Assembly: GCA_002077065.1 (NCBI GenBank) | Contig: NAJO01000024.1 | Location: 682,001-746,000, forward strand | Length of the DNA: 64,000 nt | Source: Cryoendolithus antarcticus | Lineage: Eukaryota > Ascomycota > Dothideomycetes > Cladosporiales > Cladosporiaceae | Direction: 5' to 3' | Shown here: piece after piece, positions 1-64,000 of the stretch | Numbering within the stretch: the first letter of the stretch is position 1 | Layout: each line of letters starts with the position of its first letter | Notes under the pieces: model-generated | What the model saw: the letters and a program-made list of their open reading frames with translations, nothing else | Database searches by the model: none | What the model was told of the DNA's origin: nothing | Translations under genes and position numbers: made by a program

Positions 1-3000
1 GGACACCTTCATGCTGATAGTTCTTCAGGCTGTGGGCTATGGTCTGATTGATGAAGATGGGCGGATCGCCAGCATCGCGCAGCGGATTGATTGCGAGCCC
101 TGACTGACTTGGGTTGGCCGCGATCATCTGGGAGAGCATGTCCGGATTGGATGACAGCTGCGACTGCGACTGCACCTGCGTGAATAGATGGCTTCGTGCT
201 TGTGCATTGCTCCTGCGAGTTTTCGCGACTTCGTCTTGCTTCACCTCCTTTGCCTTCTTCGCAGAGCCGTGCTTGGATGACGGCGTTGCAGCTGCCTCAT
301 CATCCGCCTCGTCGTCATCATCGACTTCATCTTGTTGGTCTTCGTCGGGGTCAAGATTGTACGGAGTGGCCTGCGTGGCCGACTTGTGAGGCACGAACAG
401 CTTGCTGGTACGCTTCTGCAGCAACGGACGCAGCTCAGCCACGAACATGTCGACCTGACCATCTTGAAGGAGTTGCTGTATCATGTCTGGGTCACAGGCG
501 ACTCGAGGCAAGACAGAGCAGTACCAAGCATATGCCATGCGGGCGCACTTCTGCATCGCTTCCACGATATGTGCCTCCATCACCTCATGCAAGCCTTCAT
601 TGTCGTTCACATGTAGAATTGCAGTGATCAGCCTCTGCTTGAACCCTGCTCTTGCGAGCTCCTGCCATGTCTGCCAGAGCAACTCCTGTACCGGCTGCCC
701 AGCCTCTTTCAGCATTTTTATCAAGAGGTGCTTACGCTGCTTGGTCTCAGCGAGCTGGTCGAAGTCCCACTCGTCTACGTCAGAGGCGGTGGCTAATAGG
801 GGATCTTCGAGGGGTGCAGGCTTGCTTTTTCTCGAAGGGGTGCTGCTTTTCGGTGCACCTCTGGGCTTCTTGCTGGGCTTGATGATCTCCGGGGCCTTCC
901 TCCTGGGCGCACTTCTACTCGCTGAGCTGTCCGTTGAAAACGTCAAGTCGATGACGTTGTGATTGGATTTGACAGGCGTTCGTAGCGTGTTACTGTCGTT
1001 GCTTCGTGGGCGATGTGTGTCATCTGGGCTCTCCTCTTTGATCACTTCCGAAATACGCGAGGGTTCGGTCGAAAGCGCACTTTCTGTGCCGTGGGCGTGC
1101 CGGAACGAGCGCGGCAGATCTGAGCTCTCGTTGATCTCGTCATGTACTGGCTCGGGCGATGTGGACCTCCGCTTAGCCATGAGCACATTGTCGGCACCAT
1201 CCGTGGGCTTTTCGACCATGTCCACCTCATGATTGAGGGTATCGCTGCGCAAAGCGTGTTCTGAGTCCTCAATATTGTCCTGATGCTGCTCGTCGTCCTC
1301 GAGCGCCTCGTCCGACATCACAATGTCGTCTATCTGCTCCTGATCATCTTCTGCTGCTTCGTCCGGCATCACGAAGTCGTCACTGCCAGCCGTAGTAAGT
1401 GGCTCATCTGGTTCCGCTGTAGTAGAGTGCTCATCGTCCGCCTGTGCTGATGCAATGGGCTCTTCTGCGAGAGTCTGCGACAGTCTGTTCACGTCACGCT
1501 GTGGCGGAATTTGTATCCGATCGCCAGGTCCGAGGAGGTTCAGTGCGGTCTGCAGGGTAGCGCCATTTGCACTTGGTTGCTGCGCTGTCGTACCGGGACC
1601 ATGGGCTGGCTTGATGGATGAGCGACTCGGCCGCGCAGGTGTCTGGCTGGCGGACCAAATGGAGATCTTCCACAACTCCTTCTCGCGATCATGTACGGTA
1701 GGCTCAAGCATCTCACACTGGCGTCTGAGGCTCGCCTCTCCATCCCACTGCATCGTTGACAGGTAGTTCCGATACTTGATTAGGCGATTGTCCAGCTGTA
1801 CGATCACTCGCTGAGCTCCACGAACAAGCTCGTCACGGACAGTGCGGCTCCTCTTCATCTTCTTCCACACACTCCATGCTTCTTTCTTCACAAGGACTGG
1901 CAACTTGCTCTCACGCCACTCATGCTGATATGTTTCAATGGCAGAGTCGACGACTTCTGGGATGTCGATCTGGCCAGCCTGGCTCTCGTCGTCGACTTCG
2001 GCAAGATCATCGCCATTGTCATCATCAAGGTCTGCGCCATCATCGGTTGCGACCGTAGTGGCGTCGTCGTCAGCGTATGGGAATGCAATGATGTCAACGT
2101 CGCCGTCTCGGTGACGATACTTCATCAGAAGGTGGTCATACTCTCCACCGATTTGTGCAGCATCCTCAACAGAATAGCCCAAATCGATCGCACTGCTGGT
2201 AATCATCGCGTCAGTCTCCCGTGTGATGAACACTCGTTCTTCGTCGTTACGGAGCGCAGCCGAAGTGGTCTCTAATGCGTACTGCACGACGAAGGCGGAA
2301 CGGACAGAGTCTGGCATCAGACGACCATTCAGATTGCTCTTGCTGCCGGCTAAGGCTTTGCCTGCATTCATGCGGTCCCTGTACGGGTAGACTACCAGGG
2401 CATCTTGCGCGTTTCGAGTCATATTGGCCTCCTCCGGTGCGTGGAGGAAGTGTTTGGTGCATCCATGAGCGTACTGAGCAAGGCCGGACTGTACCAGCGG
2501 ATTGACATATTGAAAGTCATCGGACTCTTCGTCCTCTCCGTCGTTGATGAACAATGCATGTCTTGGAGGTAAGACACCGACTGCAGCGCCAAGCACAGTG
2601 TTGCCAAAGAAGAGGCCGTCAATCGAGTAACTCTTCTCGGGCAAATAAACGGTAGGATCGTCGATACCATCATCTGGTGACATGATGCGGTGATCAAGCG
2701 CGGAATTATGGTCAGTCACGATCGCAGACGAGTCTAATCGGCGCCGCTTCCGCCCGCGGCCGTCGTCGACATGCTGCTCGCCATCTCTGGGACCTTCGCC
2801 GATCATTGGTTCTGCAGTGGCGTATGCAACTGGCGTAGTCTGGCGCTCGTTCAAGTGGGCAGGCTGTGTAATGGAGTCTGGTGTGGGCCACTGGATCGGT
2901 TCGTCCTTGGTACTATATCTGCTGGAGCTGTCCTGGAGATGCCGGATGCACCTTAGATACGCAGTTCTCTCGCCTAAGGCCTTGATGCCACATTCGTCTC

Positions 3001-3196
3001 TCAGAAATGCAAGGTCGACAGCAGTCAGCAACGTGACGCCATCAACTCCGTTCTCGATGAGTTTGGTTGCAAGCTGTTCAAGCGAGGGGAACGAGGCGTG
3101 GGGTACATCACGCCTGATATACTGCACAGCATCGCCACGAAGGAAATCGGTAACATCCTCGACAGTCCAGTGCCACACATCTGGTGGGCGCGTCAT
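1..3196 (-). CDS. SAM-domain SNF2-family chromatin remodeller (ATRX/ARIP4-like), N-terminal part
   Basis: An uninterrupted minus-strand frame runs from the ATG at 3196 off the left edge of the window, giving 1065 visible codons. Residues about 5-90 read as a SAM-like domain (WTVEDVTDFL near the start, ENGVDGVTLL in the middle). A long acidic, Ser/Thr-rich and basic-patch region follows, including a bipartite NLS-like GRKRRRL stretch and a conserved block containing EKELWKISIW. The last residues, 1057-1065, are LKNYQHEGV, the start of a SNF2 ATPase (YQ..GV preceding motif I). The ATPase lobes lie outside the window. By family knowledge this is a nuclear ATP-dependent remodeller or repair translocase of the ATRX/ARIP4 branch; that branch assignment is inference. 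It shares a 1067-bp divergent intergenic region with the glutathione synthetase gene. Confidence 0.82.
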   Translation of the reverse strand, partial: MTRPPDVWHWTVEDVTDFLRGDAVQYIRRDVPHASFPSLEQLATKLIENGVDGVTLLTAVDLAFLRDECGIKALGERTAYLRCIRHLQDSSSRYSTKDEPIQWPTPDSITQPAHLNERQTTPVAYATAEPMIGEGPRDGEQHVDDGRGRKRRRLDSSAIVTDHNSALDHRIMSPDDGIDDPTVYLPEKSYSIDGLFFGNTVLGAAVGVLPPRHALFINDGEDEESDDFQYVNPLVQSGLAQYAHGCTKHFLHAPEEANMTRNAQDALVVYPYRDRMNAGKALAGSKSNLNGRLMPDSVRSAFVVQYALETTSAALRNDEERVFITRETDAMITSSAIDLGYSVEDAAQIGGEYDHLLMKYRHRDGDVDIIAFPYADDDATTVATDDGADLDDDNGDDLAEVDDESQAGQIDIPEVVDSAIETYQHEWRESKLPVLVKKEAWSVWKKMKRSRTVRDELVRGAQRVIVQLDNRLIKYRNYLSTMQWDGEASLRRQCEMLEPTVHDREKELWKISIWSASQTPARPSRSSIKPAHGPGTTAQQPSANGATLQTALNLLGPGDRIQIPPQRDVNRLSQTLAEEPIASAQADDEHSTTAEPDEPLTTAGSDDFVMPDEAAEDDQEQIDDIVMSDEALEDDEQHQDNIEDSEHALRSDTLNHEVDMVEKPTDGADNVLMAKRRSTSPEPVHDEINESSDLPRSFRHAHGTESALSTEPSRISEVIKEESPDDTHRPRSNDSNTLRTPVKSNHNVIDLTFSTDSSASRSAPRRKAPEIIKPSKKPRGAPKSSTPSRKSKPAPLEDPLLATASDVDEWDFDQLAETKQRKHLLIKMLKEAGQPVQELLWQTWQELARAGFKQRLITAILHVNDNEGLHEVMEAHIVEAMQKCARMAYAWYCSVLPRVACDPDMIQQLLQDGQVDMFVAELRPLLQKRTSKLFVPHKSATQATPYNLDPDEDQQDEVDDDDEADDEAAATPSSKHGSAKKAKEVKQDEVAKTRRSNAQARSHLFTQVQSQSQLSSNPDMLSQMIAANPSQSGLAINPLRDAGDPPIFINQTIAHSLKNYQHEGV

Positions 3197-4263
3197 ATTG
3201 CGCCTTGGTATGCTGTGTAGTGTTGAAGCGAGTGTCGGTGTCTTGTCGAGGCGTGGTGCGTGGTGTTTGATGGCAGGAGGTGAGGTGGTGTGTCGTAAAT
3301 CTGGGTGTAGAAGGTGAAGTGCTTCTCGAGGTGAGCGGCTGATCCCGAACAGGCACGTGAACCTGATAGAAGGGCAAGTGCAAGTGTAAGTGCGTCGACG
3401 CGTAGAAGTGGCAGGAGCGACCGAGGGGATGCCGAGAGTGTGTAGCTGCGGCTCAAAACTTGCGGACTGCGCACATCCAAAACTTTTGCAACACGCGAGA
3501 GGTCAACGCACGGCTATGGCAAGCTCGACAAGCAAGAAGTGAGCCCCTGATCTCGTTGTACGCTTTCCAGTCGTACAGTAATTCACAGTCATACAGGCAT
3601 CGACGCAGAGAAGTACGTGTTGTGCCGATGCGCTGCTTTACAGCGACTCGCTGACACCTTCCCGGCCACCGACTGGTCGTCGCAACGGTAAGCTCGCTGA
3701 CTGCTGACCACTACTGTTGTCACACAAGCAAGCAGACCTTATGTAGCTTTTCAGACGTTCCTATGCCTCCTCTTTGCGCGACTCAAAAGGCGCTGGCGCA
3801 ACGACCGCAAATCGCTTCTCGAGTCCGGCGCTGGAGCGTACATGTCTCGTAGTGCACAGCGTAAGCTCCAGGACGAGGTAGAAGCTGACCTGCGAGTGGA
3901 ACGAACCTCCCAGTGCCAGGCATGCGAAAGACTGGCGATTGCGACAACCTTCAGAAAGTACTGGGACTGTCTCGTAGAAGTTCTGTATGCCACCCGCTCA
4001 GGCCAAGGGGGATTCCCTACATGGGATGTGGCAGATGCGCATTGTACGGGGCAGAGATAGTCTCGAGGTCTCGCGCGACTGTTTAGAGCACGGTAATCGA
4101 GGAAGGTGCGATGCTAGATCGCGCTTGCATCCAGATGGAGTCCAGGTCCCGCCAAGCCATGAACCCTGCCGCGGCGAACTCGACTTTGTCAGCACGCCAT
4201 TGTGTTCCGCAGCATCGAAAACTCCAGCGATCAGACCAGCACACTGATCAATAGCATGTAACG
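3197..4263. promoter_or_regulatory. Divergent intergenic region, SNF2 gene / GSH2
   Basis: About 1.07 kb separates two divergent start codons and must hold both promoters. Short open frames exist (for example 3842-4060 plus, with a CxxC and a third Cys), but none resembles a family I know and none has a convincing splice partner. No repeat or RNA gene was seen. Confidence 0.5.
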
Positions 4264-6024
4264 ATGGCGAACGCCGTATACCCACCTTACCCTCCGACAC
4301 TGACTCAAGCCGAGCAAGAGTACCTCCTCACCAACCTCAAGGATTGGTCGATCACCCATGGCCTTGCTGTACGGCCGACCAGCTCATATGTTACTGAAGA
4401 TCTCGACCCGGCAAGGGCTCTGGCGACGACAGCTCCTGTAACGCTTTTCCCAAGTCTCTTCCCGAGGTCTTGCTTCGACCAAGCTCGGGCTGTCAGCCAG
4501 GCGTACAGCGAGCTGTACTCTGCTATTGCTGCAGACGAGGAATGGCTTGGTGAGATTGTCAAGGAGTAGGTCAGATGAATCTTCCCCTTGTCATATGGCT
4601 GTTCTCAGCGTAGCTCGTGCCGGCATGACTTTGTTACATGCCTTGACTTCGGCTCAGTCTCAAATCTGCAGCTCTTCACTCCACTGCCATAGATCGACGC
4701 TCTGACAGTCATTCAACAGGCTGTTGGAGATTGACGACTTCATTGAGAACCTCTGGAAAGTCCATCTTGCCGTGAAGAAGGAAGGCTATGCTCAAGTCGG
4801 TAGTACTTGCACCCCACATGCTTATGACCCACTGACAGTGCATAGAGCCTCCAACTCGGTCTCTTTCGCTCAGACTACATGGTACACGTGTCAGACAGGA
4901 ACAGCGACTCAAGACTCTCTGTGAAGCAAGTCGAGTTCAACACTATCGCGTCCTCATTCGGTGGTCTCTCGAGCCAAGTGGCCTCTTTGCATCGCTATCT
5001 ACATTCCGTCGGTGCATACCCTGAAGTCACATCATCACTCATTAATGATGCATCGCTTCAGTGTAGCGGCTCGGTCCCGCAACTCGCGTCAGGCCTTGCG
5101 AAAGCACATCAGGCGTATGTTGAGTCAGACAAGCCTAATCGACCAGTCTGTGTCCTCTTCCTCGTGCAAGATGTGGAGCGGAACGTTTTCGATCAGCGCC
5201 ACCTAGAGTATGCTCTCAACACAGATCATGGCGTCCGCACATTCCGTCTCCCCTTCAGTCGAGTCCTGGAGGATACGAGTCTCGATCAGGACCGCAAGCT
5301 ACTCTACACTCCGCCATCATTTTCAGGCAAGCAGTGGGAGGTCTCAGTCGTCTACTTCCGAGCCGGCTATGCACCCACAGAGTACACCTCACAGCGTGCC
5401 TGGGATGCGCGACTACACATTGAGCGAAGCGCGGTTATCAAGTGTCCAGGCATATTGACACATCTCGCGGGTTCAAAGAAGGTGCAGCAAGTACTCGCCA
5501 CGCCTCAATCGCCACACCTCGCACGTTTCTTACCCGACAAACTTGCTGCAGACAAGCTGCTTGCCACATTCGCTCCGATCTACCCACTCGACGAGAGTGA
5601 AGCGGGTCTCGAAGCTCGCAAGCTCGCGACAGATCCACAAACGGCGCAGAAGTACGTCCTTAAACCTCAGCGAGAGGGTGGCGGCAACAACATCTACCGG
5701 TCTGAGATACCCGGATTTCTGCAGAGTCTACCCAAGACAAAGTGGCCAGCCTACATTTTGATGGAGATGATCGAGCCGCCTACACAAGGTAATGCGATCT
5801 TCCGCAACGGTGAGGTTCAGAGTGGCGAGGTGATCTGCGAGCTCGGTGTGTATGGAGCTTGTCTGTGGCGGGACAAGGTCGAGAACGAGGTCGTGAAAGG
5901 TAGAGAAGTGCTGGAGAACTTCGAGGCAGGGTATCTGCTACGTACTAAAGGAGCAGGGAGCAGTGAAGGGGGTGTTGCTGCTGGATTTGGAAGTGTCGAT
6001 AGCTGTTGCTTGCTCGACCTGTGA
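4264..6024 (+). CDS. GSH2: Glutathione synthetase, three exons
   Basis: ATP-dependent enzyme that joins glycine to gamma-glutamylcysteine, the second step of glutathione synthesis in the cytosol. Exons are 4264-4565, 4720-4795 and 4846-6024, giving 518 residues, the normal size. The exon 1 to 2 junction restores the expected LLEIDDFIENLWKVHLAVK run. The second junction gives a LQLGLFRSDYM run, which requires an atypical GTCGGT donor; the nearby GTAGTA donor does not keep phase. The glycine-rich ATP-grasp loop is visible as KPQREGGGNNIYRSEI, followed by the ILMEMI strand. The C-terminus has the family ending GGVAAGFGSVD. The role is firm; only the exact second intron boundaries are uncertain. 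Confidence 0.93.
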
Positions 6025-6604
6025 GCGCCGCAATTCGATCGGCGCTTTCGTCAAGTAGTCAAGCTCTTGAGACGTTCGCCTCGTAGCCTCTGTCATTCAT
6101 GTAGACTACCAACAACCAGGTTTAAGCGGAGGCGTGGGACAAAGTGATCATCCCGTCGCCTTGCCAAGATCTGCTGACTACACACCTCAGCCCGGAAGTC
6201 TCTCCAGCTTTCCGGCTCTCCAATCTCTCCGAACCAACATCCATCATCGGATCATCCCACACCTCCACCACCAGAAACACGACGCGTGGCCCACACAATC
6301 GTGACACGTCCTTACTACCAAGTCCGACTGGGCGTACGTCTGCTTGCACAGCATCCTGCGGACTGGCAGCTACTTTGCTCTGGGTTTGTAGTTGCCATGG
6401 CGCGGTGCACAGCCTTGTCAGAAGTCTAATATTTCGGGATCACCAACGGTGGCCGGAGAGCGGTGCGTGTTGCGCTGGGCATTGGGGATCTGGCTGGTTC
6501 GCACGGTTGGTTATCTCGACTACTCGTCTCCTGGTCCATCTCTGTATTCCTTTCTCTGCAGTGTCATTCTACCATATCCATCTCTTTCGCGTTATACCCT
6601 CAGT
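6025..6604. other. Intergenic region upstream of the b561-like gene
   Basis: About 580 bases between the GSH2 stop and the b561-like start, both on the plus strand. Open frames here run through without recognisable protein similarity. The stretch just before 6605 is pyrimidine-rich, as is common in fungal promoters. Nothing else was seen. Confidence 0.4.
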
Positions 6605-7526
6605 ATGGCGATGTCAACATTCAGACAAGGCGCGGTTCTTCTCGCACTCGGTAAGACTTAATAGTTGTGACCACAAACGAACCTCGCTAATGTCCTCAGT
6701 AACCCTCGCAGCAGCTCAATACGGCCCTCCAAGCGGCTCCGGCTACACTGGCGGCAACCCTTACGCGAATGGCGGTGATGGCGACGGCAACGGCAACTCT
6801 GGCAGCTCGGGCTTCGGTCGAGGAGGCTTCGGCGGCGCCCGCGGTAACGCGAGCACAATCATAACCGCGCACGCCGTCCTCGGCAGTCTCGCCTTCGTCC
6901 TCTTCTTTCCTCTAGGCGGCATCCTCATCCGCGTCGCATCCTTTCCAAAGCTCTGGCTCGCGCACGCAGGCCTCCAAATCGTAGCCTGGATCTTCTACAT
7001 CATTGCTTTCGGGATCGGCGTGTGGATGACGGTGAACTACTACACCTTCAAGAGCGCGCATCCGATTATTGGAATTGTACTGTTTGTGCTGTTGGCTTTC
7101 CAACCAGCACTGGGATTTGTGCATCACATCATGTTCAAGAAGCATTCACGGAGGGTGGTGTGGAGTTATGGACATATCTGGCTTGGGCGGATAACAATCC
7201 TCGGTGGCATCATCAACGGTGGGCTTGGACTGCGACTGGCACAGCAAACGAGGTTCCAGGCGCCTAGCACAGGCGCTGTAGCCGGCTATGCCGTTGCTGC
7301 TGCGATCATGGGTGGCGCGTATTTGGCGAGCATCATATACGGCGAGAGGAAGCGGAGCAAGGCCGCTAAGGGCTCGCAAGCACCGTACAAAGAGGTCTCG
7401 CGAAATGACTACTCGCGGAATGACTACGAGATGGGCTCGCCAGGTCACAATGCCACACGCTCAGGCGCACCTGAGGGAGTGGGCGAGTACTACAAGCAGC
7501 AGAAGAGCGGGCAGACGTACGCTTAA
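6605..7526 (+). CDS. Cytochrome b561-domain membrane protein, secreted N-terminus
   Basis: Two exons, 6605-6650 and 6700-7526, encode 290 residues. The 49-base intron (GTAAGA...CAG) falls inside the signal peptide; splicing gives MAMSTFRQGAVLLALVTLAA with a likely cut before Gln. A Gly/Asn-rich linker follows, then five or so membrane helices. Four histidines sit in the contexts TAHAVLG, LAHAGLQ, SAHPIIG and YGHIWLGR, the pattern of the cytochrome b561 fold that carries two haems and moves electrons across a membrane. No DOMON domain is present, so this is the b561-only type. The tail is hydrophilic and basic (GERKRSKAAKG), probably cytosolic. The electron donor and acceptor cannot be read from sequence. 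Confidence 0.85.
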
Positions 7527-7946
7527 GGGACGATCGGGATCATGATATACACATAGACCGCTGTACATTTGACGCCATGCTCCGTGTACTGTGCTCTCGC
7601 TTCGCATCTGTCGCGTGTAAAGTTCATGAGCCGTAGTGATGGGAAATGGCAGGACTTGCTTCTTGCCAGACCTTGCGCTCTCGTGTCCGAGCTTTGCAGC
7701 CCCTACGAGACACTGACTTACTACCATTCCTAAGGTGATCTGTGGAGGGAGCCATTTCAGCTATGAGCTGACAGCCACGGCAAACACCACCTGCCAGCTT
7801 GTTACTTTAACGAGGAACGCAGGTTTCAGTCTGATTTCCAGTCATGTTACACTGTTCTACAGATAGGCACCTAGCATCCAAGCACCGTGATCTTGTGTAT
7901 TTCCAGGTGCTTGAAGATGGGGCTGCCCTCGCGTGTTTAGCAACCC
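7527..7946. other. Convergent 3' intergenic region
   Basis: About 420 bases between two converging stop codons. It should hold both 3' untranslated regions. No gene, repeat or RNA was recognised. Confidence 0.4.
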
Positions 7947-10736
7947 TCAAGAGACCTCGTCGATCACATCCATAGCCCCTCCTGTCCCAGCTTCCGCCTC
8001 AAACGCATCCAAAGCATCGTTCATATCCGCCGCCGGCTCCTCCACCGGCTCAGGTATCGGCTCTGGCTCGACCAACTCGCCCACAGCCGCCTCGCCGACT
8101 ACGGCCTCCTCCACAGCAGCTTTGCGCCTCCAAACCCTCACCCATCTCTCACCCCACTGCATGATGATCGCCCTCTCCTCTTCTCCGCCCTCATACCGCT
8201 CCATCATCTCGTCTTGGCTTCCGTTTGCGACACTTGCTACAGCATCCTCGATCGTGGCATACAGATCTCTCAGCGTCTGTCGCTCCCTAGGCAACACGGC
8301 ATCGATGACCTGGCGCTGATCGAAAGGAAGCGAGGTGTTTGCTCGCTGTTGCAGAACTTGACGCACGCGTGCCGACACCTTCGCCACAGTGTGGGAGACG
8401 AGCTCGTACATCTGCGCCGAGGCCAGTGCCCTGCCACGGTCCATTCGCTCGTGCAGTGCCCACTCGATGACGGACATCGGCGTAATGATGGTATAGTTGA
8501 GCAGCTTGTCCACGATGTTGGCCGCGTTGCCAGGATGAAGACTCCAGAAGTCTACGACACTCGAGATGATCTGCCTGCGAGCGGCTTCGGACTGCGTTGC
8601 GAGAGCCGAGAGCTTGTCTTTCAGACGATCGATGTTAGAGATCACGTGAGACATGCTCTTCGAGCCAACGTTCAAGATGCAGGTCATGTAGACGTCTGTG
8701 CTTGATACCAGCGGATCAGGCACACCGTGGCTGGAGGCTTGGTCACTTATGTCATCGAAAATGGCTTGAATTTGTTCTTCGGACGCCTTCTCCTTGAGTA
8801 GCTTGAGGAGAGCGCGCGCCTCAGTGGCGTAAGGTAGGTTGTCGCTGGCATACTTGAAGTCGGGGACATCTTTCTCTTTGCTGGCAGGTACCAAGACCTG
8901 GAAGGGATCCGGCAGAGTCTCGCGAATGCGCTTGGCAAACGACAAGCGAATCTCCTTGTCAAGTGCGCCATTGATGAATGCTCTGCGTGGGTGAATGTCG
9001 GGAAGTGGGATATCGGCGGTCCTAACATGGTCAGTAATCGTCGTGGATGGGGAGGGATGAGTACATACCACTCCTGCCACTTCCATCGGAACTCGAAGTT
9101 GCTGAGGTGATGTGCGAACCAGTCCATGAATCGATACTGCAGCTCGAGGTCAAGCTGATCGATATTGCGGTAAATGAAGCGAATGGCTCGGCCAAGACTG
9201 GGTGCGATGGCTTGAGGCGCGAGCTTGCACACCTCCGTGATCACCGAATGGTAGCAGATGAGACGATGCTGCGGTGCTGGAAGCTTGAAGATCTGCGAGA
9301 AGAGTGCATCGATCCCAACGTCCTCCGGCTTCCAGGTTGATACGCCACCGGTATACTCCTTGAGCCTGTCGAAACCCGTCTCACGCCGGGTGAAAGTGCC
9401 AGGAGTCCAGAAGTTGTCGAGCTCGTTCAAGTACTTCGATGTGGCGTTCCTGTTGAAATCTAAGATGTTCACCGTGTCCACAACAGCATCGCGTATCAGA
9501 GAGCATGCGATATGCGTCGTCGGTGGCACAGACTCGACGTCCTGATCTGCGTAGAGGGAGAAGAACACCTCAGGAAAGACCTCACCGGAGTTCGCGTAGA
9601 TTGGCGACGGAACCTCGATGACCGGGAACGTGTGTTTTTGAGATGGTGCATGCTCCCCGTTGCCGTTGGTGTCTCCATTGGCTTCCGCCTCGCGCTTCAC
9701 AGGTTCGAATGCCCTCGGTATGCAGCTCAGTGGCCAGCCTTTGTTCGTCTCTTCTTGCAGTTGCCGTTGGACGAGCGAGATGACGCTACCAAACGCCATA
9801 GGCCGGTTGTCGTCGTCGCCGCCCATCGCCGGGTACGGGTTGACCAGCGCATCGAGGCTGTGCGGAGCTGTTGCTACGATCTCGGTCTTCTCGAGTAGTT
9901 CGGCAACTTGCTCTTTGATCGCATCGCTGTCATTTGCTGCGATTAGGTACGGTATTGTGAGTAGTATGATCTTCACGAGCTCGATGCCGATGGCCTGGAA
10001 TATTGTCAGTCGAGTGCAGCTTAAACAGGTCGACTACAACATACATCCTCGGAAGAAGCTGTCTGGAGATCAACCGCTCGGTCGAACAGCTCGTTCAGCA
10101 CGGGAACGACACCGTCCTCCTCGAAGAGCGGGCTAAGACAGGCAATGAACCGGAGCAGCAGCTTCACCGTTCGCCATGCGCCCTCTTGCAAAGCTTCTTG
10201 GATCTGCAATGTCGCCGCTGCTACAACCTCTGCAGCAGCTTCCGACTTGTACTCATTCGCGTAGAGCACTGCCGCGGCGATGAAGGGAATCTTCAATGGC
10301 TGTTCAGCAACACTGTGGGGACGTCAGCCGATGTATAGCGCAGACTCATTTCCAGATACGCACACTTTGAGCGCTACAGTGACGAACACCTCCCTCACGT
10401 ATTCATCCCCCCAATTGTCGGCTGCAAGCTTGCCAACGTTGGAAAGTGCGCCCTTGATGTCCACCGGCTCGCGGCCCTGGGCGTCCTCGGCGGCTTCGAC
10501 CAGTACGCGGCGAATGCGAGTTCCAGGTGGTATTTCTTGTCGAGCGCGCTGGTTGCGGAAGTTGCCATGTTCATACTCGTCGTCATCTATGTGCCATTGA
10601 GTCAGTGAGGTGGATAGATTCACTCGCGCTGCAATGCCATACCTCTTCCTCTCTTCCTGCGATCGTTCCGTGGACCGCGAAATCCTCCTCCTCCTCCACC
10701 ATTCCTATCATCGCGGCGGCGATCAACGTCTGCCAT
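7947..10736 (-). CDS. CBP80: Nuclear cap-binding protein subunit 1 (CBP80), five exons
   Basis: Large subunit of the nuclear cap-binding complex, which with CBP20 binds the m7G cap of new transcripts and aids splicing, export and decay. Exons on the minus strand are 10736-10643, 10586-10364, 10312-10045, 9994-9069 and 9021-7947, totalling 861 residues with all phases consistent. The N-terminus is basic and Gly-rich (an RRRDDRNGGGGGFRGPRNDR stretch), typical of the nuclear signal region. The MIF4G fold starts in exon 2 (DIKGALSNVGKLAADNWGDE) and continues through EQPLKIPFIAA and GIELVKIILLTIPYLIA. The exon 4 to 5 junction restores FRWKWQEW followed by ADIPLPDIHPRRAFI, a conserved CBP80 block. 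A run of TG dinucleotides lies just upstream of the start codon. Confidence 0.92.
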
Positions 10737-11069
10737 GACTGCAGTGTGTGTGTGTGTCTGTCGAGTTGGGTATGTTTGAGTGTTTGCGATCGATCATGTA
10801 CACCCCCGACGCGCTTCGCGGATCCTGAGAGTGAGCTTCCCAGAGCCGCTAGTCTCGGCTGAAGCGTCCCGTGTTCCGTGACTTATGTGAGCCTTGCTCC
10901 ACCCGCCGATTCAACTCGGATCCCGAAAGCACAGCTCAGTTGCACAGCTTTGGCGAGACGAGAAAGGCTCACTGTTGGATGCATTGGGCTGCGGCAACAG
11001 TCTGTTGACCTGCCATGCCTCCTCATGTCTCACTGAACAGAGTAAGCCATGATGTAGGCGAGCTTCACA
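10737..11069. promoter_or_regulatory. Divergent promoter region CBP80 / HET fusion gene
   Basis: A compact 333-bp space separates the CBP80 start (minus) and the HET-gene start (plus). A short TG dinucleotide run sits at about 10741-10757 in the CBP80 leader. The HET-gene start is preceded by CTTCACA, a good fungal initiation context. Confidence 0.5.
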
Positions 11070-13955
11070 ATGCGCCTGCTCAATGTCCATGATCTGAGCT
11101 TTCGCGAGTTCTACGGGGACAACACTCCACCATATGTCATCACTTCGCACCGCTGGTCGGACGATGAGGCTACCTTCAAGGATGTTCTCAAGAAGCGTAA
11201 TACGTCCAGCAAAGGCTGGGCCAAGATACAAGGCTTTTGTGAGCGAGTGAGACAGGACAATGAGGTTCTCAAGACACTTGAGAACGCTACCTGCTGTGAT
11301 TGGCTCTGGATCGACACAGCATGTATCGACCAAAGGAGCACGGCCGAGGTCAGCGAGTCCATCAACTCTATGTGGCGCTGGTACGATTCCGCAGTCGAAT
11401 GCCATGCTTATCTTGCCGATGTCCTACCATTCGGTGCTGATCGAGGGATTGTAGAGGTGCTGGATGATTTCGCAGAGAGCGAGTGGTTCCAACGCGGCTG
11501 GACGCTGCAAGAATTACTGGCGCCGCGATGCGTAATCTTCTTCACCCAAGCTTGGGAGATCATAGGCCATAAGTGCTCACAATGTGACACTAAGCGGAGC
11601 TGCGAGGGTGCTGGACCACTTCTCAATGTCAGAGTCGCTCAAGTCACCGGTATCCCTGAAGCCGTCCTCCGTGACTTCGAGCAGAGCAAACCGCTCGGCG
11701 TTGAGGAAAAGATGAAGTGGCAACTCGGACGACGTACGACGCGACTCGAAGATCAAGCATACTGCTTACTGGGCATTTTCGATGTCAACATGCCGTTGAT
11801 CTACGGGGAAGGTCTTCGGGCGATTGAGCGCCTCGAGCGTACTATCTTTGAAGAGCTCCAACGGCCGTGGAAATCTCAGCTCGATTTCGACCTAGCTGGG
11901 GCTCTCAAGGCAAGTCTCGTGTCGACTGCGCTGACTGGCGCCAGAAGTCTTGGTCGACCCTTGGCAATTATGCGGTTTTCTGACGTTGACGGCGAAGTCG
12001 CTTGCGTCTGTGACTTCGCTGACGATGATGGTGATTTGATCGCTTGCGATGTTTGTGAGAAGTGGCAACATCTTGTATGCTACTTCGGCTCGAACTTCCA
12101 CGACGCTTTGACGGCCGACCTCGAGCACCGTTGTTTCACATGTCAGCCGCGATCGATCGATGCGCAGGGTGCACGCATGCGGCAGCGTGAGATACGTAGG
12201 GCGCGTGCTGCACGAGCCTCAGCCAGTGCTGCAGAAGGAGCCAAGCGAAGAACAAGTGCGGTGGCGATCCCACAGGCGCAAAAGCGAAATCGGCCACGGC
12301 TCACGCAGAGACTTGCTGCGCCGAGGGCAAATGAAGCATATGCTAGCTCTAGCACGCCGTCGATGCCGTTCAATATGCCGCGCAAACAACCAGTCATGAA
12401 AGCTGCGGCTGGAGTGCAAGGGCAGTCCACTGGGAACGCTGATGACGCTGGGCAGACTTCATCCGCCACAACGATATCGAAGGTCATGCGAATCCTGGTT
12501 GACGAATTAATGACAGATGAGTCCGAATTTGTTGACAATGCCCGCTTCGAGGACCTTGGTATTGAGTCCCTGCTGGCTTTGACCATCTCTGGCAAACTCA
12601 GTCAGCAGCTGGGCATTAGCATCGACCCCACGATCTTCACTACCTATCCTACAGTTGGCCATCTCAAAGCTTACATCGCCCAACTAGATGTGCCTCTTAC
12701 ATCGGGATCACAGAAGGACCATGTCAAGATGGATATTGATGAGCCACTTAATCTAGATATTGGGTCCGCGGACCAGATGTTCGAATTCTCCTCGACTTTG
12801 GCCGATCAACACGGCCCAGGTTTTGCAGATGACTTCAACTTTGACAGCTTCTTGAACGATGAGAGCACAGCACATATGTCGCCGGACGACATCAATCTCG
12901 GCGCATCAGATCCAGCATGTTCGTTTGCGCATGCGGTGGCACCTTCCTCATACACTGGCTCAGCACTTCAGCCCTACTCCGACTGGAAGTATCAGCCGTA
13001 CCCATTTTCGCCAACGACATACGGGCCTTACAGTGTTCCTATCCCGCAGCCTGCACAGGTTACTGAGCTACCAAGCGTTCGGCCCATCATACTTGCTGAG
13101 CCATCAAGCGTCGGACCCCATGATGGACGTGACATGGCCTCCGTCTGGAACTCGAAGATCTCACAGGTCTGGGACTCGAAGATCTCACAGGTCGGGAACT
13201 CGAAGATCTCACAGATCCCTGACGCCACTATGACGAACCATCAGTCTCCCTCGCTCGACTCCCTGGTAGTGCGGGCTCACAAATGTCCCATCTCAACATG
13301 CGAATACCATGTCAAGGGCTTTGCTCGTATCTACGATCTTAACAGGCATACCTTGACCCATTTCAAAGGCGCCATCACCTGTGGCTTCTGTCCTATCGAT
13401 GACACGAATGGCGCGAAGACTTTCAACCGCATCGATGTTCTGAAGCGGCACTTGACTTCCGTCCACGGCGTCCAGCAAATAGCGCTGAGCTCGGATCGTA
13501 CCCGCAACGAAACATCGTCACCATCCAAGCAGGGAACAGCAGGGGCAGGAGCAACATGCTCACTATGCGCAAAGCCATTCACTTCCCCCCAAGCCTTCTA
13601 CGACCACCTCGACAGCTGCGTCGTACGCGAGCTCGTTCCTAGCGTTGAGCCAACCAACACCTACCTAGCAGCCTTTCTATGCAATAAGCCGAACTGCACA
13701 TCTTCCTTCCGGTTCGTCGCGGACTTGGAACGGCATCTTCGCGCGGTGCACGGCAGCGAAGAGCAGCTACGGAAATTCGAATGTCAAGTTCCTGGCTGTG
13801 ATTATCGGGGCGAGAAGGCATTCCTGAGGAAAGATCACCTGATGAGACATCAGAGAGCGCGACATGGGTTGGAGTATCAGCATCGTGCCCCTCATCCCAC
13901 TGACGCTGTTCATCGAGCTAACCGGGAGGCCATGGCTGGGCCAGCAGGGCGCTAG
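11070..13955 (+). CDS. HET-domain protein fused to PHD finger, acyl-carrier domain and C2H2 zinc fingers
   Basis: Single open frame of 961 codons from an ATG in a CACAATG context. Residues about 15-250 form a HET domain: PYVITSHRW, then WLWIDTACID, RGWTLQELLAP and LIYGEG. HET domains act in fungal self/non-self recognition and cell death. Residues 312-356 carry a full C4HC3 PHD finger starting CVC and holding the CDVCEKWQH core. Residues about 468-545 are an acyl-carrier/phosphopantetheine domain with the motif LGIESLLAL, where Ser500 is the expected attachment serine; the downstream SGKLSQQLG and YPTVGHLKAYI resemble non-reducing polyketide synthase carriers. From C739 to the end lie four or five C2H2 fingers. 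Residues 692-715 are three tandem copies of an eight-residue unit. No catalytic PKS domain is present. The individual domain calls are strong; the joint function is unknown. Confidence 0.85.
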   Translation: MRLLNVHDLSFREFYGDNTPPYVITSHRWSDDEATFKDVLKKRNTSSKGWAKIQGFCERVRQDNEVLKTLENATCCDWLWIDTACIDQRSTAEVSESINSMWRWYDSAVECHAYLADVLPFGADRGIVEVLDDFAESEWFQRGWTLQELLAPRCVIFFTQAWEIIGHKCSQCDTKRSCEGAGPLLNVRVAQVTGIPEAVLRDFEQSKPLGVEEKMKWQLGRRTTRLEDQAYCLLGIFDVNMPLIYGEGLRAIERLERTIFEELQRPWKSQLDFDLAGALKASLVSTALTGARSLGRPLAIMRFSDVDGEVACVCDFADDDGDLIACDVCEKWQHLVCYFGSNFHDALTADLEHRCFTCQPRSIDAQGARMRQREIRRARAARASASAAEGAKRRTSAVAIPQAQKRNRPRLTQRLAAPRANEAYASSSTPSMPFNMPRKQPVMKAAAGVQGQSTGNADDAGQTSSATTISKVMRILVDELMTDESEFVDNARFEDLGIESLLALTISGKLSQQLGISIDPTIFTTYPTVGHLKAYIAQLDVPLTSGSQKDHVKMDIDEPLNLDIGSADQMFEFSSTLADQHGPGFADDFNFDSFLNDESTAHMSPDDINLGASDPACSFAHAVAPSSYTGSALQPYSDWKYQPYPFSPTTYGPYSVPIPQPAQVTELPSVRPIILAEPSSVGPHDGRDMASVWNSKISQVWDSKISQVGNSKISQIPDATMTNHQSPSLDSLVVRAHKCPISTCEYHVKGFARIYDLNRHTLTHFKGAITCGFCPIDDTNGAKTFNRIDVLKRHLTSVHGVQQIALSSDRTRNETSSPSKQGTAGAGATCSLCAKPFTSPQAFYDHLDSCVVRELVPSVEPTNTYLAAFLCNKPNCTSSFRFVADLERHLRAVHGSEEQLRKFECQVPGCDYRGEKAFLRKDHLMRHQRARHGLEYQHRAPHPTDAVHRANREAMAGPAGR
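13143..13214 (+). repeat. Three tandem 24-bp units inside the HET fusion gene
   Basis: Units at 13143-13166, 13167-13190 and 13191-13214 differ at only a few bases. Each encodes VWNSKISQ or a close variant (residues 692-715), between the acyl-carrier domain and the zinc fingers. The unit length is a multiple of three, so copy-number change would keep the frame. Confidence 0.93.
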
Positions 13956-14657
13956 TCTGGCATGGGTGATAAGCGATCTAGTATAGAATAGCTACCGTGA
14001 AGTGTAAAGGTTTTGTACTTGATGGTGAGTGTAGGGTTCCGCTGCGATACTGTAAAGCTTTGAGGCTCTCGTAGGAAATGCTTTCTTTGCACTCAATCGA
14101 CAAGCTACGTACTAAGCTCTCTAAAGCCCAGTCCAGCGATGCCAATCGGGTAGTCTATCATATTCTCATACTAGCAACATCATCCTCCCCGTGCATAAGC
14201 CGTGCACTCCAGAAGATTTTGCCATCGCCCGCTCGCTAGCATATGGGAATCGTGCTTTTCGCGCTACCGCAGTCCAGCCGTGGATATTCGCCATGTGAAC
14301 GCCGTCGCCCAAATGACCGATTCTCTCTAATGTACTCTCACGAACCGCCAGAGCAGGTGACTTCGCCAGCTTCTCGGGTTGCGAAGCACTGACCCGCAGC
14401 AAGCTTACTCTCGCCTCTCCTTATCTGCCCCCAGTCCTTATGCTGCCAATAGAAAACTCTCTTGCCATGCACCAAGCTCTGTACCAGTTTTACCCATTCG
14501 TCCGGATCATGTCCTTTACATGCCAGGCCCGAATGGCTTGTTGTGGTATGTTGTGATCCAATGGCGCATTGCGTTGCGTAAGTGTTGTCATCATGGGAGC
14601 GTAAAGAGCGTTGCATGGGAGTGAAAGGTGATTCTTGATAATCCGTCTATTCCATTC
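13956..14657. other. Convergent 3' intergenic region, HET gene / GSK3
   Basis: About 700 bases between two converging stop codons. Short frames on both strands show no recognisable protein. No repeat or RNA gene was seen. Confidence 0.4.
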
Positions 14658-16169
14658 TCAATCCAGCCGTGCAAGCATCTGCTCTCTTGGCATCGGCACC
14701 AGGTTGTCAATGTCAAGGCCTTTCGCTGCGAGGATTGGCTTCATGTGGGCGGGAACGAGTTGGTGATTGAGGTGAGGTGCGATAGATAGTTCTGTGATTG
14801 CTCATGTCAGTAAAAGCTCGAGAGTGCGCAGGTGGCCATGCAACGTACCATGATGCGTGAAGTCGAACAGCGTCGGTAGGTCCTTCGGTGGTGCATTGGG
14901 GTGACGCGAGTCGGCCAACTTCGTGCTCGGATCGCGCAGCTCGTCGAAGAAAGGATGCACCATGGCGTCGATCGCTGACAGGCGCTGCGTGGGTGTGTAC
15001 TCGAGCAGCTTCGAAATGAGATCGATTGCGTTGGGATCCGCCTTACGGAAGACCTACTCGCGTGTCAGTCGCGAACTTCACTCCCTACCATCATAACGTA
15101 ACACATACCTTGCCAAACGGGTGCGGCTTGATCTGCGGGAACTTATGCTCCATGTAATTCGGGTTCATCGTGCGAATTTGATCGCGTGTCGGCGTTCCAA
15201 GCACTTTGATGATCTCCACAAGTTGGTCGATGCCCGATTCTCCAGGGAACAAAGGTTGCCCGAGCATAAGCTCCGCCATTACACAGCCGGTTGACCAGAC
15301 GTCTATTGAAAGTCAGCTCAAGGCCTCCAATACTCCGACAATCCGCACATACCAATCTTTGTAGTGTAGTTCGTGGCGCCAAAGATCAACTCTGGCGCCC
15401 GGTAATATCTCGAGCAGATGTACGACACATTCGGCTCATTCTCCACCAAAATCTTCGCACTCCCGAAATCGCACAACTTCAGTATCCCGCTCGCCGGATC
15501 CATTAGCAAGTTCTGCGGCTTGATGTCCCGATGGCAGATACCCTGCGAGTGGATGTACGCAAGTGAGCGGAACAGTTGGTAGATGTACAGCTTCACCTCG
15601 AGGATGGGCATGGTAGTTTTGAGTTTGTTGAAGTGCCTGCTCGCGCGGTAGACGGTCTCCGGCACAAACTCCAGCACCAGGTTCAGGTATACCTCGTCCT
15701 TCTGAGCGGCCATTAGAGCTGTTTGTACACCCATGAGGTTGTCTGTATCGCGTACCCGGTCTCCGTTGGAGTAGTAGAATGCTTTGAGCTCGACGATATT
15801 GGGATGTCGGACGATGCGCATGATTTGGAGTTCTCGGTTCTGCCATTGTTGTCAGCACGTGATTCGAGGATTGCGAAATGTGGCATTCACATACCTTGAA
15901 GCGCTTGTCCTGGAGCACTCGCTTGATGGCTGCATCCTCGCCTGATGGAGAGAGCTTGGTCTGGAAGACCACACCAAAGGAGCCATTTCCCACTATCTTG
16001 CACTGCGTGTACTGCATCTCCTTGGTCTCGCCCGTCAGACCGTCTTGCACCTTCTCGCGGATGACCTCTGCAAGTTGGGTCAGCATATATCGCAGCATGC
16101 ATACTACTAAGATGACCACTCACCACCCATCCTCAAGCTCTGGAAGGCCGACGGCCGGCTTTGCGACAT
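14658..16169 (-). CDS. GSK3: Glycogen synthase kinase 3 (GSK-3) Ser/Thr kinase, seven exons
   Basis: Constitutively active CMGC kinase acting in signalling, development and stress responses. Minus-strand exons are 16169-16124, 16067-15895, 15839-15756, 15701-15353, 15302-15109, 15053-14849 and 14791-14658. They encode 394 residues, the usual fungal length. Visible kinase features are GNGSFGVVF (glycine loop), AIKRV (ATP lysine), [11 protein letters not shown] (catalytic loop), LCDFGSAK (DFG) and [12 protein letters not shown], whose tyrosine is the activating phosphosite. The intron 15755-15702 is 54 bases and has no stop in frame; skipping its removal would insert 18 residues between YYSNGDR and KDEVYL, where the family has none. 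The start MSQSRPSAF matches the conserved fungal N-terminus. Confidence 0.95.
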
Positions 16170-18605
16170 GGCGATGCGTAGGGCGTGGTGCTAGCTGAGC
16201 GCGGTAGGGTATGGCGGCGTATTTCGGCAGTCCGCGGTCGCAATAATGTCGTCCGTGGTGGGCGGATGGAGGGGTATGTCAGGTGATTTCGAGTGAGTTG
16301 CGCAGGTGTTGTAGGAGTTGCAGGCCTGGTGTAGTGCAAGCACAGCAGCGACTACGCCTCGAGGTAGGTGGAGTGCGGTGCGGCGGGTGGAGGAGGCTGA
16401 GAGCGGCTACAAACTGCAGGCAGGCGCGAACAACAGATTGGATCTGGTAAAGTAAATTTGGCGCACTTTCTCATTCACAAAGACAACAGTGATGATGGTG
16501 GTAGTTAGGATGTGGTATGGCACGGCAGGCAATGTTGATGTATCGTAACAGCAAGATGCAGCATGAACAGTAGTGTGCAGGCACGGCCAGAGATGAGGGG
16601 CTGTCCTCACGTGCTACTGTGCTGCTGTTGACGCTGCGTGCACTGACCAGAGAGACCTGTGACCACCACCAACCCAGGCCCATCCTCCCCTCGAGGAATC
16701 CACAATTCCACCCAGAAATGACAGCAACGTTAGGCTAGTGCCGGGAGGTAACGAACAACCGCAATATGACGTCCCTATGCTTGTCGTAGTCTAAGCTCAC
16801 ACACGCTCGTCTGTCAACAAATTCAATGCCCATGCACGCCGCGTGTGTTGCTGATGCGATGATGGCTGAGCATGCGAGCATTCACGTGCGCATCTCACAC
16901 AACTCGCATCCAGATCCAAGGCAGTCTTCGATGCAGTGGCCTAGCTGCAGCAAGCACCAGCTGACGCATTGTGGGGCCTGCGGCGGACATTATTGGAAAA
17001 GGCTCAGGGCGAGGTCACCTGCGTGTCGAAAATACCAGTCCTTGGCGGATTGTCCGCAGCAGCAGGGTGAGATGAAACACGCACCACCTCAAACCACCAA
17101 CACGCACTCCTCCTGCTGATCCTCCGCTGTAATCATGCACTCCTCGTACGCAGTACTGCCATTCCTCCAACACCCCGAGAAGTGAAGTCCGCAAACTCTT
17201 TCATCTATTTAATCCCTCATTGGCCCGCCTGTCGTTCATGTGCATATGCATGCTAGGCCGGTACCTCGTGACCGCCCGCATGTCCCTGCCCCACCGCCGC
17301 AAGCGCGCTCGTTCTGCGTACTCCTCCAAATTCTGCCCGCCTTGCCCTCAATCGCAATTTCAACCCCGCGATCCCCGCTGCCATTGGCCCACCTCACCCC
17401 CGTCGCGCACATCGAAGCTATGCCTCATATCCACGCTACGCCGCTTCGTCGGAGTGACTCGCACATGGGCATGACACACCAGCGCAGGCACATCTTGACG
17501 ATCTGGCCCAGAGCAGTGGCGCCATCTAGGCGAACGCCTCTTGACGACTGCATGCTCGAGCTCTTGTCGCGCCCGGGTAGCAGAGCGAATGCCAGCGGCT
17601 CGTCGGTTTCATGCACGTAAAAGTCAAGCTCCGGCCCAACCGGCTTGCGGACCAGATCATGCACGCACTGCCAAAGCAGCCTGCTGCAGGTACCTCGCTC
17701 CAGGTGTTGACGGAATGGGCATGGTGGGATCTCTGAGACGAGCCCAATGGTGTGGTTGTTGGATGCTCGGGAATTTGAAATGTGCGTGCCGACATGAACA
17801 GCCACGCACTGGTTGAATTAGGAAGTAGTGCTACTGCTCTACATGCGATCCGCTATCATGATGATCTCCACTGGTGGGATCTGCCTTATGAGGGACACAA
17901 GATCGCCTTGGTATGTCGAACAGTACCCGTAAATTCCTCAACTGCCAAGACGCACAAACATGAGGCGAGACAGCGCCCGGTCTCATCCTCACCACTCCAG
18001 TGTCACGAAGAAGGCAAACGTTGAGGATCGCCATGCATGATCGACGCATTGAAGCGACTTCACTTCATCACGCGGTCATATGCGCTCCCGCCAGAATATA
18101 GGTAAAGTCGGATTTGAGTGTACGTGCGAACAAAGAAGTGCAGGCGCGACCATCAGCGTGAGATCCACCGCACCGAAGCCTGACCTCAACAGCATCAGCG
18201 GTGAAGATGAAGTGTACAACGCCTGCGACACGTGCACCATCGTATGAACATTTCTCGTGTACTGACAAGGCTGACGTCCAGACTCACGTGGGACATGGCG
18301 GATGCTTGTCTCTCAACCGCAGGTGAAACACTGTCACGACATGAAGCAAAGCCGTACAGTGTCAGCTTTGTGCCCCCAGACGTAGAGAGCCGCGACGTCT
18401 CACGAAAGGAGCATGATTTACCAGCGGTCAGCTTATACGCCTCATAGGTCCGGCGTGTGCGGATCAGTACATGTATTCGTACACTGTTCGTACATTATTC
18501 GTACACCATCCTGTGCAGCCCAACTCTATGCTTATGGTCATTATTGACCTTCCCGTACGCTTTTTGCAAGGCCATCCCAATGCATTCACACCGACCGGTA
18601 AGCCT
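16170..18605. other. 2.4-kb gene-free region upstream of GSK3
   Basis: This is the longest gap without a credible gene in the first 25 kb. It runs from the GSK3 start codon to the MTO1 stop codon, so only GSK3 needs a promoter here. Short frames of up to 126 codons show no family resemblance and no paired splice sites that extend them. A small direct repeat of TTCGTACA-like units lies at about 18476-18503 (three copies). Confidence 0.4.
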
Positions 18606-20715
18606 TTAGGCCACTGTCAACCCTTGCCCGGTTCCCATACCTTCCACCGTCTCTTTCACCATCACCTCTTTCTCTCTTCTCCTTCCCATGCCCTTGACGT
18701 AAACAGCCACTCTTAACGCACCAGTCGGCGTGACACCCTCGACACGCCTAGCCATGCCCACGCTCTCAGGCTTGACCCGCTCAAGTGCTCGCTTCTCCTC
18801 GAAACTCAGCCCACTGATACTTTCATAGTCGAGATCACCGGGCAGCTTCAACTCCTCGTCTCGTGCCATCGAAGCTGCAGTGGTTGTCTGTTGCGTGATA
18901 TAGGGCGCGTATGTGCCTTCAATGTCCATACGAGCCAGTAGATCAGGAGGATACGAGGCTAGTGCAGGGATGAGGGGCAGCAGAGTGGATGTGGTGATCA
19001 AGGACGAGGCCAGAAGATCGAAGGCTGAGCGGCGGTGGGTGTCATTCCGAACCGGGAGACCTTTCGCAATCCAGGTTTGTGAGCCACTAGAGTGAGACTC
19101 GAGAAGCTCACGCAGTGCGTCCAGCTGAGCTTTCGTATCACTGAAGTGCCGCCATCGCGTCGGCGAGATCACTCCAGCAGCATGGCCCTTTGCCGTGAGG
19201 CGGAGATCGGCGTTATCAGCGCGTGCAGACATACGATACTCGGATCTCGAAGTGAACATCCTGTACGGCTCGCTCACGCCTTTGGTGACTAGGTCATCGA
19301 CCATGATGCCTATGTAGCTGTCTGCTCGAGTCATCGTGAAAGGTTCACGACCTACAGCAGCATTGCCGGCGTTGATCCCTGCGAGAATCCCCTGAGCGGC
19401 AGCTTCTTCGTAGCCTGTCGTGCCGTTGATCTGGCCTGCCAAAAAGAGCCCTGAAATGGCTTTTGTCTCGAATGTCGACTTGAGCCCGCGAGGGTCAATG
19501 TAGTCGTATTCCACACCGTACCCTGGCTGTACCAGCACAGCATTCTCCAGACCTTCCATTGCACGAACGGCAGCTTCTTGCGCAGCTGGCGGTACGGTCA
19601 TGGAGATTCCATTCGGGTAAACAAGGTCTGAGTCGAAGCCTTCTGGCTCCAGCCAAACGAGGTGCTGCGTCTTGGTGTGGAAGCGTATCACTTTACTCTC
19701 CAGCGAAGGGCAATACCGTGGTCCTTTGACGGTCTCGCGGATATGTATGCTTTGATCGAGGTTCTCGCGGATGATGTCGTGCACTGCTGGGTTCGTGTGC
19801 GTGCTGTAGCAATCCAGCTGCTTCTCCACAGCTACGCGGTCATTGAGGTAAGAGAAGGGCGTTGGTGGGTCGTCACCTGGTTGAACTTGGAGTTTGGAGT
19901 AGTCTATGGTCTTCTTGTCTATTCGAGGGGGTGTGCCGGTCTTGAGGCGGCCGAGCTGAAAGCCTGCTTCCCGAAGAGACTTGGAGAGTCCGAAGGTGGC
20001 GGCTTCGCCCATGCGGCCTGAGGGGAAGACTTCAAGACCTATGTGGATCTCGCCGCCGAGGAAGGTGCCTGTCGTGATGACTACACTGTTCGCCTTGATC
20101 ACTTCGCCGGATTCTAACCTCACTCCGGTAATCTTGCCATGTCTGCCTTCAACAGTGGACTCTGGAGAGCGGTCGACTACGATGTCTGCCACTTTTCCCT
20201 CCTTGACGGTGAGATTGGAATATGCCAGTATCTCCTCTGACATATGCTTCTTGTAAAGCTTGCGATCAATCTGTGCTCGGGGTCCCCACACTGCAGGTCC
20301 TTTCTTGCGATTGAGCATCCTGAACTGTACGCCAGCCTTGTCTGTAATCTTTCCCACAAGCCCATCCAGCGCATCGATCTCTCGCATCATCGTCCCCTTG
20401 CCGATGCCGCCCAACGAAGGGTTACAGCTGCACACTCCAAGGTTCTCGGTGGAGGGCGTGATGAGCGTTGTTCGCGCGCCTGCTCGCGCAGCGGCAGCAG
20501 AGGCTTCGCAACCAGCATGACCGCCACCGATGACTATCACATCCACTGGAGGGCTTCGGGAACGTGTCAGTGCCTTTGCCCTTTGACTCGAAAGAGAGAG
20601 CCTACCGAGCATCTATTGGGAGGTCTGTCACAGTCGCAAAGGTGCGCCTGAGCACTGCGGCCGACCTCACACGGGGCGCATGGCCCCAGAGAGCATGTGC
20701 TCGAATGGCAAACAT
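18606..20715 (-). CDS. MTO1: Mitochondrial tRNA 5-carboxymethylaminomethyluridine enzyme MTO1 (GidA/MnmG family)
   Basis: FAD protein that, with the GTPase MSS1, modifies the wobble uridine of mitochondrial tRNAs. Two exons: 20715-20606 and 20553-18606, 685 residues. Exon 1 supplies an Arg-rich, acid-free leader ([20 protein letters not shown]), a clear mitochondrial targeting peptide. The 52-base intron acceptor is the GAAG at 20554, which restores [18 protein letters not shown], the FAD-binding dinucleotide motif. Later family blocks include [41 protein letters not shown] and FTSRSEYRM. The ending [12 protein letters not shown] corresponds to the C-terminal helix region of the family, followed by a short lineage extension. 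A later ATG at 20612 lies inside exon 1 and would drop the leader. Confidence 0.94.
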
Positions 20716-21029
20716 TGCCGCGAGAGCATACGCATATGGGTATTACGAACGGAGAACATGGATCTGCCTTACCATTCGCCTTCGATATGCGATTCAAGAC
20801 GCTCGGGCCAGGCGTTCGTTGAAGTTCACTTCCGGCATCCGACAGGTTGCAATGTCGACCGTCTCACATATGGACATGTTTCATTAATTTGCTTCCTCTT
20901 CTGCGAGATCTTGTTGAAGTATTAAGATCAGGCTTCTCCCTCTACCGCAGTTTTCCGGTGTCTCGAGAAGCGTCGGTCACACCACAACTTCATCCTTGAT
21001 TGTGGCTGGATCGACCATGCCGCGAAGAT
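20716..21029. promoter_or_regulatory. Divergent promoter region MTO1 / SUN-domain gene
   Basis: A 314-bp space between divergent start codons. An ATG at 21017 opens a short frame that overlaps the SUN-gene start in another frame (see the separate entry). Confidence 0.45.
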
Positions 21030-21103
21030 ATGCCCAGGCCGTTGCGATCTCGGCTCCTGAGTCTCCTGCTGCTACTACTTGTCACGTCCGCTCATGGCGA
21101 TGA
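21017..21103 (+). other. Short upstream ORF overlapping the SUN-gene start codon
   Basis: The ATG at 21017 starts a frame beginning MPRRYAQAV that stops at the TGA at about 21101, well inside the downstream coding region. It is in a different frame from the SUN-gene ATG at 21030. If it lies on the transcript it would compete for initiation. Confidence 0.45.
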
Positions 21104-23843
21104 CGAAACGACTGCGATCATATTAGCAAAGAACGCGACTGCTACGTCCTTCTCTTCGATAGCGAGTCCTTTTTGGATTGGGAACGCCACTTGCCCCAGC
21201 CGGACGGCCAACTACATCACCCATACTTTACCACAGCAATGCCTACGGACCGATCGTGTCTCGACCTACAACACTACTCTTCCTTTGAGCGCGTTAAGTG
21301 GAGTGACTTCGTCAAGTAACGTGGCAAGCTCGCTGTCTATCACCTCGGCATCGAGTGTCGCAGATGGCAGCAGCTCGATACCGACTGCTCTGACTACAGA
21401 GACACCGACAAGCTCGACTTTGGATGGCTCCATATCAGTCAGCACTCCGAGCACATTGAAGGCTGGGACTGCGACTACCTCAGCAGCTGAATATATTGAA
21501 ACCGACTCACCACTCGATACCGCCCACTTCCTTTCTTTCGACGAATGGAAGAAGCAGAACCTCGAGAAAGTCGGTCAATCGCCAGAGAACCTAGCAGGTC
21601 GCGTGCAGTCAATCGACCCAAATCGCCGACGGCCAGTGATCAACAATGCACTTGACACTCTTGGCGAGGAGAGCGAAATCGAGCTCGACTTTTCCGGCTT
21701 TGGCGGCGGGCATGCTCCGAATCAAGATAGCGTCGGCTCGTCGAAACATGCAAGTCGAGACGATGCTCCTGCAGCCCCTACGTCTCAAGCACAGCCAGCA
21801 CTGCGTTCAAAAGACGCTGGTACAACGTGCAAGGAACGCACGAACTATGCCTCGTTCGACTGTGCCGCAACGATGCTCAAAAACAACCCCGAAGCCAAGT
21901 CAGGATCATCCATACTCGTCGAAAACAAGGACAGCTACCTACTCAACAAGTGTGCCGCCAAGAACAAATTCATCATCGTGGAGCTTTGCAATGACATTCT
22001 GATCGACACAGTGGTGTTGGCAAACTATGAGTTCTTCAGCTCCATTTTCCGTCATTTCCGCATCTCGGTGTCTGATAAGTACCCGGTCAAGATTGACAAG
22101 TGGAAAGATCTGGGTACATTCGAAGCACGTAACACCCGCGAGGTACAGGCATTCCTGATCGAGAATCCGCTCATCTGGGCACGATATCTTAGGATCGAGT
22201 TCTTGACGCATTATGGCAGCGAGTATTACTGTCCTGTGAGTCTCCTGCGAGTACATGGCACAACGATGATGGATGAGTTCCGACATCAAGAGGAACTTGC
22301 TAGGGGCGAGTCGCAAGACGACGACGAGACCCTAGAGCCAGAAGTAACTCCCCAGGTCACAGTGGCACAAGAAGCACTACTCGCATCGGTTCAGGTAGAC
22401 GTGGCAACTGCGCAGGCAATACCAACCGTGGATCCCAATACGAAATCGGCTTCAGACGTCGTAGTCGCGAGCTCGGATCCGGTCACATCCTCATCGGTCA
22501 CGACAGCAGCTGCTCAAGCTGGAACCACAACATCTTCGACGGTGTCAATGGAAGTTTCTGTTGATGACTCGCTACTTGACGATGCTGCCACTTGCGCTCC
22601 CCGAAGCACTTCAACGAAGAATATGGCGCAACCAGACTCGACCGCCGAGGCTGAGGTCGAGACGGCGTCACCAAGTTCTGAAGTCATACCAATTTCCCTC
22701 TCGGCCCCGAATAGCACAACGTCATCCTCGCTGCGGGACATCGCCAGCAGCTTCTCGACCACATCGATCGAGGTGATGCCAACAACAACCCTTGACAGCA
22801 TCGACCTAGCCACCACGAGCATGGCGTCTGCGAACGCCAGCACCAACGGGGACTCATTACCGAGCAGCTCTTCGAGCCCAGACGCTGTGAATGTCCAATT
22901 ATCATCCGCGGCCGCTCCACAGAACTCAACGACCCCAACGCCCTCGCCAAAAGCTGCCAATGCTACTACAAACACCACTCGCGCATCTGTGCCGGTCTCC
23001 TCATCTGCTCCCGCACAGCCTGCCACGCAAGAGTCCTTCTTCAAGTCTGTGTCCAAGCGCCTCGCTCAACTCGAAGCCAATTCGACCCTGTCGTTGCAAT
23101 ACATCGAGGCGCAGAGTCTTATCCTTCGTGATGCATTCAGCAAAGTCGAGAAACGACAGATCAGTACTACCACGACATTCCTCAAACATGTCAACGATAC
23201 CATCATGACTGAACTGCATGGCTTCAGACAGGCGTACGATCAGTTGTGGCAGAGTACGGTACTGGAGCTTGATGGTCAGCGCGAACAATCACAGCGCGAA
23301 GTACTGGCATTGTCCTCGAGACTGACGCTTGTGGCTGATGAGCTAGTGTGGCAAAAGCGAATGGGCATTGTGCAGTCGACACTCCTGCTCATGTGCCTCG
23401 CTCTGATCCTGTTCAATCGTGGGGCTGTTGGTACTAGTGGGCCGTACTCTGCGTTGGAGATCCCACTACTACAGCATATGCTGTTGAAGACGCGATCAGG
23501 CATGGAGAGCGATCCGGAGAGCCCTGCGGATGCAAAGAGCCGAAGTCCCATCAGTCTGTTCCGACGCAAGGTGCTAAAGAGGAGCGCTGGAGACATGATG
23601 GGCAATGGAGACGTGACAGATGACAGTCGTCCCGCAAGTAGTGCCGGGCCTGGACTTGCCGCAGGTGTGGGAATAGACACGCCGACCGATGGAGTCACGA
23701 CTGGGCATGAAGGGCGGAATGGGCATGTGGAGGACACTGGTGCATATCTCAATCCGGAGACGGCCGAGAATGTAGCACGACTGGACAGTCCGCAGCAAAT
23801 ACCACTCACCAGCCTCGTGACTAGCGAGCGCTTGACTCCATAG
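21030..23843 (+). CDS. SUN-domain membrane protein, SLP1/SUCO type
   Basis: Single exon, 937 residues from the ATG at 21030. The open frame extends upstream only through non-ATG codons. A signal peptide (RSRLLSLLLLLLVTSAHG) is followed by a long Ser/Thr-rich lumenal region. The SUN domain lies at about residues 300-410 and includes NKFIIVELCNDILIDTVV, FRHFRISVSDKYPVK, RYLRIEFLTHYG and EYYCPVSLLRVHG. A second Ser/Thr-rich segment and a predicted coiled coil (about 680-770) precede one C-terminal membrane helix (STLLLMCLALILF, about 775-798) and a cytosolic tail. This order fits the SLP1/Opt/SUCO group of ER proteins involved in folding of membrane cargo, not the nuclear-envelope Sad1 group. 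That subgroup call is from family knowledge. Confidence 0.88.
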   Translation: MPRPLRSRLLSLLLLLLVTSAHGDDETTAIILAKNATATSFSSIASPFWIGNATCPSRTANYITHTLPQQCLRTDRVSTYNTTLPLSALSGVTSSSNVASSLSITSASSVADGSSSIPTALTTETPTSSTLDGSISVSTPSTLKAGTATTSAAEYIETDSPLDTAHFLSFDEWKKQNLEKVGQSPENLAGRVQSIDPNRRRPVINNALDTLGEESEIELDFSGFGGGHAPNQDSVGSSKHASRDDAPAAPTSQAQPALRSKDAGTTCKERTNYASFDCAATMLKNNPEAKSGSSILVENKDSYLLNKCAAKNKFIIVELCNDILIDTVVLANYEFFSSIFRHFRISVSDKYPVKIDKWKDLGTFEARNTREVQAFLIENPLIWARYLRIEFLTHYGSEYYCPVSLLRVHGTTMMDEFRHQEELARGESQDDDETLEPEVTPQVTVAQEALLASVQVDVATAQAIPTVDPNTKSASDVVVASSDPVTSSSVTTAAAQAGTTTSSTVSMEVSVDDSLLDDAATCAPRSTSTKNMAQPDSTAEAEVETASPSSEVIPISLSAPNSTTSSSLRDIASSFSTTSIEVMPTTTLDSIDLATTSMASANASTNGDSLPSSSSSPDAVNVQLSSAAAPQNSTTPTPSPKAANATTNTTRASVPVSSSAPAQPATQESFFKSVSKRLAQLEANSTLSLQYIEAQSLILRDAFSKVEKRQISTTTTFLKHVNDTIMTELHGFRQAYDQLWQSTVLELDGQREQSQREVLALSSRLTLVADELVWQKRMGIVQSTLLLMCLALILFNRGAVGTSGPYSALEIPLLQHMLLKTRSGMESDPESPADAKSRSPISLFRRKVLKRSAGDMMGNGDVTDDSRPASSAGPGLAAGVGIDTPTDGVTTGHEGRNGHVEDTGAYLNPETAENVARLDSPQQIPLTSLVTSERLTP

Positions 23844-24235
23844 CCAATGTACAAAAGATTGGTCGCATGTAATCCGTTGCTGTTCATTCATTGGTCGAGC
23901 CAGCCGGGCGCTAGCGGCTGTACACAATCCACGAGTTTATTGGACCGCATGAACCACGCATGCTACCAACTTGTCCACGACGAATTCGCTGACCAAGGAG
24001 GTGAAGTAACATTCATACGTTCCAGCAGATTTTCAAGTGAAATCCACGTCATCTTGTGATACACACCTGATCGCAATAGTGTCTGCCTAATCCTTCCAAT
24101 TCGTAAAGAACACGTTTCCATTCACAGCCTTGCCAGTCAACTTTGCCACTGGTCACTGGACTAGAATGATCGTTCCATTCACGATCAGGGCTGCATCTTG
24201 AAATTTGGACTCAGCTCAAACAAATCACCGTCACA
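23844..24235. other. Intergenic region before the SARAF-like gene
   Basis: About 390 bases between two plus-strand genes. The decamer TTCCATTCAC occurs twice, near 24116 and 24173. No gene or RNA was recognised. Confidence 0.4.
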
Positions 24236-25242
24236 ATGCGAGCCCTCAAGCTCCTTACCGCTCTCCTCTCCGCCACCCCTGTCCTCGGTGCGAAACGACC
24301 CAAAGAAGCCATCCTCCTCTCCACAGTCAAATCCCTCACTCTCCACGCCAACAGCCTCACGACCTCCCGCCGCCTCGCTCCAGTCCCCCAACTGACATGC
24401 GTCGGCGGCTCCGCTTCGAAATTCGCCGATGTCGTCGAGGTAATGCGGTGCACGAACTCCGGCCGCGGCTACGGCAAGGAGGACATTGAGTGGACTTGCC
24501 AAGCTGAGCTACCCGAGGAGTTCAAGCTGGGGAGCACGCAGGTGGTCTGTGAGGGGTATGAGGGGCCGGAGGACGAGTATGTGTTAAGGGGAAGTTGCGG
24601 GGTGGAGTTTAGGTTGGTTTTGACGGGAAAGGGGGAGGAGAGGTATGGGAGGGAGCCGAGTGGATTGTTTGGGAAGGGGAGTGGTTGGGGAGGGAGGGGA
24701 AAGGGGTCGGGGGAGAGGCTCTTCCAATTGGTGTTTTGGGGGTTGTTTATTGGTAGGTGCTTGCTCACTGTGAAGGGAGGCGATCTGAGACTGACAAAGG
24801 CATAGGAATCATTGGTCTGATTGTTTACTCTGTCTACACTAATAACGGCAATGCAGGAGAAAACGCTGGACGCAGACGACCTGGCGGCGGCTGGGGTGGC
24901 GGAGGTTGGGGAGGCGGTGACGACAATGATCCACCTCCACCCTATGAGCCTCGCTCTCAGCCTCGCAATAAGCAAAGTTGGTCGTCCCAGCCATCATCCT
25001 CCACTGCGCAGGGCTGGCGTCCAGGTTTTTGGTCTGGCGCTGCTGCTGGTGCAGCAGGAGCGTCGTATCTAGGGAATCGCAACAGAACAGCACCGGCTCA
25101 AGCAGGGCCTTCAAATTGGTTCGGTAACGGTGGTGGCAGAGCCGCGCCGAGCTATCGTGGTGGTGGGGGAGGTAGTTCTTCAAGTCCACCAAGTTCGAGT
25201 CGATACGAAAGCACTGGATTTGGTGGTACCAGTCGCAGATAG
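24236..25242 (+). CDS. SARAF-like (TMEM66) ER membrane protein
   Basis: Two exons, 24236-24752 and 24806-25242, encode 317 residues. The start has a TCACAATG context. A signal peptide (MRALKLLTALLSATPVLGA) precedes a lumenal domain with conserved cysteines: QLTCVGGSA, VMRCTNSGRGY, DIEWTCQAELP, VVCEGYEGP and RGSCGVEF. One membrane helix spans the splice junction (QLVFWGLFIG, then IIGLIVYSVY). The cytosolic tail is rich in Gly, Pro, Ser and Asn, with GGGWGGGGWGGG and PPPPYEP. In animals SARAF dampens store-operated calcium entry by binding STIM. Fungi lack a clear STIM/Orai pair, so the fungal role is open. Family assignment is good from the lumenal cysteine pattern. Confidence 0.88.
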
Positions 25243-25461
25243 AAATCCTACCAGCGGCTCTCGCCGATGGAGTATAAGGCTCCTCCGCATCTATGTGCTT
25301 AGCCATAAGTGCGTGAGGTAACTCTCTTGGTGTCTTCGAGAGACACAAGATGCCCTGGAATGTCGCAATGTCAAGCATGTGACTCTCTCAATGACGCTAA
25401 TGTATGCACGTTTCTGCTCCTGCTCGGTCGACAGCAGCATGGCCATGTGAAGAAGAGAAGC

Positions 25462-25836
25462 TCAGTGACGGCGAGCCTCCTCGAGCGCATGTGTGTCTTC
25501 GATGACATCGTGCATGAAACCCCGAATGGTAGGTGGTGCATCGACGATCGCGATGCGAAGAATGTAGGCGATTGCGGTAGCGGTATGCACAGCCAATTTG
25601 AGGAGACCCTTCATGATGATAATGGAAGCAAATCCGGCAAATGAAGCCGCCTGTTTAGTGAGGCGTAGCAGTGCGATGGCCATGATGAGCTGTCCGCACA
25701 ACGACGTGGCGCAAGTGACGGTCGAGGTCTTGATGAAGCGCTTGAGCGAAGTCTTGCATATTCTGCCGCTCAGAGCTGATGCCTTGGCTGTGATGGAGCC
25801 AGCCACGAACGCGGAGCGGCTCACCCTTGAAGCCAT
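25462..25836 (-). CDS. Possible small hydrophobic protein, unrecognised
   Basis: An ATG-started minus-strand frame of 124 codons. The product has a basic N-terminal third and hydrophobic stretches (LIMAIALLRL, FAGFASIIIMKGLLKLAV, ATAIAYILRIAIV), then an acidic/basic tail ending EEARRH. I do not recognise a family. It is about 220 bases from the SARAF-like stop and converges with it. It could be a chance frame; length alone is weak support. Confidence 0.28.
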   Translation of the reverse strand: MASRVSRSAFVAGSITAKASALSGRICKTSLKRFIKTSTVTCATSLCGQLIMAIALLRLTKQAASFAGFASIIIMKGLLKLAVHTATAIAYILRIAIVDAPPTIRGFMHDVIEDTHALEEARRH

Positions 25837-27726
25837 CCGCTTAGTGGCATCATTGACTACCGTGCAGCCTTGCTTGAGCTTGACAGTGATGTAGGCGCAG
25901 TCGTACGAGCCTTCGCGCCGCCCTTACTGATGAACGCAAGCTGCCGAGTACGCGCTTTGCTCAATGGCAACAACAGGAGATGACGACGGAAGAGAGTGGA
26001 GTGGAAACCCCAAGATGATGTTGTGTCCGTGTTGGGGGAATTCTCGACGGTAGCGGGGGTACATGTAGTGAATGTGTTCTTGTTACCCTGGGAGACCCCT
26101 CAGGCTCCCTCAGGCAAAATCTTCAGCGGGAGCACCCGCCCACGGACCACCGCGCTGTTTACAAAAGCCCACCTCCTTTTCCCTCTCCCCCACTCCCACT
26201 CAATAATGTTGTGCTCGTTGATGAAGTCGGCTGGCCCAAGTGGTGAAAAACGAGTACCCACGTAAGCCAGTCGGGATGGCGCGCTGCAAGAGGGAAACCA
26301 CAAGTTGGAACCACCGGAACCGCGTTGTCCCAGCACTGCTGTGATCTTGCAAGTCTTGTGGTTGTACAGGGTGCGCGGGTTGCGGCAGTGATGGGACTCC
26401 AAACTGCGCTTGATCTGTTCACGTGGGTGACCTGCGTGAACATAAGATTGGGTAGCACTAGGCCAGATTCAACGAGCGGGGATTGCGAGCGGGAAGATGG
26501 GCACCCAGACACACCCTGGAACCCATTCGAGGTCATTGACGATGCCGGTGGGCCCGAGTGGCCAGATCTGCGATTCCATGCAAGCCCTACGCCGGAGTCC
26601 CTTGAACTCATTCGAAGTCATTGACGAAGCCGATGCGCCCGAGTGGCCAGATCTGCGATTCCAAGCAAGCCCTAGGACACAGTCAGTGGGCGGGGATGAC
26701 TGTCAAACACGATGGGCGGCCAGATGGACCCTGGACCCATCACTGAAGGTAAGTATACCACCCCCGCTCCTCTGACAGACACCTACCAATGGCTTCTTGC
26801 GCATGCTGCGCTTGGAGAGCTAATCCGCCTACACTCCGGTGAAAGGGACTTTCGCAGTCTGCTACCATGATTTACTGTTGTACTGCTTCACCCAAAGAGC
26901 ATGCTTGCATGCCTCGGGCTTGCTTGACTTGTCCATGGAGCGACTGGCGCTTTTCTTTTCATCGGTCATCCAGCTTCAAGCAGGATACCGGAGAGGATAT
27001 GACCTTACCTTGCTCACCATTTTGCACATCTCGCGTCAGGCGCGATACTATGGCCTGCGCACAGCTGTACTTATCAGCTGTACATACATCCTCGGACAGA
27101 GTGCGGGACTTTCTTCATGCTCCTAGCATATGAAGAGGCGGGCAGATTGAACCGTCCGCGATGAATCAGCGAGTCTCGCTCCCCACGAGTGGAAGAGCTC
27201 GCTGGACGACTATGGTGGGATCACCAGAATGGAATATTGTAACCAGCTTATGATCCAGCAGCGACAGGAGATGGCAGGAAGTGAAGTGAGAAGAAAGCCC
27301 GGCATGCCGCATTGGGATAGAGCGCATAACAACGCCAAGCGCTATGGTCTGGACTGTGTGTAACATTATGTATGGCAGCCGGGTTTCGATATCTGAGGTG
27401 CACTGGAGAATACTGTGTATTGAACATATCCGTTATCGCCTGTAACGGAACCTAGTGCTATGCCATACTGCCTCGCAATATCTCGCAGTCCGACCAACAT
27501 GCAAGATCGCTGCTTCTCCATATGTGCCTGATCCTAGCAGAGCCGATATTGAAGTGGATGCTGCCACGAAGAGCAACTTGCCACATCTTCGAGATGCTCG
27601 AGCCAGTGGCCCCGAACATGTGCAGGATCTACGATCTCTCTCCGAAGCGTTGCCTTGCAGCACTGCGCTCTGAGTAGCTTTACACGAGCATAGAAGCGTT
27701 CAAATATCCCACGAGAGATAGCCAAC
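25837..27726. other. 1.9-kb gene-poor region with one imperfect tandem duplication
   Basis: No convincing gene. Frames up to 150 codons exist but resemble nothing and cannot be spliced into a longer product by eye. The only structured element is the 85-bp-period duplication at 26518-26678, listed separately. Confidence 0.4.
26518..26678 (+). repeat. Imperfect tandem duplication, 85-bp period
   Basis: The segment beginning CCATTCGAGGTCATTGACGA at about 26523 recurs at about 26608 as CTCATTCGAAGTCATTGACG. Both copies share GCCCGAGTGGCCAGATCTGC and the following AAGCCCTA. Translated, both contain FEVID and PEWPDLRF, but the 85-base spacing puts them in different frames. Confidence 0.8.
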
Positions 27727-29841
27727 TTAGACTGTGCTCGCGCGTCCCAGCGTTTCCAATCTGAAACCAAGTGCGTCCATACCAGCCGCATCAAGTACGT
27801 TCCTGCCGTCGAACAGCATCTTAGGCTGCCTGACCAATGTCGCCACTCTGCTCCAGTCGATTGCCTCTTGCCGCTGTTTCGAGCTCGTGCTCTTCCTGAC
27901 TAGTGAGCATTCCTCGCACCCCGTCTCGCAGTCCGCTTGGGGCTGAAGCCTAGCGATGATCTCTTCTGGCAGTGTGCCGACTGCTACCGTGTCTTTGACA
28001 ATCGTAGGCGGCTTCTCCTTAGATCTTTGCGGAAGATGAAGGAGGTCCGCTGGCGTTGACGGCGAAAAGCTCGCAATCACAGGCGAATCCACCGGCTGCG
28101 CTTTCACTGGAGCCGAGCGAGGCTGCATTTTGAACATGTCCCAGTCCGTCAACACAAGCACAGCACTACTATCTTCACACGCCTCGTACGGGTCTGCGCA
28201 GACCTTCACAACGTCTTGCGCATCAGCAGCAGGTAGCGCAGACAGCTCGTATCGGATATCGGCCTCACTGCACAGCGGATCAAAGATGGCGATACTCTTG
28301 GGTCCTTCTTCGAGCAGCATCCGGATGACATCTAGCGCTGGCGACTCTCGAGCGTCGCCTGTGTCTTTCTTGAAGGCGTAGCCGAGGATTGTGATCTTTT
28401 TGCCCCGGAGCGAGTTGTTCAGCTTCGCTATGACGTTGAGCGCGAAGCGATCTCGTTGGTAGTTGTTCATCGTGAGCACCTGCGTAAAGCCATCAGTCAA
28501 GCGTCCCAATGCGCAGATCCGATGTCGACCAACTCACCTGTTCCCAGTACGCAGCCACCTCTGGCAACCCAAGCGACTCCGCCAAGTATGTCAGGCTCGC
28601 AATATCTTTCCTGAAACACGATCCGCCGAAGCCGAGCCCAGCTTTGAGAAATTGCGGTCCTATCCGCCGATCCAGTCCTATGCTCTTCGCAATCTCACCC
28701 ACATCCGCTCCCGTTCGCTCGCATATTGCAGAGATAGAATTGATGCTGCTGATACGTTGTGCCAGCATGGCGTTCGCCGTCAGCTTGCAGAGCTCCGCCG
28801 ACCAAATGTTGTTCGTCACTATACGCTCTTGTGGCACCCAACTCGCGTACAGATCTGCCAGCGCCTCTGCTGCAGCGATGCCAGATGGCGTGGATTCGCA
28901 TCCTATGATCACACGATCTGGCCGCATGAGGTCCTTGATCGCTGTGCCTTCTGATAAAAACTCGGGATTCGAGAGGATTGGGAAATCTAGCTCTGGCCGG
29001 TGTTGTTGTGTCTGCGGAGTGAGTAAGTCTCAGACCAAGTTACGAGGATCATAGCCACCTTACGATATTCTTAATGAGCTGGCCTGTCTTGCAGGGCACT
29101 GTGCTCTTTTCCACTATAATGCAGCCCCTCCTCGAGTGGGTAGCAACGTCCCGCGTCGCTCCCTCGAACGCCGTCATGTCTGTCGCACGGCCGGCACCTT
29201 GCCCTTGACGCTTTGTAGGAGTGTTCACACTGATCATGACAACATCGGCTTCTGCAATGGTCTCCGCGCAAGCAGTCGAGAAGAAGAGATTCGGCGCCCG
29301 CGTCGTGGTCTCCTCGATCGATGCATCAAAGTGTCCAGTGCCATCGACGCCCGGCCGAAGACCGTCTCTTGCAGCACGCACCACATCGCTGAGACCAGGC
29401 TCGTGTATGGGGAGATGCCGACTGTTCCATGCACGAATGCGCTTCTCGTCCCTATCGACAACTGTAACGCGGATGTGCGGGTTGTGCAGAGCGATCATTG
29501 CTGCTGTCGGTCCACCTGCCCGAGCTTATTAGGACATGGAATCAACGCACTCCTCATGTTTACAACAACCTACCGACGTAGCCTGCTCCTATACAGCATA
29601 CGTTGCGGATCTGCCGTCGCACTCTTCTATGGCTGATACGCCCTTCTCGCGCGCCGCCGAGAGGCAAGTCTGCCCTCATCACCGGCTGAAGAGCAATTTC
29701 GTCCATGGGAATCGAATAATGCTCTCCCACCACATTAGGTGACCAGTTCGCTGGAGTGTCGGGCACCGAGCAATTTGAGCTCGAATCGGTGCAGTCTTCC
29801 GACCCCGTGAGCGAGGGCGTGCGATCCATCTGGACGGCCAT
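27727..29841 (-). CDS. UDP-glucose 6-dehydrogenase, long fungal form, four exons
   Basis: NAD-dependent enzyme that oxidises UDP-glucose to UDP-glucuronate in the cytosol. Minus-strand exons are 29841-29574, 29515-29064, 29011-28538 and 28479-27727, 648 residues. The first junction restores [18 protein letters not shown], the NAD-binding loop. The substrate region shows SVNTPTK and [26 protein letters not shown] and [18 protein letters not shown] follow. The active-site cysteine (about residue 372) lies in [12 protein letters not shown]. The third domain has [16 protein letters not shown] and, near the end, [12 protein letters not shown] non-conserved insert of roughly 85 residues, Pro/Ser-rich and then Cys-containing, separates LTDWDMFK from the last block. 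The N-terminus is about 75 residues longer than in compact relatives; MAVQMDRTP is the chosen start, and a Met four codons later is possible. Confidence 0.9.
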
Positions 29842-30619
29842 ATATTGCAAGTCACCGTATTGCAGATGCTTCACTGTGCTTGTCTTCGTCGTTATAGATC
29901 TCTTGATATGCGCTTTGGGTAGGCTGTAAGGTGGTGTCGGAATTGAAAACGAGGAAGAGAGGAAAGTCGAGAAGGTCAAGAGAGCAACACGCCACGGCCT
30001 CCACGTGCATGCGAACAAGGCGATACATGCAAAGGGAGATTACCTGCAGGCCAATCCACCAGACTTCGCGGGAAATGACAGGACAAACAACCGATACTCG
30101 CCGCCTCCGCCGAGGTCAACGCACCAAAGCCATCACTTACCGCGACAACGTCACCTACCGCCTCGTTGAGCGCCTGTCAACACGACAGTCCCTCCGCGAT
30201 AGACCCCTCCAACCTCACCCATACCTGAAGTCGGAGATCCGAATCCAGCCAATCAGCATCGAGTACGCGCGCATGGGCGAATCCTGTGGTCTGTAAGGAA
30301 TGTTGCGCACATCTCGTCGCCAGGCCTCGTGCTCGCAACGACACGCGCTGGATGCTTCCTTGGAGGGGCACTATCGCGATGTAGTCCGGCGATTGTTGTG
30401 GTGGGGTTGTGATATGCTTCGAGGCGCCCTTGTCATGGGAGGGTGAAGAGTTTTGTGCATGAGGGTTTGTTACATTATGTAACTTCGACTGCCGGGATCA
30501 GACCTTCGTTGCCATCGCGCAAACCTGAACGAGTCCGATAAGGAGGATGGAAGTACATTGACGGTAGAAACACTACCTCACAGCTCACGGCGTACAGAAG
30601 AACATGTCGTGAAGCAGAC
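29842..30619. promoter_or_regulatory. Divergent region UDP-glucose dehydrogenase / GT4 glycosyltransferase
   Basis: A 778-bp space between divergent start codons that could co-regulate the two sugar-nucleotide genes. The UGDH-side frame stays open upstream of the chosen start, so its N-terminus is not certain. No repeat or RNA gene was seen. Confidence 0.5.
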
Positions 30620-32311
30620 ATGCGAACATCACCGCTCGGAGCCAGTTTCTCCGACTGCGGGCCCACTATGGCGACTTCACCAATGGCAGTCAACTCGGAC
30701 TTCCCTTCTGAACTCGTTGGAAAGAAAGTGCTACTAGCAAGCGAATCTCTGGGACCGATCAACGGAGTGAGCAGAACGACGCAGAGTCTCATCGACTACC
30801 TACGAAAGAATGGCGTCAACGTCGCGACCGTTGCGCCGCAATACGCTGGCCAGCCCATCAATGCCAACGACACTAAGACTGAAGTCAAGCCCGAGAGAGT
30901 GCCCATAGTCAACAAGGACTGGGTTCGTTCGATCGAAGCTAAGTCATCGTCGCTCGGATCTCGAGCTCTTGGAGGGGCGTGGACTTGGCATCATGAACGA
31001 GATGCGTCCGACAAAGCTGCTCAACAGCCACTGCTGCAACCTACTAGCAGCACGAAGCGACCTCTCATGATCAACCGGAGCCGCAGCGAAGAGCCAAAGC
31101 GGAAGGTCGAGACCACCAATGGCCCGAGGGTGAACCCCGAGTACCGCCTTCATGGCTCCCCCCTCCCTTACAACCCCGATCTCTCAGTCGCCTACCCCTT
31201 CCGCCTCGGCGTCCTCTATGACCGCACTTTTAAGCCAGATCTGATCTACCTCGCCTCGCCAGCAAGTGTAGGCTTTCAATTCCTGGTCCAGCTCCGGCAA
31301 CTCACTAATCCGATTCCGACGCTCCTGAACTTCCAGACAGATCTTTCGCACTACAGCACCATCCTCTTCGCGCCGCCGATGGACACTTATGCTGTGGTCA
31401 TGTTGCAGCTCGTGCAAGGTTATCTCTTCCGCTCTCCGGCGGTGCACACAATCTTCTACCCATCGGCGTACATCAAGTCGTACATGATTGCTGCTGGTGC
31501 GCCAGGGGAGAGAATGCAGCAACTCGGTCGTGGCGTCGATACCACGCTCTTCCATCCTTCACGTCGCGATGACGCTTACCGGAAGGAGCTAGCACCCAAT
31601 GGCGAGATCATCTTCGCCTGCATCTCCCGTCTGGCTCCCGAAAAGGGCTTCGAGTTCCTCGCTCGCGCTGCCATAGCACTCGCAGATTCTGGGCTGGACT
31701 TCAAGCTCTTGATCGTCGGCGGGAACAAGAATGCGGCTGTCGAAGCGGAAGTGCACAATTACTTCCGACCCATCGCTTCGCGTGTGATCTTCACAGGCAT
31801 GCTGCGAGGCGTCGCTCTGGCACGGGCGTACGCGGTAGCAGATGTGTTCCTACACTGCAGCATCACCGAAACATTCGGCCTCGTAGTGCTTGAGAGCATG
31901 GCTTCCGGCGTTCCGGTCATTGCCAGAGACGAGGGTGGACCGAGCGAGACCGTAAAGCACGGTGAATCTGGTTTCCTGGTGCCGCCACAAGACCTAGACG
32001 GCTTCGTGGCGAAAGCACTGGAGCTTGCGAACGAGCCGGACTTACGGCTGAGAATGGCGGACAAGGCGAGACTGCAAGCTGAGGCGACTACATGGGACGA
32101 GATCAATCTGCAGGTTGCGCGCAAGATGGTCGAAGCGCTTGCTGATGTGCCGGAGAAGAGTGATGCGCAGAAGCTGAAAGAAGGGTACTACGGGAGCTGG
32201 ACTGAGACTGTGAGAGTCTACTTCGCCGTTGGCATTGTTTGGATCTTCTGGATTATCGCGGTGATACCCCTATTCATCATGGGCTGGGTACACGGGATGG
32301 CGCATCGGTAG
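30620..32311 (+). CDS. Family-4 glycosyltransferase with C-terminal membrane helix
   Basis: Single exon, 563 residues from an ATG. The N-terminal half opens with KKVLLASESLGPINGVSRT, the glycine-loop start of a GT-B fold. The nucleotide-sugar side shows QQLGRGVDTTLFHP, ISRLAPEKGFEFLARA and LLIVGG. The acidic pair is E417 and E425 in the EX7E motif ETFGLVVLE, followed by SGVPVIARDEGGPSE. These features define a retaining GT4 enzyme of the same broad group as plant SQD2 and bacterial mannosyl- or glucuronosyl-lipid synthases. One helix (about 532-558, IVWIFWIIAVIPLFIMGW) ends the protein, so it is probably anchored with a cytosolic catalytic domain. A low-complexity insert occupies about residues 95-180. 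The donor sugar is not readable; its neighbour suggests UDP-glucuronate or UDP-glucose. Confidence 0.87.
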   Translation: MRTSPLGASFSDCGPTMATSPMAVNSDFPSELVGKKVLLASESLGPINGVSRTTQSLIDYLRKNGVNVATVAPQYAGQPINANDTKTEVKPERVPIVNKDWVRSIEAKSSSLGSRALGGAWTWHHERDASDKAAQQPLLQPTSSTKRPLMINRSRSEEPKRKVETTNGPRVNPEYRLHGSPLPYNPDLSVAYPFRLGVLYDRTFKPDLIYLASPASVGFQFLVQLRQLTNPIPTLLNFQTDLSHYSTILFAPPMDTYAVVMLQLVQGYLFRSPAVHTIFYPSAYIKSYMIAAGAPGERMQQLGRGVDTTLFHPSRRDDAYRKELAPNGEIIFACISRLAPEKGFEFLARAAIALADSGLDFKLLIVGGNKNAAVEAEVHNYFRPIASRVIFTGMLRGVALARAYAVADVFLHCSITETFGLVVLESMASGVPVIARDEGGPSETVKHGESGFLVPPQDLDGFVAKALELANEPDLRLRMADKARLQAEATTWDEINLQVARKMVEALADVPEKSDAQKLKEGYYGSWTETVRVYFAVGIVWIFWIIAVIPLFIMGWVHGMAHR

Positions 32312-32514
32312 TCTTGGGTATGGATTCGGTGAGTGTGCGGATTGATGCTGGGAAAGACTGTAATGGTCGCATGAAGGCGAAGCTCAACGCTGCCTGGCTT
32401 TAGCGCCTAGTTTGCAAACGTGCAGGTATATTCTGACTGTGGCTGCTGGCTGTATGCTTTCATGTCATATATGTAGGTAAGCGTCACTTTCGTACCTGTC
32501 TCATCGCAAGAATT

Positions 32515-33267
32515 CTACTCCTTCGAGTTAATCCACGCAATCTTGAACACCTTGATCAACCGCTCCGCCTCCTCCCCATCCCGTAATCTCTGCGTTAAGA
32601 ATTCCTGCAAATCCGTCCAGAACTCCCCTGTATTCAACGCTCCAGGCCCACTTGGTCCTTTCGCCTTCCCCTCAGACTCAGCCTTCGCCGTCTCACTGCC
32701 AGGTCCCGGTATCGCAGAAGGTGGGTCGTCGACGTCCATCTTGTCCTCTGCTGCTGCAGCAGGCACTGCAGGTACGGCAGGGGTAGTGTCGTTGATAGGA
32801 TTGCCCTTCTCAACGGCAGCAGGTGTGACGGCCGCGCTGGCGCCTCCTAGGACCATGACGCCTAGCTCGACGGTGCTGCCTGTTACACCTAGCTCCTTAA
32901 GTGTCTTGAGATCGCCTGCTGGCTTCTTGTTGTACAGTAACTTGATCTTCTCCTGCGGCAGAGCCGTCTTCTCCGCATACTTCGTCTTCAAGTCATGCAC
33001 GCTCGTGTCCAGCCCCACGCCCTCCAATGTCACCGGCCCCTCCCCTCCCCTCACAGGCGCCAACGTGACACTCACAGTCGCCTCCTTCTCACCTGCCTTC
33101 GCACCTACACCTACAGCCCGTCGCGGGAAGGGGTGTGTCTGTCTAGGCAGAGTGAATGGCGATTGATTCGGATACTGCCGCGGATCGGAAACATGGTCGG
33201 AGGGGAGTTTGATGGGTTTCTTGTCGAGCTGCGAGAGGAAGGACTTGGCGAAGGTGACTTCGGACAT
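32515..33267 (-). CDS. GET5: Get5/Mdy2-like ubiquitin-like protein of the tail-anchor pathway
   Basis: Single exon, 250 residues. The N-terminal MSEVTFAKSFLSQLDKKPIK matches the fungal Get5 N-domain that binds Get4. A ubiquitin-like domain occupies about residues 63-140, with TLEGVGLDTSVHDLKTKY, IKLLYNKKPAGDLKTL and TVELGVMVLGG. A Pro/Ala-rich linker leads to a C-terminal helix region (EFWTDLQEFLTQRLRD), matching the dimerisation domain. In yeast Get5 joins Get4 and Sgt2 to hand tail-anchored proteins to Get3. It shares a 275-bp divergent space with the Cwc27 gene. Confidence 0.87.
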   Translation of the reverse strand: MSEVTFAKSFLSQLDKKPIKLPSDHVSDPRQYPNQSPFTLPRQTHPFPRRAVGVGAKAGEKEATVSVTLAPVRGGEGPVTLEGVGLDTSVHDLKTKYAEKTALPQEKIKLLYNKKPAGDLKTLKELGVTGSTVELGVMVLGGASAAVTPAAVEKGNPINDTTPAVPAVPAAAAEDKMDVDDPPSAIPGPGSETAKAESEGKAKGPSGPGALNTGEFWTDLQEFLTQRLRDGEEAERLIKVFKIAWINSKE

Positions 33268-33542
33268 GATGGTGCGTTGGAAGCCTCCGTATAGCGTGTC
33301 GCCTTCGGTGAAGTAAGCCAGTGCTGCGGGTGTGAGATGTGGATTGGCTGGCGTTGATTGATGATATGGAGGGGAGGAGAGTTTGGTGGAGGTGCCTGGT
33401 TTGTGGAAGTATGCGTGAGGTCATCGGCTGGAGCTTGGGAAATGTTCTGGGTGGTGTCAATACTCACATATATCACATTGCAATGCGCGATCATAGCAGA
33501 CTATAGAGAGCATCACCCACAGTCCCAAGGCACAAGACTGTC

Positions 33543-35042
33543 ATGGCCTCCCTGTACAACCTCGAGCCTCAACCCACAGCCAAAGTCATCCTCCACACCA
33601 CTACCGGCGACCTCCTCCTCGAGCTCTGGGGCGCCCAAGCCCCCCTCGCAACCCGCAACTTCCTCCAACATTGCCTAGACTCCTACTATATCAACACCAT
33701 CTTCCACCGCCTGGTCCCAAACTTCATCCTCCAAGGCGGAGATCCCACAGGCACCGGCAGCGGCGGCATAAGCGCGATCAACAACGGCGATGGCTTCGAC
33801 GATGAGCTGCACAGTCGGCTCAAGTTCAACCGACGAGGCCTGCTGGGGATGGCGAATGAGGGAAAGGGGAGCAATGGGAGTCAGTTCTTCTTGACACTTG
33901 GGGCGACGCCGGAGTTGCAGGGAAAGCATACGATGTTTGGGAGGGTGGAGGGGGAGACGATATATAATTTGATCAAGATGGGGGAGGCGGAGATGGGTGA
34001 GGGCGAGGGGAGCGAGAGGCCTATGTACCCTACACGGATCACGGGGACGGAGGTGTTGGTTAATCCTTTTGAGGATATGGCTCCGAGGGTTGTGGATGCG
34101 CCGAGGACGGTGCGGGAGAAGGAGGGAGTGAAGAAGAGGAAGAAGCCTGCTGGGAAGAATGTGCTGAGCTTCGGTGGGGATGAGGGGGAGGATGTGGGGA
34201 GTGCGCCGGTGCTGAAGAAGACGAAGGTCAATCCTAAGCTTGTACAGGTAGAGGAGGTTGCGTTAGCAGAAGATGAGGTGGTCACTGCAGAAAGAGCGTC
34301 AACACAGAAGAAGATCAAGCCAGCAGGAAAACGAAAGTCTCCCTCTCTAGAGCCTGAGATCAGGACTGCTCCGCCTGTCCGACAACCTGAGCCGCCCGAA
34401 GCAATTGACATTGACGATGATGAAGACGAGCCTGCAGACGAGGTCCGCAGCTCGAAAGCGCAGACTGCACTCGAGAAGACGAATGCAGAGATCGCAGCGA
34501 TCAAGGCAAGTATGAAGCGAACGACCGACACAGCATCAGCATACCACGAGAAGCCAAGAAGCCTGCTAGAAGCGATGATACCCGCTACCAGCACCCGAGC
34601 TCGCAAACGAGGCAAACCCACCGACGACAAATCTTCATTTGACCTCTTCAACGCCTGGAAGAAACAGCTCGACGAAACGCCATCCTCCGAGCCCCCCATA
34701 GCTACCAACGGCACGCACAAAGTCTCCACTGATCCCTCAGCCAACTCAGCACCCACAGACACCGCTGACGACGACGAAGCCGCTCTGTGCGACCTCCACT
34801 TCATCGCCAACTGCCAGAGCTGCAAGTCCTGGGACGAGGGGCAGCCCGAACATGAAGCTGACGAAGACGGCGATGATGACCCGGGATGGATGTCGCATCG
34901 TCTAATCGCGGCGAAGGATAAGCTGGGTAAGGGTCTGGAGTGGAAAAAGAGGATGGCAGAGATCGAAGTTATCGACCCGAGAACAAAGGCGACGGAAATC
35001 AAGGAGGCTGGAAGGAGGGGGAAGGGAAAGGAGAGAAAGTAG
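33543..35042 (+). CDS. CWC27: Cyclophilin-type peptidyl-prolyl isomerase Cwc27, spliceosome-associated
   Basis: Single exon, 499 residues. The cyclophilin domain fills residues 1-175: GDLLLELWGAQAPLATRNF, FHRLVPNFILQGGDPTGTG, GSNGSQFFLTLG and HTMFGRVEGE. A long acidic and Lys-rich tail follows (KKRKKPAGKNVLSFGGDE, later IDIDDDEDEP). The conserved C-terminal blocks include LCDLHFIANCQSCKSWD and the DPGWMSHRLIAAKDKLGKG stretch. This order is that of Cwc27, a component of activated spliceosomes. The protein may bind substrates more than catalyse, as reported for its relatives. Confidence 0.93.
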   Translation: MASLYNLEPQPTAKVILHTTTGDLLLELWGAQAPLATRNFLQHCLDSYYINTIFHRLVPNFILQGGDPTGTGSGGISAINNGDGFDDELHSRLKFNRRGLLGMANEGKGSNGSQFFLTLGATPELQGKHTMFGRVEGETIYNLIKMGEAEMGEGEGSERPMYPTRITGTEVLVNPFEDMAPRVVDAPRTVREKEGVKKRKKPAGKNVLSFGGDEGEDVGSAPVLKKTKVNPKLVQVEEVALAEDEVVTAERASTQKKIKPAGKRKSPSLEPEIRTAPPVRQPEPPEAIDIDDDEDEPADEVRSSKAQTALEKTNAEIAAIKASMKRTTDTASAYHEKPRSLLEAMIPATSTRARKRGKPTDDKSSFDLFNAWKKQLDETPSSEPPIATNGTHKVSTDPSANSAPTDTADDDEAALCDLHFIANCQSCKSWDEGQPEHEADEDGDDDPGWMSHRLIAAKDKLGKGLEWKKRMAEIEVIDPRTKATEIKEAGRRGKGKERK

Positions 35043-36302
35043 CCAGGTAGGTCGGTCGGTCTTGGATAGCGAGGCTTGAAATGACAGTTACTTTTTACGC
35101 CGTGACGCGACTACCACGTAGCAGACGTGGAGTGTGAAGCGGAAGCTCCACGTGAGCAAGAAACGACACCCCTTCGGCTGCGTTCCTAGCATGGAGGACT
35201 TCTCCGATGTTGACGGCACAACGGCACTTTGGGTCTAGCCAAGAGCTGATCATGCCACAGTTTGCAAGGCCGGCTCTTCGACCTACCTCGAGGCTACGAG
35301 CAGTTCGAAAAGACAGCGCTGTCTCACACGACACGCGTTCGCGTGGTGTTTCGGCCCGACTATAAGGCGCCCTTCACTCACGTAGAAGTCTGGAGACCTC
35401 TCATGCGATCATCGACTGCAGGCCTGTTGTGTGAACGTAGAGATGAAGCACCATGGAGCGAGGATCACCCCCGACGCGTCTTCTGCTAGCGAGTCGGTGG
35501 TAAGTGTCTCTCGTAGATCTCTTCGCGGTGGCGAAAGCGTCGCGGCGCTGTCGACGGTAGCACGAGAGACCTCTAGCAGACATTTGTATCAGGGTTCGCC
35601 GCTCAGCGCTCGGGCGAGGCTCGATTGCTGCGAAGAGAAGATTGAAGTCGAAGCAACAGCCGTGGTAATGGGAGACCTGTCGCGTCGTCGCTTGAGTCCC
35701 TCGTTCGTTGCTGTGCGAGGTGCTGGCCTTGCACGCTCGTTGACCCTAAACATCTTGCTTTGCGGGCCGTCAGCCTTTCGATATGTTTCATGCCTAACGG
35801 TCTGGACTCTTCCTCGGCTATCGTTGAAGTCTCTGTCGAGCACCTGCAGTAGTCACGAAAGAGGATTGTATGTCGCGCATGGCCGCTAGCGTTTCCTTAT
35901 TCTGATCAAGAGGCTACAAGACACGCCCCAGATCCCTGCATCACTGTCGCAGTCAGCCGATGGGCCCCTCTGACATACATTACTGTACGCGCAATTTACC
36001 TATGCCGCGACGCGAGCGCATCTATATTACTTCCTGCTGATGTCTGCCGAGATGAGGACTCGTACTCAAGTCAGCCGCCCCACTGCCCAGGCCAAGCTTC
36101 TGAACGAGTGCAATATATTCGACCGGTCAAGCCGGCTACATCGCGGTGCTTGAGCCGAGTAGCCGTGCTGTAGGGCACGTGGATCCATGCAAGTGTAGAG
36201 CAATTGTAGCGCCGCGTGACTCGAGTCGAGAGCCATGGCTATTCTGGGCAGCAACAAAAGAAGTTTCGCGGCCCAGTTTCGCGGCCCCACAGCCTTGCTG
36301 GC
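35043..36302. other. 1.26-kb region upstream of the kelch/BTB gene
   Basis: I searched this stretch for the kelch repeats expected upstream of the Ral2-like gene and found none in any frame. Plus-strand frames of 75 and 152 codons (35262-35489 and 35431-35889) look like chance frames. A pyrimidine-poor CCCCACAG at about 36284-36291 could be a splice acceptor just before the kelch/BTB frame. Confidence 0.4.
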
Positions 36303-37997
36303 ATGAGCCGCAGTTGCGGCGCATACCGAAGTGTCGTGGCTCCGTTGACCACGATGAGTGCGCAGCACATTGGAGCTGGTCCGCATGCTGGGAAGGACGA
36401 CGACGAAGACGATGAGCCAACGACTGTTGGATCGGGCGCACCGATGTTAATCTATTCGAACTACAACTTCCTGGACGTAAAGCTGGAAATGCAAGTTAGA
36501 CTGCCAAACGGCGAGCTCACGGAGAAGCTCATGCAATCAGATGTATCGCCACCCGGACTACGATTTCCGAACGGTGGTGTCATTGACAACCATTTCGTTG
36601 TGTCTGGGACATTCTTGACTGCATCGAAGCAGGAATACGCGCTTTGGGCACTGGACCTCCACACATTGTCGTGGAGTCGCATTGATGCAAGCGGCAGCAT
36701 CTTTAGCCAAGGCAGCTGGAACAGGGGTATTCTCTGGAGTCGGAGGAACGCCTTTGTGATCCTAGGCAACCGAAAGCGAAGTCTTGTGGATGACTACAAC
36801 AATAGACGGATCAACTTCTCAAACATCTGCCTTGTGGAGCTCGAGTCATTCGGGCTGTCTGACAATCCTAGAGGCACTGAGCCGACCTCAGGATACGTCT
36901 CTGCAAGCGCAGGTGCAGTACCTGCTGCCAGTGAATTGTGTCTCGGTGGGCGTCAGCTCACTCCAGCAGCAGAGTCACTTGGTGTCATGTCGATGACATG
37001 CCGCGAGCTCTGTGATGTAGACATACTAGCAAATGATGGCACACGAATACCGGTCAACTCACGGCTGATCTCGCGACGCTGGGGATCGTACTTCACCTGC
37101 CTGCTGCGAGACTCACATCCGAGCACCCACGACACAGACACAGCCACGCTGCGACCGAGTGCAGGCGGCCATCCCTCACGCAACTCTAGCATGACGATCA
37201 CGGCATCACTGGCTTCAGCGGGGACGACTCTCACGAACAACACCATGTCCGAGATACCCGATGTACGGTCCCTGCCTCCAGCCTCCCGACCACGACTTCT
37301 CTACCTCCCTCACACAACACCTACGGTCCACGCTCTCCTCCACTACCTCTACACCGGCACGCTCCCGTCGCCACCCTCAAGCCTCGCAACGCCACAGATT
37401 TATTGCTCACTCCTCCAGCTCGCTCGTCCCTACAGAGTCGATGGTCTGCTCGAAGCCGTTGTCCAACGCCTCCACGAATCGCTAGACGGCCGGAATGCAG
37501 CTGCAATCTTCAACGCAGCCGCCATGGCCGCAGGTGGAGGTGAGAACGTTATCTTCGCTTCCGATAACGGGCGTGTAAAACGCGAAAGCGCATTCCCGCA
37601 GCGCAACACAAGTCTAGCCAACAACAGCGTCGACCTTGGACACGGCGCGAATGGCTTGACGCGCTCAGCTGCCAGTCTGCGGATTGACACCGACATGGCG
37701 AACGGCCGCAACACACGCAATACTCTCCGACCTGGCCAAGCGATGCCGTTGAATGAGGACACAGACGACGAGTCTGTGCCTGGCAGCGCTGCTACAGAGG
37801 GAAGCATGAGTGAGAGTGAGAGCGCGTTGAGCGCCAGGAGTCTGAGGGGCGAGGGGAGCAGGGAGATGTGGAATGGAGCGCTCAGTGCTGTCGTTGGGCT
37901 GCAGAAGCGAGGTTTGAGAGGTTTGATGGAAGGGAGAAGGATGAGAGAGCGAGGCAGAGGAGAGATGGAGGGGAGAGTGGGATTGGGAATTGCTTGA
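36303..37997 (+). CDS. Kelch/BTB protein, Ral2-like, apparently N-terminally truncated
   Basis: The ATG at 36303 gives 564 residues; the frame stays open upstream to about 36216 without an ATG. The first block SCGAYRSVVAPL is, in relatives as I remember them, internal and preceded by kelch repeats. Conserved beta-propeller segments follow: SNYNFLDVKLE, GLRFPNGGVIDNHFVVSGT, YALWALDLHTLSWSRID and GSWNRGILWSRRNAFVILG. A BTB/POZ-like region begins at CDVDILANDG and resumes at LLHYLYTGTLP through ARPYRVDGLLEAVVQRLHE after a low-complexity insert. Fission yeast Ral2, with kelch and BTB parts, supports Ras activation in mating. The tail is Ser- and Arg-rich. Either a 5' exon is hidden, or the gene has lost its kelch half. 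Family call is moderate. Confidence 0.68.
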   Translation: MSRSCGAYRSVVAPLTTMSAQHIGAGPHAGKDDDEDDEPTTVGSGAPMLIYSNYNFLDVKLEMQVRLPNGELTEKLMQSDVSPPGLRFPNGGVIDNHFVVSGTFLTASKQEYALWALDLHTLSWSRIDASGSIFSQGSWNRGILWSRRNAFVILGNRKRSLVDDYNNRRINFSNICLVELESFGLSDNPRGTEPTSGYVSASAGAVPAASELCLGGRQLTPAAESLGVMSMTCRELCDVDILANDGTRIPVNSRLISRRWGSYFTCLLRDSHPSTHDTDTATLRPSAGGHPSRNSSMTITASLASAGTTLTNNTMSEIPDVRSLPPASRPRLLYLPHTTPTVHALLHYLYTGTLPSPPSSLATPQIYCSLLQLARPYRVDGLLEAVVQRLHESLDGRNAAAIFNAAAMAAGGGENVIFASDNGRVKRESAFPQRNTSLANNSVDLGHGANGLTRSAASLRIDTDMANGRNTRNTLRPGQAMPLNEDTDDESVPGSAATEGSMSESESALSARSLRGEGSREMWNGALSAVVGLQKRGLRGLMEGRRMRERGRGEMEGRVGLGIA

Positions 37998-38174
37998 TCA
38001 AAAGTCCAGCACGGGGATGATGATCATGATTGAGACGGGGAGAGGCATGGGTGCGTTCGCTGCGCTCGCTGCGCGCCTCGGCTTAGCTATCTCGGAGATA
38101 CTCTACCAACTCATAGAAGTGACCCTGCGTCTCATACCGCGACGCAGCCTCCAACAGTCTCGAACATCATACAC

Positions 38175-41100
38175 CTAGCGTGTGTACTTCTTCGGCCGTC
38201 CTCGTCTCCTCTTCTCTGGCGTCTCAACTGCAGCCTCGCTCTCCCCACTGCTGCCACTCGCACCCTGTGCCCCTCCCACCTCATCTCCCGAAGCATCGGG
38301 GTCGAAGTCTTCATCATCCTTTGCATCCTCTTCAGCTGCTGCATCCACGATCTTATCGTCAGAGGTGTAGTAGGCTGAGAGGCGGTGTCCAGGACTCGCT
38401 CGAGCGTCGAGCATTTCACCGTCGTCAGCTCCGGGCGCTGGCGAAGGTGCGACGAGTACGTCAGGCAGAGCGACGTCTGGCATGGCGGGTTTGCGACCAG
38501 CACCTGGTCGTGCTCCGCCTTGTGGCTTGCGCTTCGGCGTGGCTGTCTCAAAGTTGGGCGCTTTGCCCTTCGGTCGACGTGCGGATGCCGCCTTCCGCGC
38601 GATGACATTGCCCGCTGCGTCCTCAGTGTCTTCGACGTCGTAGAAGTTACTGACCAAGTTCTTGTTCCTGACATGAGGTGCTGAAGCAGCAACAGGATCC
38701 TTGTTGCCAACCTTCTCCTCACCCTTGAGACTCTTCTCTGGGAACTGAGGACCATAGTCAAAGAACAGCTCCTCTCCGGGCTTGATGGGACGTTGGCCGT
38801 ATAGAGCGATGCGGTGCACGGTATTCACCAGCTTCACTCGTGGGTACACGTTCGCTGCATTCTTCGGGCGATGGTTCATGAAGCGCATCTCGTTGCCGTA
38901 GTAGGTAGCGTCGACTTCTTGTGTTTTGTTCAGGGAGAACAGGTAGGAGAGGAATTGGTGCTCGTACACGGCGCCACGACGCTCACCCTCGTTAGTGGTG
39001 ATGACTTCGCCAACATACTCACCGATGAACTCGTCTGCTCGGATGGCCTCTCCAGCATAGAGACCCATGCCATGCACGCCGCTGTCGCCTAAGAGGACAA
39101 GCTTCGCGTTAGCACGCTGTATGTCCGAATTGCGGCAGCTCCCATCAATCTTTGTCCCTTGCTTATGTTCAGGTCTCAGCACACTGCTGATTCCACATGA
39201 GCCACAGAGATCGGCATCGCACTCGCGCCCAAGCTGGAAGCAACTGCAGCGGGAGTCTTCAAAACAGACAAGGCCTTTAGCGATTGTATTGCAGGCACAG
39301 CCGTGATACTTACGAGCGCAGTCGGAAGCACACCCGCAACTCTTCTCGCAGTGGACATGTTGTTGCGCACAAGTGCAGCGCGATGCCTCACAGGTCTTGC
39401 CGGGGTGATGGCATGGGTAAAATGGACTGCGCTCTTCCAACTTGGCAAAGGTGTTCGGATCCCAAGCTGTTTTCTTCTTCATAGGTGGGCGAACAGGCAG
39501 AGAGAGCTTCTTATCGCTATCAGGCGTTGGGAGGAACGACATTCGCTTCCGCCGATTGACCCTCTCGGGGTGCACCAGATCTGTAGCGACCGCTGGGTCC
39601 TCCTCCATACCAGGTTCAGCATCGTCAGTCTCTTCTTCCCGGTACTCTCCATGCATCGAACAGTTGAAGCGAAAGCACACTCGGCACGTCCTGTCCAGGA
39701 TCGGCAGGGGCTGTGTTACGTGCGCTTCAAAGGCTTCCGACACGACTCTACTTTGCCTGGCCAGATGCCACAGTGGAATTTTGAACGAGCTTTGGAAGCA
39801 ATCACAGAGCAGAGCCGCCTTGCCGAGAAACTCCGGCTTCGACTTTGAGGAGACGTATGAAAGCACGTATACCCACTTGTCTCCGTCCCCAGTCCTCGAC
39901 GGAAAGTCTTCAGACCTGAATGTCGCAGCTTTGCTCACTGCTCGTTTCATGCTGTCGTGCAGGCCCGCAATACTGATCCAATTGCGATCCAGCAAAAAGT
40001 GAAGTACATCACTCCAAGTGATGCCTAGGTCCTCAAGAGCGCTGTTTGCATATTCTTCTGCTCGCTGAGTTTGCAACAGTCTCCGCAATTTCCTCTCCCG
40101 GTCCGCAGTATCCACGTGGTAGAGCTGCCCAAAGGTATCCTCTTTGACATATTCATCCCCGAAGTACGGCCAGACATTCATGTGGAGGACATTGGGCGCC
40201 AGTATGTTGCCCTCCAGGCTAACATAGTGAGTGTAGCCTGGCACATCCACAACCTCGCTGGTGTCGCAGATCGTCGGCTTCACCAGGTAGTGTGACTTAA
40301 CGCTTGCTTTGCCGATACTGGTCTCCACATTCACCCTGACACTATCCGCAGGCGTCTTCGCGTTCGCACTGACAGCAAACAACGGCATCGCCGGCAGTCT
40401 GGCGAATATCGAGCTTGCAACGGCATTGTCCCCCGGTAAAAGATCTGTTGCAGAGCATGATGCGCTCGAGCGAGCCCGCTTTAGCATCGCCTTTGTTGTA
40501 TAGCCTGTGTCCGCACGCATCTCGGCAGCATACTTCTCCAGTGTCTGCTCGACCTGCTGAAGGAGCGTGAGCTGTATCGTCACAGGCCGTCCCGTAATAT
40601 GCACCGGCGTGGACATTGATGTTGTAGTCTCGATAGGCGCGGCAGTCGTAATGCTTGGCGCAGGTGTTGCATTCGATTCGCTGGATGCGTCAGGTATAGG
40701 CGTCATTACATGGAGCAATCCATTAGTATCTGGCACTGAGTTGGGCGGATCCCGCTTCGTACGTCTCGTGGACGGTGCAAGGGCAGACGTAGTGGCGGTC
40801 TCATGATCTTGCAAAGCATCCATTCCAGGCAGTGCGTGGATCGAGCTAGAAGCTTTCGCCTTGGGCGGTCCCATCAATGCGCTGAAGTTGGCTTTGAGAG
40901 TGCCTAAGAAACCTATTTTGGCACTCTCTTGCTTGTCGCCGTGACCCTTGTTAGTCTGAACCTCTGGCTGAGCTGCCTCCGGCTTCGCTCCTTGCAGGTA
41001 ATCTGGCCCAGGTACGGCTTCATTGGTGGAAGGAGATTTTTGTAGAAGAATCGTGGGCGCTGAGACTTTCGGGTGCTTCCTTGGAGATGAACGCAGTTGC

Positions 41101-42101
41101 AAAGACTCATCGGAAGGCCTCTTCTCCCCTGGCGAAGGCGTGTTGGTCTTCAATGCACGATTTGGAGTCGATGTAACAGCCTTCGGATGTGCCACACATG
41201 TACGTCTCGGCTTCGTTGCAACGGGAGACGATGCAGCCGGTGCGCTCGACGCATCAGGCGACTCCGTAATCTTACGTGCGCTGTCTCTGTTTGTGATCGA
41301 CTGCGGATCCGGCACTTTAGTCGTACGCTGCAGACTATCATTGGTGTTGCCCCTCACAACGGGCATCTGGCCTGCAAGTGCCTGCCTTACTCTCCTCGAC
41401 TTCTCAATTTCAGCCTGAGCTTTCTGATTCGCAATATCTCTAGCAGTCCTGAATCCGGTGGAGGGCCTTGCATCCTTGCTCGTGAATGCTTTGGGGAGCT
41501 CGCTGCTGGGATCTCGTGCAATGCTCACAGCTTTCCTTGGAGTCTCTGTCGAGAACTTGGCGTCCGAACCTGCGCGACGTGCCCTCTTACTCGGTGGCGA
41601 AGACATTCGATCTTTCGCTTCATCGTCTCGAGCCCGCTTCCGGGTACTCTGATTGATCGACAGGATTGGAGCTGTTGGTGCGAATGCAGGGCGGGGCACT
41701 CTAGCGAGGTTCTTCTTAGTAGGCGCATCGTCATCAGATATGATGCAAAACTCGTTCGCGTTTGCCGTACGCACGTCATTCGATGGCCGAGCCGTCGCGG
41801 AGCGCTTGGCCAGAGATCCATCGATATCACTCTTGGCCTGTCGCTTGCTGGAATCGATTTGATGAGGTTTCCCAAGAACATTTCGCTTCTGCGCTGATTG
41901 CGATGTTTCCTCGGCGTCGCCAGTGAGGTCAATGACTTGCGCGGGCTTGTCAGAGCTTGCTTGCTTCGATCGACTGGCACGCCCAGGCTTACTGGGCGCC
42001 CGTGTCACGGATATCTTCTTCGCAGGGACGCTGCTGGTTTTTTCGTCTTCTTCACTGTCCATGCACAGGTCGATTCGAACCATCGATTTTTCGCTGGTCA
42101 T
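38175..42101 (-). CDS. KMT6: Histone H3 lysine-27 methyltransferase (EZH2/KMT6/Set-7 type)
   Basis: Single exon, 1308 residues, the catalytic subunit of PRC2, which deposits H3K27me3 on facultative heterochromatin. The first 500 residues are disordered, basic and Ser-rich, with several nuclear-signal-like clusters. A pre-CXC region follows. The cysteine-rich CXC domain is at about 895-970: CHHPGKTCEASRCTC, CEKSCGCASDC and CSCFQLGRECDADLCGSC. The SET domain is at about 998-1120: GLYAGEAIRADEFIGEYVGE, then RFMNHRPKNAANVYP for the cofactor-binding NH motif and GEELFFDYG for the catalytic tyrosine. The C-terminus ends in an AT-hook-like RRRGRPKKYTR, an addition to the usual layout. The start ATG at 42101 is the first in frame. 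Confidence 0.93.
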   Translation of the reverse strand: MTSEKSMVRIDLCMDSEEDEKTSSVPAKKISVTRAPSKPGRASRSKQASSDKPAQVIDLTGDAEETSQSAQKRNVLGKPHQIDSSKRQAKSDIDGSLAKRSATARPSNDVRTANANEFCIISDDDAPTKKNLARVPRPAFAPTAPILSINQSTRKRARDDEAKDRMSSPPSKRARRAGSDAKFSTETPRKAVSIARDPSSELPKAFTSKDARPSTGFRTARDIANQKAQAEIEKSRRVRQALAGQMPVVRGNTNDSLQRTTKVPDPQSITNRDSARKITESPDASSAPAASSPVATKPRRTCVAHPKAVTSTPNRALKTNTPSPGEKRPSDESLQLRSSPRKHPKVSAPTILLQKSPSTNEAVPGPDYLQGAKPEAAQPEVQTNKGHGDKQESAKIGFLGTLKANFSALMGPPKAKASSSIHALPGMDALQDHETATTSALAPSTRRTKRDPPNSVPDTNGLLHVMTPIPDASSESNATPAPSITTAAPIETTTSMSTPVHITGRPVTIQLTLLQQVEQTLEKYAAEMRADTGYTTKAMLKRARSSASCSATDLLPGDNAVASSIFARLPAMPLFAVSANAKTPADSVRVNVETSIGKASVKSHYLVKPTICDTSEVVDVPGYTHYVSLEGNILAPNVLHMNVWPYFGDEYVKEDTFGQLYHVDTADRERKLRRLLQTQRAEEYANSALEDLGITWSDVLHFLLDRNWISIAGLHDSMKRAVSKAATFRSEDFPSRTGDGDKWVYVLSYVSSKSKPEFLGKAALLCDCFQSSFKIPLWHLARQSRVVSEAFEAHVTQPLPILDRTCRVCFRFNCSMHGEYREEETDDAEPGMEEDPAVATDLVHPERVNRRKRMSFLPTPDSDKKLSLPVRPPMKKKTAWDPNTFAKLEERSPFYPCHHPGKTCEASRCTCAQQHVHCEKSCGCASDCARKYHGCACNTIAKGLVCFEDSRCSCFQLGRECDADLCGSCGISSVLRPEHKQGTKIDGSCRNSDIQRANAKLVLLGDSGVHGMGLYAGEAIRADEFIGEYVGEVITTNEGERRGAVYEHQFLSYLFSLNKTQEVDATYYGNEMRFMNHRPKNAANVYPRVKLVNTVHRIALYGQRPIKPGEELFFDYGPQFPEKSLKGEEKVGNKDPVAASAPHVRNKNLVSNFYDVEDTEDAAGNVIARKAASARRPKGKAPNFETATPKRKPQGGARPGAGRKPAMPDVALPDVLVAPSPAPGADDGEMLDARASPGHRLSAYYTSDDKIVDAAAEEDAKDDEDFDPDASGDEVGGAQGASGSSGESEAAVETPEKRRRGRPKKYTR

Positions 42102-43438
42102 TGCATCGCTCTAGTGAATGACAAACTCACGGATCTTTCGTCTCGGTGGACAACGAGATGTGAGTGGCAGATCTCAGCTCGTGTGTATATAGCCAGTTTC
42201 AGGTTCTGCTATCTGCAGATTAAAGAGGCGTGAGTTTGTTGGAACGCAGTCCTCATAATCGCGTTTGACGGACGTGATAGATGAGGTGCACGCGAGGTGC
42301 TGCTTGAATCTTGAACATCTGGGAACGCTGCAGAGGCTTCATCTACGCGTCCGAAGCCGAGACGCTTTCACTTGCAGGTTGATGAATATCGCTGTTAATG
42401 GTTGAGATGTTCGCAAATAGGCCACAACGCGCAATCGAAGTCGAAAGAACACCCAGAGATCCGACATTCAGGTAACATATATTTATGCATTGCAGTAGCG
42501 CGAACTAATCCCTGCTAGCGCGATCCGAGTGCTGCTTGCCTCCGATAGAAGTACTTCCAGGAGCAGTACAGTACCAAAGAAGCACACCACGACCTTACGT
42601 GCACGACGCGAGTCTTGCAAGTCCTTCATAATGGCACCTCAAAAGCAACAGGTAAAGCTCAACAAGCACACCGCTGTCTGTGCGAGGACTTATTCATGCT
42701 TCGTCGAAGGCAGTAAACATCGCACCAGCAAGCCTTCGTTGAAGCATTGACAGCAATTCATTTCGCTGACTCAGTTCGGCTTCTGAATGGGAACTGAGTC
42801 AGCAGAGTGGCTCGTTGTCGCCGACTTGTCAATAATTTGGCGGCATGCTGTGGCAACTTTCGTTGCCATTCTTGACTTGCAATGGCGAATGATGATACAA
42901 CAAACGACTATTTGATCGACTGATGCCACGACCGTGGATGCAAGCCCTGGCCCTGTTCTTGGGCATACCTGGCCTGGAGTTCACCATCAGCTTAAGCATT
43001 TCAGTACGCGATGACCTTGACATTGACCCACGGCGCTGTGCTCGTAGGCCGATTCGAGGAATTGAGCAATGTGTCGAGTATGCTGCCCACGTGGTCAATT
43101 CGTTTATATGCGCCCTCGGCAGTATAATAACGATACGTCGAATGAGTTGATGGTCGCACTTCTTTGATCAATCGTCACAGAACGGTTCGCAGCGACAAAA
43201 AACTTCGAGTGTTGTATTGGAAGTCTGGACAGCCCACACTTAGACTTCCAAGATGAACCGCAAGAGGTACTTCAGGTGTTTGATATTTTCTCGTTGCTAC
43301 TCTACAGCGCCGATGTGCAGCAGAGCAAATCCGAGCTTACCCTCGGCGTCGCCTTTCAGTGATCGACGTGTCCCGGTCTAACAGACTCATGCAGCGTACG
43401 ATCCCAAGCAGACACTCCATACCCTTTCGCTTGATGAT
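42102..43438. other. Intergenic region, KMT6 promoter side
   Basis: About 1.3 kb between the KMT6 start codon and the RPS11 stop codon, both on the minus strand, so it holds the KMT6 promoter. Frames of up to 89 codons are unrecognised. A perfect 13-bp inverted repeat carrying two TGA(C/G)TCA sites is listed separately. Confidence 0.45.
42765..42803. promoter_or_regulatory. Perfect 13-bp inverted repeat with two Gcn4/CPC1-type sites
   Basis: GCTGACTCAGTTC at 42765-42777 is the exact reverse complement of GAACTGAGTCAGC at 42791-42803, with a 13-base spacer. Each arm contains the bZIP core TGACTCA or TGAGTCA recognised by Gcn4/CPC1/AP-1 factors. It lies about 660 bases upstream of the KMT6 start codon and 640 bases beyond the RPS11 stop codon. 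Confidence 0.6.
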
Positions 43439-44080
43439 CTAGAACTTGTTGAACTGCTTGACCTGCTTGCCAGTACGAGGAAGCACGCGCAGAACGTTGA
43501 AGCGGACCTGAACACCGTTAGCTCCCCTGACCAACATATCTCTTCTGGCTTATACGTACAGTTTTGCTCAAAGGCCGGCACTGGCCCACAGTCACCTGGT
43601 CACCCTCCTCAACACGGAACGCTGGTGAGACATGTGCGGAGAGGTTCTTGTGGCGACGCTCGTAACGGGCGTATTTAGGGATGAAGTGGAGGTACTCGCG
43701 GCGAATGACCAGCGTGCGGTGCATTTTCGTGGACACGACGGTGCCTGTGAGGATACGGCCGCGGATGGAGACGAGGCCGGTGAAGGGGCACTTCTTGTCT
43801 GTAGTCGTTGTGTAAGTTGCCAGTCTTGCTCATGTGCCTTCCTGTCATGCCATCCCTCCGCTGTGCACCAGTTCTCCTTCCTCTTCTCAATGCCTCACTC
43901 ACCGATATATGTGCCGTTGATCGCAGTCGCCGGTGTCCTGAAGCCTAGCCCGACATCCTTGAACCACCGCTTGCCTCCCTTTCCAGCCCTGCTGATACCT
44001 CCAGTGCGCTTCGAGTTGAGGAAGACGTGAGGCTGCTTCTGGAACGCGCGCTCGCTCTGAACGGTCAATTCGGTCGCCAT
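43439..44080 (-). CDS. RPS11: 40S ribosomal protein S11 (uS17), three exons
   Basis: Small-subunit ribosomal protein. Minus-strand exons 44080-43903, 43798-43560 and 43507-43439 encode 161 residues, the standard length. The protein starts [20 protein letters not shown]. Exon 1 joins exon 2 to give [19 protein letters not shown]. The uS17 core is visible as [19 protein letters not shown] and [19 protein letters not shown]. The last exon encodes [19 protein letters not shown] and stops two residues later. All introns have GT...AG ends and keep phase. Confidence 0.97.
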
Positions 44081-44535
44081 GATTGCTGTGATGTGCTGCA
44101 ATCGATGGTAGGCGACGTGGTCGTGAGTATTGGCGTTCGAGGTGCGGGTGATGTTTCGGTCTTTGGTCCCCGCGTGCATACGCAAAAGTTCGTGTGCGAG
44201 CGCCAAGATGGCGGAATCTCGGCAGAATCCGGCCGTGACAGAAGACATGAACCTCTGGAGTGCTACACATTTACTCTCAGCGTCCTGAACACAGTGTGCA
44301 TCTTGTCACAATGAGCTGTATACTGCCATTATCATTCTGGACAGTGTGCTGAGAGATAGATGTTGTCTGGACATCTGTGTAGCGAGAACAACTCCGCGCC
44401 TGCCACTTCTGAGATCACACCACGCATTCTGTCACTCACGCTTGTGTTTACATCTCAGCTAAACACTGGCAACCACTTCACGCGTGAAGGCCAGCTGCAT
44501 TCATTATCTCCTGCTTCGGCCATACCCTCGCGCAG
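44081..44535. promoter_or_regulatory. Divergent promoter region RPS11 / Spc7
   Basis: A 455-bp space between divergent start codons of a ribosomal-protein gene and a kinetochore gene. The plus-strand side is pyrimidine-rich before the Spc7 start. No specific site was identified. Confidence 0.45.
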
Positions 44536-47500
44536 ATGTTCGAAGACATGGCGCTCGCTGCCGACAAGGAGAACGTCGCGCCCGCACCGGGTAGCGACCC
44601 GGCACAACGTAGCTCATCGCCGCGCAAAGGCGGGAAGAAGCCTCGCAGCAAAAGCATTGGACCTGGAGGACTCGAGGACGAAGACAGCAGCGTGAAGCAG
44701 AATGTCATGATGAATCGACGGAAGTCTGCATTCGTTCCAGCAGTCAAGGGCATTCTCCCCAGCCAGGCAGACGCAGATCGCAAAGCGGCGCGTCGCAAGT
44801 CCATGGCTAATAGACGCGTCTCGTTTGCACCGGAGGCGACATTACATACTTGGGATGTCATTGAGTACATGCGCGACCACACGACTTCGACCGAGTCTTC
44901 AGAATCGACGCGCCGGGCATCGAGCATCACGCGGCCAGCAGAAGCTAGCTCCTCGCCGAAATCGCCTGGTACGCACAATGGCAGTGGCGAGGAGCCCCCT
45001 TCAACGCCACCTGAGCAGGCATCGTCGCCTGAGAAGCTTCCACCATCACCTGCGCCTCAACGAGACTTACACCAAAAGAAGGTGCGTCGAGGCTCTGGTG
45101 TACCTCCGATGGACTTCAACAACCCCGAAGATCTGAGCTCGCCAAGCGTGCTAGAGGGCAGTAGTGATGTCTCCGATAGTGAAGGGGAGGGTGACGGCGA
45201 GGATGATGATGACTTGGAGGATGCCACAGGCACTGCTATGAGCCTCGATATGGGTGGCGACAATACTTTGCTGTCCACTACGGAAAGCGAGGGCTCCAGC
45301 ACATCGTCTAGTGCGAGATTGGAGCGGAATCTTCGCGCTGCGGCACAGCAAGCCGGTACGAGAGGTATTGAATATGATGAGGCATATGAAGAGGAAGGCG
45401 AGCAGTCTATGGAGATGGCGGGTGACGAGATCACGAATGCGTTCGAGCAATGGGAGCAGCAGGAGATCATACAGCCGCATAGGTCTGCCGCGCTGGATCA
45501 GGAGAATGTTAATCCCTTTTCTCCTGCATTCAAAGCTGTGGTGACAGCGCCACTCATCTCTCACCCTGAGACTATCATCGAGGAAGAAGAAGAGGAGATG
45601 AGCATGGACGTCACTCGCGCCGTGGGTGGCATCACAAGGTCTAAGACGCCTGTCGAAGTAAGCTCTCCGGCCGACGATGGGACGATGGAATTCACTCGCG
45701 CTGTAGGCAAGGTGCACACTACGACCACGCATGTCACCACGAGCTCGAAGAAGCGACGCCTTTCGACCACTGATGCAGGATCGCCTGATGTAAAGACCAC
45801 CACCTCGCGATCCAAGCGACGACGTTCCTCAATTGCGAGGTCGTCCCTAGGAGACGAGACGATGGACCTTACGATCGCTATGGGCGGTATTGAGGATACT
45901 GGACCTCCTGCGCGAGCAGAGCGAAGGCGCAGCGTCGCTAGGCGACGATCATCAGGCGTTGTATCCGAGCAGGGCGAAATGACTATGGACTTTACGCGAC
46001 CGATGGGAGGTCTGCAAGCCTCGAAGCGTCAGTCTACTGATAGCTTCGACGAGAACGAAGAGCTGACCATGGAGTTGACCACGGTGTTGGGTGGCATCAA
46101 GGCTGCTCAACGACAAGCTGATGCGACACCATCCACGCCGCTAGACGAGGAGCCGCCCATGGAGCTGACTGCAGCTGTGAATACGACACCAAAAGATCAG
46201 GAGCGGTTTCGAGACGTGGAGGATACTGGACCAGTGAAGCTGCTTACACCGATCTTGGAAAAGCAAGCGAAGGGCGACAGACTATCGGCAAAAGCCAGGA
46301 GGGCTTCCTTCAGTTCAGAGGAGCCACCCAAGGAGCCAAAGACCGAAGAGAAGCTGCAGATGCGAGGTTTCTCGCCCTTCAAGCTTGGTCGTATGAGCCA
46401 GTACAAGAGCTTGCCTCTCAAGCAGGAAGTCTCGTATTCTGATATGCCGGCGCAATCGCAGCAGGTGCTCGCGGGCGAGTCAACGCCAGTGCCTGCAGTT
46501 GTCCGCCAAGCTGTCAGCAGTCTAGGAAGCGGGCTTAGGAATCAGGCGAATGCTCAGCTTGAGGCCGAAGCACAACTGTCGGAGGAGTTGCCACGCTTGC
46601 GGAGTAGTCCGCTGAAGGCCAGATCTCCACCTCGAAGGAGTTCAACGCCAGCGCAAAGTCCTTCTCCACGTAAAGGAACCACTCCAAAGACCGCATCGCC
46701 TGCGAAGGTAACGCCACAGAAAATCACCACTCCAAAGCCGGCTACTCCCAGCCCTGTCGCCAACAGGCATTCCTCGCCCGCTGTTCGCACTCCGTTGCGT
46801 AGCGCTACGCCGCGCACGACTACGCCTCAGCGTGCAAGCACTCCCGGGCAGACCGCTGCTAGGGCCAGTCCGCTGGAGTCTCGCAAGATGCTCGACTCGA
46901 TCAAGCTAATGTCAACGCCACGCAAGGAGACACTCAAGTCGATGACTCCCAAGAAGCAGACTCCAGCGAAGCAAGCATCTCCTGTCAAGCGTCATACTCC
47001 AGCGACTCGAAGTGCGCCCAGAGCTCGACAAGTCATCCTGGCCTCGCCTGCCAAACAGCTCAGCGACGACCTTGTCAAACTTTCCTCGGATGACCAGCCT
47101 AAGCAGCCAGTCCACCTTCAAGAGTTTCTCGACGCCGCCGGTATCCGTTTCATGGACCTTACAACCACCAAACGACGCATGACAGTCATGCCCACGCCTT
47201 CCAAGAACCGTAAGTCCACAGACGTCCTCGAGCCCGAAGTCACCCTGGCGACCGCAGTCATAGCAGCAGCCTGCACCGAGCCCGAAAAGGAGCTCTTCTC
47301 CCACGCCTGCCACGAGTTGAGACGCTACATTCACGAGGGCAAAGGCGCGATCAAGGAGCTCGAAGCTGAAACTTTCCGCGAGACGCCACCTTTGCTGCAA
47401 GCGTATATGTCTGCTGGATCTCCCAGGAAGGCTGTGATTGATGCGCAACTGAGGGACATCAAGACGCATGCGAGGCTGAGGAGTAAGGAGATGTGGTATG

Positions 47501-48636
47501 GCTGGCGGGGCCAGCTCTTGGAGGAGCTGATGCATGTGTTGCATGGGATTGCTGAGGGGTTGCTGAGGGATGATGAGGTGTTGTTGGAGAAGGAGGAGAT
47601 TATCGCTGAGGTTCTGCCGGCATTGTTGGAGCAGCGGGATGGACTTGAGATCGAGGCTGCGAGACTGCAGGAAGCTGCTAACGCTGTGTCGCCTGAAGAG
47701 AAGGAGGATCTGGACGCTGCTCGCAAACGGCTCGTCGAGATCGATGACGAGCTTGAGGCAAAGCGCCTACTACTCCAGAGCCTCGAAGAAGAGTCGCAGG
47801 CCCTCGCCATTACTGAAGAGACGCTCATCGACGCCAGGACAGAGTACACGGCTGCCATCGCCTCCGCTGACAAAGTCCGTGATTCCTGCCGGAGCATCTC
47901 TCTCGACGAGATCACGATTCTTCAAAGTGAGTCATTCCAGAGATACCTGCCCTTCCCTTCTCTACTAACAATTCTCTCAGACCATATCGAAACCCTTGAA
48001 GCTACCCACCATTGGTCCATCACCTCCGCCTCCTCCCATCCGACGACCCTCACAATGACCTACGCTTCCACACTCCAACTCTTCTTCCACCCCACTGCCT
48101 TCAACACACACTCCTCCTCCGCCCAGAACGCTCCCGTCGGACTCACGTACCTCGGCACCGCTGATCCTCTGCCGACGACACTGCGCTTCTTCCTCCAGCT
48201 GATCCGAGCAGCACTACAAGCGTTGCCGCAATCTGAGACGACTGTACCACAGTTGTTGAAGCTGGTCAGCTCGGGCTGGGAAGCTGCGCAGAAGATCGCC
48301 GAGTCCGAGAGGAGGCTAGGCATTGAAGGGTTGACTGCCACGAGGATCTTAGCAGACGACAAGCTGCAAGTATCGAGCTTCATCCTCTTGCCGAACGTCA
48401 GGACGAAAGTCAGGGTCGATTTCGAAGTTTCCGCGACCGTTGGAGAGACTGATGGTGAAGTCTGTGTTGGGACTGAAGTCGGGTGCAAGGTCGTATATGG
48501 TGAGCTATATAACGAGACAAAGATGAAGGACGCCATTGACGCAAAGAGTGGCGAGACGGGTGAAGGCTGGGCTGACGCGATGAGGGAACTGAGGGAGAAA
48601 CTCCTTGTTCATGGCAAGAAGGTGGGGCGGAAGTGA
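44536..48636 (+). CDS. SPC7: Kinetochore scaffold Spc7/Spc105 (KNL1)
   Basis: Outer-kinetochore scaffold that recruits Bub1-Bub3 and PP1 in mitosis. Two exons, 44536-47926 and 47981-48636, encode 1348 residues. A PP1-docking RVSF motif is at residues 94-97. Six MELT-like repeats start at Met357 (MDVT), 384 (MEFT), 443 (MDLT), 484 (MDFT), 512 (MELT) and 542 (MELT), most followed by a (V/M)GG(I/L) signature. Residues about 690-850 are rich in SPRK/TPKK-type phosphosite repeats. The C-terminal third has the coiled coil and RWD-like region (EEKEDLDAARKRLVEIDDEL, HIETLEATHHWSIT). The intron 47927-47980 has perfect signals (GTGAGT, CTACTAAC, CTCTCAG) yet is 54 bases with no stop, so an unspliced frame also stays open and would add 18 residues. 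Confidence 0.92.
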   Translation: MFEDMALAADKENVAPAPGSDPAQRSSSPRKGGKKPRSKSIGPGGLEDEDSSVKQNVMMNRRKSAFVPAVKGILPSQADADRKAARRKSMANRRVSFAPEATLHTWDVIEYMRDHTTSTESSESTRRASSITRPAEASSSPKSPGTHNGSGEEPPSTPPEQASSPEKLPPSPAPQRDLHQKKVRRGSGVPPMDFNNPEDLSSPSVLEGSSDVSDSEGEGDGEDDDDLEDATGTAMSLDMGGDNTLLSTTESEGSSTSSSARLERNLRAAAQQAGTRGIEYDEAYEEEGEQSMEMAGDEITNAFEQWEQQEIIQPHRSAALDQENVNPFSPAFKAVVTAPLISHPETIIEEEEEEMSMDVTRAVGGITRSKTPVEVSSPADDGTMEFTRAVGKVHTTTTHVTTSSKKRRLSTTDAGSPDVKTTTSRSKRRRSSIARSSLGDETMDLTIAMGGIEDTGPPARAERRRSVARRRSSGVVSEQGEMTMDFTRPMGGLQASKRQSTDSFDENEELTMELTTVLGGIKAAQRQADATPSTPLDEEPPMELTAAVNTTPKDQERFRDVEDTGPVKLLTPILEKQAKGDRLSAKARRASFSSEEPPKEPKTEEKLQMRGFSPFKLGRMSQYKSLPLKQEVSYSDMPAQSQQVLAGESTPVPAVVRQAVSSLGSGLRNQANAQLEAEAQLSEELPRLRSSPLKARSPPRRSSTPAQSPSPRKGTTPKTASPAKVTPQKITTPKPATPSPVANRHSSPAVRTPLRSATPRTTTPQRASTPGQTAARASPLESRKMLDSIKLMSTPRKETLKSMTPKKQTPAKQASPVKRHTPATRSAPRARQVILASPAKQLSDDLVKLSSDDQPKQPVHLQEFLDAAGIRFMDLTTTKRRMTVMPTPSKNRKSTDVLEPEVTLATAVIAAACTEPEKELFSHACHELRRYIHEGKGAIKELEAETFRETPPLLQAYMSAGSPRKAVIDAQLRDIKTHARLRSKEMWYGWRGQLLEELMHVLHGIAEGLLRDDEVLLEKEEIIAEVLPALLEQRDGLEIEAARLQEAANAVSPEEKEDLDAARKRLVEIDDELEAKRLLLQSLEEESQALAITEETLIDARTEYTAAIASADKVRDSCRSISLDEITILQSESFQRYLPFPSLLTILSDHIETLEATHHWSITSASSHPTTLTMTYASTLQLFFHPTAFNTHSSSAQNAPVGLTYLGTADPLPTTLRFFLQLIRAALQALPQSETTVPQLLKLVSSGWEAAQKIAESERRLGIEGLTATRILADDKLQVSSFILLPNVRTKVRVDFEVSATVGETDGEVCVGTEVGCKVVYGELYNETKMKDAIDAKSGETGEGWADAMRELREKLLVHGKKVGRK

Positions 48637-48754
48637 GCTGTCCAACAGCGTTCTTGTATAGGTTGGGCTCTCATGAATGAATGACATTGTTTCTCTTTTT
48701 ACGCCTACACAGCCTTGCCTGTTCCTAATGATTCGGATCCCGCATGCGACAACA

Positions 48755-49821
48755 TCAGTCCGTCAGCCCAGCGATCTCCGGCTTCATCGTTAGCAGATTC
48801 GAGTTCGCCTCGATAGTGTGCTTCTTCGCTTTCAGCTCCTCGACATCCCAGTGCGCCCACAAAAACCTGCCTCTGACAAAGTCGGCCTCCGGACTCGCGA
48901 GCCAAACTACGAACTGTCCCGGCAAGTTTGCTGCACGCCCTGGAGTCAGCAACATTCTCACCGTGCAAACGTAACGTGGTACTCACGATCGTCCCACTCC
49001 AGATCGTCCTTCCCAAGCCCGAAGACATCAGCAGCCATCTGCGTGAAAGCCACAGCGGGATGAAATGTGAACGCTCGAACTCCTTGCGCTGTTCCAGCGT
49101 GTGGTAATGCTTCGATATGGATGTCAGACATCAGCTTCGACATGGCGAGCTTGCTTGCGCCGTAGCCTGCTGTGCCCATGCCGCTCATATAGCTGCGTGA
49201 AGTGTTAGATACTATACTCCAGGACACCTCAAGAAGTGAGGTACTGGACTTACGCGCCACCGGTCGAGATGTGGATGATCGTCCTTTCAGCCTTCGCCGG
49301 TCGGGCTAAGTAAGCGCTGATGAGCGACATGTTGGCTAGGACATTCAGCTCGAAGTCTGCGCGCAGCTCTTCGGGTGGGATGGCGGCGGTTGGGGCAATT
49401 GGCTGGGATCGCCCGGCTGAGAGGACCAGGATGTCGATATCGCCGGCTTCGTCGAGGACTCGGGCGATGTCCTGAGGAGAAGAGATGGAGCCCGTGTGGG
49501 CATGGATAATAGTTGGGGGGTAGAGAGCCTCGAGAGAGGCCTTGGTGGAAAGAAGAGGGCCTGCGGTACGGGCGAGGATGTGGATGTTAGAAGCGGAGGC
49601 TGTAGCGAGAGCAGTGGTGATTGCTAGGCCGATGCCGGTGGCTAGTGAGGTATCAGAGGTGTTCAGAAGGAGGTGAGGACGTGTTAGATCATACCACCCC
49701 CGGTGATGAGGATATTCTTGCCCTTGAGGCTTAGCTCAGGCCGGGTTGGAGATATGGCCGGGTAGGGCTTCGTGTGGTAGGTCGCAGTGGGACGGGGGAG
49801 TGTCTTGAGAAAGTCGATCAT
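48755..49821 (-). CDS. Short-chain dehydrogenase/reductase, four exons
   Basis: Classical NAD(P)-dependent SDR with a Rossmann fold. Minus-strand exons 49821-49695, 49641-49254, 49192-48987 and 48939-48755 encode 301 residues. Splicing intron 1 restores the cofactor loop GKNILITGGATGIGLAI. LVLSAGRSQP is the NNAG-like strand, and the catalytic part is HISTGGAYMSGMGTAGYGASK, with Tyr and Lys in YGASK. The C-terminal part contains FHPAVAFTQMAADVFG. The substrate is not predictable. The first intron splits the Gly-rich motif, a useful check on the model. Confidence 0.9.
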
Positions 49822-50556
49822 GCTAACGAACGATACGGACGGGTATTATTGGCTTTATGAAGAGGTATGCGAGAGACTAGGGAGTACTTGCGATGCTTGA
49901 CCGACGATGCTGGAAGACGAAAGCTGAGAGTGTACTTATACCTTGCTGCTGAACGGAGTTTGCTACGCGGCGTGAGAAGGGCATGTCTCTTGATTGCAAA
50001 GCAGTGTCTCGAGATATGCCATTGGGGAGACGATCGCTGTCCGAGTTGGAGCGAAGTCATGGAGGGGCAGTGGAAGCATCGTAATTTTGGTGGCGAGAGC
50101 GTCAGCTCCCTCAGGTCCGATCACGTGCTCGGACTTGAACTGGGAGCCATGCACTAATCCGACTTCGGAAGCTACGATCAGTACCTCTTCACAGCTGGTA
50201 TGCATTCCTGCACCGTTGCCATTGTTTGGACAGCACTGGAAATCGGCTGACATTGCCGATGACTGGGGTGATCTTCCATGGTATTGGCTCATCACACAAC
50301 GTATGCTAGTCGTATCAATCAGCGCAGAATGATGGAAAGAATGACAGACCCTAGCAAAGTTATCTTGTCGATGACGAAGAACGCTATGCCCAATCGAGCT
50401 GACAAGCACCGTGATGGTTGGACCGTGGTGGCCATGCGAATTCGCTGACCATTGGAAGACGTGATATATAATGATCGTACAACAACCACATCAACGCCGA
50501 CACAAATACAACTAGCCGGGCTGAACGTTGTTACCCGACAAAGGCACATCAACACG
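49822..50556. promoter_or_regulatory. Divergent region SDR / ZIP transporter
   Basis: A 735-bp space between divergent starts. I looked for palindromic Zap1-type zinc response elements upstream of the transporter and did not see one. The short frames present are unrecognised. Confidence 0.45.
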
Positions 50557-51851
50557 ATGTCCGAATGCGTGGGCAACAACTATGACGGTCGTATGGGCAC
50601 ACGGATCAGCGCCATCTTCGTGATCTTGGTGGGGAGCTTTCTGGGTACATGGTTTCCTGTGTTCGCTGCACGACACAAGGGCGTCGGAGTACCCAGCTGG
50701 GCGTTCTTCATCGCGAAGTACTTCGGCTCGGGAGTCATATTAGCGACAGCTTTCATACACGTCAGTAAAGCCTTCTTGCACCCAAGCGGCAGCAATCTGA
50801 CATTGTTCCAGCTCTTAGCACCGGCGAATGAAGCACTCAGTAATCCATGCCTTACTGGACCGATAACGGATTACTCATGGGTGGAGGGCATCGCGTTGAT
50901 GACAGTGTTCGCACTGTTCTTCGTTGAGCTCATGACGATGCGCTATGCGCGCTTCGGCCATGAACACGAGCATGATGTTGAGCATGGTGATGGGTGAGCA
51001 CAGCTGAGAAGATTATGCAACCTTTTGACTAATAAAACGTCCGCAGACACAGTCACGCCGGAACATCCAGCCCGACTTACTCTGACGAGCCGGTGGCACT
51101 AAAGAGTGCGGCAGATACCGGTCTTGACGTGCCATTGGAGGACACATCAAAGGCACCCGGCCACAAAGATTCATCATGCGCTGGACCACACATGCCCGGA
51201 GATGACCATCTTTCGCACGCTCGCGAGCATCCAGTGAATGCGAACAATGGTGAGCTAGCCCGTTGATACTTCTGCTCAAGTGACAATGACTGATTCTTCT
51301 CAGCTCAAGTGAGCGCCCATACTCACGGCGACTCCCGGAAGACGTTCGACCCAGAGTCCTACAGCGCTCAGCTCACCGCAGTCTTCATCCTGGAGTTCGG
51401 CGTCATCTTCCACTCGATCTTCATCGGTCTGACGCTTGCGGTCGCGGGTGAGGAGTTTGCGACTCTGTATGTTGTCCTGGTTTTCCATCAGACATTCGAA
51501 GGCCTTGCACTCGGCAGTCGACTAGCCTCGATTGAATGGCCGAAGACCAAGCGATGGACCCCTTACATACTCGGGTGCGGCTACGCGATCTCAACGCCCA
51601 TCGCCATCGCCATCGGTCTTGGAGTGAGAGAGTCCTTCTCGCCCGGCAGTCAAACAACTTTGATCGCCAACGGGGTGTTCGACTCGATATCGGCTGGCAT
51701 ACTGATCTACACTGCGCTCGTGGAGCTGATGGCACATGAGTTCATGTTTAGCGGGTACATGCAACGCGCGCCGATTAAGGTCGTTCTGGCGGCTGTCGGG
51801 ACGATGGCCTTGGGTGCTGCGCTCATGGCTCTGCTCGGCAAGTGGGCGTAG
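50557..51851 (+). CDS. ZIP-family zinc transporter, four exons
   Basis: Plasma-membrane zinc uptake carrier of the Zrt type. Exons 50557-50760, 50812-50993, 51047-51249 and 51304-51851 encode 378 residues with about eight membrane helices. The N-terminal DGRMGTRISAIFVILVGS and WAFFIAKYFGSGVILATAFI form helices 1 and 2. The first intron, 50761-50811, is 51 bases and has no stop; removing it restores AFIHLLAPANEALSNPC. The loop between helices 3 and 4 is His-rich (HEHEHDVEHGDGHSHAG), a typical metal-sensing or -binding loop. Metal-site helices 4 and 5 read HSIFIGLTLAV and HQTFEGLALGSR. The chosen ATG is the first giving the conserved start; an open frame extends 5' without a good ATG. Confidence 0.93.
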
Positions 51852-52477
51852 GAGCCTACTTGACAATGACACGCTCAGGTGGTTTTTCTGTTGGCGTTCA
51901 AGCGTGTACTATGTCATAGACCAGGCGCGATGATAGAGGTTATATCCGCAATGAAAGCCAGAACATGACATGAATGTTCCAGTCTGTGCAGCTATCGCCA
52001 CCGCGTCATTGCATTACAGCCACCCAGGTACCTGCACATCACACCTCCTTCACCCTTCGAATCTTCTTCATCCGATATGCGCAACTGCGTACTTGCACAC
52101 GGAAGATCACGATGATTCATGACCATTTGAATTCATAGTCTGTTGGCGCCAAAACGCTTGATCATCCTAGCCGGCGCCTGTGCAGTAAGCGCTAAGCAAC
52201 GAGGCATCTTCCTGAACGATTGGATGGGTAGCTCTAGGGCATACGCATGTCGGTGGTGTTGAGGACTTCCTGTACACGCACTTTCTTCACATGCACAAGC
52301 AGCTTTGGATTGATATCGAAGCTTCGTCGTGCACCTCTTGTCGCACGGGGACCAAAGTCGACACCTCATCTGTTGTTCAGCGCGAAGGTAAGCCAGGTTT
52401 CTCACGCTGGTGATGAAGACCCATATCCTTCATCTCCTGGGCTGCACCTTGGAGATAGAACTAGCGTTGACTGATGA
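51852..52477. other. Intergenic region before the TDP2-like gene
   Basis: About 630 bases between two plus-strand genes. Nothing recognisable beyond short frames. Confidence 0.4.
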
Positions 52478-53563
52478 ATGCACTCTAGCGCCTGCCTTTA
52501 CCGCTTCGCCAGGGAACTAGGCATAATGGACGAAGTCATCAAACAACAAATCAGCATCATCAACAACAAGATCAAGACCGACGTCCCCTGGGAGCAAGAC
52601 GAATCCTGCCCCCAGCCCTTCCACCTCTACGACTCAAGCGCCTCGCAATGGTTCGCTCACACCTCCACCGCACGTCAACTCCCCACGAGCGCCGAGATAA
52701 CCCACCTCGAGCTCTTCAGCTGGAACATAGACTTCATGCTGCCCTTCGGCGACTCTCGAATGGGTGCCGCTCTCGCCCACCTTCAAAGTCTCATCAGCAA
52801 ACTCCCAGAGTCCACAGCCCCCGTGATCTTCCTCCAAGAATGCACACCCTCCGACCTCCGCCTCCTCGCCTCGACGCCCTGGATTCAGCAAAGCTTCGCC
52901 GTTACGGATCTGGAAAACAGTATGTGGGCGAACGGTCACTACGGCACCACAACGCTGATTTCCCGCAAATGCCCAGTCCAGCAAGTCTTCCGCGTGCACT
53001 TCTCGGCCACGAATCAGGAGCGGGACGGCCTGTTTGCGGATTTGCTGCTGAACGATCAACAGATTTTCCGGCTTTGTAATGCTCATCTGGAGTCGCTTGC
53101 TCTGAAGCCGCCGCTACGGCCGAAGCAGATGGAACTTATAGCTGCGCATCTGCACTCTCCTTCGATACCTTTCGCCCTCGTGGCAGGCGATTTCAACGCT
53201 ATTGAACCGTTCGACCGCTCTTTGCACACCGACACAAAGCTTACCGACGCCTTCCTCTCTCTTGGCGGAGTCGAAGACACTGAGGAAGGGTATACGTGGG
53301 GCCAGCAAGCTGCTACGCATTTACGGGAGCAATTTGGCTGTTCTCGTATGGATAAGATTTTCTTCCGGGGTGATGGGGCAAGGTGTGTGGGGTTTGAGAG
53401 CTTTGGGCAGGGGGTAGAGTTGCAGGATCCGACGGAAGGGGAGCGGATCACAGGATTGGGATTCGACAAGGCGTGGATTACTGATCACTTGGGGGTGAGG
53501 GCGAGGTTTGAGGTGATCGCAGCAGGTAACGGGCAGGTGGAGGGCGGTAGAGGGAGGCTGTGA
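52478..53563 (+). CDS. TDP2-like endonuclease/exonuclease/phosphatase
   Basis: Single exon, 361 residues from the ATG at 52478; a second ATG at 52526 (MDEVIKQQ) gives 345 and may be the true start. The Mg-dependent EEP fold is complete: LFSWNID with the first metal Asn, FLQECTP with the metal Glu, LCNAHLES, VAGDFNAIEP with the catalytic Asp/Asn, and AWITDHLGV with the general His. TDP2 relatives cut 5'-tyrosyl-DNA bonds left by topoisomerase 2; other EEP members act on RNA or phosphoinositides, so the substrate is inferred. The N-terminal 75 residues contain a W-rich QWFAHT segment. Confidence 0.83.
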   Translation: MHSSACLYRFARELGIMDEVIKQQISIINNKIKTDVPWEQDESCPQPFHLYDSSASQWFAHTSTARQLPTSAEITHLELFSWNIDFMLPFGDSRMGAALAHLQSLISKLPESTAPVIFLQECTPSDLRLLASTPWIQQSFAVTDLENSMWANGHYGTTTLISRKCPVQQVFRVHFSATNQERDGLFADLLLNDQQIFRLCNAHLESLALKPPLRPKQMELIAAHLHSPSIPFALVAGDFNAIEPFDRSLHTDTKLTDAFLSLGGVEDTEEGYTWGQQAATHLREQFGCSRMDKIFFRGDGARCVGFESFGQGVELQDPTEGERITGLGFDKAWITDHLGVRARFEVIAAGNGQVEGGRGRL

Positions 53564-53668
53564 TGTTTATGATTTGACGAAGCTATGTATGAAGGGAGTA
53601 CGCGATCTGGGTATCAATTAAATACAAATGTTGTCCAATAATTTCTCGCACATGACTGATGATGCACG

Positions 53669-56600
53669 CTACCACGTCAGAACCCATCTCCCAGCACTCC
53701 AAACCCCTCCCAAGATCTTTCTTACGACATTTATCAACACCACAACGCCCCAGATCCCCCACATGAGTCCCAGCACCATCCACTCCAACACCTTGAACCC
53801 CGTCCGCTTGGCCCATCGCCACTGCCTCCTCCGCAGCCTTAACATAGCATCGACCGCGTCGTCGACCTGCTGGATCCGCAGCGTCTGCTCGGTAGTAAGC
53901 CGTACAGTGAAAGCATCTGCTTCGTCGGAGGAGTTGTGCACGAGGTGGGTGAGGTGATCCGAAGCGAGAGACTTGAGGTCCGAGAGTCTGGTGTGAAGTT
54001 GAGGCAGAGATGTGGAGGCAAAGTTCTGGGACAAAGTGGTGAAGGACTCGAGCGTGAGGGCGAGGTGGTTCGAAAGCAGCGTCGCGGCAGCCATGTGGGA
54101 GTCTCGCAATGCTATCCCGCTTGGCGAGGGCTTGGAGGCTGTAGCAGCAGCTTTTGCGAGGAAGCTAGGTGGCGGATCTCGAGGCGCATTGGCACGATGG
54201 ATAATAGCTTGTGCCTTGATGCCAGACGCCAGTATCAAAGTTCGAGCTCGTGCAAGATCTCGAGGCGTAGCGTGATAGTCCTTTGCAGGACTACGCGATC
54301 GCTGTGCCTGGTCTGAGATACTCCAGTGCCGTCGCCGAGCATCGGACTGCACCTTCGTAAGACCTGTCATAGGCATCTTTCCACCGCCGCGACCCATAGT
54401 GCCGGGTTCGTGGATTGAGATTTTGGAGCTCATTGCAGAGCCGCGGCCGTTGTTGATGCCAAGGAAGCCGTAGCTCTTGCGACGCTCGTCGTCCAGGGGC
54501 GAGCCTAGTGTTGGCTTGTCGGTGGAGTAGTCATCGTCTTCTGCGGATACATCGATGCGAGGAGGTGCCAGTTTGGCAAAGCGCTCGGAGCGACTTGTCT
54601 GACGCTGCAGCGCGGCTTGACGAGTGACTGGATCGTCCATGCCCGTTGAGCCTTTCGAAAGCCCAGAAGGCGCAGCGAGCTTGTCTCTGGCCCCAACAGG
54701 TCTGAAAGTGGGAAGCTTAGGGCCATTGCGTCGCGTCCGATCGATAGATGTGCGCGGAGAAGCCTCGCTGTCATTCGCCGATGTAAGACCAGGTGCCTCA
54801 CTGCCTGATCCCTCGCTATCAGAACCATACGACAACACCGCAGAGTTCGCATCGGACGCCATGTCGTCGTGCTCACGGCCACGCAGCCGTCCACTGAAGC
54901 GAGAGCCCTCACCGCGCACAAGCTCGCCAAGTCGGCCGCCACGAAAGAAGCGGCCGACGGCAGACTCGGGCTCTTTGGTCGACCCATCGGATGTGACAGT
55001 CTTGTGAAGCCCGTTGCGCTTAGTGACCGAATGTATACTTTCATTCGTGCGGTGTCTGCGGAAATGTGAAGGTCTCGCAGATTCTATGCTGAGTCTCGAT
55101 GGATCGATGGTGTTGCCGCTCGGCTCCCGAGATCGGTCGTCCTCAGACGGGAAGGCGAAGTCCCTGTTTTCTGTGGTGTTGCGATCTTTGCTCTTGGAGC
55201 GAAAATGCGGCAGGAAACGGCTGCTCCTTGTCTTGTGTACTGAGGGCGGTGAGCTGTCAGTCGCGGGAGAGACATCAAGAGTCAACGAAGGTACTGCAGT
55301 CGTCACCGCAGGTGTTAGAGGCGGTGTGGAGTCAATTGAGGACCGTGCCTGCTCGTTGGCAAGCTGCTCGACTCGACCGTCGGCAGCTTTGCTCTTCAAT
55401 GGCGCTGGCGGTACGTTGATAGACAGGGCACCATTCGGACTGGGCTTCGATTTCTTGTCCACGCCACTAATTGCTCGACTCCTCAGGTTTGGAAATGCAG
55501 TGTGCTGAGAGTCCCAATGGTCCGGTGAGACGAGATCTGGCGACTTCAGCTCACCACGCTCCTCCTTTGCGATCATCTCCTCCATGTGACGCTGCAGCGG
55601 ACCGGTGTTCAGATAGTCTAGCTGTGGTGAACTGCCAAGCGGCGTCACCTTGTCTCCCTCACCACTAGACACCGAAGACACACTGGCTGATCGCTTGAAA
55701 TGCGCAAGTCTATTGCGGCGAATGCGATCAGCTTTGTGCAACGAGAGGAACGGCCGATGCTTTTTGTGGGTCGACCCTTCGTCATTCGGAGACTGCTTCA
55801 TTGCAGCATCGTCGACGTGCTCATCGCTTTCGTCGCCCAAGTCCTGCTTCGGAGGTTCAAGTTTCTGGGTCGTACGAGGTGAGAAGATCCGCTGAAGTCT
55901 TCTGTTCTCAATCAGGGTCTTGTTATCTCCCTTCTCCGTCCAGTACAAATCTGCCAGTAGCTCCGCAGGCTCGACACTCCAGTTCTTCTCTGCCCTATAT
56001 GTTGCAGTGGCCGCAGTTCCAGAGCGTCTGTGAGCTCGTGATGTCTCACCCTCGGCGTCCACCACGTTCGGTGCATATGCATAGTAAGTAGGTAGATCCA
56101 CCACATCATCTGTCGTCCTGTAGTGTGGCCGCTGCGCTGCTGCTTCAACCGCATCCACCCAGCTCTGCACCTCCTGCGTGTCTTGAAACATCTCAGGCTG
56201 GATTGCAAGAGGTCTCCTCTCTCGAGTCCGAAGCTTCCTGTTCCGCAGCGCTTGTAACGGGTTGTACTGCCTGCCCAGTTCATGCTTCGTCGAGGTAGGT
56301 GAACGAACACGCTGTATTTCAGCCGCCGCATATCCAGGACTGCTCGTTGTACGGTACACAAAGTTGCCAGCGGCTTTCGCATCAGGCTTGAGCGGAGGCA
56401 GGACCTGCAGCACTCTCCGGTGTTCATTGGCGAGCTCGAAGAACCTCCTTGCCTTTTCTGCTCGAGCGAGCGTGCCAGCGGTAAAGTCATGAGAGACCTT
56501 ACCGTCATCGACCTCGCTGACATCGATGGGCGTCTGCTCTCTCGTAGCGCTGGCGTGTCTCGGACTGGGCGTATTGCGCGATAGACTGGCTCGGTAGGAA

Positions 56601-57241
56601 GCTGATGCAGGCGATCGCACACTGCCGTAGATACCGCTGCCTCCAGACACGACCCTACTGTGCGGTGCTGAGAGCTGTAGTGGTACAGGCAGGGTGTTGC
56701 TCGGATGTCTCTTCCGACTCTCGCTCAAGCTCAGTGCCATCTGCACCAGCTGCGCCGGATCCAGTGTGGTCGGTCGTGTTCTGCTCTGCTCTCTGATATC
56801 GTTGGCGGCATCCTGTGAGCCCGAGACTTGTCGTGATAGTGGCGAGCTGCCGTACGTGGAGTCGACTGAAAGACGATCGTCGACACGCCGACTCTTTGCC
56901 ACGGTCAAGCGATCACCCATTACTTTCCTTTTCCCTTCCCTCTTGCTACTGCCCTCGCCACTACTGCGCGGCGTCTCATCATCGAGTGCGCCATGCTTCA
57001 GGAGGCCCCCAGATTTCCTGGAGTCTTGACTTCGACGAGCCTCGTCTTTCTTGTCACTTGACCCATCCCTCGTCGGCGTTAAGAATTTGTCCCTCAGCTT
57101 CCCACCACGCTCACTCGACGCCTCTCGACTGCCTCTACTTTCTGCATGTGGAGTACTCTCTGCATCGCGGTGCGCTGTGAATGAGACATCCGCGGCAGGA
57201 GAAGCCCGCGCTTGGCTCTGCCGTTCGCCGTCGTTGGACAT
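53669..57241 (-). CDS. Large disordered, tail-anchored fungal protein of unknown function
   Basis: Single exon, 1190 residues. I do not recognise a named family. Most of the protein is disordered and rich in Ser, Arg and Pro. A conserved-looking block at about 270-400 contains ARAEKARRFFELANEHRRVL, VLPPLKPDAKAAGNFVYR, GRQYNPLQALRNRK, RERRPLAI and RPHYRTTDDVVDLPTYYAYA. Around 430 lies AEKNWSVEPAELLADLYW. The last 200 residues form helices (AARTLILASGIKAQ-like, then a long amphipathic stretch with QQVDDAVDAMLRLRRRQWRW) and end in a membrane helix VLEWMVLGLMWGIWGVVVLI with a short tail. This suggests a cytosolic protein anchored at its C-terminus, possibly in the ER or outer mitochondrial membrane. 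Function is not inferred. Confidence 0.8.
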   Translation of the reverse strand: MSNDGERQSQARASPAADVSFTAHRDAESTPHAESRGSREASSERGGKLRDKFLTPTRDGSSDKKDEARRSQDSRKSGGLLKHGALDDETPRSSGEGSSKREGKRKVMGDRLTVAKSRRVDDRLSVDSTYGSSPLSRQVSGSQDAANDIREQSRTRPTTLDPAQLVQMALSLSESRKRHPSNTLPVPLQLSAPHSRVVSGGSGIYGSVRSPASASYRASLSRNTPSPRHASATREQTPIDVSEVDDGKVSHDFTAGTLARAEKARRFFELANEHRRVLQVLPPLKPDAKAAGNFVYRTTSSPGYAAAEIQRVRSPTSTKHELGRQYNPLQALRNRKLRTRERRPLAIQPEMFQDTQEVQSWVDAVEAAAQRPHYRTTDDVVDLPTYYAYAPNVVDAEGETSRAHRRSGTAATATYRAEKNWSVEPAELLADLYWTEKGDNKTLIENRRLQRIFSPRTTQKLEPPKQDLGDESDEHVDDAAMKQSPNDEGSTHKKHRPFLSLHKADRIRRNRLAHFKRSASVSSVSSGEGDKVTPLGSSPQLDYLNTGPLQRHMEEMIAKEERGELKSPDLVSPDHWDSQHTAFPNLRSRAISGVDKKSKPSPNGALSINVPPAPLKSKAADGRVEQLANEQARSSIDSTPPLTPAVTTAVPSLTLDVSPATDSSPPSVHKTRSSRFLPHFRSKSKDRNTTENRDFAFPSEDDRSREPSGNTIDPSRLSIESARPSHFRRHRTNESIHSVTKRNGLHKTVTSDGSTKEPESAVGRFFRGGRLGELVRGEGSRFSGRLRGREHDDMASDANSAVLSYGSDSEGSGSEAPGLTSANDSEASPRTSIDRTRRNGPKLPTFRPVGARDKLAAPSGLSKGSTGMDDPVTRQAALQRQTSRSERFAKLAPPRIDVSAEDDDYSTDKPTLGSPLDDERRKSYGFLGINNGRGSAMSSKISIHEPGTMGRGGGKMPMTGLTKVQSDARRRHWSISDQAQRSRSPAKDYHATPRDLARARTLILASGIKAQAIIHRANAPRDPPPSFLAKAAATASKPSPSGIALRDSHMAAATLLSNHLALTLESFTTLSQNFASTSLPQLHTRLSDLKSLASDHLTHLVHNSSDEADAFTVRLTTEQTLRIQQVDDAVDAMLRLRRRQWRWAKRTGFKVLEWMVLGLMWGIWGVVVLINVVRKILGGVWSAGRWVLTW

Positions 57242-57629
57242 GGTCCGGTCGCGATGCTAGGAGACATGCCGGTGCATTCTGTTGCCTCGATGGACTCGCA
57301 CTCGCGAATACTATGGCATCAGTGCACGCGATTTCAAACATTTAATGAGCCCCATTAGGAGACGAGTCCGCCTAAGGGACCCTGCATGACGCCAGGCAGT
57401 GACATGCATGTGAGTGCCAAGCGATGCTGATGGTAAAGTTTGGACGGCAGAAGGTCATGAAGTCTGTTCGTGTTTCGTCGGGTACATGTATGCTTCACGT
57501 TTTGACCGCGAGTGTATCTCTCTACATGTACGTGCATGCCTTCCACCGCGAGCACAAACCGCTGTCAGATGGTCTAGAGCTTGGCAGAGCCACGGTCCAA
57601 CGAGAGCTGCCATCAGTGATCCCCATCAT
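57242..57629. other. Intergenic region between two minus-strand genes
   Basis: About 390 bases from the start codon of the tail-anchored protein to the stop codon of the RING gene. No structured element was seen. Confidence 0.4.
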
Positions 57630-58956
57630 CTACTCTCCTTCAACGATCGGCAACTCATCCGCCGTCTGGAAAAATGCTGAGAACAGATCCCTCCCTTCCT
57701 CATCGCCCAGTCCCATCGTCTCTACCATGTGCCGCAACTCGCTGATGGTAGCCGCATATTCCTCCCTCCGACGCTGACTTTCCCACTGGTCCAGATTATC
57801 ATCCAGGTCCAGAACCAACCAGTCGATACGTTCAAGGATCAGTGATAGGGCGCTGATTTGGCGAATCAAGCTGTCCTCTGGATGTTCCAGAACAAGGGTC
57901 TCCATTGAACGGGTGAAGTAGTCGCGAGTCGTTGCGCCTCTCAAATGAACACGCACCTCGCCTTTGTGGACGGGAGGAGTCGTGAAGGTGCGGAGCATGC
58001 GTGGCACTTCAGATGGGAACAACCGCCTGATGTCGCGTTCCATTGCGTGCCGTATGCGAACAATTGGTTGTAACAAGGCCCTGGATTCGATGACCGCAGG
58101 GTTGTCGTCGAAGTGTTGATCCGGAGGGATTCCGCTATCGGCTCGCGATGCTCTGCTCTGCTCCAGACTGTCGTTACCGACGGCCTGCTCTGTCGCCCGA
58201 GAAGGTCCATGGCTCTCGTGCTGTGTGCGTCCATTCCAATTGATTCCACAGAAGAAGCACAACCCCTCCCCACACGTGCAGATAACGAAGCCGCAGCCTC
58301 CCGTCTCCATCTGTATCAGTCGCAGACAGAGCTCATCCCGACAAAGCTGACAGTCCTGACCGCGGACCAAGCCGGTGGCAGCAAGGGCCAGCTCCTCGCT
58401 CGCGACGGTTCGCCGAGAGTTCATGTCGCACGCATGGCCAGTTTCGAAATTTGCGCTGCAAATGAGACAAGCAGGACGATCGCATTCCGAGCAAGTGCTC
58501 TGTTTCGACAGCCTTGCCTGAACATCTGCTGCGTCCCGGACTAGCGATGCCGGTACCAAAGCGTCAACAAAGGCATTGCATTTCTCTTGCGATTGTGCAT
58601 CGTCCCCGACCGGCTAGGTGCAGTAGACACGCATGATAGGCGGACAGTCGTATTCGATCTCCTTCTTCGCATATGCCACCCAGAACTCGGGCTCGAGGAC
58701 ATGGTGGCAGTCTGAGAAGGAGAGCTGGACCGTTCCCAACTGTGCACATGTCAGTGAGCTGCCGAGTGTATGCTGCCTATGCCTAGAGTGAGGCTCGTAC
58801 CCTTGTAGGGTAGTCGTTTTCGATTCGGAGTGCTGCCCTGAACTGTTTGCTGATGCAGGTGTGGCAGACCAGGCTGTCATTCACGTGCTCGACCCTCTCC
58901 TGTTGTATTTCATCTTCGTAGCAAACAGCACACTCATACATTGCTTGAGTGGACAT
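57630..58956 (-). pseudogene. RBR-type RING/IBR protein gene with one in-frame stop
   Basis: Exon 1 (58956-58801) encodes MYECAVCYEDE and LVCHTCISKQFRAAL, a RING-like cysteine set. Exon 2 (58739-57630) begins LGTVQLSFSDCHHVLEPEFW and continues EIEYDCPPIMRVYC, the usual inter-RING block. A TAG at 58616-58614 then interrupts the frame. The same frame carries on for 328 codons with CSECDRPACLICSANF, HACDM and CQLCRDELCLR to CEEG-like CTCGEGLCFFCGINW, the IBR and second RING features. By length (about 421 residues) and order this is one RBR-type E3 ligase-like gene. The stop is a single C-to-T step from CAG in a CpA context. An alternative 66-base intron (GTGGCA...CTAG) would remove the stop but also the conserved YDCPPIMRVYC block. 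Confidence 0.7.
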
Positions 58957-59301
58957 GATGTTGTTGCGGAATTCGAGATCTGAATTCGGTCTGTCACGAA
59001 TGATCGTCGTAAATGATTGCTGTCGTCTGCAATTGTGATGATGTGGCGATGTCTGCGTTCTTTAGCGATGTCTCAGTTGAGAGGGTAATGTCGCTGATGA
59101 TGAAGATGTAAAGGAATGAGATTCGATTGTGCTCGAAGGTGAGCATCGGAAGACGTCAAAATCAGCAGGTGCACGGTAGGCTGCTTCGCTCTTACCAGTC
59201 TTGATAAATTCAACGGGACCGCACCTCATCACTTACGTTGCACCTCATCTCAACACGATATACCGCTCTCAGTCCGCTTGCTCTACTTGGCCCGCCTCAA
59301 T
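58957..59301. promoter_or_regulatory. Divergent region between the two damaged genes
   Basis: A 345-bp space between the RING-gene start (minus) and the frameshifted gene start (plus). No known element was recognised. Confidence 0.4.
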
Positions 59302-59879
59302 ATGGCAACACCTGGCGAGAGGCTCAATGCTCAATTCGCAGCTTCATATAACGACCTCTTGCAGCTATACGACGCTGACGGAGTGAAAAATCTACTGACA
59401 TGCATCAGTGGAGCCCGGAAGCTACTCGGAGAACCCGTCATCCACTCTATCATGAGATGAAGACACTCCTACTTTTCGCCGCCACTGTCGCGGACCCGGA
59501 TGAAGCGTGGCTTTTCTACCAACAAGCTCTGATCAAGTGGCAAGTGATCCGCTCCTGTAGCCCGAAGGGTCATGACGATCGCATCAACGAGCCCATGAGT
59601 GAACTCGAGGAGTCGATGGAGGAAGTGAAAGGAGTCTTGGTCGCCGAGCTTGCAGACTTGTACGATGTCCCTGGTGACGATTTCGAAGCCGAAGAGGACG
59701 AGATTATCAATGCGGCCCTCGAGAGACAAGCTGAACAGTCTCGTGAGGCTAAGCTGGATGCAGAGGCACTGTTGCAGGCGTGCGAAGTCAGAGAGGAAAA
59801 TGACGGCTGGTGGTGCCAGAAATACGGCACCGGTGAAGCGTGTTGGCGGTGTCGCAAGTCTGGTCGCCATGTTCGATAA
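59302..59879 (+). pseudogene. Small fungal gene with a one-base frameshift
   Basis: From the ATG at 59302 the frame reads MATPGERLNAQFAASYNDLL and goes out of frame near 59436, ending at a stop at 59458-59460. Another frame then continues as RHPLYHEMKTLLLFAATV, then EAWLFYQQALIKWQ and SELEESMEEVKGVLVAELADL, to a stop at 59877-59879. The switch maps to the CCC at 59434-59436: one missing C would explain it, and no room exists for an intron. The combined product of about 192 residues resembles small fungal proteins built around an N-terminal helix bundle and a KTLLLFA-type segment, but I cannot name it. The tail has DGWWCQKYGTGEACWRCRKS with four cysteines. Confidence 0.55.
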
Positions 59880-60117
59880 GCCGACTAAGGAGAACAAGCC
59901 GCCAACTGTCTTGCCGCAGTATCGCAGCGAGAGGCTGGATGAGCCACACGGAGGGAGTGAGAAGAAGGACGATGGCGGAGATGCGAGGAAGGAGAAAAGT
60001 GAGGGTGGGCACCGTAATTCTGTCAGGCTATCCGATTGATAAGCTGCACTTGGATGGAGAGCGGTTGACAGATCCCAAAAATGTTACATAGACATGTTGG
60101 AATGGTATAGATTCTCG

Positions 60118-60189
60118 CCTTCGTTGCCTTCGTCACCTTCGTCGTCTTCGTCCACTTTCGTCGCCTTCGTCCACCTTCGTCCCCTTCGA
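60118..60189 (+). repeat. Degenerate 9-bp tandem repeat, about eight units
   Basis: Consensus unit RCCTTCGTC with small changes, running from 60118 to 60189. It ends within CCCCTTCGA. No open frame depends on it. Confidence 0.85.
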
Positions 60190-60929
60190 CGGATGTCTTG
60201 ATATGGCGTTCTGCATCCTCTTATGTAGTGCACGGCGGGATGTGATTCTCACCAATAGCTCTCGCGTTCATGCAAGCTTGTGCAAGTATCCTGCCCATCG
60301 ATGGCATCGTCTGCAAAGTTTTTTGATACGTCGCCACAGACTGTTGTACAAGCTCTTGCGCGCTTCAATCTCTTCAAGTTCGCTCTGGATGCTTGGCAGG
60401 TTCCGGAACGAGCCGAACCTCTCAACTTCACTCTGTCGCACCCGATGAGCAGTCCCCGTCGAGCATACACAACGCCCGCATTCGGCCTGGAACATGCGCG
60501 TGAAAGTCGTGTTCATTCGCGGCCTACAATAACATGGCAGACGTTTTGGTCGAGCTTCTGGAGCTAGCGCATGCGTGGTCGCGGTACTTCTAGGAGCTTG
60601 AATCCTGACTATGGTGGGGTGCACAAGCTCCACGAATCGTCCGCACAGCTATCTATTGGTCATCCTGGACCTGCAGCCCCACGTTGACGGCAGAAGGGAG
60701 TCCGCAGTGTCCCGCCTCTTCGAAGCCTGGAGCGCCAAAAGACGCCGTATGCGTGGGCGGAACAGTAGTCGCAATTTTGGGGTGCTAGATTGGCCTTCCC
60801 TCTTCGTCGCTTGGCACTGGTTCACTCCCTTTCCGGCCAGCACTTATGAATACCTGGAGCATTTTCTGGCGGTCCGCGCACCTCCGAATGCGAGGGTATA
60901 TAATTGGAAAATCTCTAAGATTAGTCAGC

Positions 60930-61112
60930 GGTTCCATGGTGTAAGTGAACGTCCGAACTCGTAATGTTCGACCCCTTCTAACCAATCGCAGCCAGTGGTT
61001 AAGACGCATGCCTTACATAAGCAGCTAGCGGCGTAGTGGTAATGCCCTCGTCGTTGCTCATGCGAGCGCATTAGGTCCCGGGTTCGACCCCCGGTGGAAC
61101 CTCTTCTATTTT
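60930..61112 (+). pseudogene. Split or rearranged tRNA-Gln-like element
   Basis: GGTTCCATGGTGTAAGTG at 60930-60947 is the acceptor strand and D-arm start of fungal tRNA-Gln. Its partner 3' part lies at 61073-61102: a 5-bp T-arm (CCGGG/CCCGG) around a seven-base TTCGACC loop, then TGGAACC, which pairs with the 5' GGTTCCA, then the discriminator T. About 125 bases separate the two ends, where a normal tRNA has about 25. Two further D-arm-like bits sit between (CAGTGGTTAAGACGC at about 60993 and GGCGTAGTGGTAATGC at 61030). A TTTT Pol III stop follows at 61109-61112. It is not a normal cloverleaf. Confidence 0.65.
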
Positions 61113-61606
61113 ACCACTTGTGGCGCCATACGCATGTCTCTTTTTGGCGTTGTTACCATTTATTCGTATGCTCTCGCCCCTTCCACACGCATAGCTCATT
61201 GACTCCACAGACGGCTCTGTGACCAGAGCCCCCCGAGTCATGCTGACAACAGCCCAAGGCACCGTCAAGCAACATGAGCATTCTCGCGGCTGTACTCCGA
61301 TCGAAGCGAGCAATCTACAGAACGCTGCTCAACTGGATCGATCAACGTATTGTAGCTCCCCATACAATGTCACTGTCATGACATAACGCAGAGCCATGAA
61401 CACGTATGAACAGGTAGGCACTGCTTCCGACTTTCGCAGTCATCTTGCATCTCCTACAGTATTCACACAGACACGAAGGAAGACAGTGAAGCGAAAAGCT
61501 TCGACATCCGTGATGTGGGCGTCACAGGTGTCTTGAGAGTGTGATAGTGCATGTCTACGATTTAAGTGCTACTACAAGCGTTGTACCGTACCAGCCGAGT
61601 GATGGT

Positions 61607-62755
61607 CTACATTGGCTGCGCAACGACACTCACGCTCGAACAATCAGCACTCGTCTGCGACGGCGTATAGAGATACAGAAATCCATCGCAAAACATCAGC
61701 ACATCCGCCCCCACAGCAGGATTTTGCGGCCAAAGCTGAGAGAAACCCCTCAAACAGAATTGCACAGGCTGATGTCCACTCGCCGTCGCACTCGCAGCAG
61801 AGTCGAAGTATATCGGCTCCTGACCGGCACCACCCGTATCTTGATCAGAGTACAACGTCAATCCAGTACTGGGATCGACGAAGCTGACCTGCCCGTTTGG
61901 CTGTGCAGTGAAGCGCGTGGCAGCTGTGGAGCCCCCCGTCACGGTCAGCAAGGTGCGGCCGCTGGTGTTGATCTGGCCGCTGTTCGTTGCACCGGTGGAG
62001 CTGTTGGTCGTAAGGTAGAGGCGGCCGAAGTTGCGGACTGCGATGGCGAAGGTGCCGGCGTAGACGCTGCATTGGGCATCTGGGACAACGCTGGCGGCGT
62101 TGCCTTGAGTGGTTGTCTGTGTTACTGTTCGGACGGCGTTGCTGATTGTAGCTGCTGTTGCGGTGGCGGTCACTAAGACTGATATCAGCATAGAACTTCA
62201 TCGCCGTGTGGAACGAGACATCGCACCCGTTTGGACAGAGACGTAGCTTGACACGACGGTACTTGTCGCTGCCTGAGCCGTCGTCGTTGATATCATAGTT
62301 GTCGTCGCCGCTTGAGCCGTCGATGTCGAGATCACAGTACTCGTTGATGCTGACGCTGTTGTGGTCAGGACCACAGTGCAAGCTATCGCCTGTACTGTGG
62401 TCGTCGATATGGTACTTGACACCACGGTCTGGGTCAATGTACTTTGCGCCAGGGTATCCGTGACATATACGATGCTGCCGCTGAGCGCTGTCGTCGACGT
62501 CGCTGTCACGATTTGCGTCTGTGTCAAGTACACGGGGTACGAGCTCGCCGAGATGAATTGCGTGGTAGTGGAGGGGGTGCAGCTACCGATCCATAGGGTC
62601 GAGCTGCCACTTGTATAGGCCAGACTCGTCGGCAAGGTTGAACAGGTGGAGATGGTCGTCGTCGTCAAGACCGAAGATTCGACTGCAGATGCTCCAATCG
62701 CGAGCCCAAGCAGAGCCGAACACGCAACGCGTATCACATTAGCTGGTGAAGCCAT
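61607..62755 (-). CDS. Secreted Ser/Thr-rich protein, unknown function
   Basis: Two minus-strand exons, 62755-62227 and 62172-61607, encode 364 residues. The N-terminus VIRVACSALLGLAIGASA is a signal peptide. Residues about 30-190 are Thr/Ser-rich with short repeats (TSTAQAATTTMISTTT-like), expected to be O-glycosylated. The C-terminal half is a compact, Cys-containing domain: DAQCSVYAGTFAIAVRNFG, RLYLTTNSSTG, FVDPSTGLTLYSDQD, VQFCLRGFSQLW and ADVLMFCDGFLYLYT. I do not recognise this domain. The start is set at 62755, since the frame further upstream begins only with a TTG. No GPI signal is obvious, so it is probably secreted or cell-wall bound. Confidence 0.8.
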
Positions 62756-63661
62756 GAGGGTCAACCACAGTCGTGCTCATGCCCGATACTCGGACCCAAG
62801 ACCGTGAAGAAGCCAAGTGATATGAGATGCTTGTCACTGTTGGCGGGACGTTCTTCGCGAGATTGCAAAGGCATGAACGGAATGTGGAACTACACCTATA
62901 CTCAGCCAGCTCGTCTGTATAACATTACCAGACTACAAGATCGAACGTGCCTCCTGTAATGAGTCCATGAGACCGAAGCTGCCTTGGCTGCCTCGAGATG
63001 ATGAGCAAGGAAAGCAGCGCTGTGGAGAACCCTCAGAACTAATAGCCGCCAGCATTATCCTCCTGGGCGGTGTACGGTGGTAAGGTTCATCGGTACGATA
63101 CCTGCTCGACGCGGTCGGAGCTGTATCGTCACGCATGTCAAGTATCGCGGATCGCAACCACGGTCGAAGCTGTAAGATATTGAGTTATCGACGCTGCTGT
63201 GGTACGTTCGGCATGATGAGTCTGGACGTCTGAGCAGCCATCGCCCAGCCCTATGATCCTCAACGGACTGGATCTCGCACAGAGCTGCGTCTCCAGGTCG
63301 TCAAGCCACACCTTTGCTGACGTGAATGCTGCGGATCACGTAGTCAACTTAGTCGAGTTATTTCGGTCCATCCCAATGTCAGCATGTGATGGTTTCGGCT
63401 TGGCAGTTTGCCAACCAGACGCCTCCTCGCGTGGCTGAGCACAAAGCAAACGTCTCCCGCGGCCGCAGGGCAACGCGCATACACACGAAACACCGCCCAG
63501 TCTTCGATTGTGGACAGGGCAAGGCTGAAGGTAAGCCTCGTTGATCCACCTGATCTCTGTATATCTACGTCTCCTGTCTCTCTTTCGCATCGGCTGAAGC
63601 CATTGGACTCCACCACTGTCGCTCTCACTCCGCGTCAACACACCACAGCAACACCGCAACG
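62756..63661. promoter_or_regulatory. Divergent region, secreted protein / SUR7-like gene
   Basis: About 900 bases between divergent starts. Short frames are unrecognised. The last 150 bases before 63662 are CT- and CA-rich, as expected for a fungal promoter or leader. Confidence 0.45.
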
Positions 63662-64000
63662 ATGGGCAAAGCCGGCCGCATAGCATGTATCCTCACGCCC
63701 ATGCTGCTCACAGCAGCTTCCCTCATAGCGATGATCTTCCTCAACATCGCGGGCTGGAACACAAGCTCTTCGTCCATCAATTCCCTCTACCTTATGCGCG
63801 CCGACTTCTCGAATCTCTCCGTCTCAGACACAAGCTTATTCGAAAATGACGACCTCACAGCTGCGTTGACGGTGGCGAAAGCAGGAGACTTGCTGGAGAA
63901 GACGTACGAAGTACACCTCTGGAATTACTGCACAGCCAACAAGACTTCAGGGGACATCGACTGGTGTAGTCCCAGACGGAGAGGCTTTGTCTTTGATCCG
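63662..64000 (+). CDS. SUR7/PalI-family membrane protein, N-terminal part
   Basis: An open frame from the ATG at 63662 runs off the right edge, 113 codons visible. It begins MGKAGRIACILTPMLLTAAS, a start common to the fungal SUR7/PalI group, followed by a first membrane helix. The extracellular loop carries NSLYLMRADFSNLSV and HLWNYCTAN, then DWCSPRRRGFVFDP; the W-Y-C then C pattern is the family signature. Members sit in cortical patches (eisosome edge) or act in ambient pH sensing; which applies is unresolved because the other three helices are outside the window. Confidence 0.85.
   Translation, partial: MGKAGRIACILTPMLLTAASLIAMIFLNIAGWNTSSSSINSLYLMRADFSNLSVSDTSLFENDDLTAALTVAKAGDLLEKTYEVHLWNYCTANKTSGDIDWCSPRRRGFVFDP

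Follow-up and report, generated by a model that had tools for sequence, protein, structure and literature searches.

A gene in the window, the 64,000-nucleotide stretch of Cryoendolithus antarcticus DNA analysed here, raises the question of what one protein could do with a HET domain, a C4HC3 PHD finger, a polyketide synthase (PKS)-type carrier with Ser500 and five zinc fingers, joined in that order. The frame runs from an ATG at 11070 to a stop at 13955 without an internal stop, and its start, stop and length are exactly those of the uninterrupted 961-codon frame of the preliminary description. The product (P0001) is intact, apparently encoded by one exon, and a non-NLR HET-domain protein; neither NACHT nor NB-ARC was found in it (Pfam, E <= 10) or in the related protein P0122 from the same genome (Pfam, E <= 0.05). 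The features discussed below are listed in Table 1.

Table 1. Features of the HET gene and its surroundings (positions in the window)
Feature	Position	Strand	Basis
HET-PHD-ACP-C2H2 protein (P0001)	11070..13955	+	Single open frame, 961 aa
HET domain, residues 1-262	11070..11855	+	Pfam HET, residues 22-116, E 7.7e-9; AF2 mean pLDDT 89.2 (1-297)
Glu148 (motif R142-GWTLQ-E148-L), putative equivalent of the catalytic Glu of TIR domains	11511..11513	+	Alignment of 38 HET proteins
PHD finger, Set3/MLL5 type, residues 308-368	11991..12173	+	PDB 5tdr, E 8.7e-12
Basic stretch, bipartite-NLS-like, residues 372-412	12183..12305	+	Weak: 81/500 shuffles also hold the motif
ACP (acyl/peptidyl carrier domain), residues 466-540	12465..12689	+	Pfam PP-binding, residues 471-536, E 7e-13; tree; fold matches
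Ser500, predicted phosphopantetheine attachment serine	12567..12569	+	LGIESLLAL; kept in P0002 and P0003
24-bp tandem repeat, VWNSKISQ-like, 3 copies	13143..13214	+	
Zinc finger 1, residues 739-764	13284..13361	+	Regular expression
Zinc finger 2, residues 771-799	13380..13466	+	Read by eye; aligned to standalone C2H2 factor
Zinc finger 3 (C2HC), residues 830-850	13557..13619	+	Regular expression
Zinc finger 4, residues 871-894	13680..13751	+	Pfam and regular expression
Zinc finger 5, residues 905-932	13782..13865	+	Regular expression
Segment inverted between the C67 and C64 copies	7530..14069	.	Breakpoints within 7530-7951 and 13956-14069
Head-to-head neighbour, MIF4G-like, coding pieces	7950..10704	-	MIF4G_like_2 E 7.6e-69; MIF4G_like E 5e-63 (Pfam)

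The profile searches called for earlier placed the HET and PP-binding (PF00550) matches above the curated Pfam cut-offs. The conserved HET blocks are present at the N-terminus, and R142, W144, Q147 and E148 occupy invariant columns in the 38 aligned HET proteins of the C. antarcticus genome. Glu148 may be the counterpart of the catalytic glutamate in TIR domains, as the literature treats HET as a TIR-like executor domain and reports cell-death induction by other PF06985 members. The TIR link rests on that literature and on a structural comparison with a middling Z, because Foldseek returned no match at E <= 0.001 for the HET model (0/620). The complete C4HC3 set that had been read from the PHD finger is borne out: all eight ligands are there (C312, C314, C326, C329, H334, C337, C355 and C358), and phmmer finds homology to the solved PHD fingers of yeast Set3 (5tdr) and MLL5 (E 8.8e-9); the Pfam PHD match (312-358, E 1.1e-3) and that to PHD_5 lie below their cut-offs. 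In the tail, four fingers (739, 830, 871 and 905) were found by regular expression and the fifth by eye, with Pfam zf-C2H2 below cut-off. An earlier count of four to five C2H2 fingers holds as to number, five, and needs correction as to type, finger 3 being C2HC.

The fusion is neither a chance frame nor a single-assembly artefact, because the independent assembly of Oleoguttula sp. CCFEE 5521 has it. In that strain P0002 (949 aa) matches the whole chain at 82% and spans every junction, which bears out the claim of a four-part fusion in one chain, and P0003 (689 aa, 98%), a partial protein on another contig, begins after HET and spans the junctions from the PHD finger onward. The reading of P0001 as a chance frame or two genes was dropped, since this independent strain has the same chain. 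P0002 does join a nearly identical HET-PHD region to a tail diverged by 13-32%, as a chimeric contig might, and the window frame is known from DNA alone. Even so, with P0002, the separate contig of P0003 and a frame free of stops, it is very improbable that the chain is an assembly chimera or runs two genes together.

How widely the fusion occurs in relatives had been left as a check, and the answer is divided. Full HET-PHD-carrier-C2H2 was found in CCFEE 5521, and beyond it only HET-PHD (P0004 and P0005); in word-limited searches the carrier-bearing form appeared only in C. antarcticus and this Oleoguttula. Searches with the HET-PHD and HET-carrier regions returned only P0002 and P0003 and missed P0004 and P0005, hence an undercount; the latter pair came from the best 120 of 1807 matches of a full-length search. 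The HET-PHD proteins form one clade (support 99/99). Their tails vary, P0004 ending in a GCN4-like basic region and a Recurvomyces relative carrying C2H2 alone. The 24-bp repeat also differs in copy number, with three copies in the window, four in P0003 and one in P0002.

The carrier has a traceable source. It is sister to the first carrier of the genome's own tandem-carrier PKS (C88/C95; support 93/91, 49% identity), in agreement with the earlier proposals of shuffling from a PKS gene and of a carrier phylogeny to examine it. Ser500 in LGIESLLAL is intact, as first described, and both Oleoguttula copies retain it; serine and surroundings are identical across all three carrier-bearing copies. 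Moreover, P0002 retains 35/37 of the positions shared with that first PKS carrier, compared with 26/36 other positions. The structure model of the PHD-ACP segment is of low confidence (pLDDT 44.1), and its carrier part alone was used: its best Foldseek match to carriers had E 1.2e-3, with none at E <= 0.001, the match to the CTB1 carrier gave TM 0.81 on target and E 1.7e-3 (model pLDDT 44), and helix II begins at Ser500 in this low-confidence model (pLDDT 44).

These observations are what a working carrier would offer, one that is phosphopantetheinylated, holds acyl or polyketide chains and reports polyketide synthesis to the HET domain. Yet constraint on the carrier relative to the linkers is suggestive only (Fisher p 0.07), Pfam found no catalytic domain able to load or read a carrier chain in P0001 or its C64 counterpart, and that counterpart has a histone fold in the carrier's position. 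We consider a working carrier quite improbable. The sensing of polyketide or acyl intermediates that had been suggested at the outset has nothing for it beyond the intact serine and the kept carrier fold; acyl sensing by the carrier is possible but unsupported.

A second copy of the window (C67) locus lies on C64 of the same genome, with flanks 83-87% identical. Here the HET gene (C64:461353-464829) encodes P0122, a HET-PHD-C2H2 protein with a HapC/NF-YB histone fold in the carrier's place, and the same head-to-head MIF4G-type neighbour adjoins it. We dropped the idea that C64 is a mere dispersed paralogue, as both flanks and this neighbour match, with one inversion. On comparison of the two copies, what they share is HET-PHD followed by a tail that varies; since a HapC-like histone fold fills the slot at the matching C64 locus, the carrier counts as an insert that can be exchanged. 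Modules of this carrier/HapC kind occur in only 2/38 HET proteins of the genome by Pfam scan, the window and C64 forms, which group together against P0004 and P0005 (support 100/98).

Divergence between the copies is unevenly distributed. Between the two HET-PHD regions synonymous change has reached saturation (pS 0.744, compared with 0.15-0.60 in the flanking genes), although amino-acid change there is low; identity is 76-79% in HET, 50% in PHD and 37.5-54.5% in the fingers. Four copies keep an open frame: P0001 (961 codons), P0002 (949), P0003 (689, partial) and the C64 form (about 1150). This pattern bears on the view that fast-turnover HET genes simply catch random exons, leaving a functionless tail. 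HET gene numbers do differ strongly among species, according to the available part of PMC10197012, the linkers and fingers diverge fast, and finger 1 of P0002 is broken, lacking one cysteine (CPISAREYH, by eye). Against such non-adaptive shuffling, however, stand the four open frames with module profiles still recognised, the retention of PHD and HET despite synonymous saturation, and the nature of the module sources found, regulators or a PKS and not proteins picked at random; we regard it as improbable.

A transcription or chromatin regulator that has acquired a HET domain would also account for the parts, with the PHD finger reading H3K4me, the fingers binding DNA, the middle module recruiting partners and no death involved. 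The PHD finger, the zinc fingers, the HapC fold and the GCN4-like tail are all of nuclear type, and an NLS-like basic stretch follows the PHD finger. That motif is too weak against shuffles for us to retain an NLS as a firm feature, though, and P0002 has its defective finger 1; the fingers and PHD are far less alike than HET between the copies, whereas a conserved DNA or histone reader should display the opposite. This regulator likewise seems improbable.

Our preferred reading, to which we give a probability of roughly four in ten, is a non-NLR HET death receptor in which HET-PHD forms the chassis and modules acting as bait or sensor can be exchanged. The module swap at the matching locus, documented in two copies in one genome and one relative strain, is suggestive, though not proof, of a bait-style immune sensor. 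An exchange of recognition specificity would be expected to leave different modules in the same slot of two long-diverged copies of one locus, as is seen here, and the swapping is better explained by a role as bait or decoy than by acyl sensing. The N-terminal HET domain would be the cell-death executor, as known for the family, with the Set3-type PHD finger fixed beside it and the tail built from modules with relatives among the fungus's own proteins: a PKS carrier and C2H2 factor in the window, a HapC-like histone fold and C2H2 in C64. A foreign protein, such as a parasite effector or a product of a non-self fusion partner, would bind or modify the bait, and this perturbation would release or cluster HET and kill the compartment. 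Nuclear location, death execution and triggering by bait perturbation are what we infer for such a receptor.

Each module does have a standalone homologue in the genome: a PHD+SET protein on C70, the first carrier of the tandem-carrier PKS, HapC, and a C2H2 factor on C84 to which the tail is 42% identical over 173 columns. Integrated decoys are recognised by fused domains with homologous standalone host proteins and by exchange of modules between relatives; both are found here, the second as carrier versus HapC and as the GCN4-like tail of P0004.

Alternative forms that have diverged strongly at a single position, as C67 and C64 have, are equally a mark of het loci, and P0001 could be an ordinary heterokaryon-incompatibility gene whose tail discriminates a partner, either allelic or linked, with C67 and C64 as incompatible alleles in a doubled genome and the modules as hypervariable surface. 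The extreme divergence is limited to one gene between regions otherwise 83-87% identical, a tandem repeat varies in copy number, and the inversion of a HET gene with one housekeeping-type gene recalls that of un-24/het-6 in the accessible portion of PMC2988816, as the C-terminal specificity domain and single exon recall het-B in that of PMC10890737. The same portion of PMC2988816, however, reports that no rearrangement was found around het-c/pin-c, so that inversion is no general het-locus mark, and the papers, as far as available, ascribe a part in allorecognition to few of the HET genes. Two incompatible alleles within one genome would need suppression, and modules resembling recognisable regulators are not what plain hypervariability predicts. 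Nor is there an obvious divergent partner: the neighbour, which we take from its Pfam families to be a CBP80-like nuclear cap-binding subunit (its piece 10327-10704 had no Pfam match), is 84-95% conserved in protein across its pieces. Its pS is raised at the 7950 end (0.55-0.60), as is that of a distant GidA-like gene (0.556), and a linked-partner role was dropped on these grounds. We hold incompatibility of this ordinary kind to be rather unlikely.

If the bait receptor is correct, nature has provided one receptor in two forms at this locus, distinguished by a defined module with standalone homologues known in the genome, and the bait idea is therefore directly testable; the baits would point to host proteins attacked by fungal parasites. 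A wider and more tentative proposal is that Dothideomycete non-NLR HET-PHD death receptors capture copies of host domains (chromatin, CCAAT-factor, bZIP, C2H2 and polyketide-carrier) and use them as baits that can replace one another, with alternatives kept for very long at one locus, as in the ancient carrier/HapC pair inside an inversion, forming a counterpart of plant integrated-decoy receptors in which a PKS carrier would be the bait. Open-licence literature yielded no paper on HET with a PHD finger in heterokaryon incompatibility, on YEATS with HET in fungi, or on heterokaryon incompatibility with integrated transcription-factor domains and NLRs; HET and acyl carriers appeared there only as gene-cluster neighbours. 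In the available parts of the sources, most HET genes are described as having no known role, and fungal integrated decoys as a poorly documented possibility.

Several known systems resemble parts of this protein. Its PHD finger has the C4HC3 ligands and WQH core of Set3/MLL5, but is fused to HET, and no SET domain was found in P0001. The carrier shares fold and serine motif with those of non-reducing PKSs (the genome's own, CTB1 and PksA), whereas no further PKS domain was found in the chain. HET-YEATS proteins (P0012 and P0016) similarly combine HET with a region resembling a zinc finger and with a domain that reads chromatin, but belong to a separate HET clade and carry another reader. The Neurospora het-6/un-24 haplotypes, as presented in the accessible portion of PMC2988816, also pair a HET locus with an inversion between diverged haplotypes; here the MIF4G-type neighbour is conserved in protein, and the likeness is drawn from sequence alone. 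Closer is the non-NLR BH protein of Podospora het-B (PF06985), with its N-terminal HET, single long exon (apparent in P0001), variable C-terminus and strong divergence between copies, although the het-B tail consists of HAD and lectin with a specificity role, in place of PHD, carrier (or HapC) and C2H2. Plant NLRs with integrated decoys are NB-ARC/LRR receptors with TIR or CC domains. Like them, P0001 would fuse a death executor to domains related to host proteins, with modules exchanged between relatives, as the integrated-decoy concept holds in the part of PMC5658179 available; unlike them, it has HET in place of TIR or CC, no NB-ARC or NACHT was found in it, and no LRR is known.

The preliminary description had claimed an uninterrupted frame for P0001, the HET-PHD-carrier-C2H2 protein of the window, and the frame is indeed open throughout. 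The genome is very probably that of Cryoendolithus antarcticus, published under the name Rachicladosporium antarcticum CCFEE 5527, for which two papers give 47.4 Mb with 18,781 genes (PMC5502844) and protein counts above expectation for the genome size (PMC11412873). Many of the genes that we looked at are paired, with dS of about 0.2-1.0. Such pairing points to a doubled or hybrid genome, which may be hybrid, diploid or duplicated.

Coordinates of the window gene and of the matching locus on contig C64; block identities were 85-87% across comparisons
Feature	Window	C64	Orientation	Remarks
Window	G000:C67:682001-746000			genome 46.97 Mb
HET gene, window form	11070-13955		plus	961 codons
First flank	4553-7530	458000-460956	same	86%
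Middle block	8020-10878	467898-465048	other strand	85%
Second flank	14069-20007	468462-474364	same	86%
HET gene, C64 form (L009)		461353-464829	minus	1159-aa frame, HET-PHD-CBFD_NFYB_HMF-C2H2; fusion of about 1150 aa

A second copy of the locus lies on contig C64. Because the middle block matches the opposite strand of C64 while both flanks are collinear, the segment is inverted, with breakpoints at about 7.5-7.95 and 13.96-14.07 kb of the window; it contains a MIF4G cap-binding type gene and the HET gene, arranged head-to-head. Measured in 400-bp blocks, identity is 78-96% in the flanks and 69-73% over the first kilobase of the HET gene; beyond about 12,084 the two HET genes could not be aligned by nucleotide. 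The histone fold of the C64 form is of the HapC/NF-YB type (4g91, E 1.8e-19).

Between the two forms, the HET-PHD part has a saturated pS of 0.744 and a dN of 0.234 (NG86, 380 aligned columns), and the C2H2 part has a pS of 0.737 and a dN of 0.675 (207 columns). Leaving aside out-of-frame overlaps, flanking pS values are lower: 0.146 to 0.256 for a kinase and adjacent pieces, 0.283 for a glutathione synthase, 0.314 for a b561-like gene, 0.33-0.60 for pieces of the cap-binding gene and 0.556 for a GidA-like gene. A genome pair comparison gave 35 rows at at least 60% identity and at least 150 columns, two of them the HET-PHD pair; the other 33, which overlap and may include pairs that are not homeologues, lie between 0.169 and 0.687. 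We infer that the two forms split well before the two genome halves, with HET-PHD apparently constrained in both, although an unusual synonymous rate may instead account for the difference. In the cap-binding gene, pS rises to 0.55-0.60 at window 7950-8750, the end closest to the inversion breakpoint, versus 0.33-0.39 in the other pieces of the gene. High synonymous divergence was also seen in the HET gene pairs L006/L007 (dS 1.86) and L052/L053 (dS 1.25).

A protein search with P0001, of a kind that passes over distant relatives, returned 1807 matches. Among the best 120 of these, the carrier accession PF00550 occurs in two proteins of Oleoguttula sp. CCFEE 5521: the full-length P0002 (82% identity) and the partial P0003 (98%). 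An in-frame 24-bp tandem repeat with VWNSKISQ-like units (window 13143-13214) has three copies in the window, four in P0003 and one in P0002. P0001 and P0002 are identical at 182/182 of residues 1-182, 78/80 of residues 183-262 and 61/61 of the PHD, versus 62/75 in the carrier, 66/97 and 124/168 in the linkers, 59/73 in fingers 1-2 and 56/66 in fingers 4-5. The carrier, linkers and fingers are 13-32% diverged, and HET plus PHD differ in this from carrier plus fingers (p 4.5e-14); the difference could stem from gene conversion affecting the front half, or from a contig of the CCFEE 5521 assembly being chimeric. For the carrier, better conservation than in the linkers is only suggestive (p 0.07).

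In a 22-row tree, in which P0003 and P0005 occupy less than half of the alignment columns, HET-PHD proteins form a single clade (99/99). Within it the forms from the window, Oleoguttula and C64 cluster (100/98), with the window and two Oleoguttula rows nested inside (98/93). Other HET-PHD relatives end differently: P0004 has a C-terminal GCN4-like basic region (Pfam bZIP_2 at E 0.009, which misses the cut-off; GCN4 in the PDB at E 0.002), and P0005, from Recurvomyces mirabilis (Mycosphaerellales; C. antarcticus belongs to Cladosporiales), has the end of a HET region, PHD and C2H2. By precomputed Pfam lists, further HET relatives among the matches listed carry YEATS, SH3, Zn2Cys6, NACHT, ankyrin or TPR accessions. 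Pfam gave HET-YEATS for P0012 and P0016 (with a RING that passes the cut-off in P0012 but not in P0016), Zn2Cys6-HET for P0055 and HET-SH3 for P0036. PF03366 (YEATS, a histone-acyl reader family) is listed for nine of the 120 (P0012, P0013, P0014, P0015, P0016, P0019, P0021, P0022 and P0034), P0012 and P0016 being those confirmed by Pfam; no paper on HET with YEATS in fungi was found in the open-licence PMC literature. Within the genome, only the window and C64 forms, 2 of 38 HET proteins, carry such modules, in a scan of unspliced single open frames that included the 30 best-scoring loci from one search (L063 was cut by its locus end).

The modules have relatives elsewhere in the genome. Two tandem carriers lie in a 2219-aa frame on C88/C95, and the first of them is the closest to the window carrier (49%, E 8e-21; the second, 31%). 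After a PS-DH-type domain this frame continues as ACP-ACP-thioesterase, and from this layout, read outside the KS part, we take the protein to be a probable non-reducing PKS; its putative product would plausibly be DHN melanin, as befits a black fungus. Shuffling from a PKS gene had been raised in the preliminary description, and a 27-row tree, taking in 24 of the 29 other carrier loci of the genome (five did not pass a filter), agrees in placing the carriers of the window and Oleoguttula proteins as sister to the first C88/C95 carrier (93/91), inside a group that includes the second (95/97). The PHD is nearest to that of the C64 form (51%) and then to a C70/C61 protein (36%), whose PHD passes the cut-off and whose SET scores 22.0 bits against a cut-off of 22.4. 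The C64 histone fold has its closest counterpart in a HapC-type gene on C134 (43%), and the C2H2 tail matches, at 42% over 173 columns, a standalone factor present in copies on C24, C84 and C141.

The protein combines a death domain with modules related to host regulators, and one such module is swapped between old forms of one locus; on the most likely reading, based on two forms and one related strain, the window protein looks as a bait or decoy sensor would, its tail modules serving as the sensor for the death domain. Acyl sensing by the carrier may also be entertained, although the C64 form has no carrier. HET would kill after recognition by the tail; in passages of PMC12881547 and PMC10890737, overexpressed HET domains are reported sufficient for death and het-B specificity is set by a C-terminal domain. 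Decoy domains in fungal NLRs are described as not well documented in PMC5658179, where a zinc-finger NLR is mentioned as a single personal observation. Allorecognition is the weightiest alternative; it shares the killing step with a bait or decoy and differs in what is recognised. In its favour, an inversion with extreme local divergence at a HET locus, as between the window and C64, recalls un-24/het-6, as portrayed in passages of PMC2988816.
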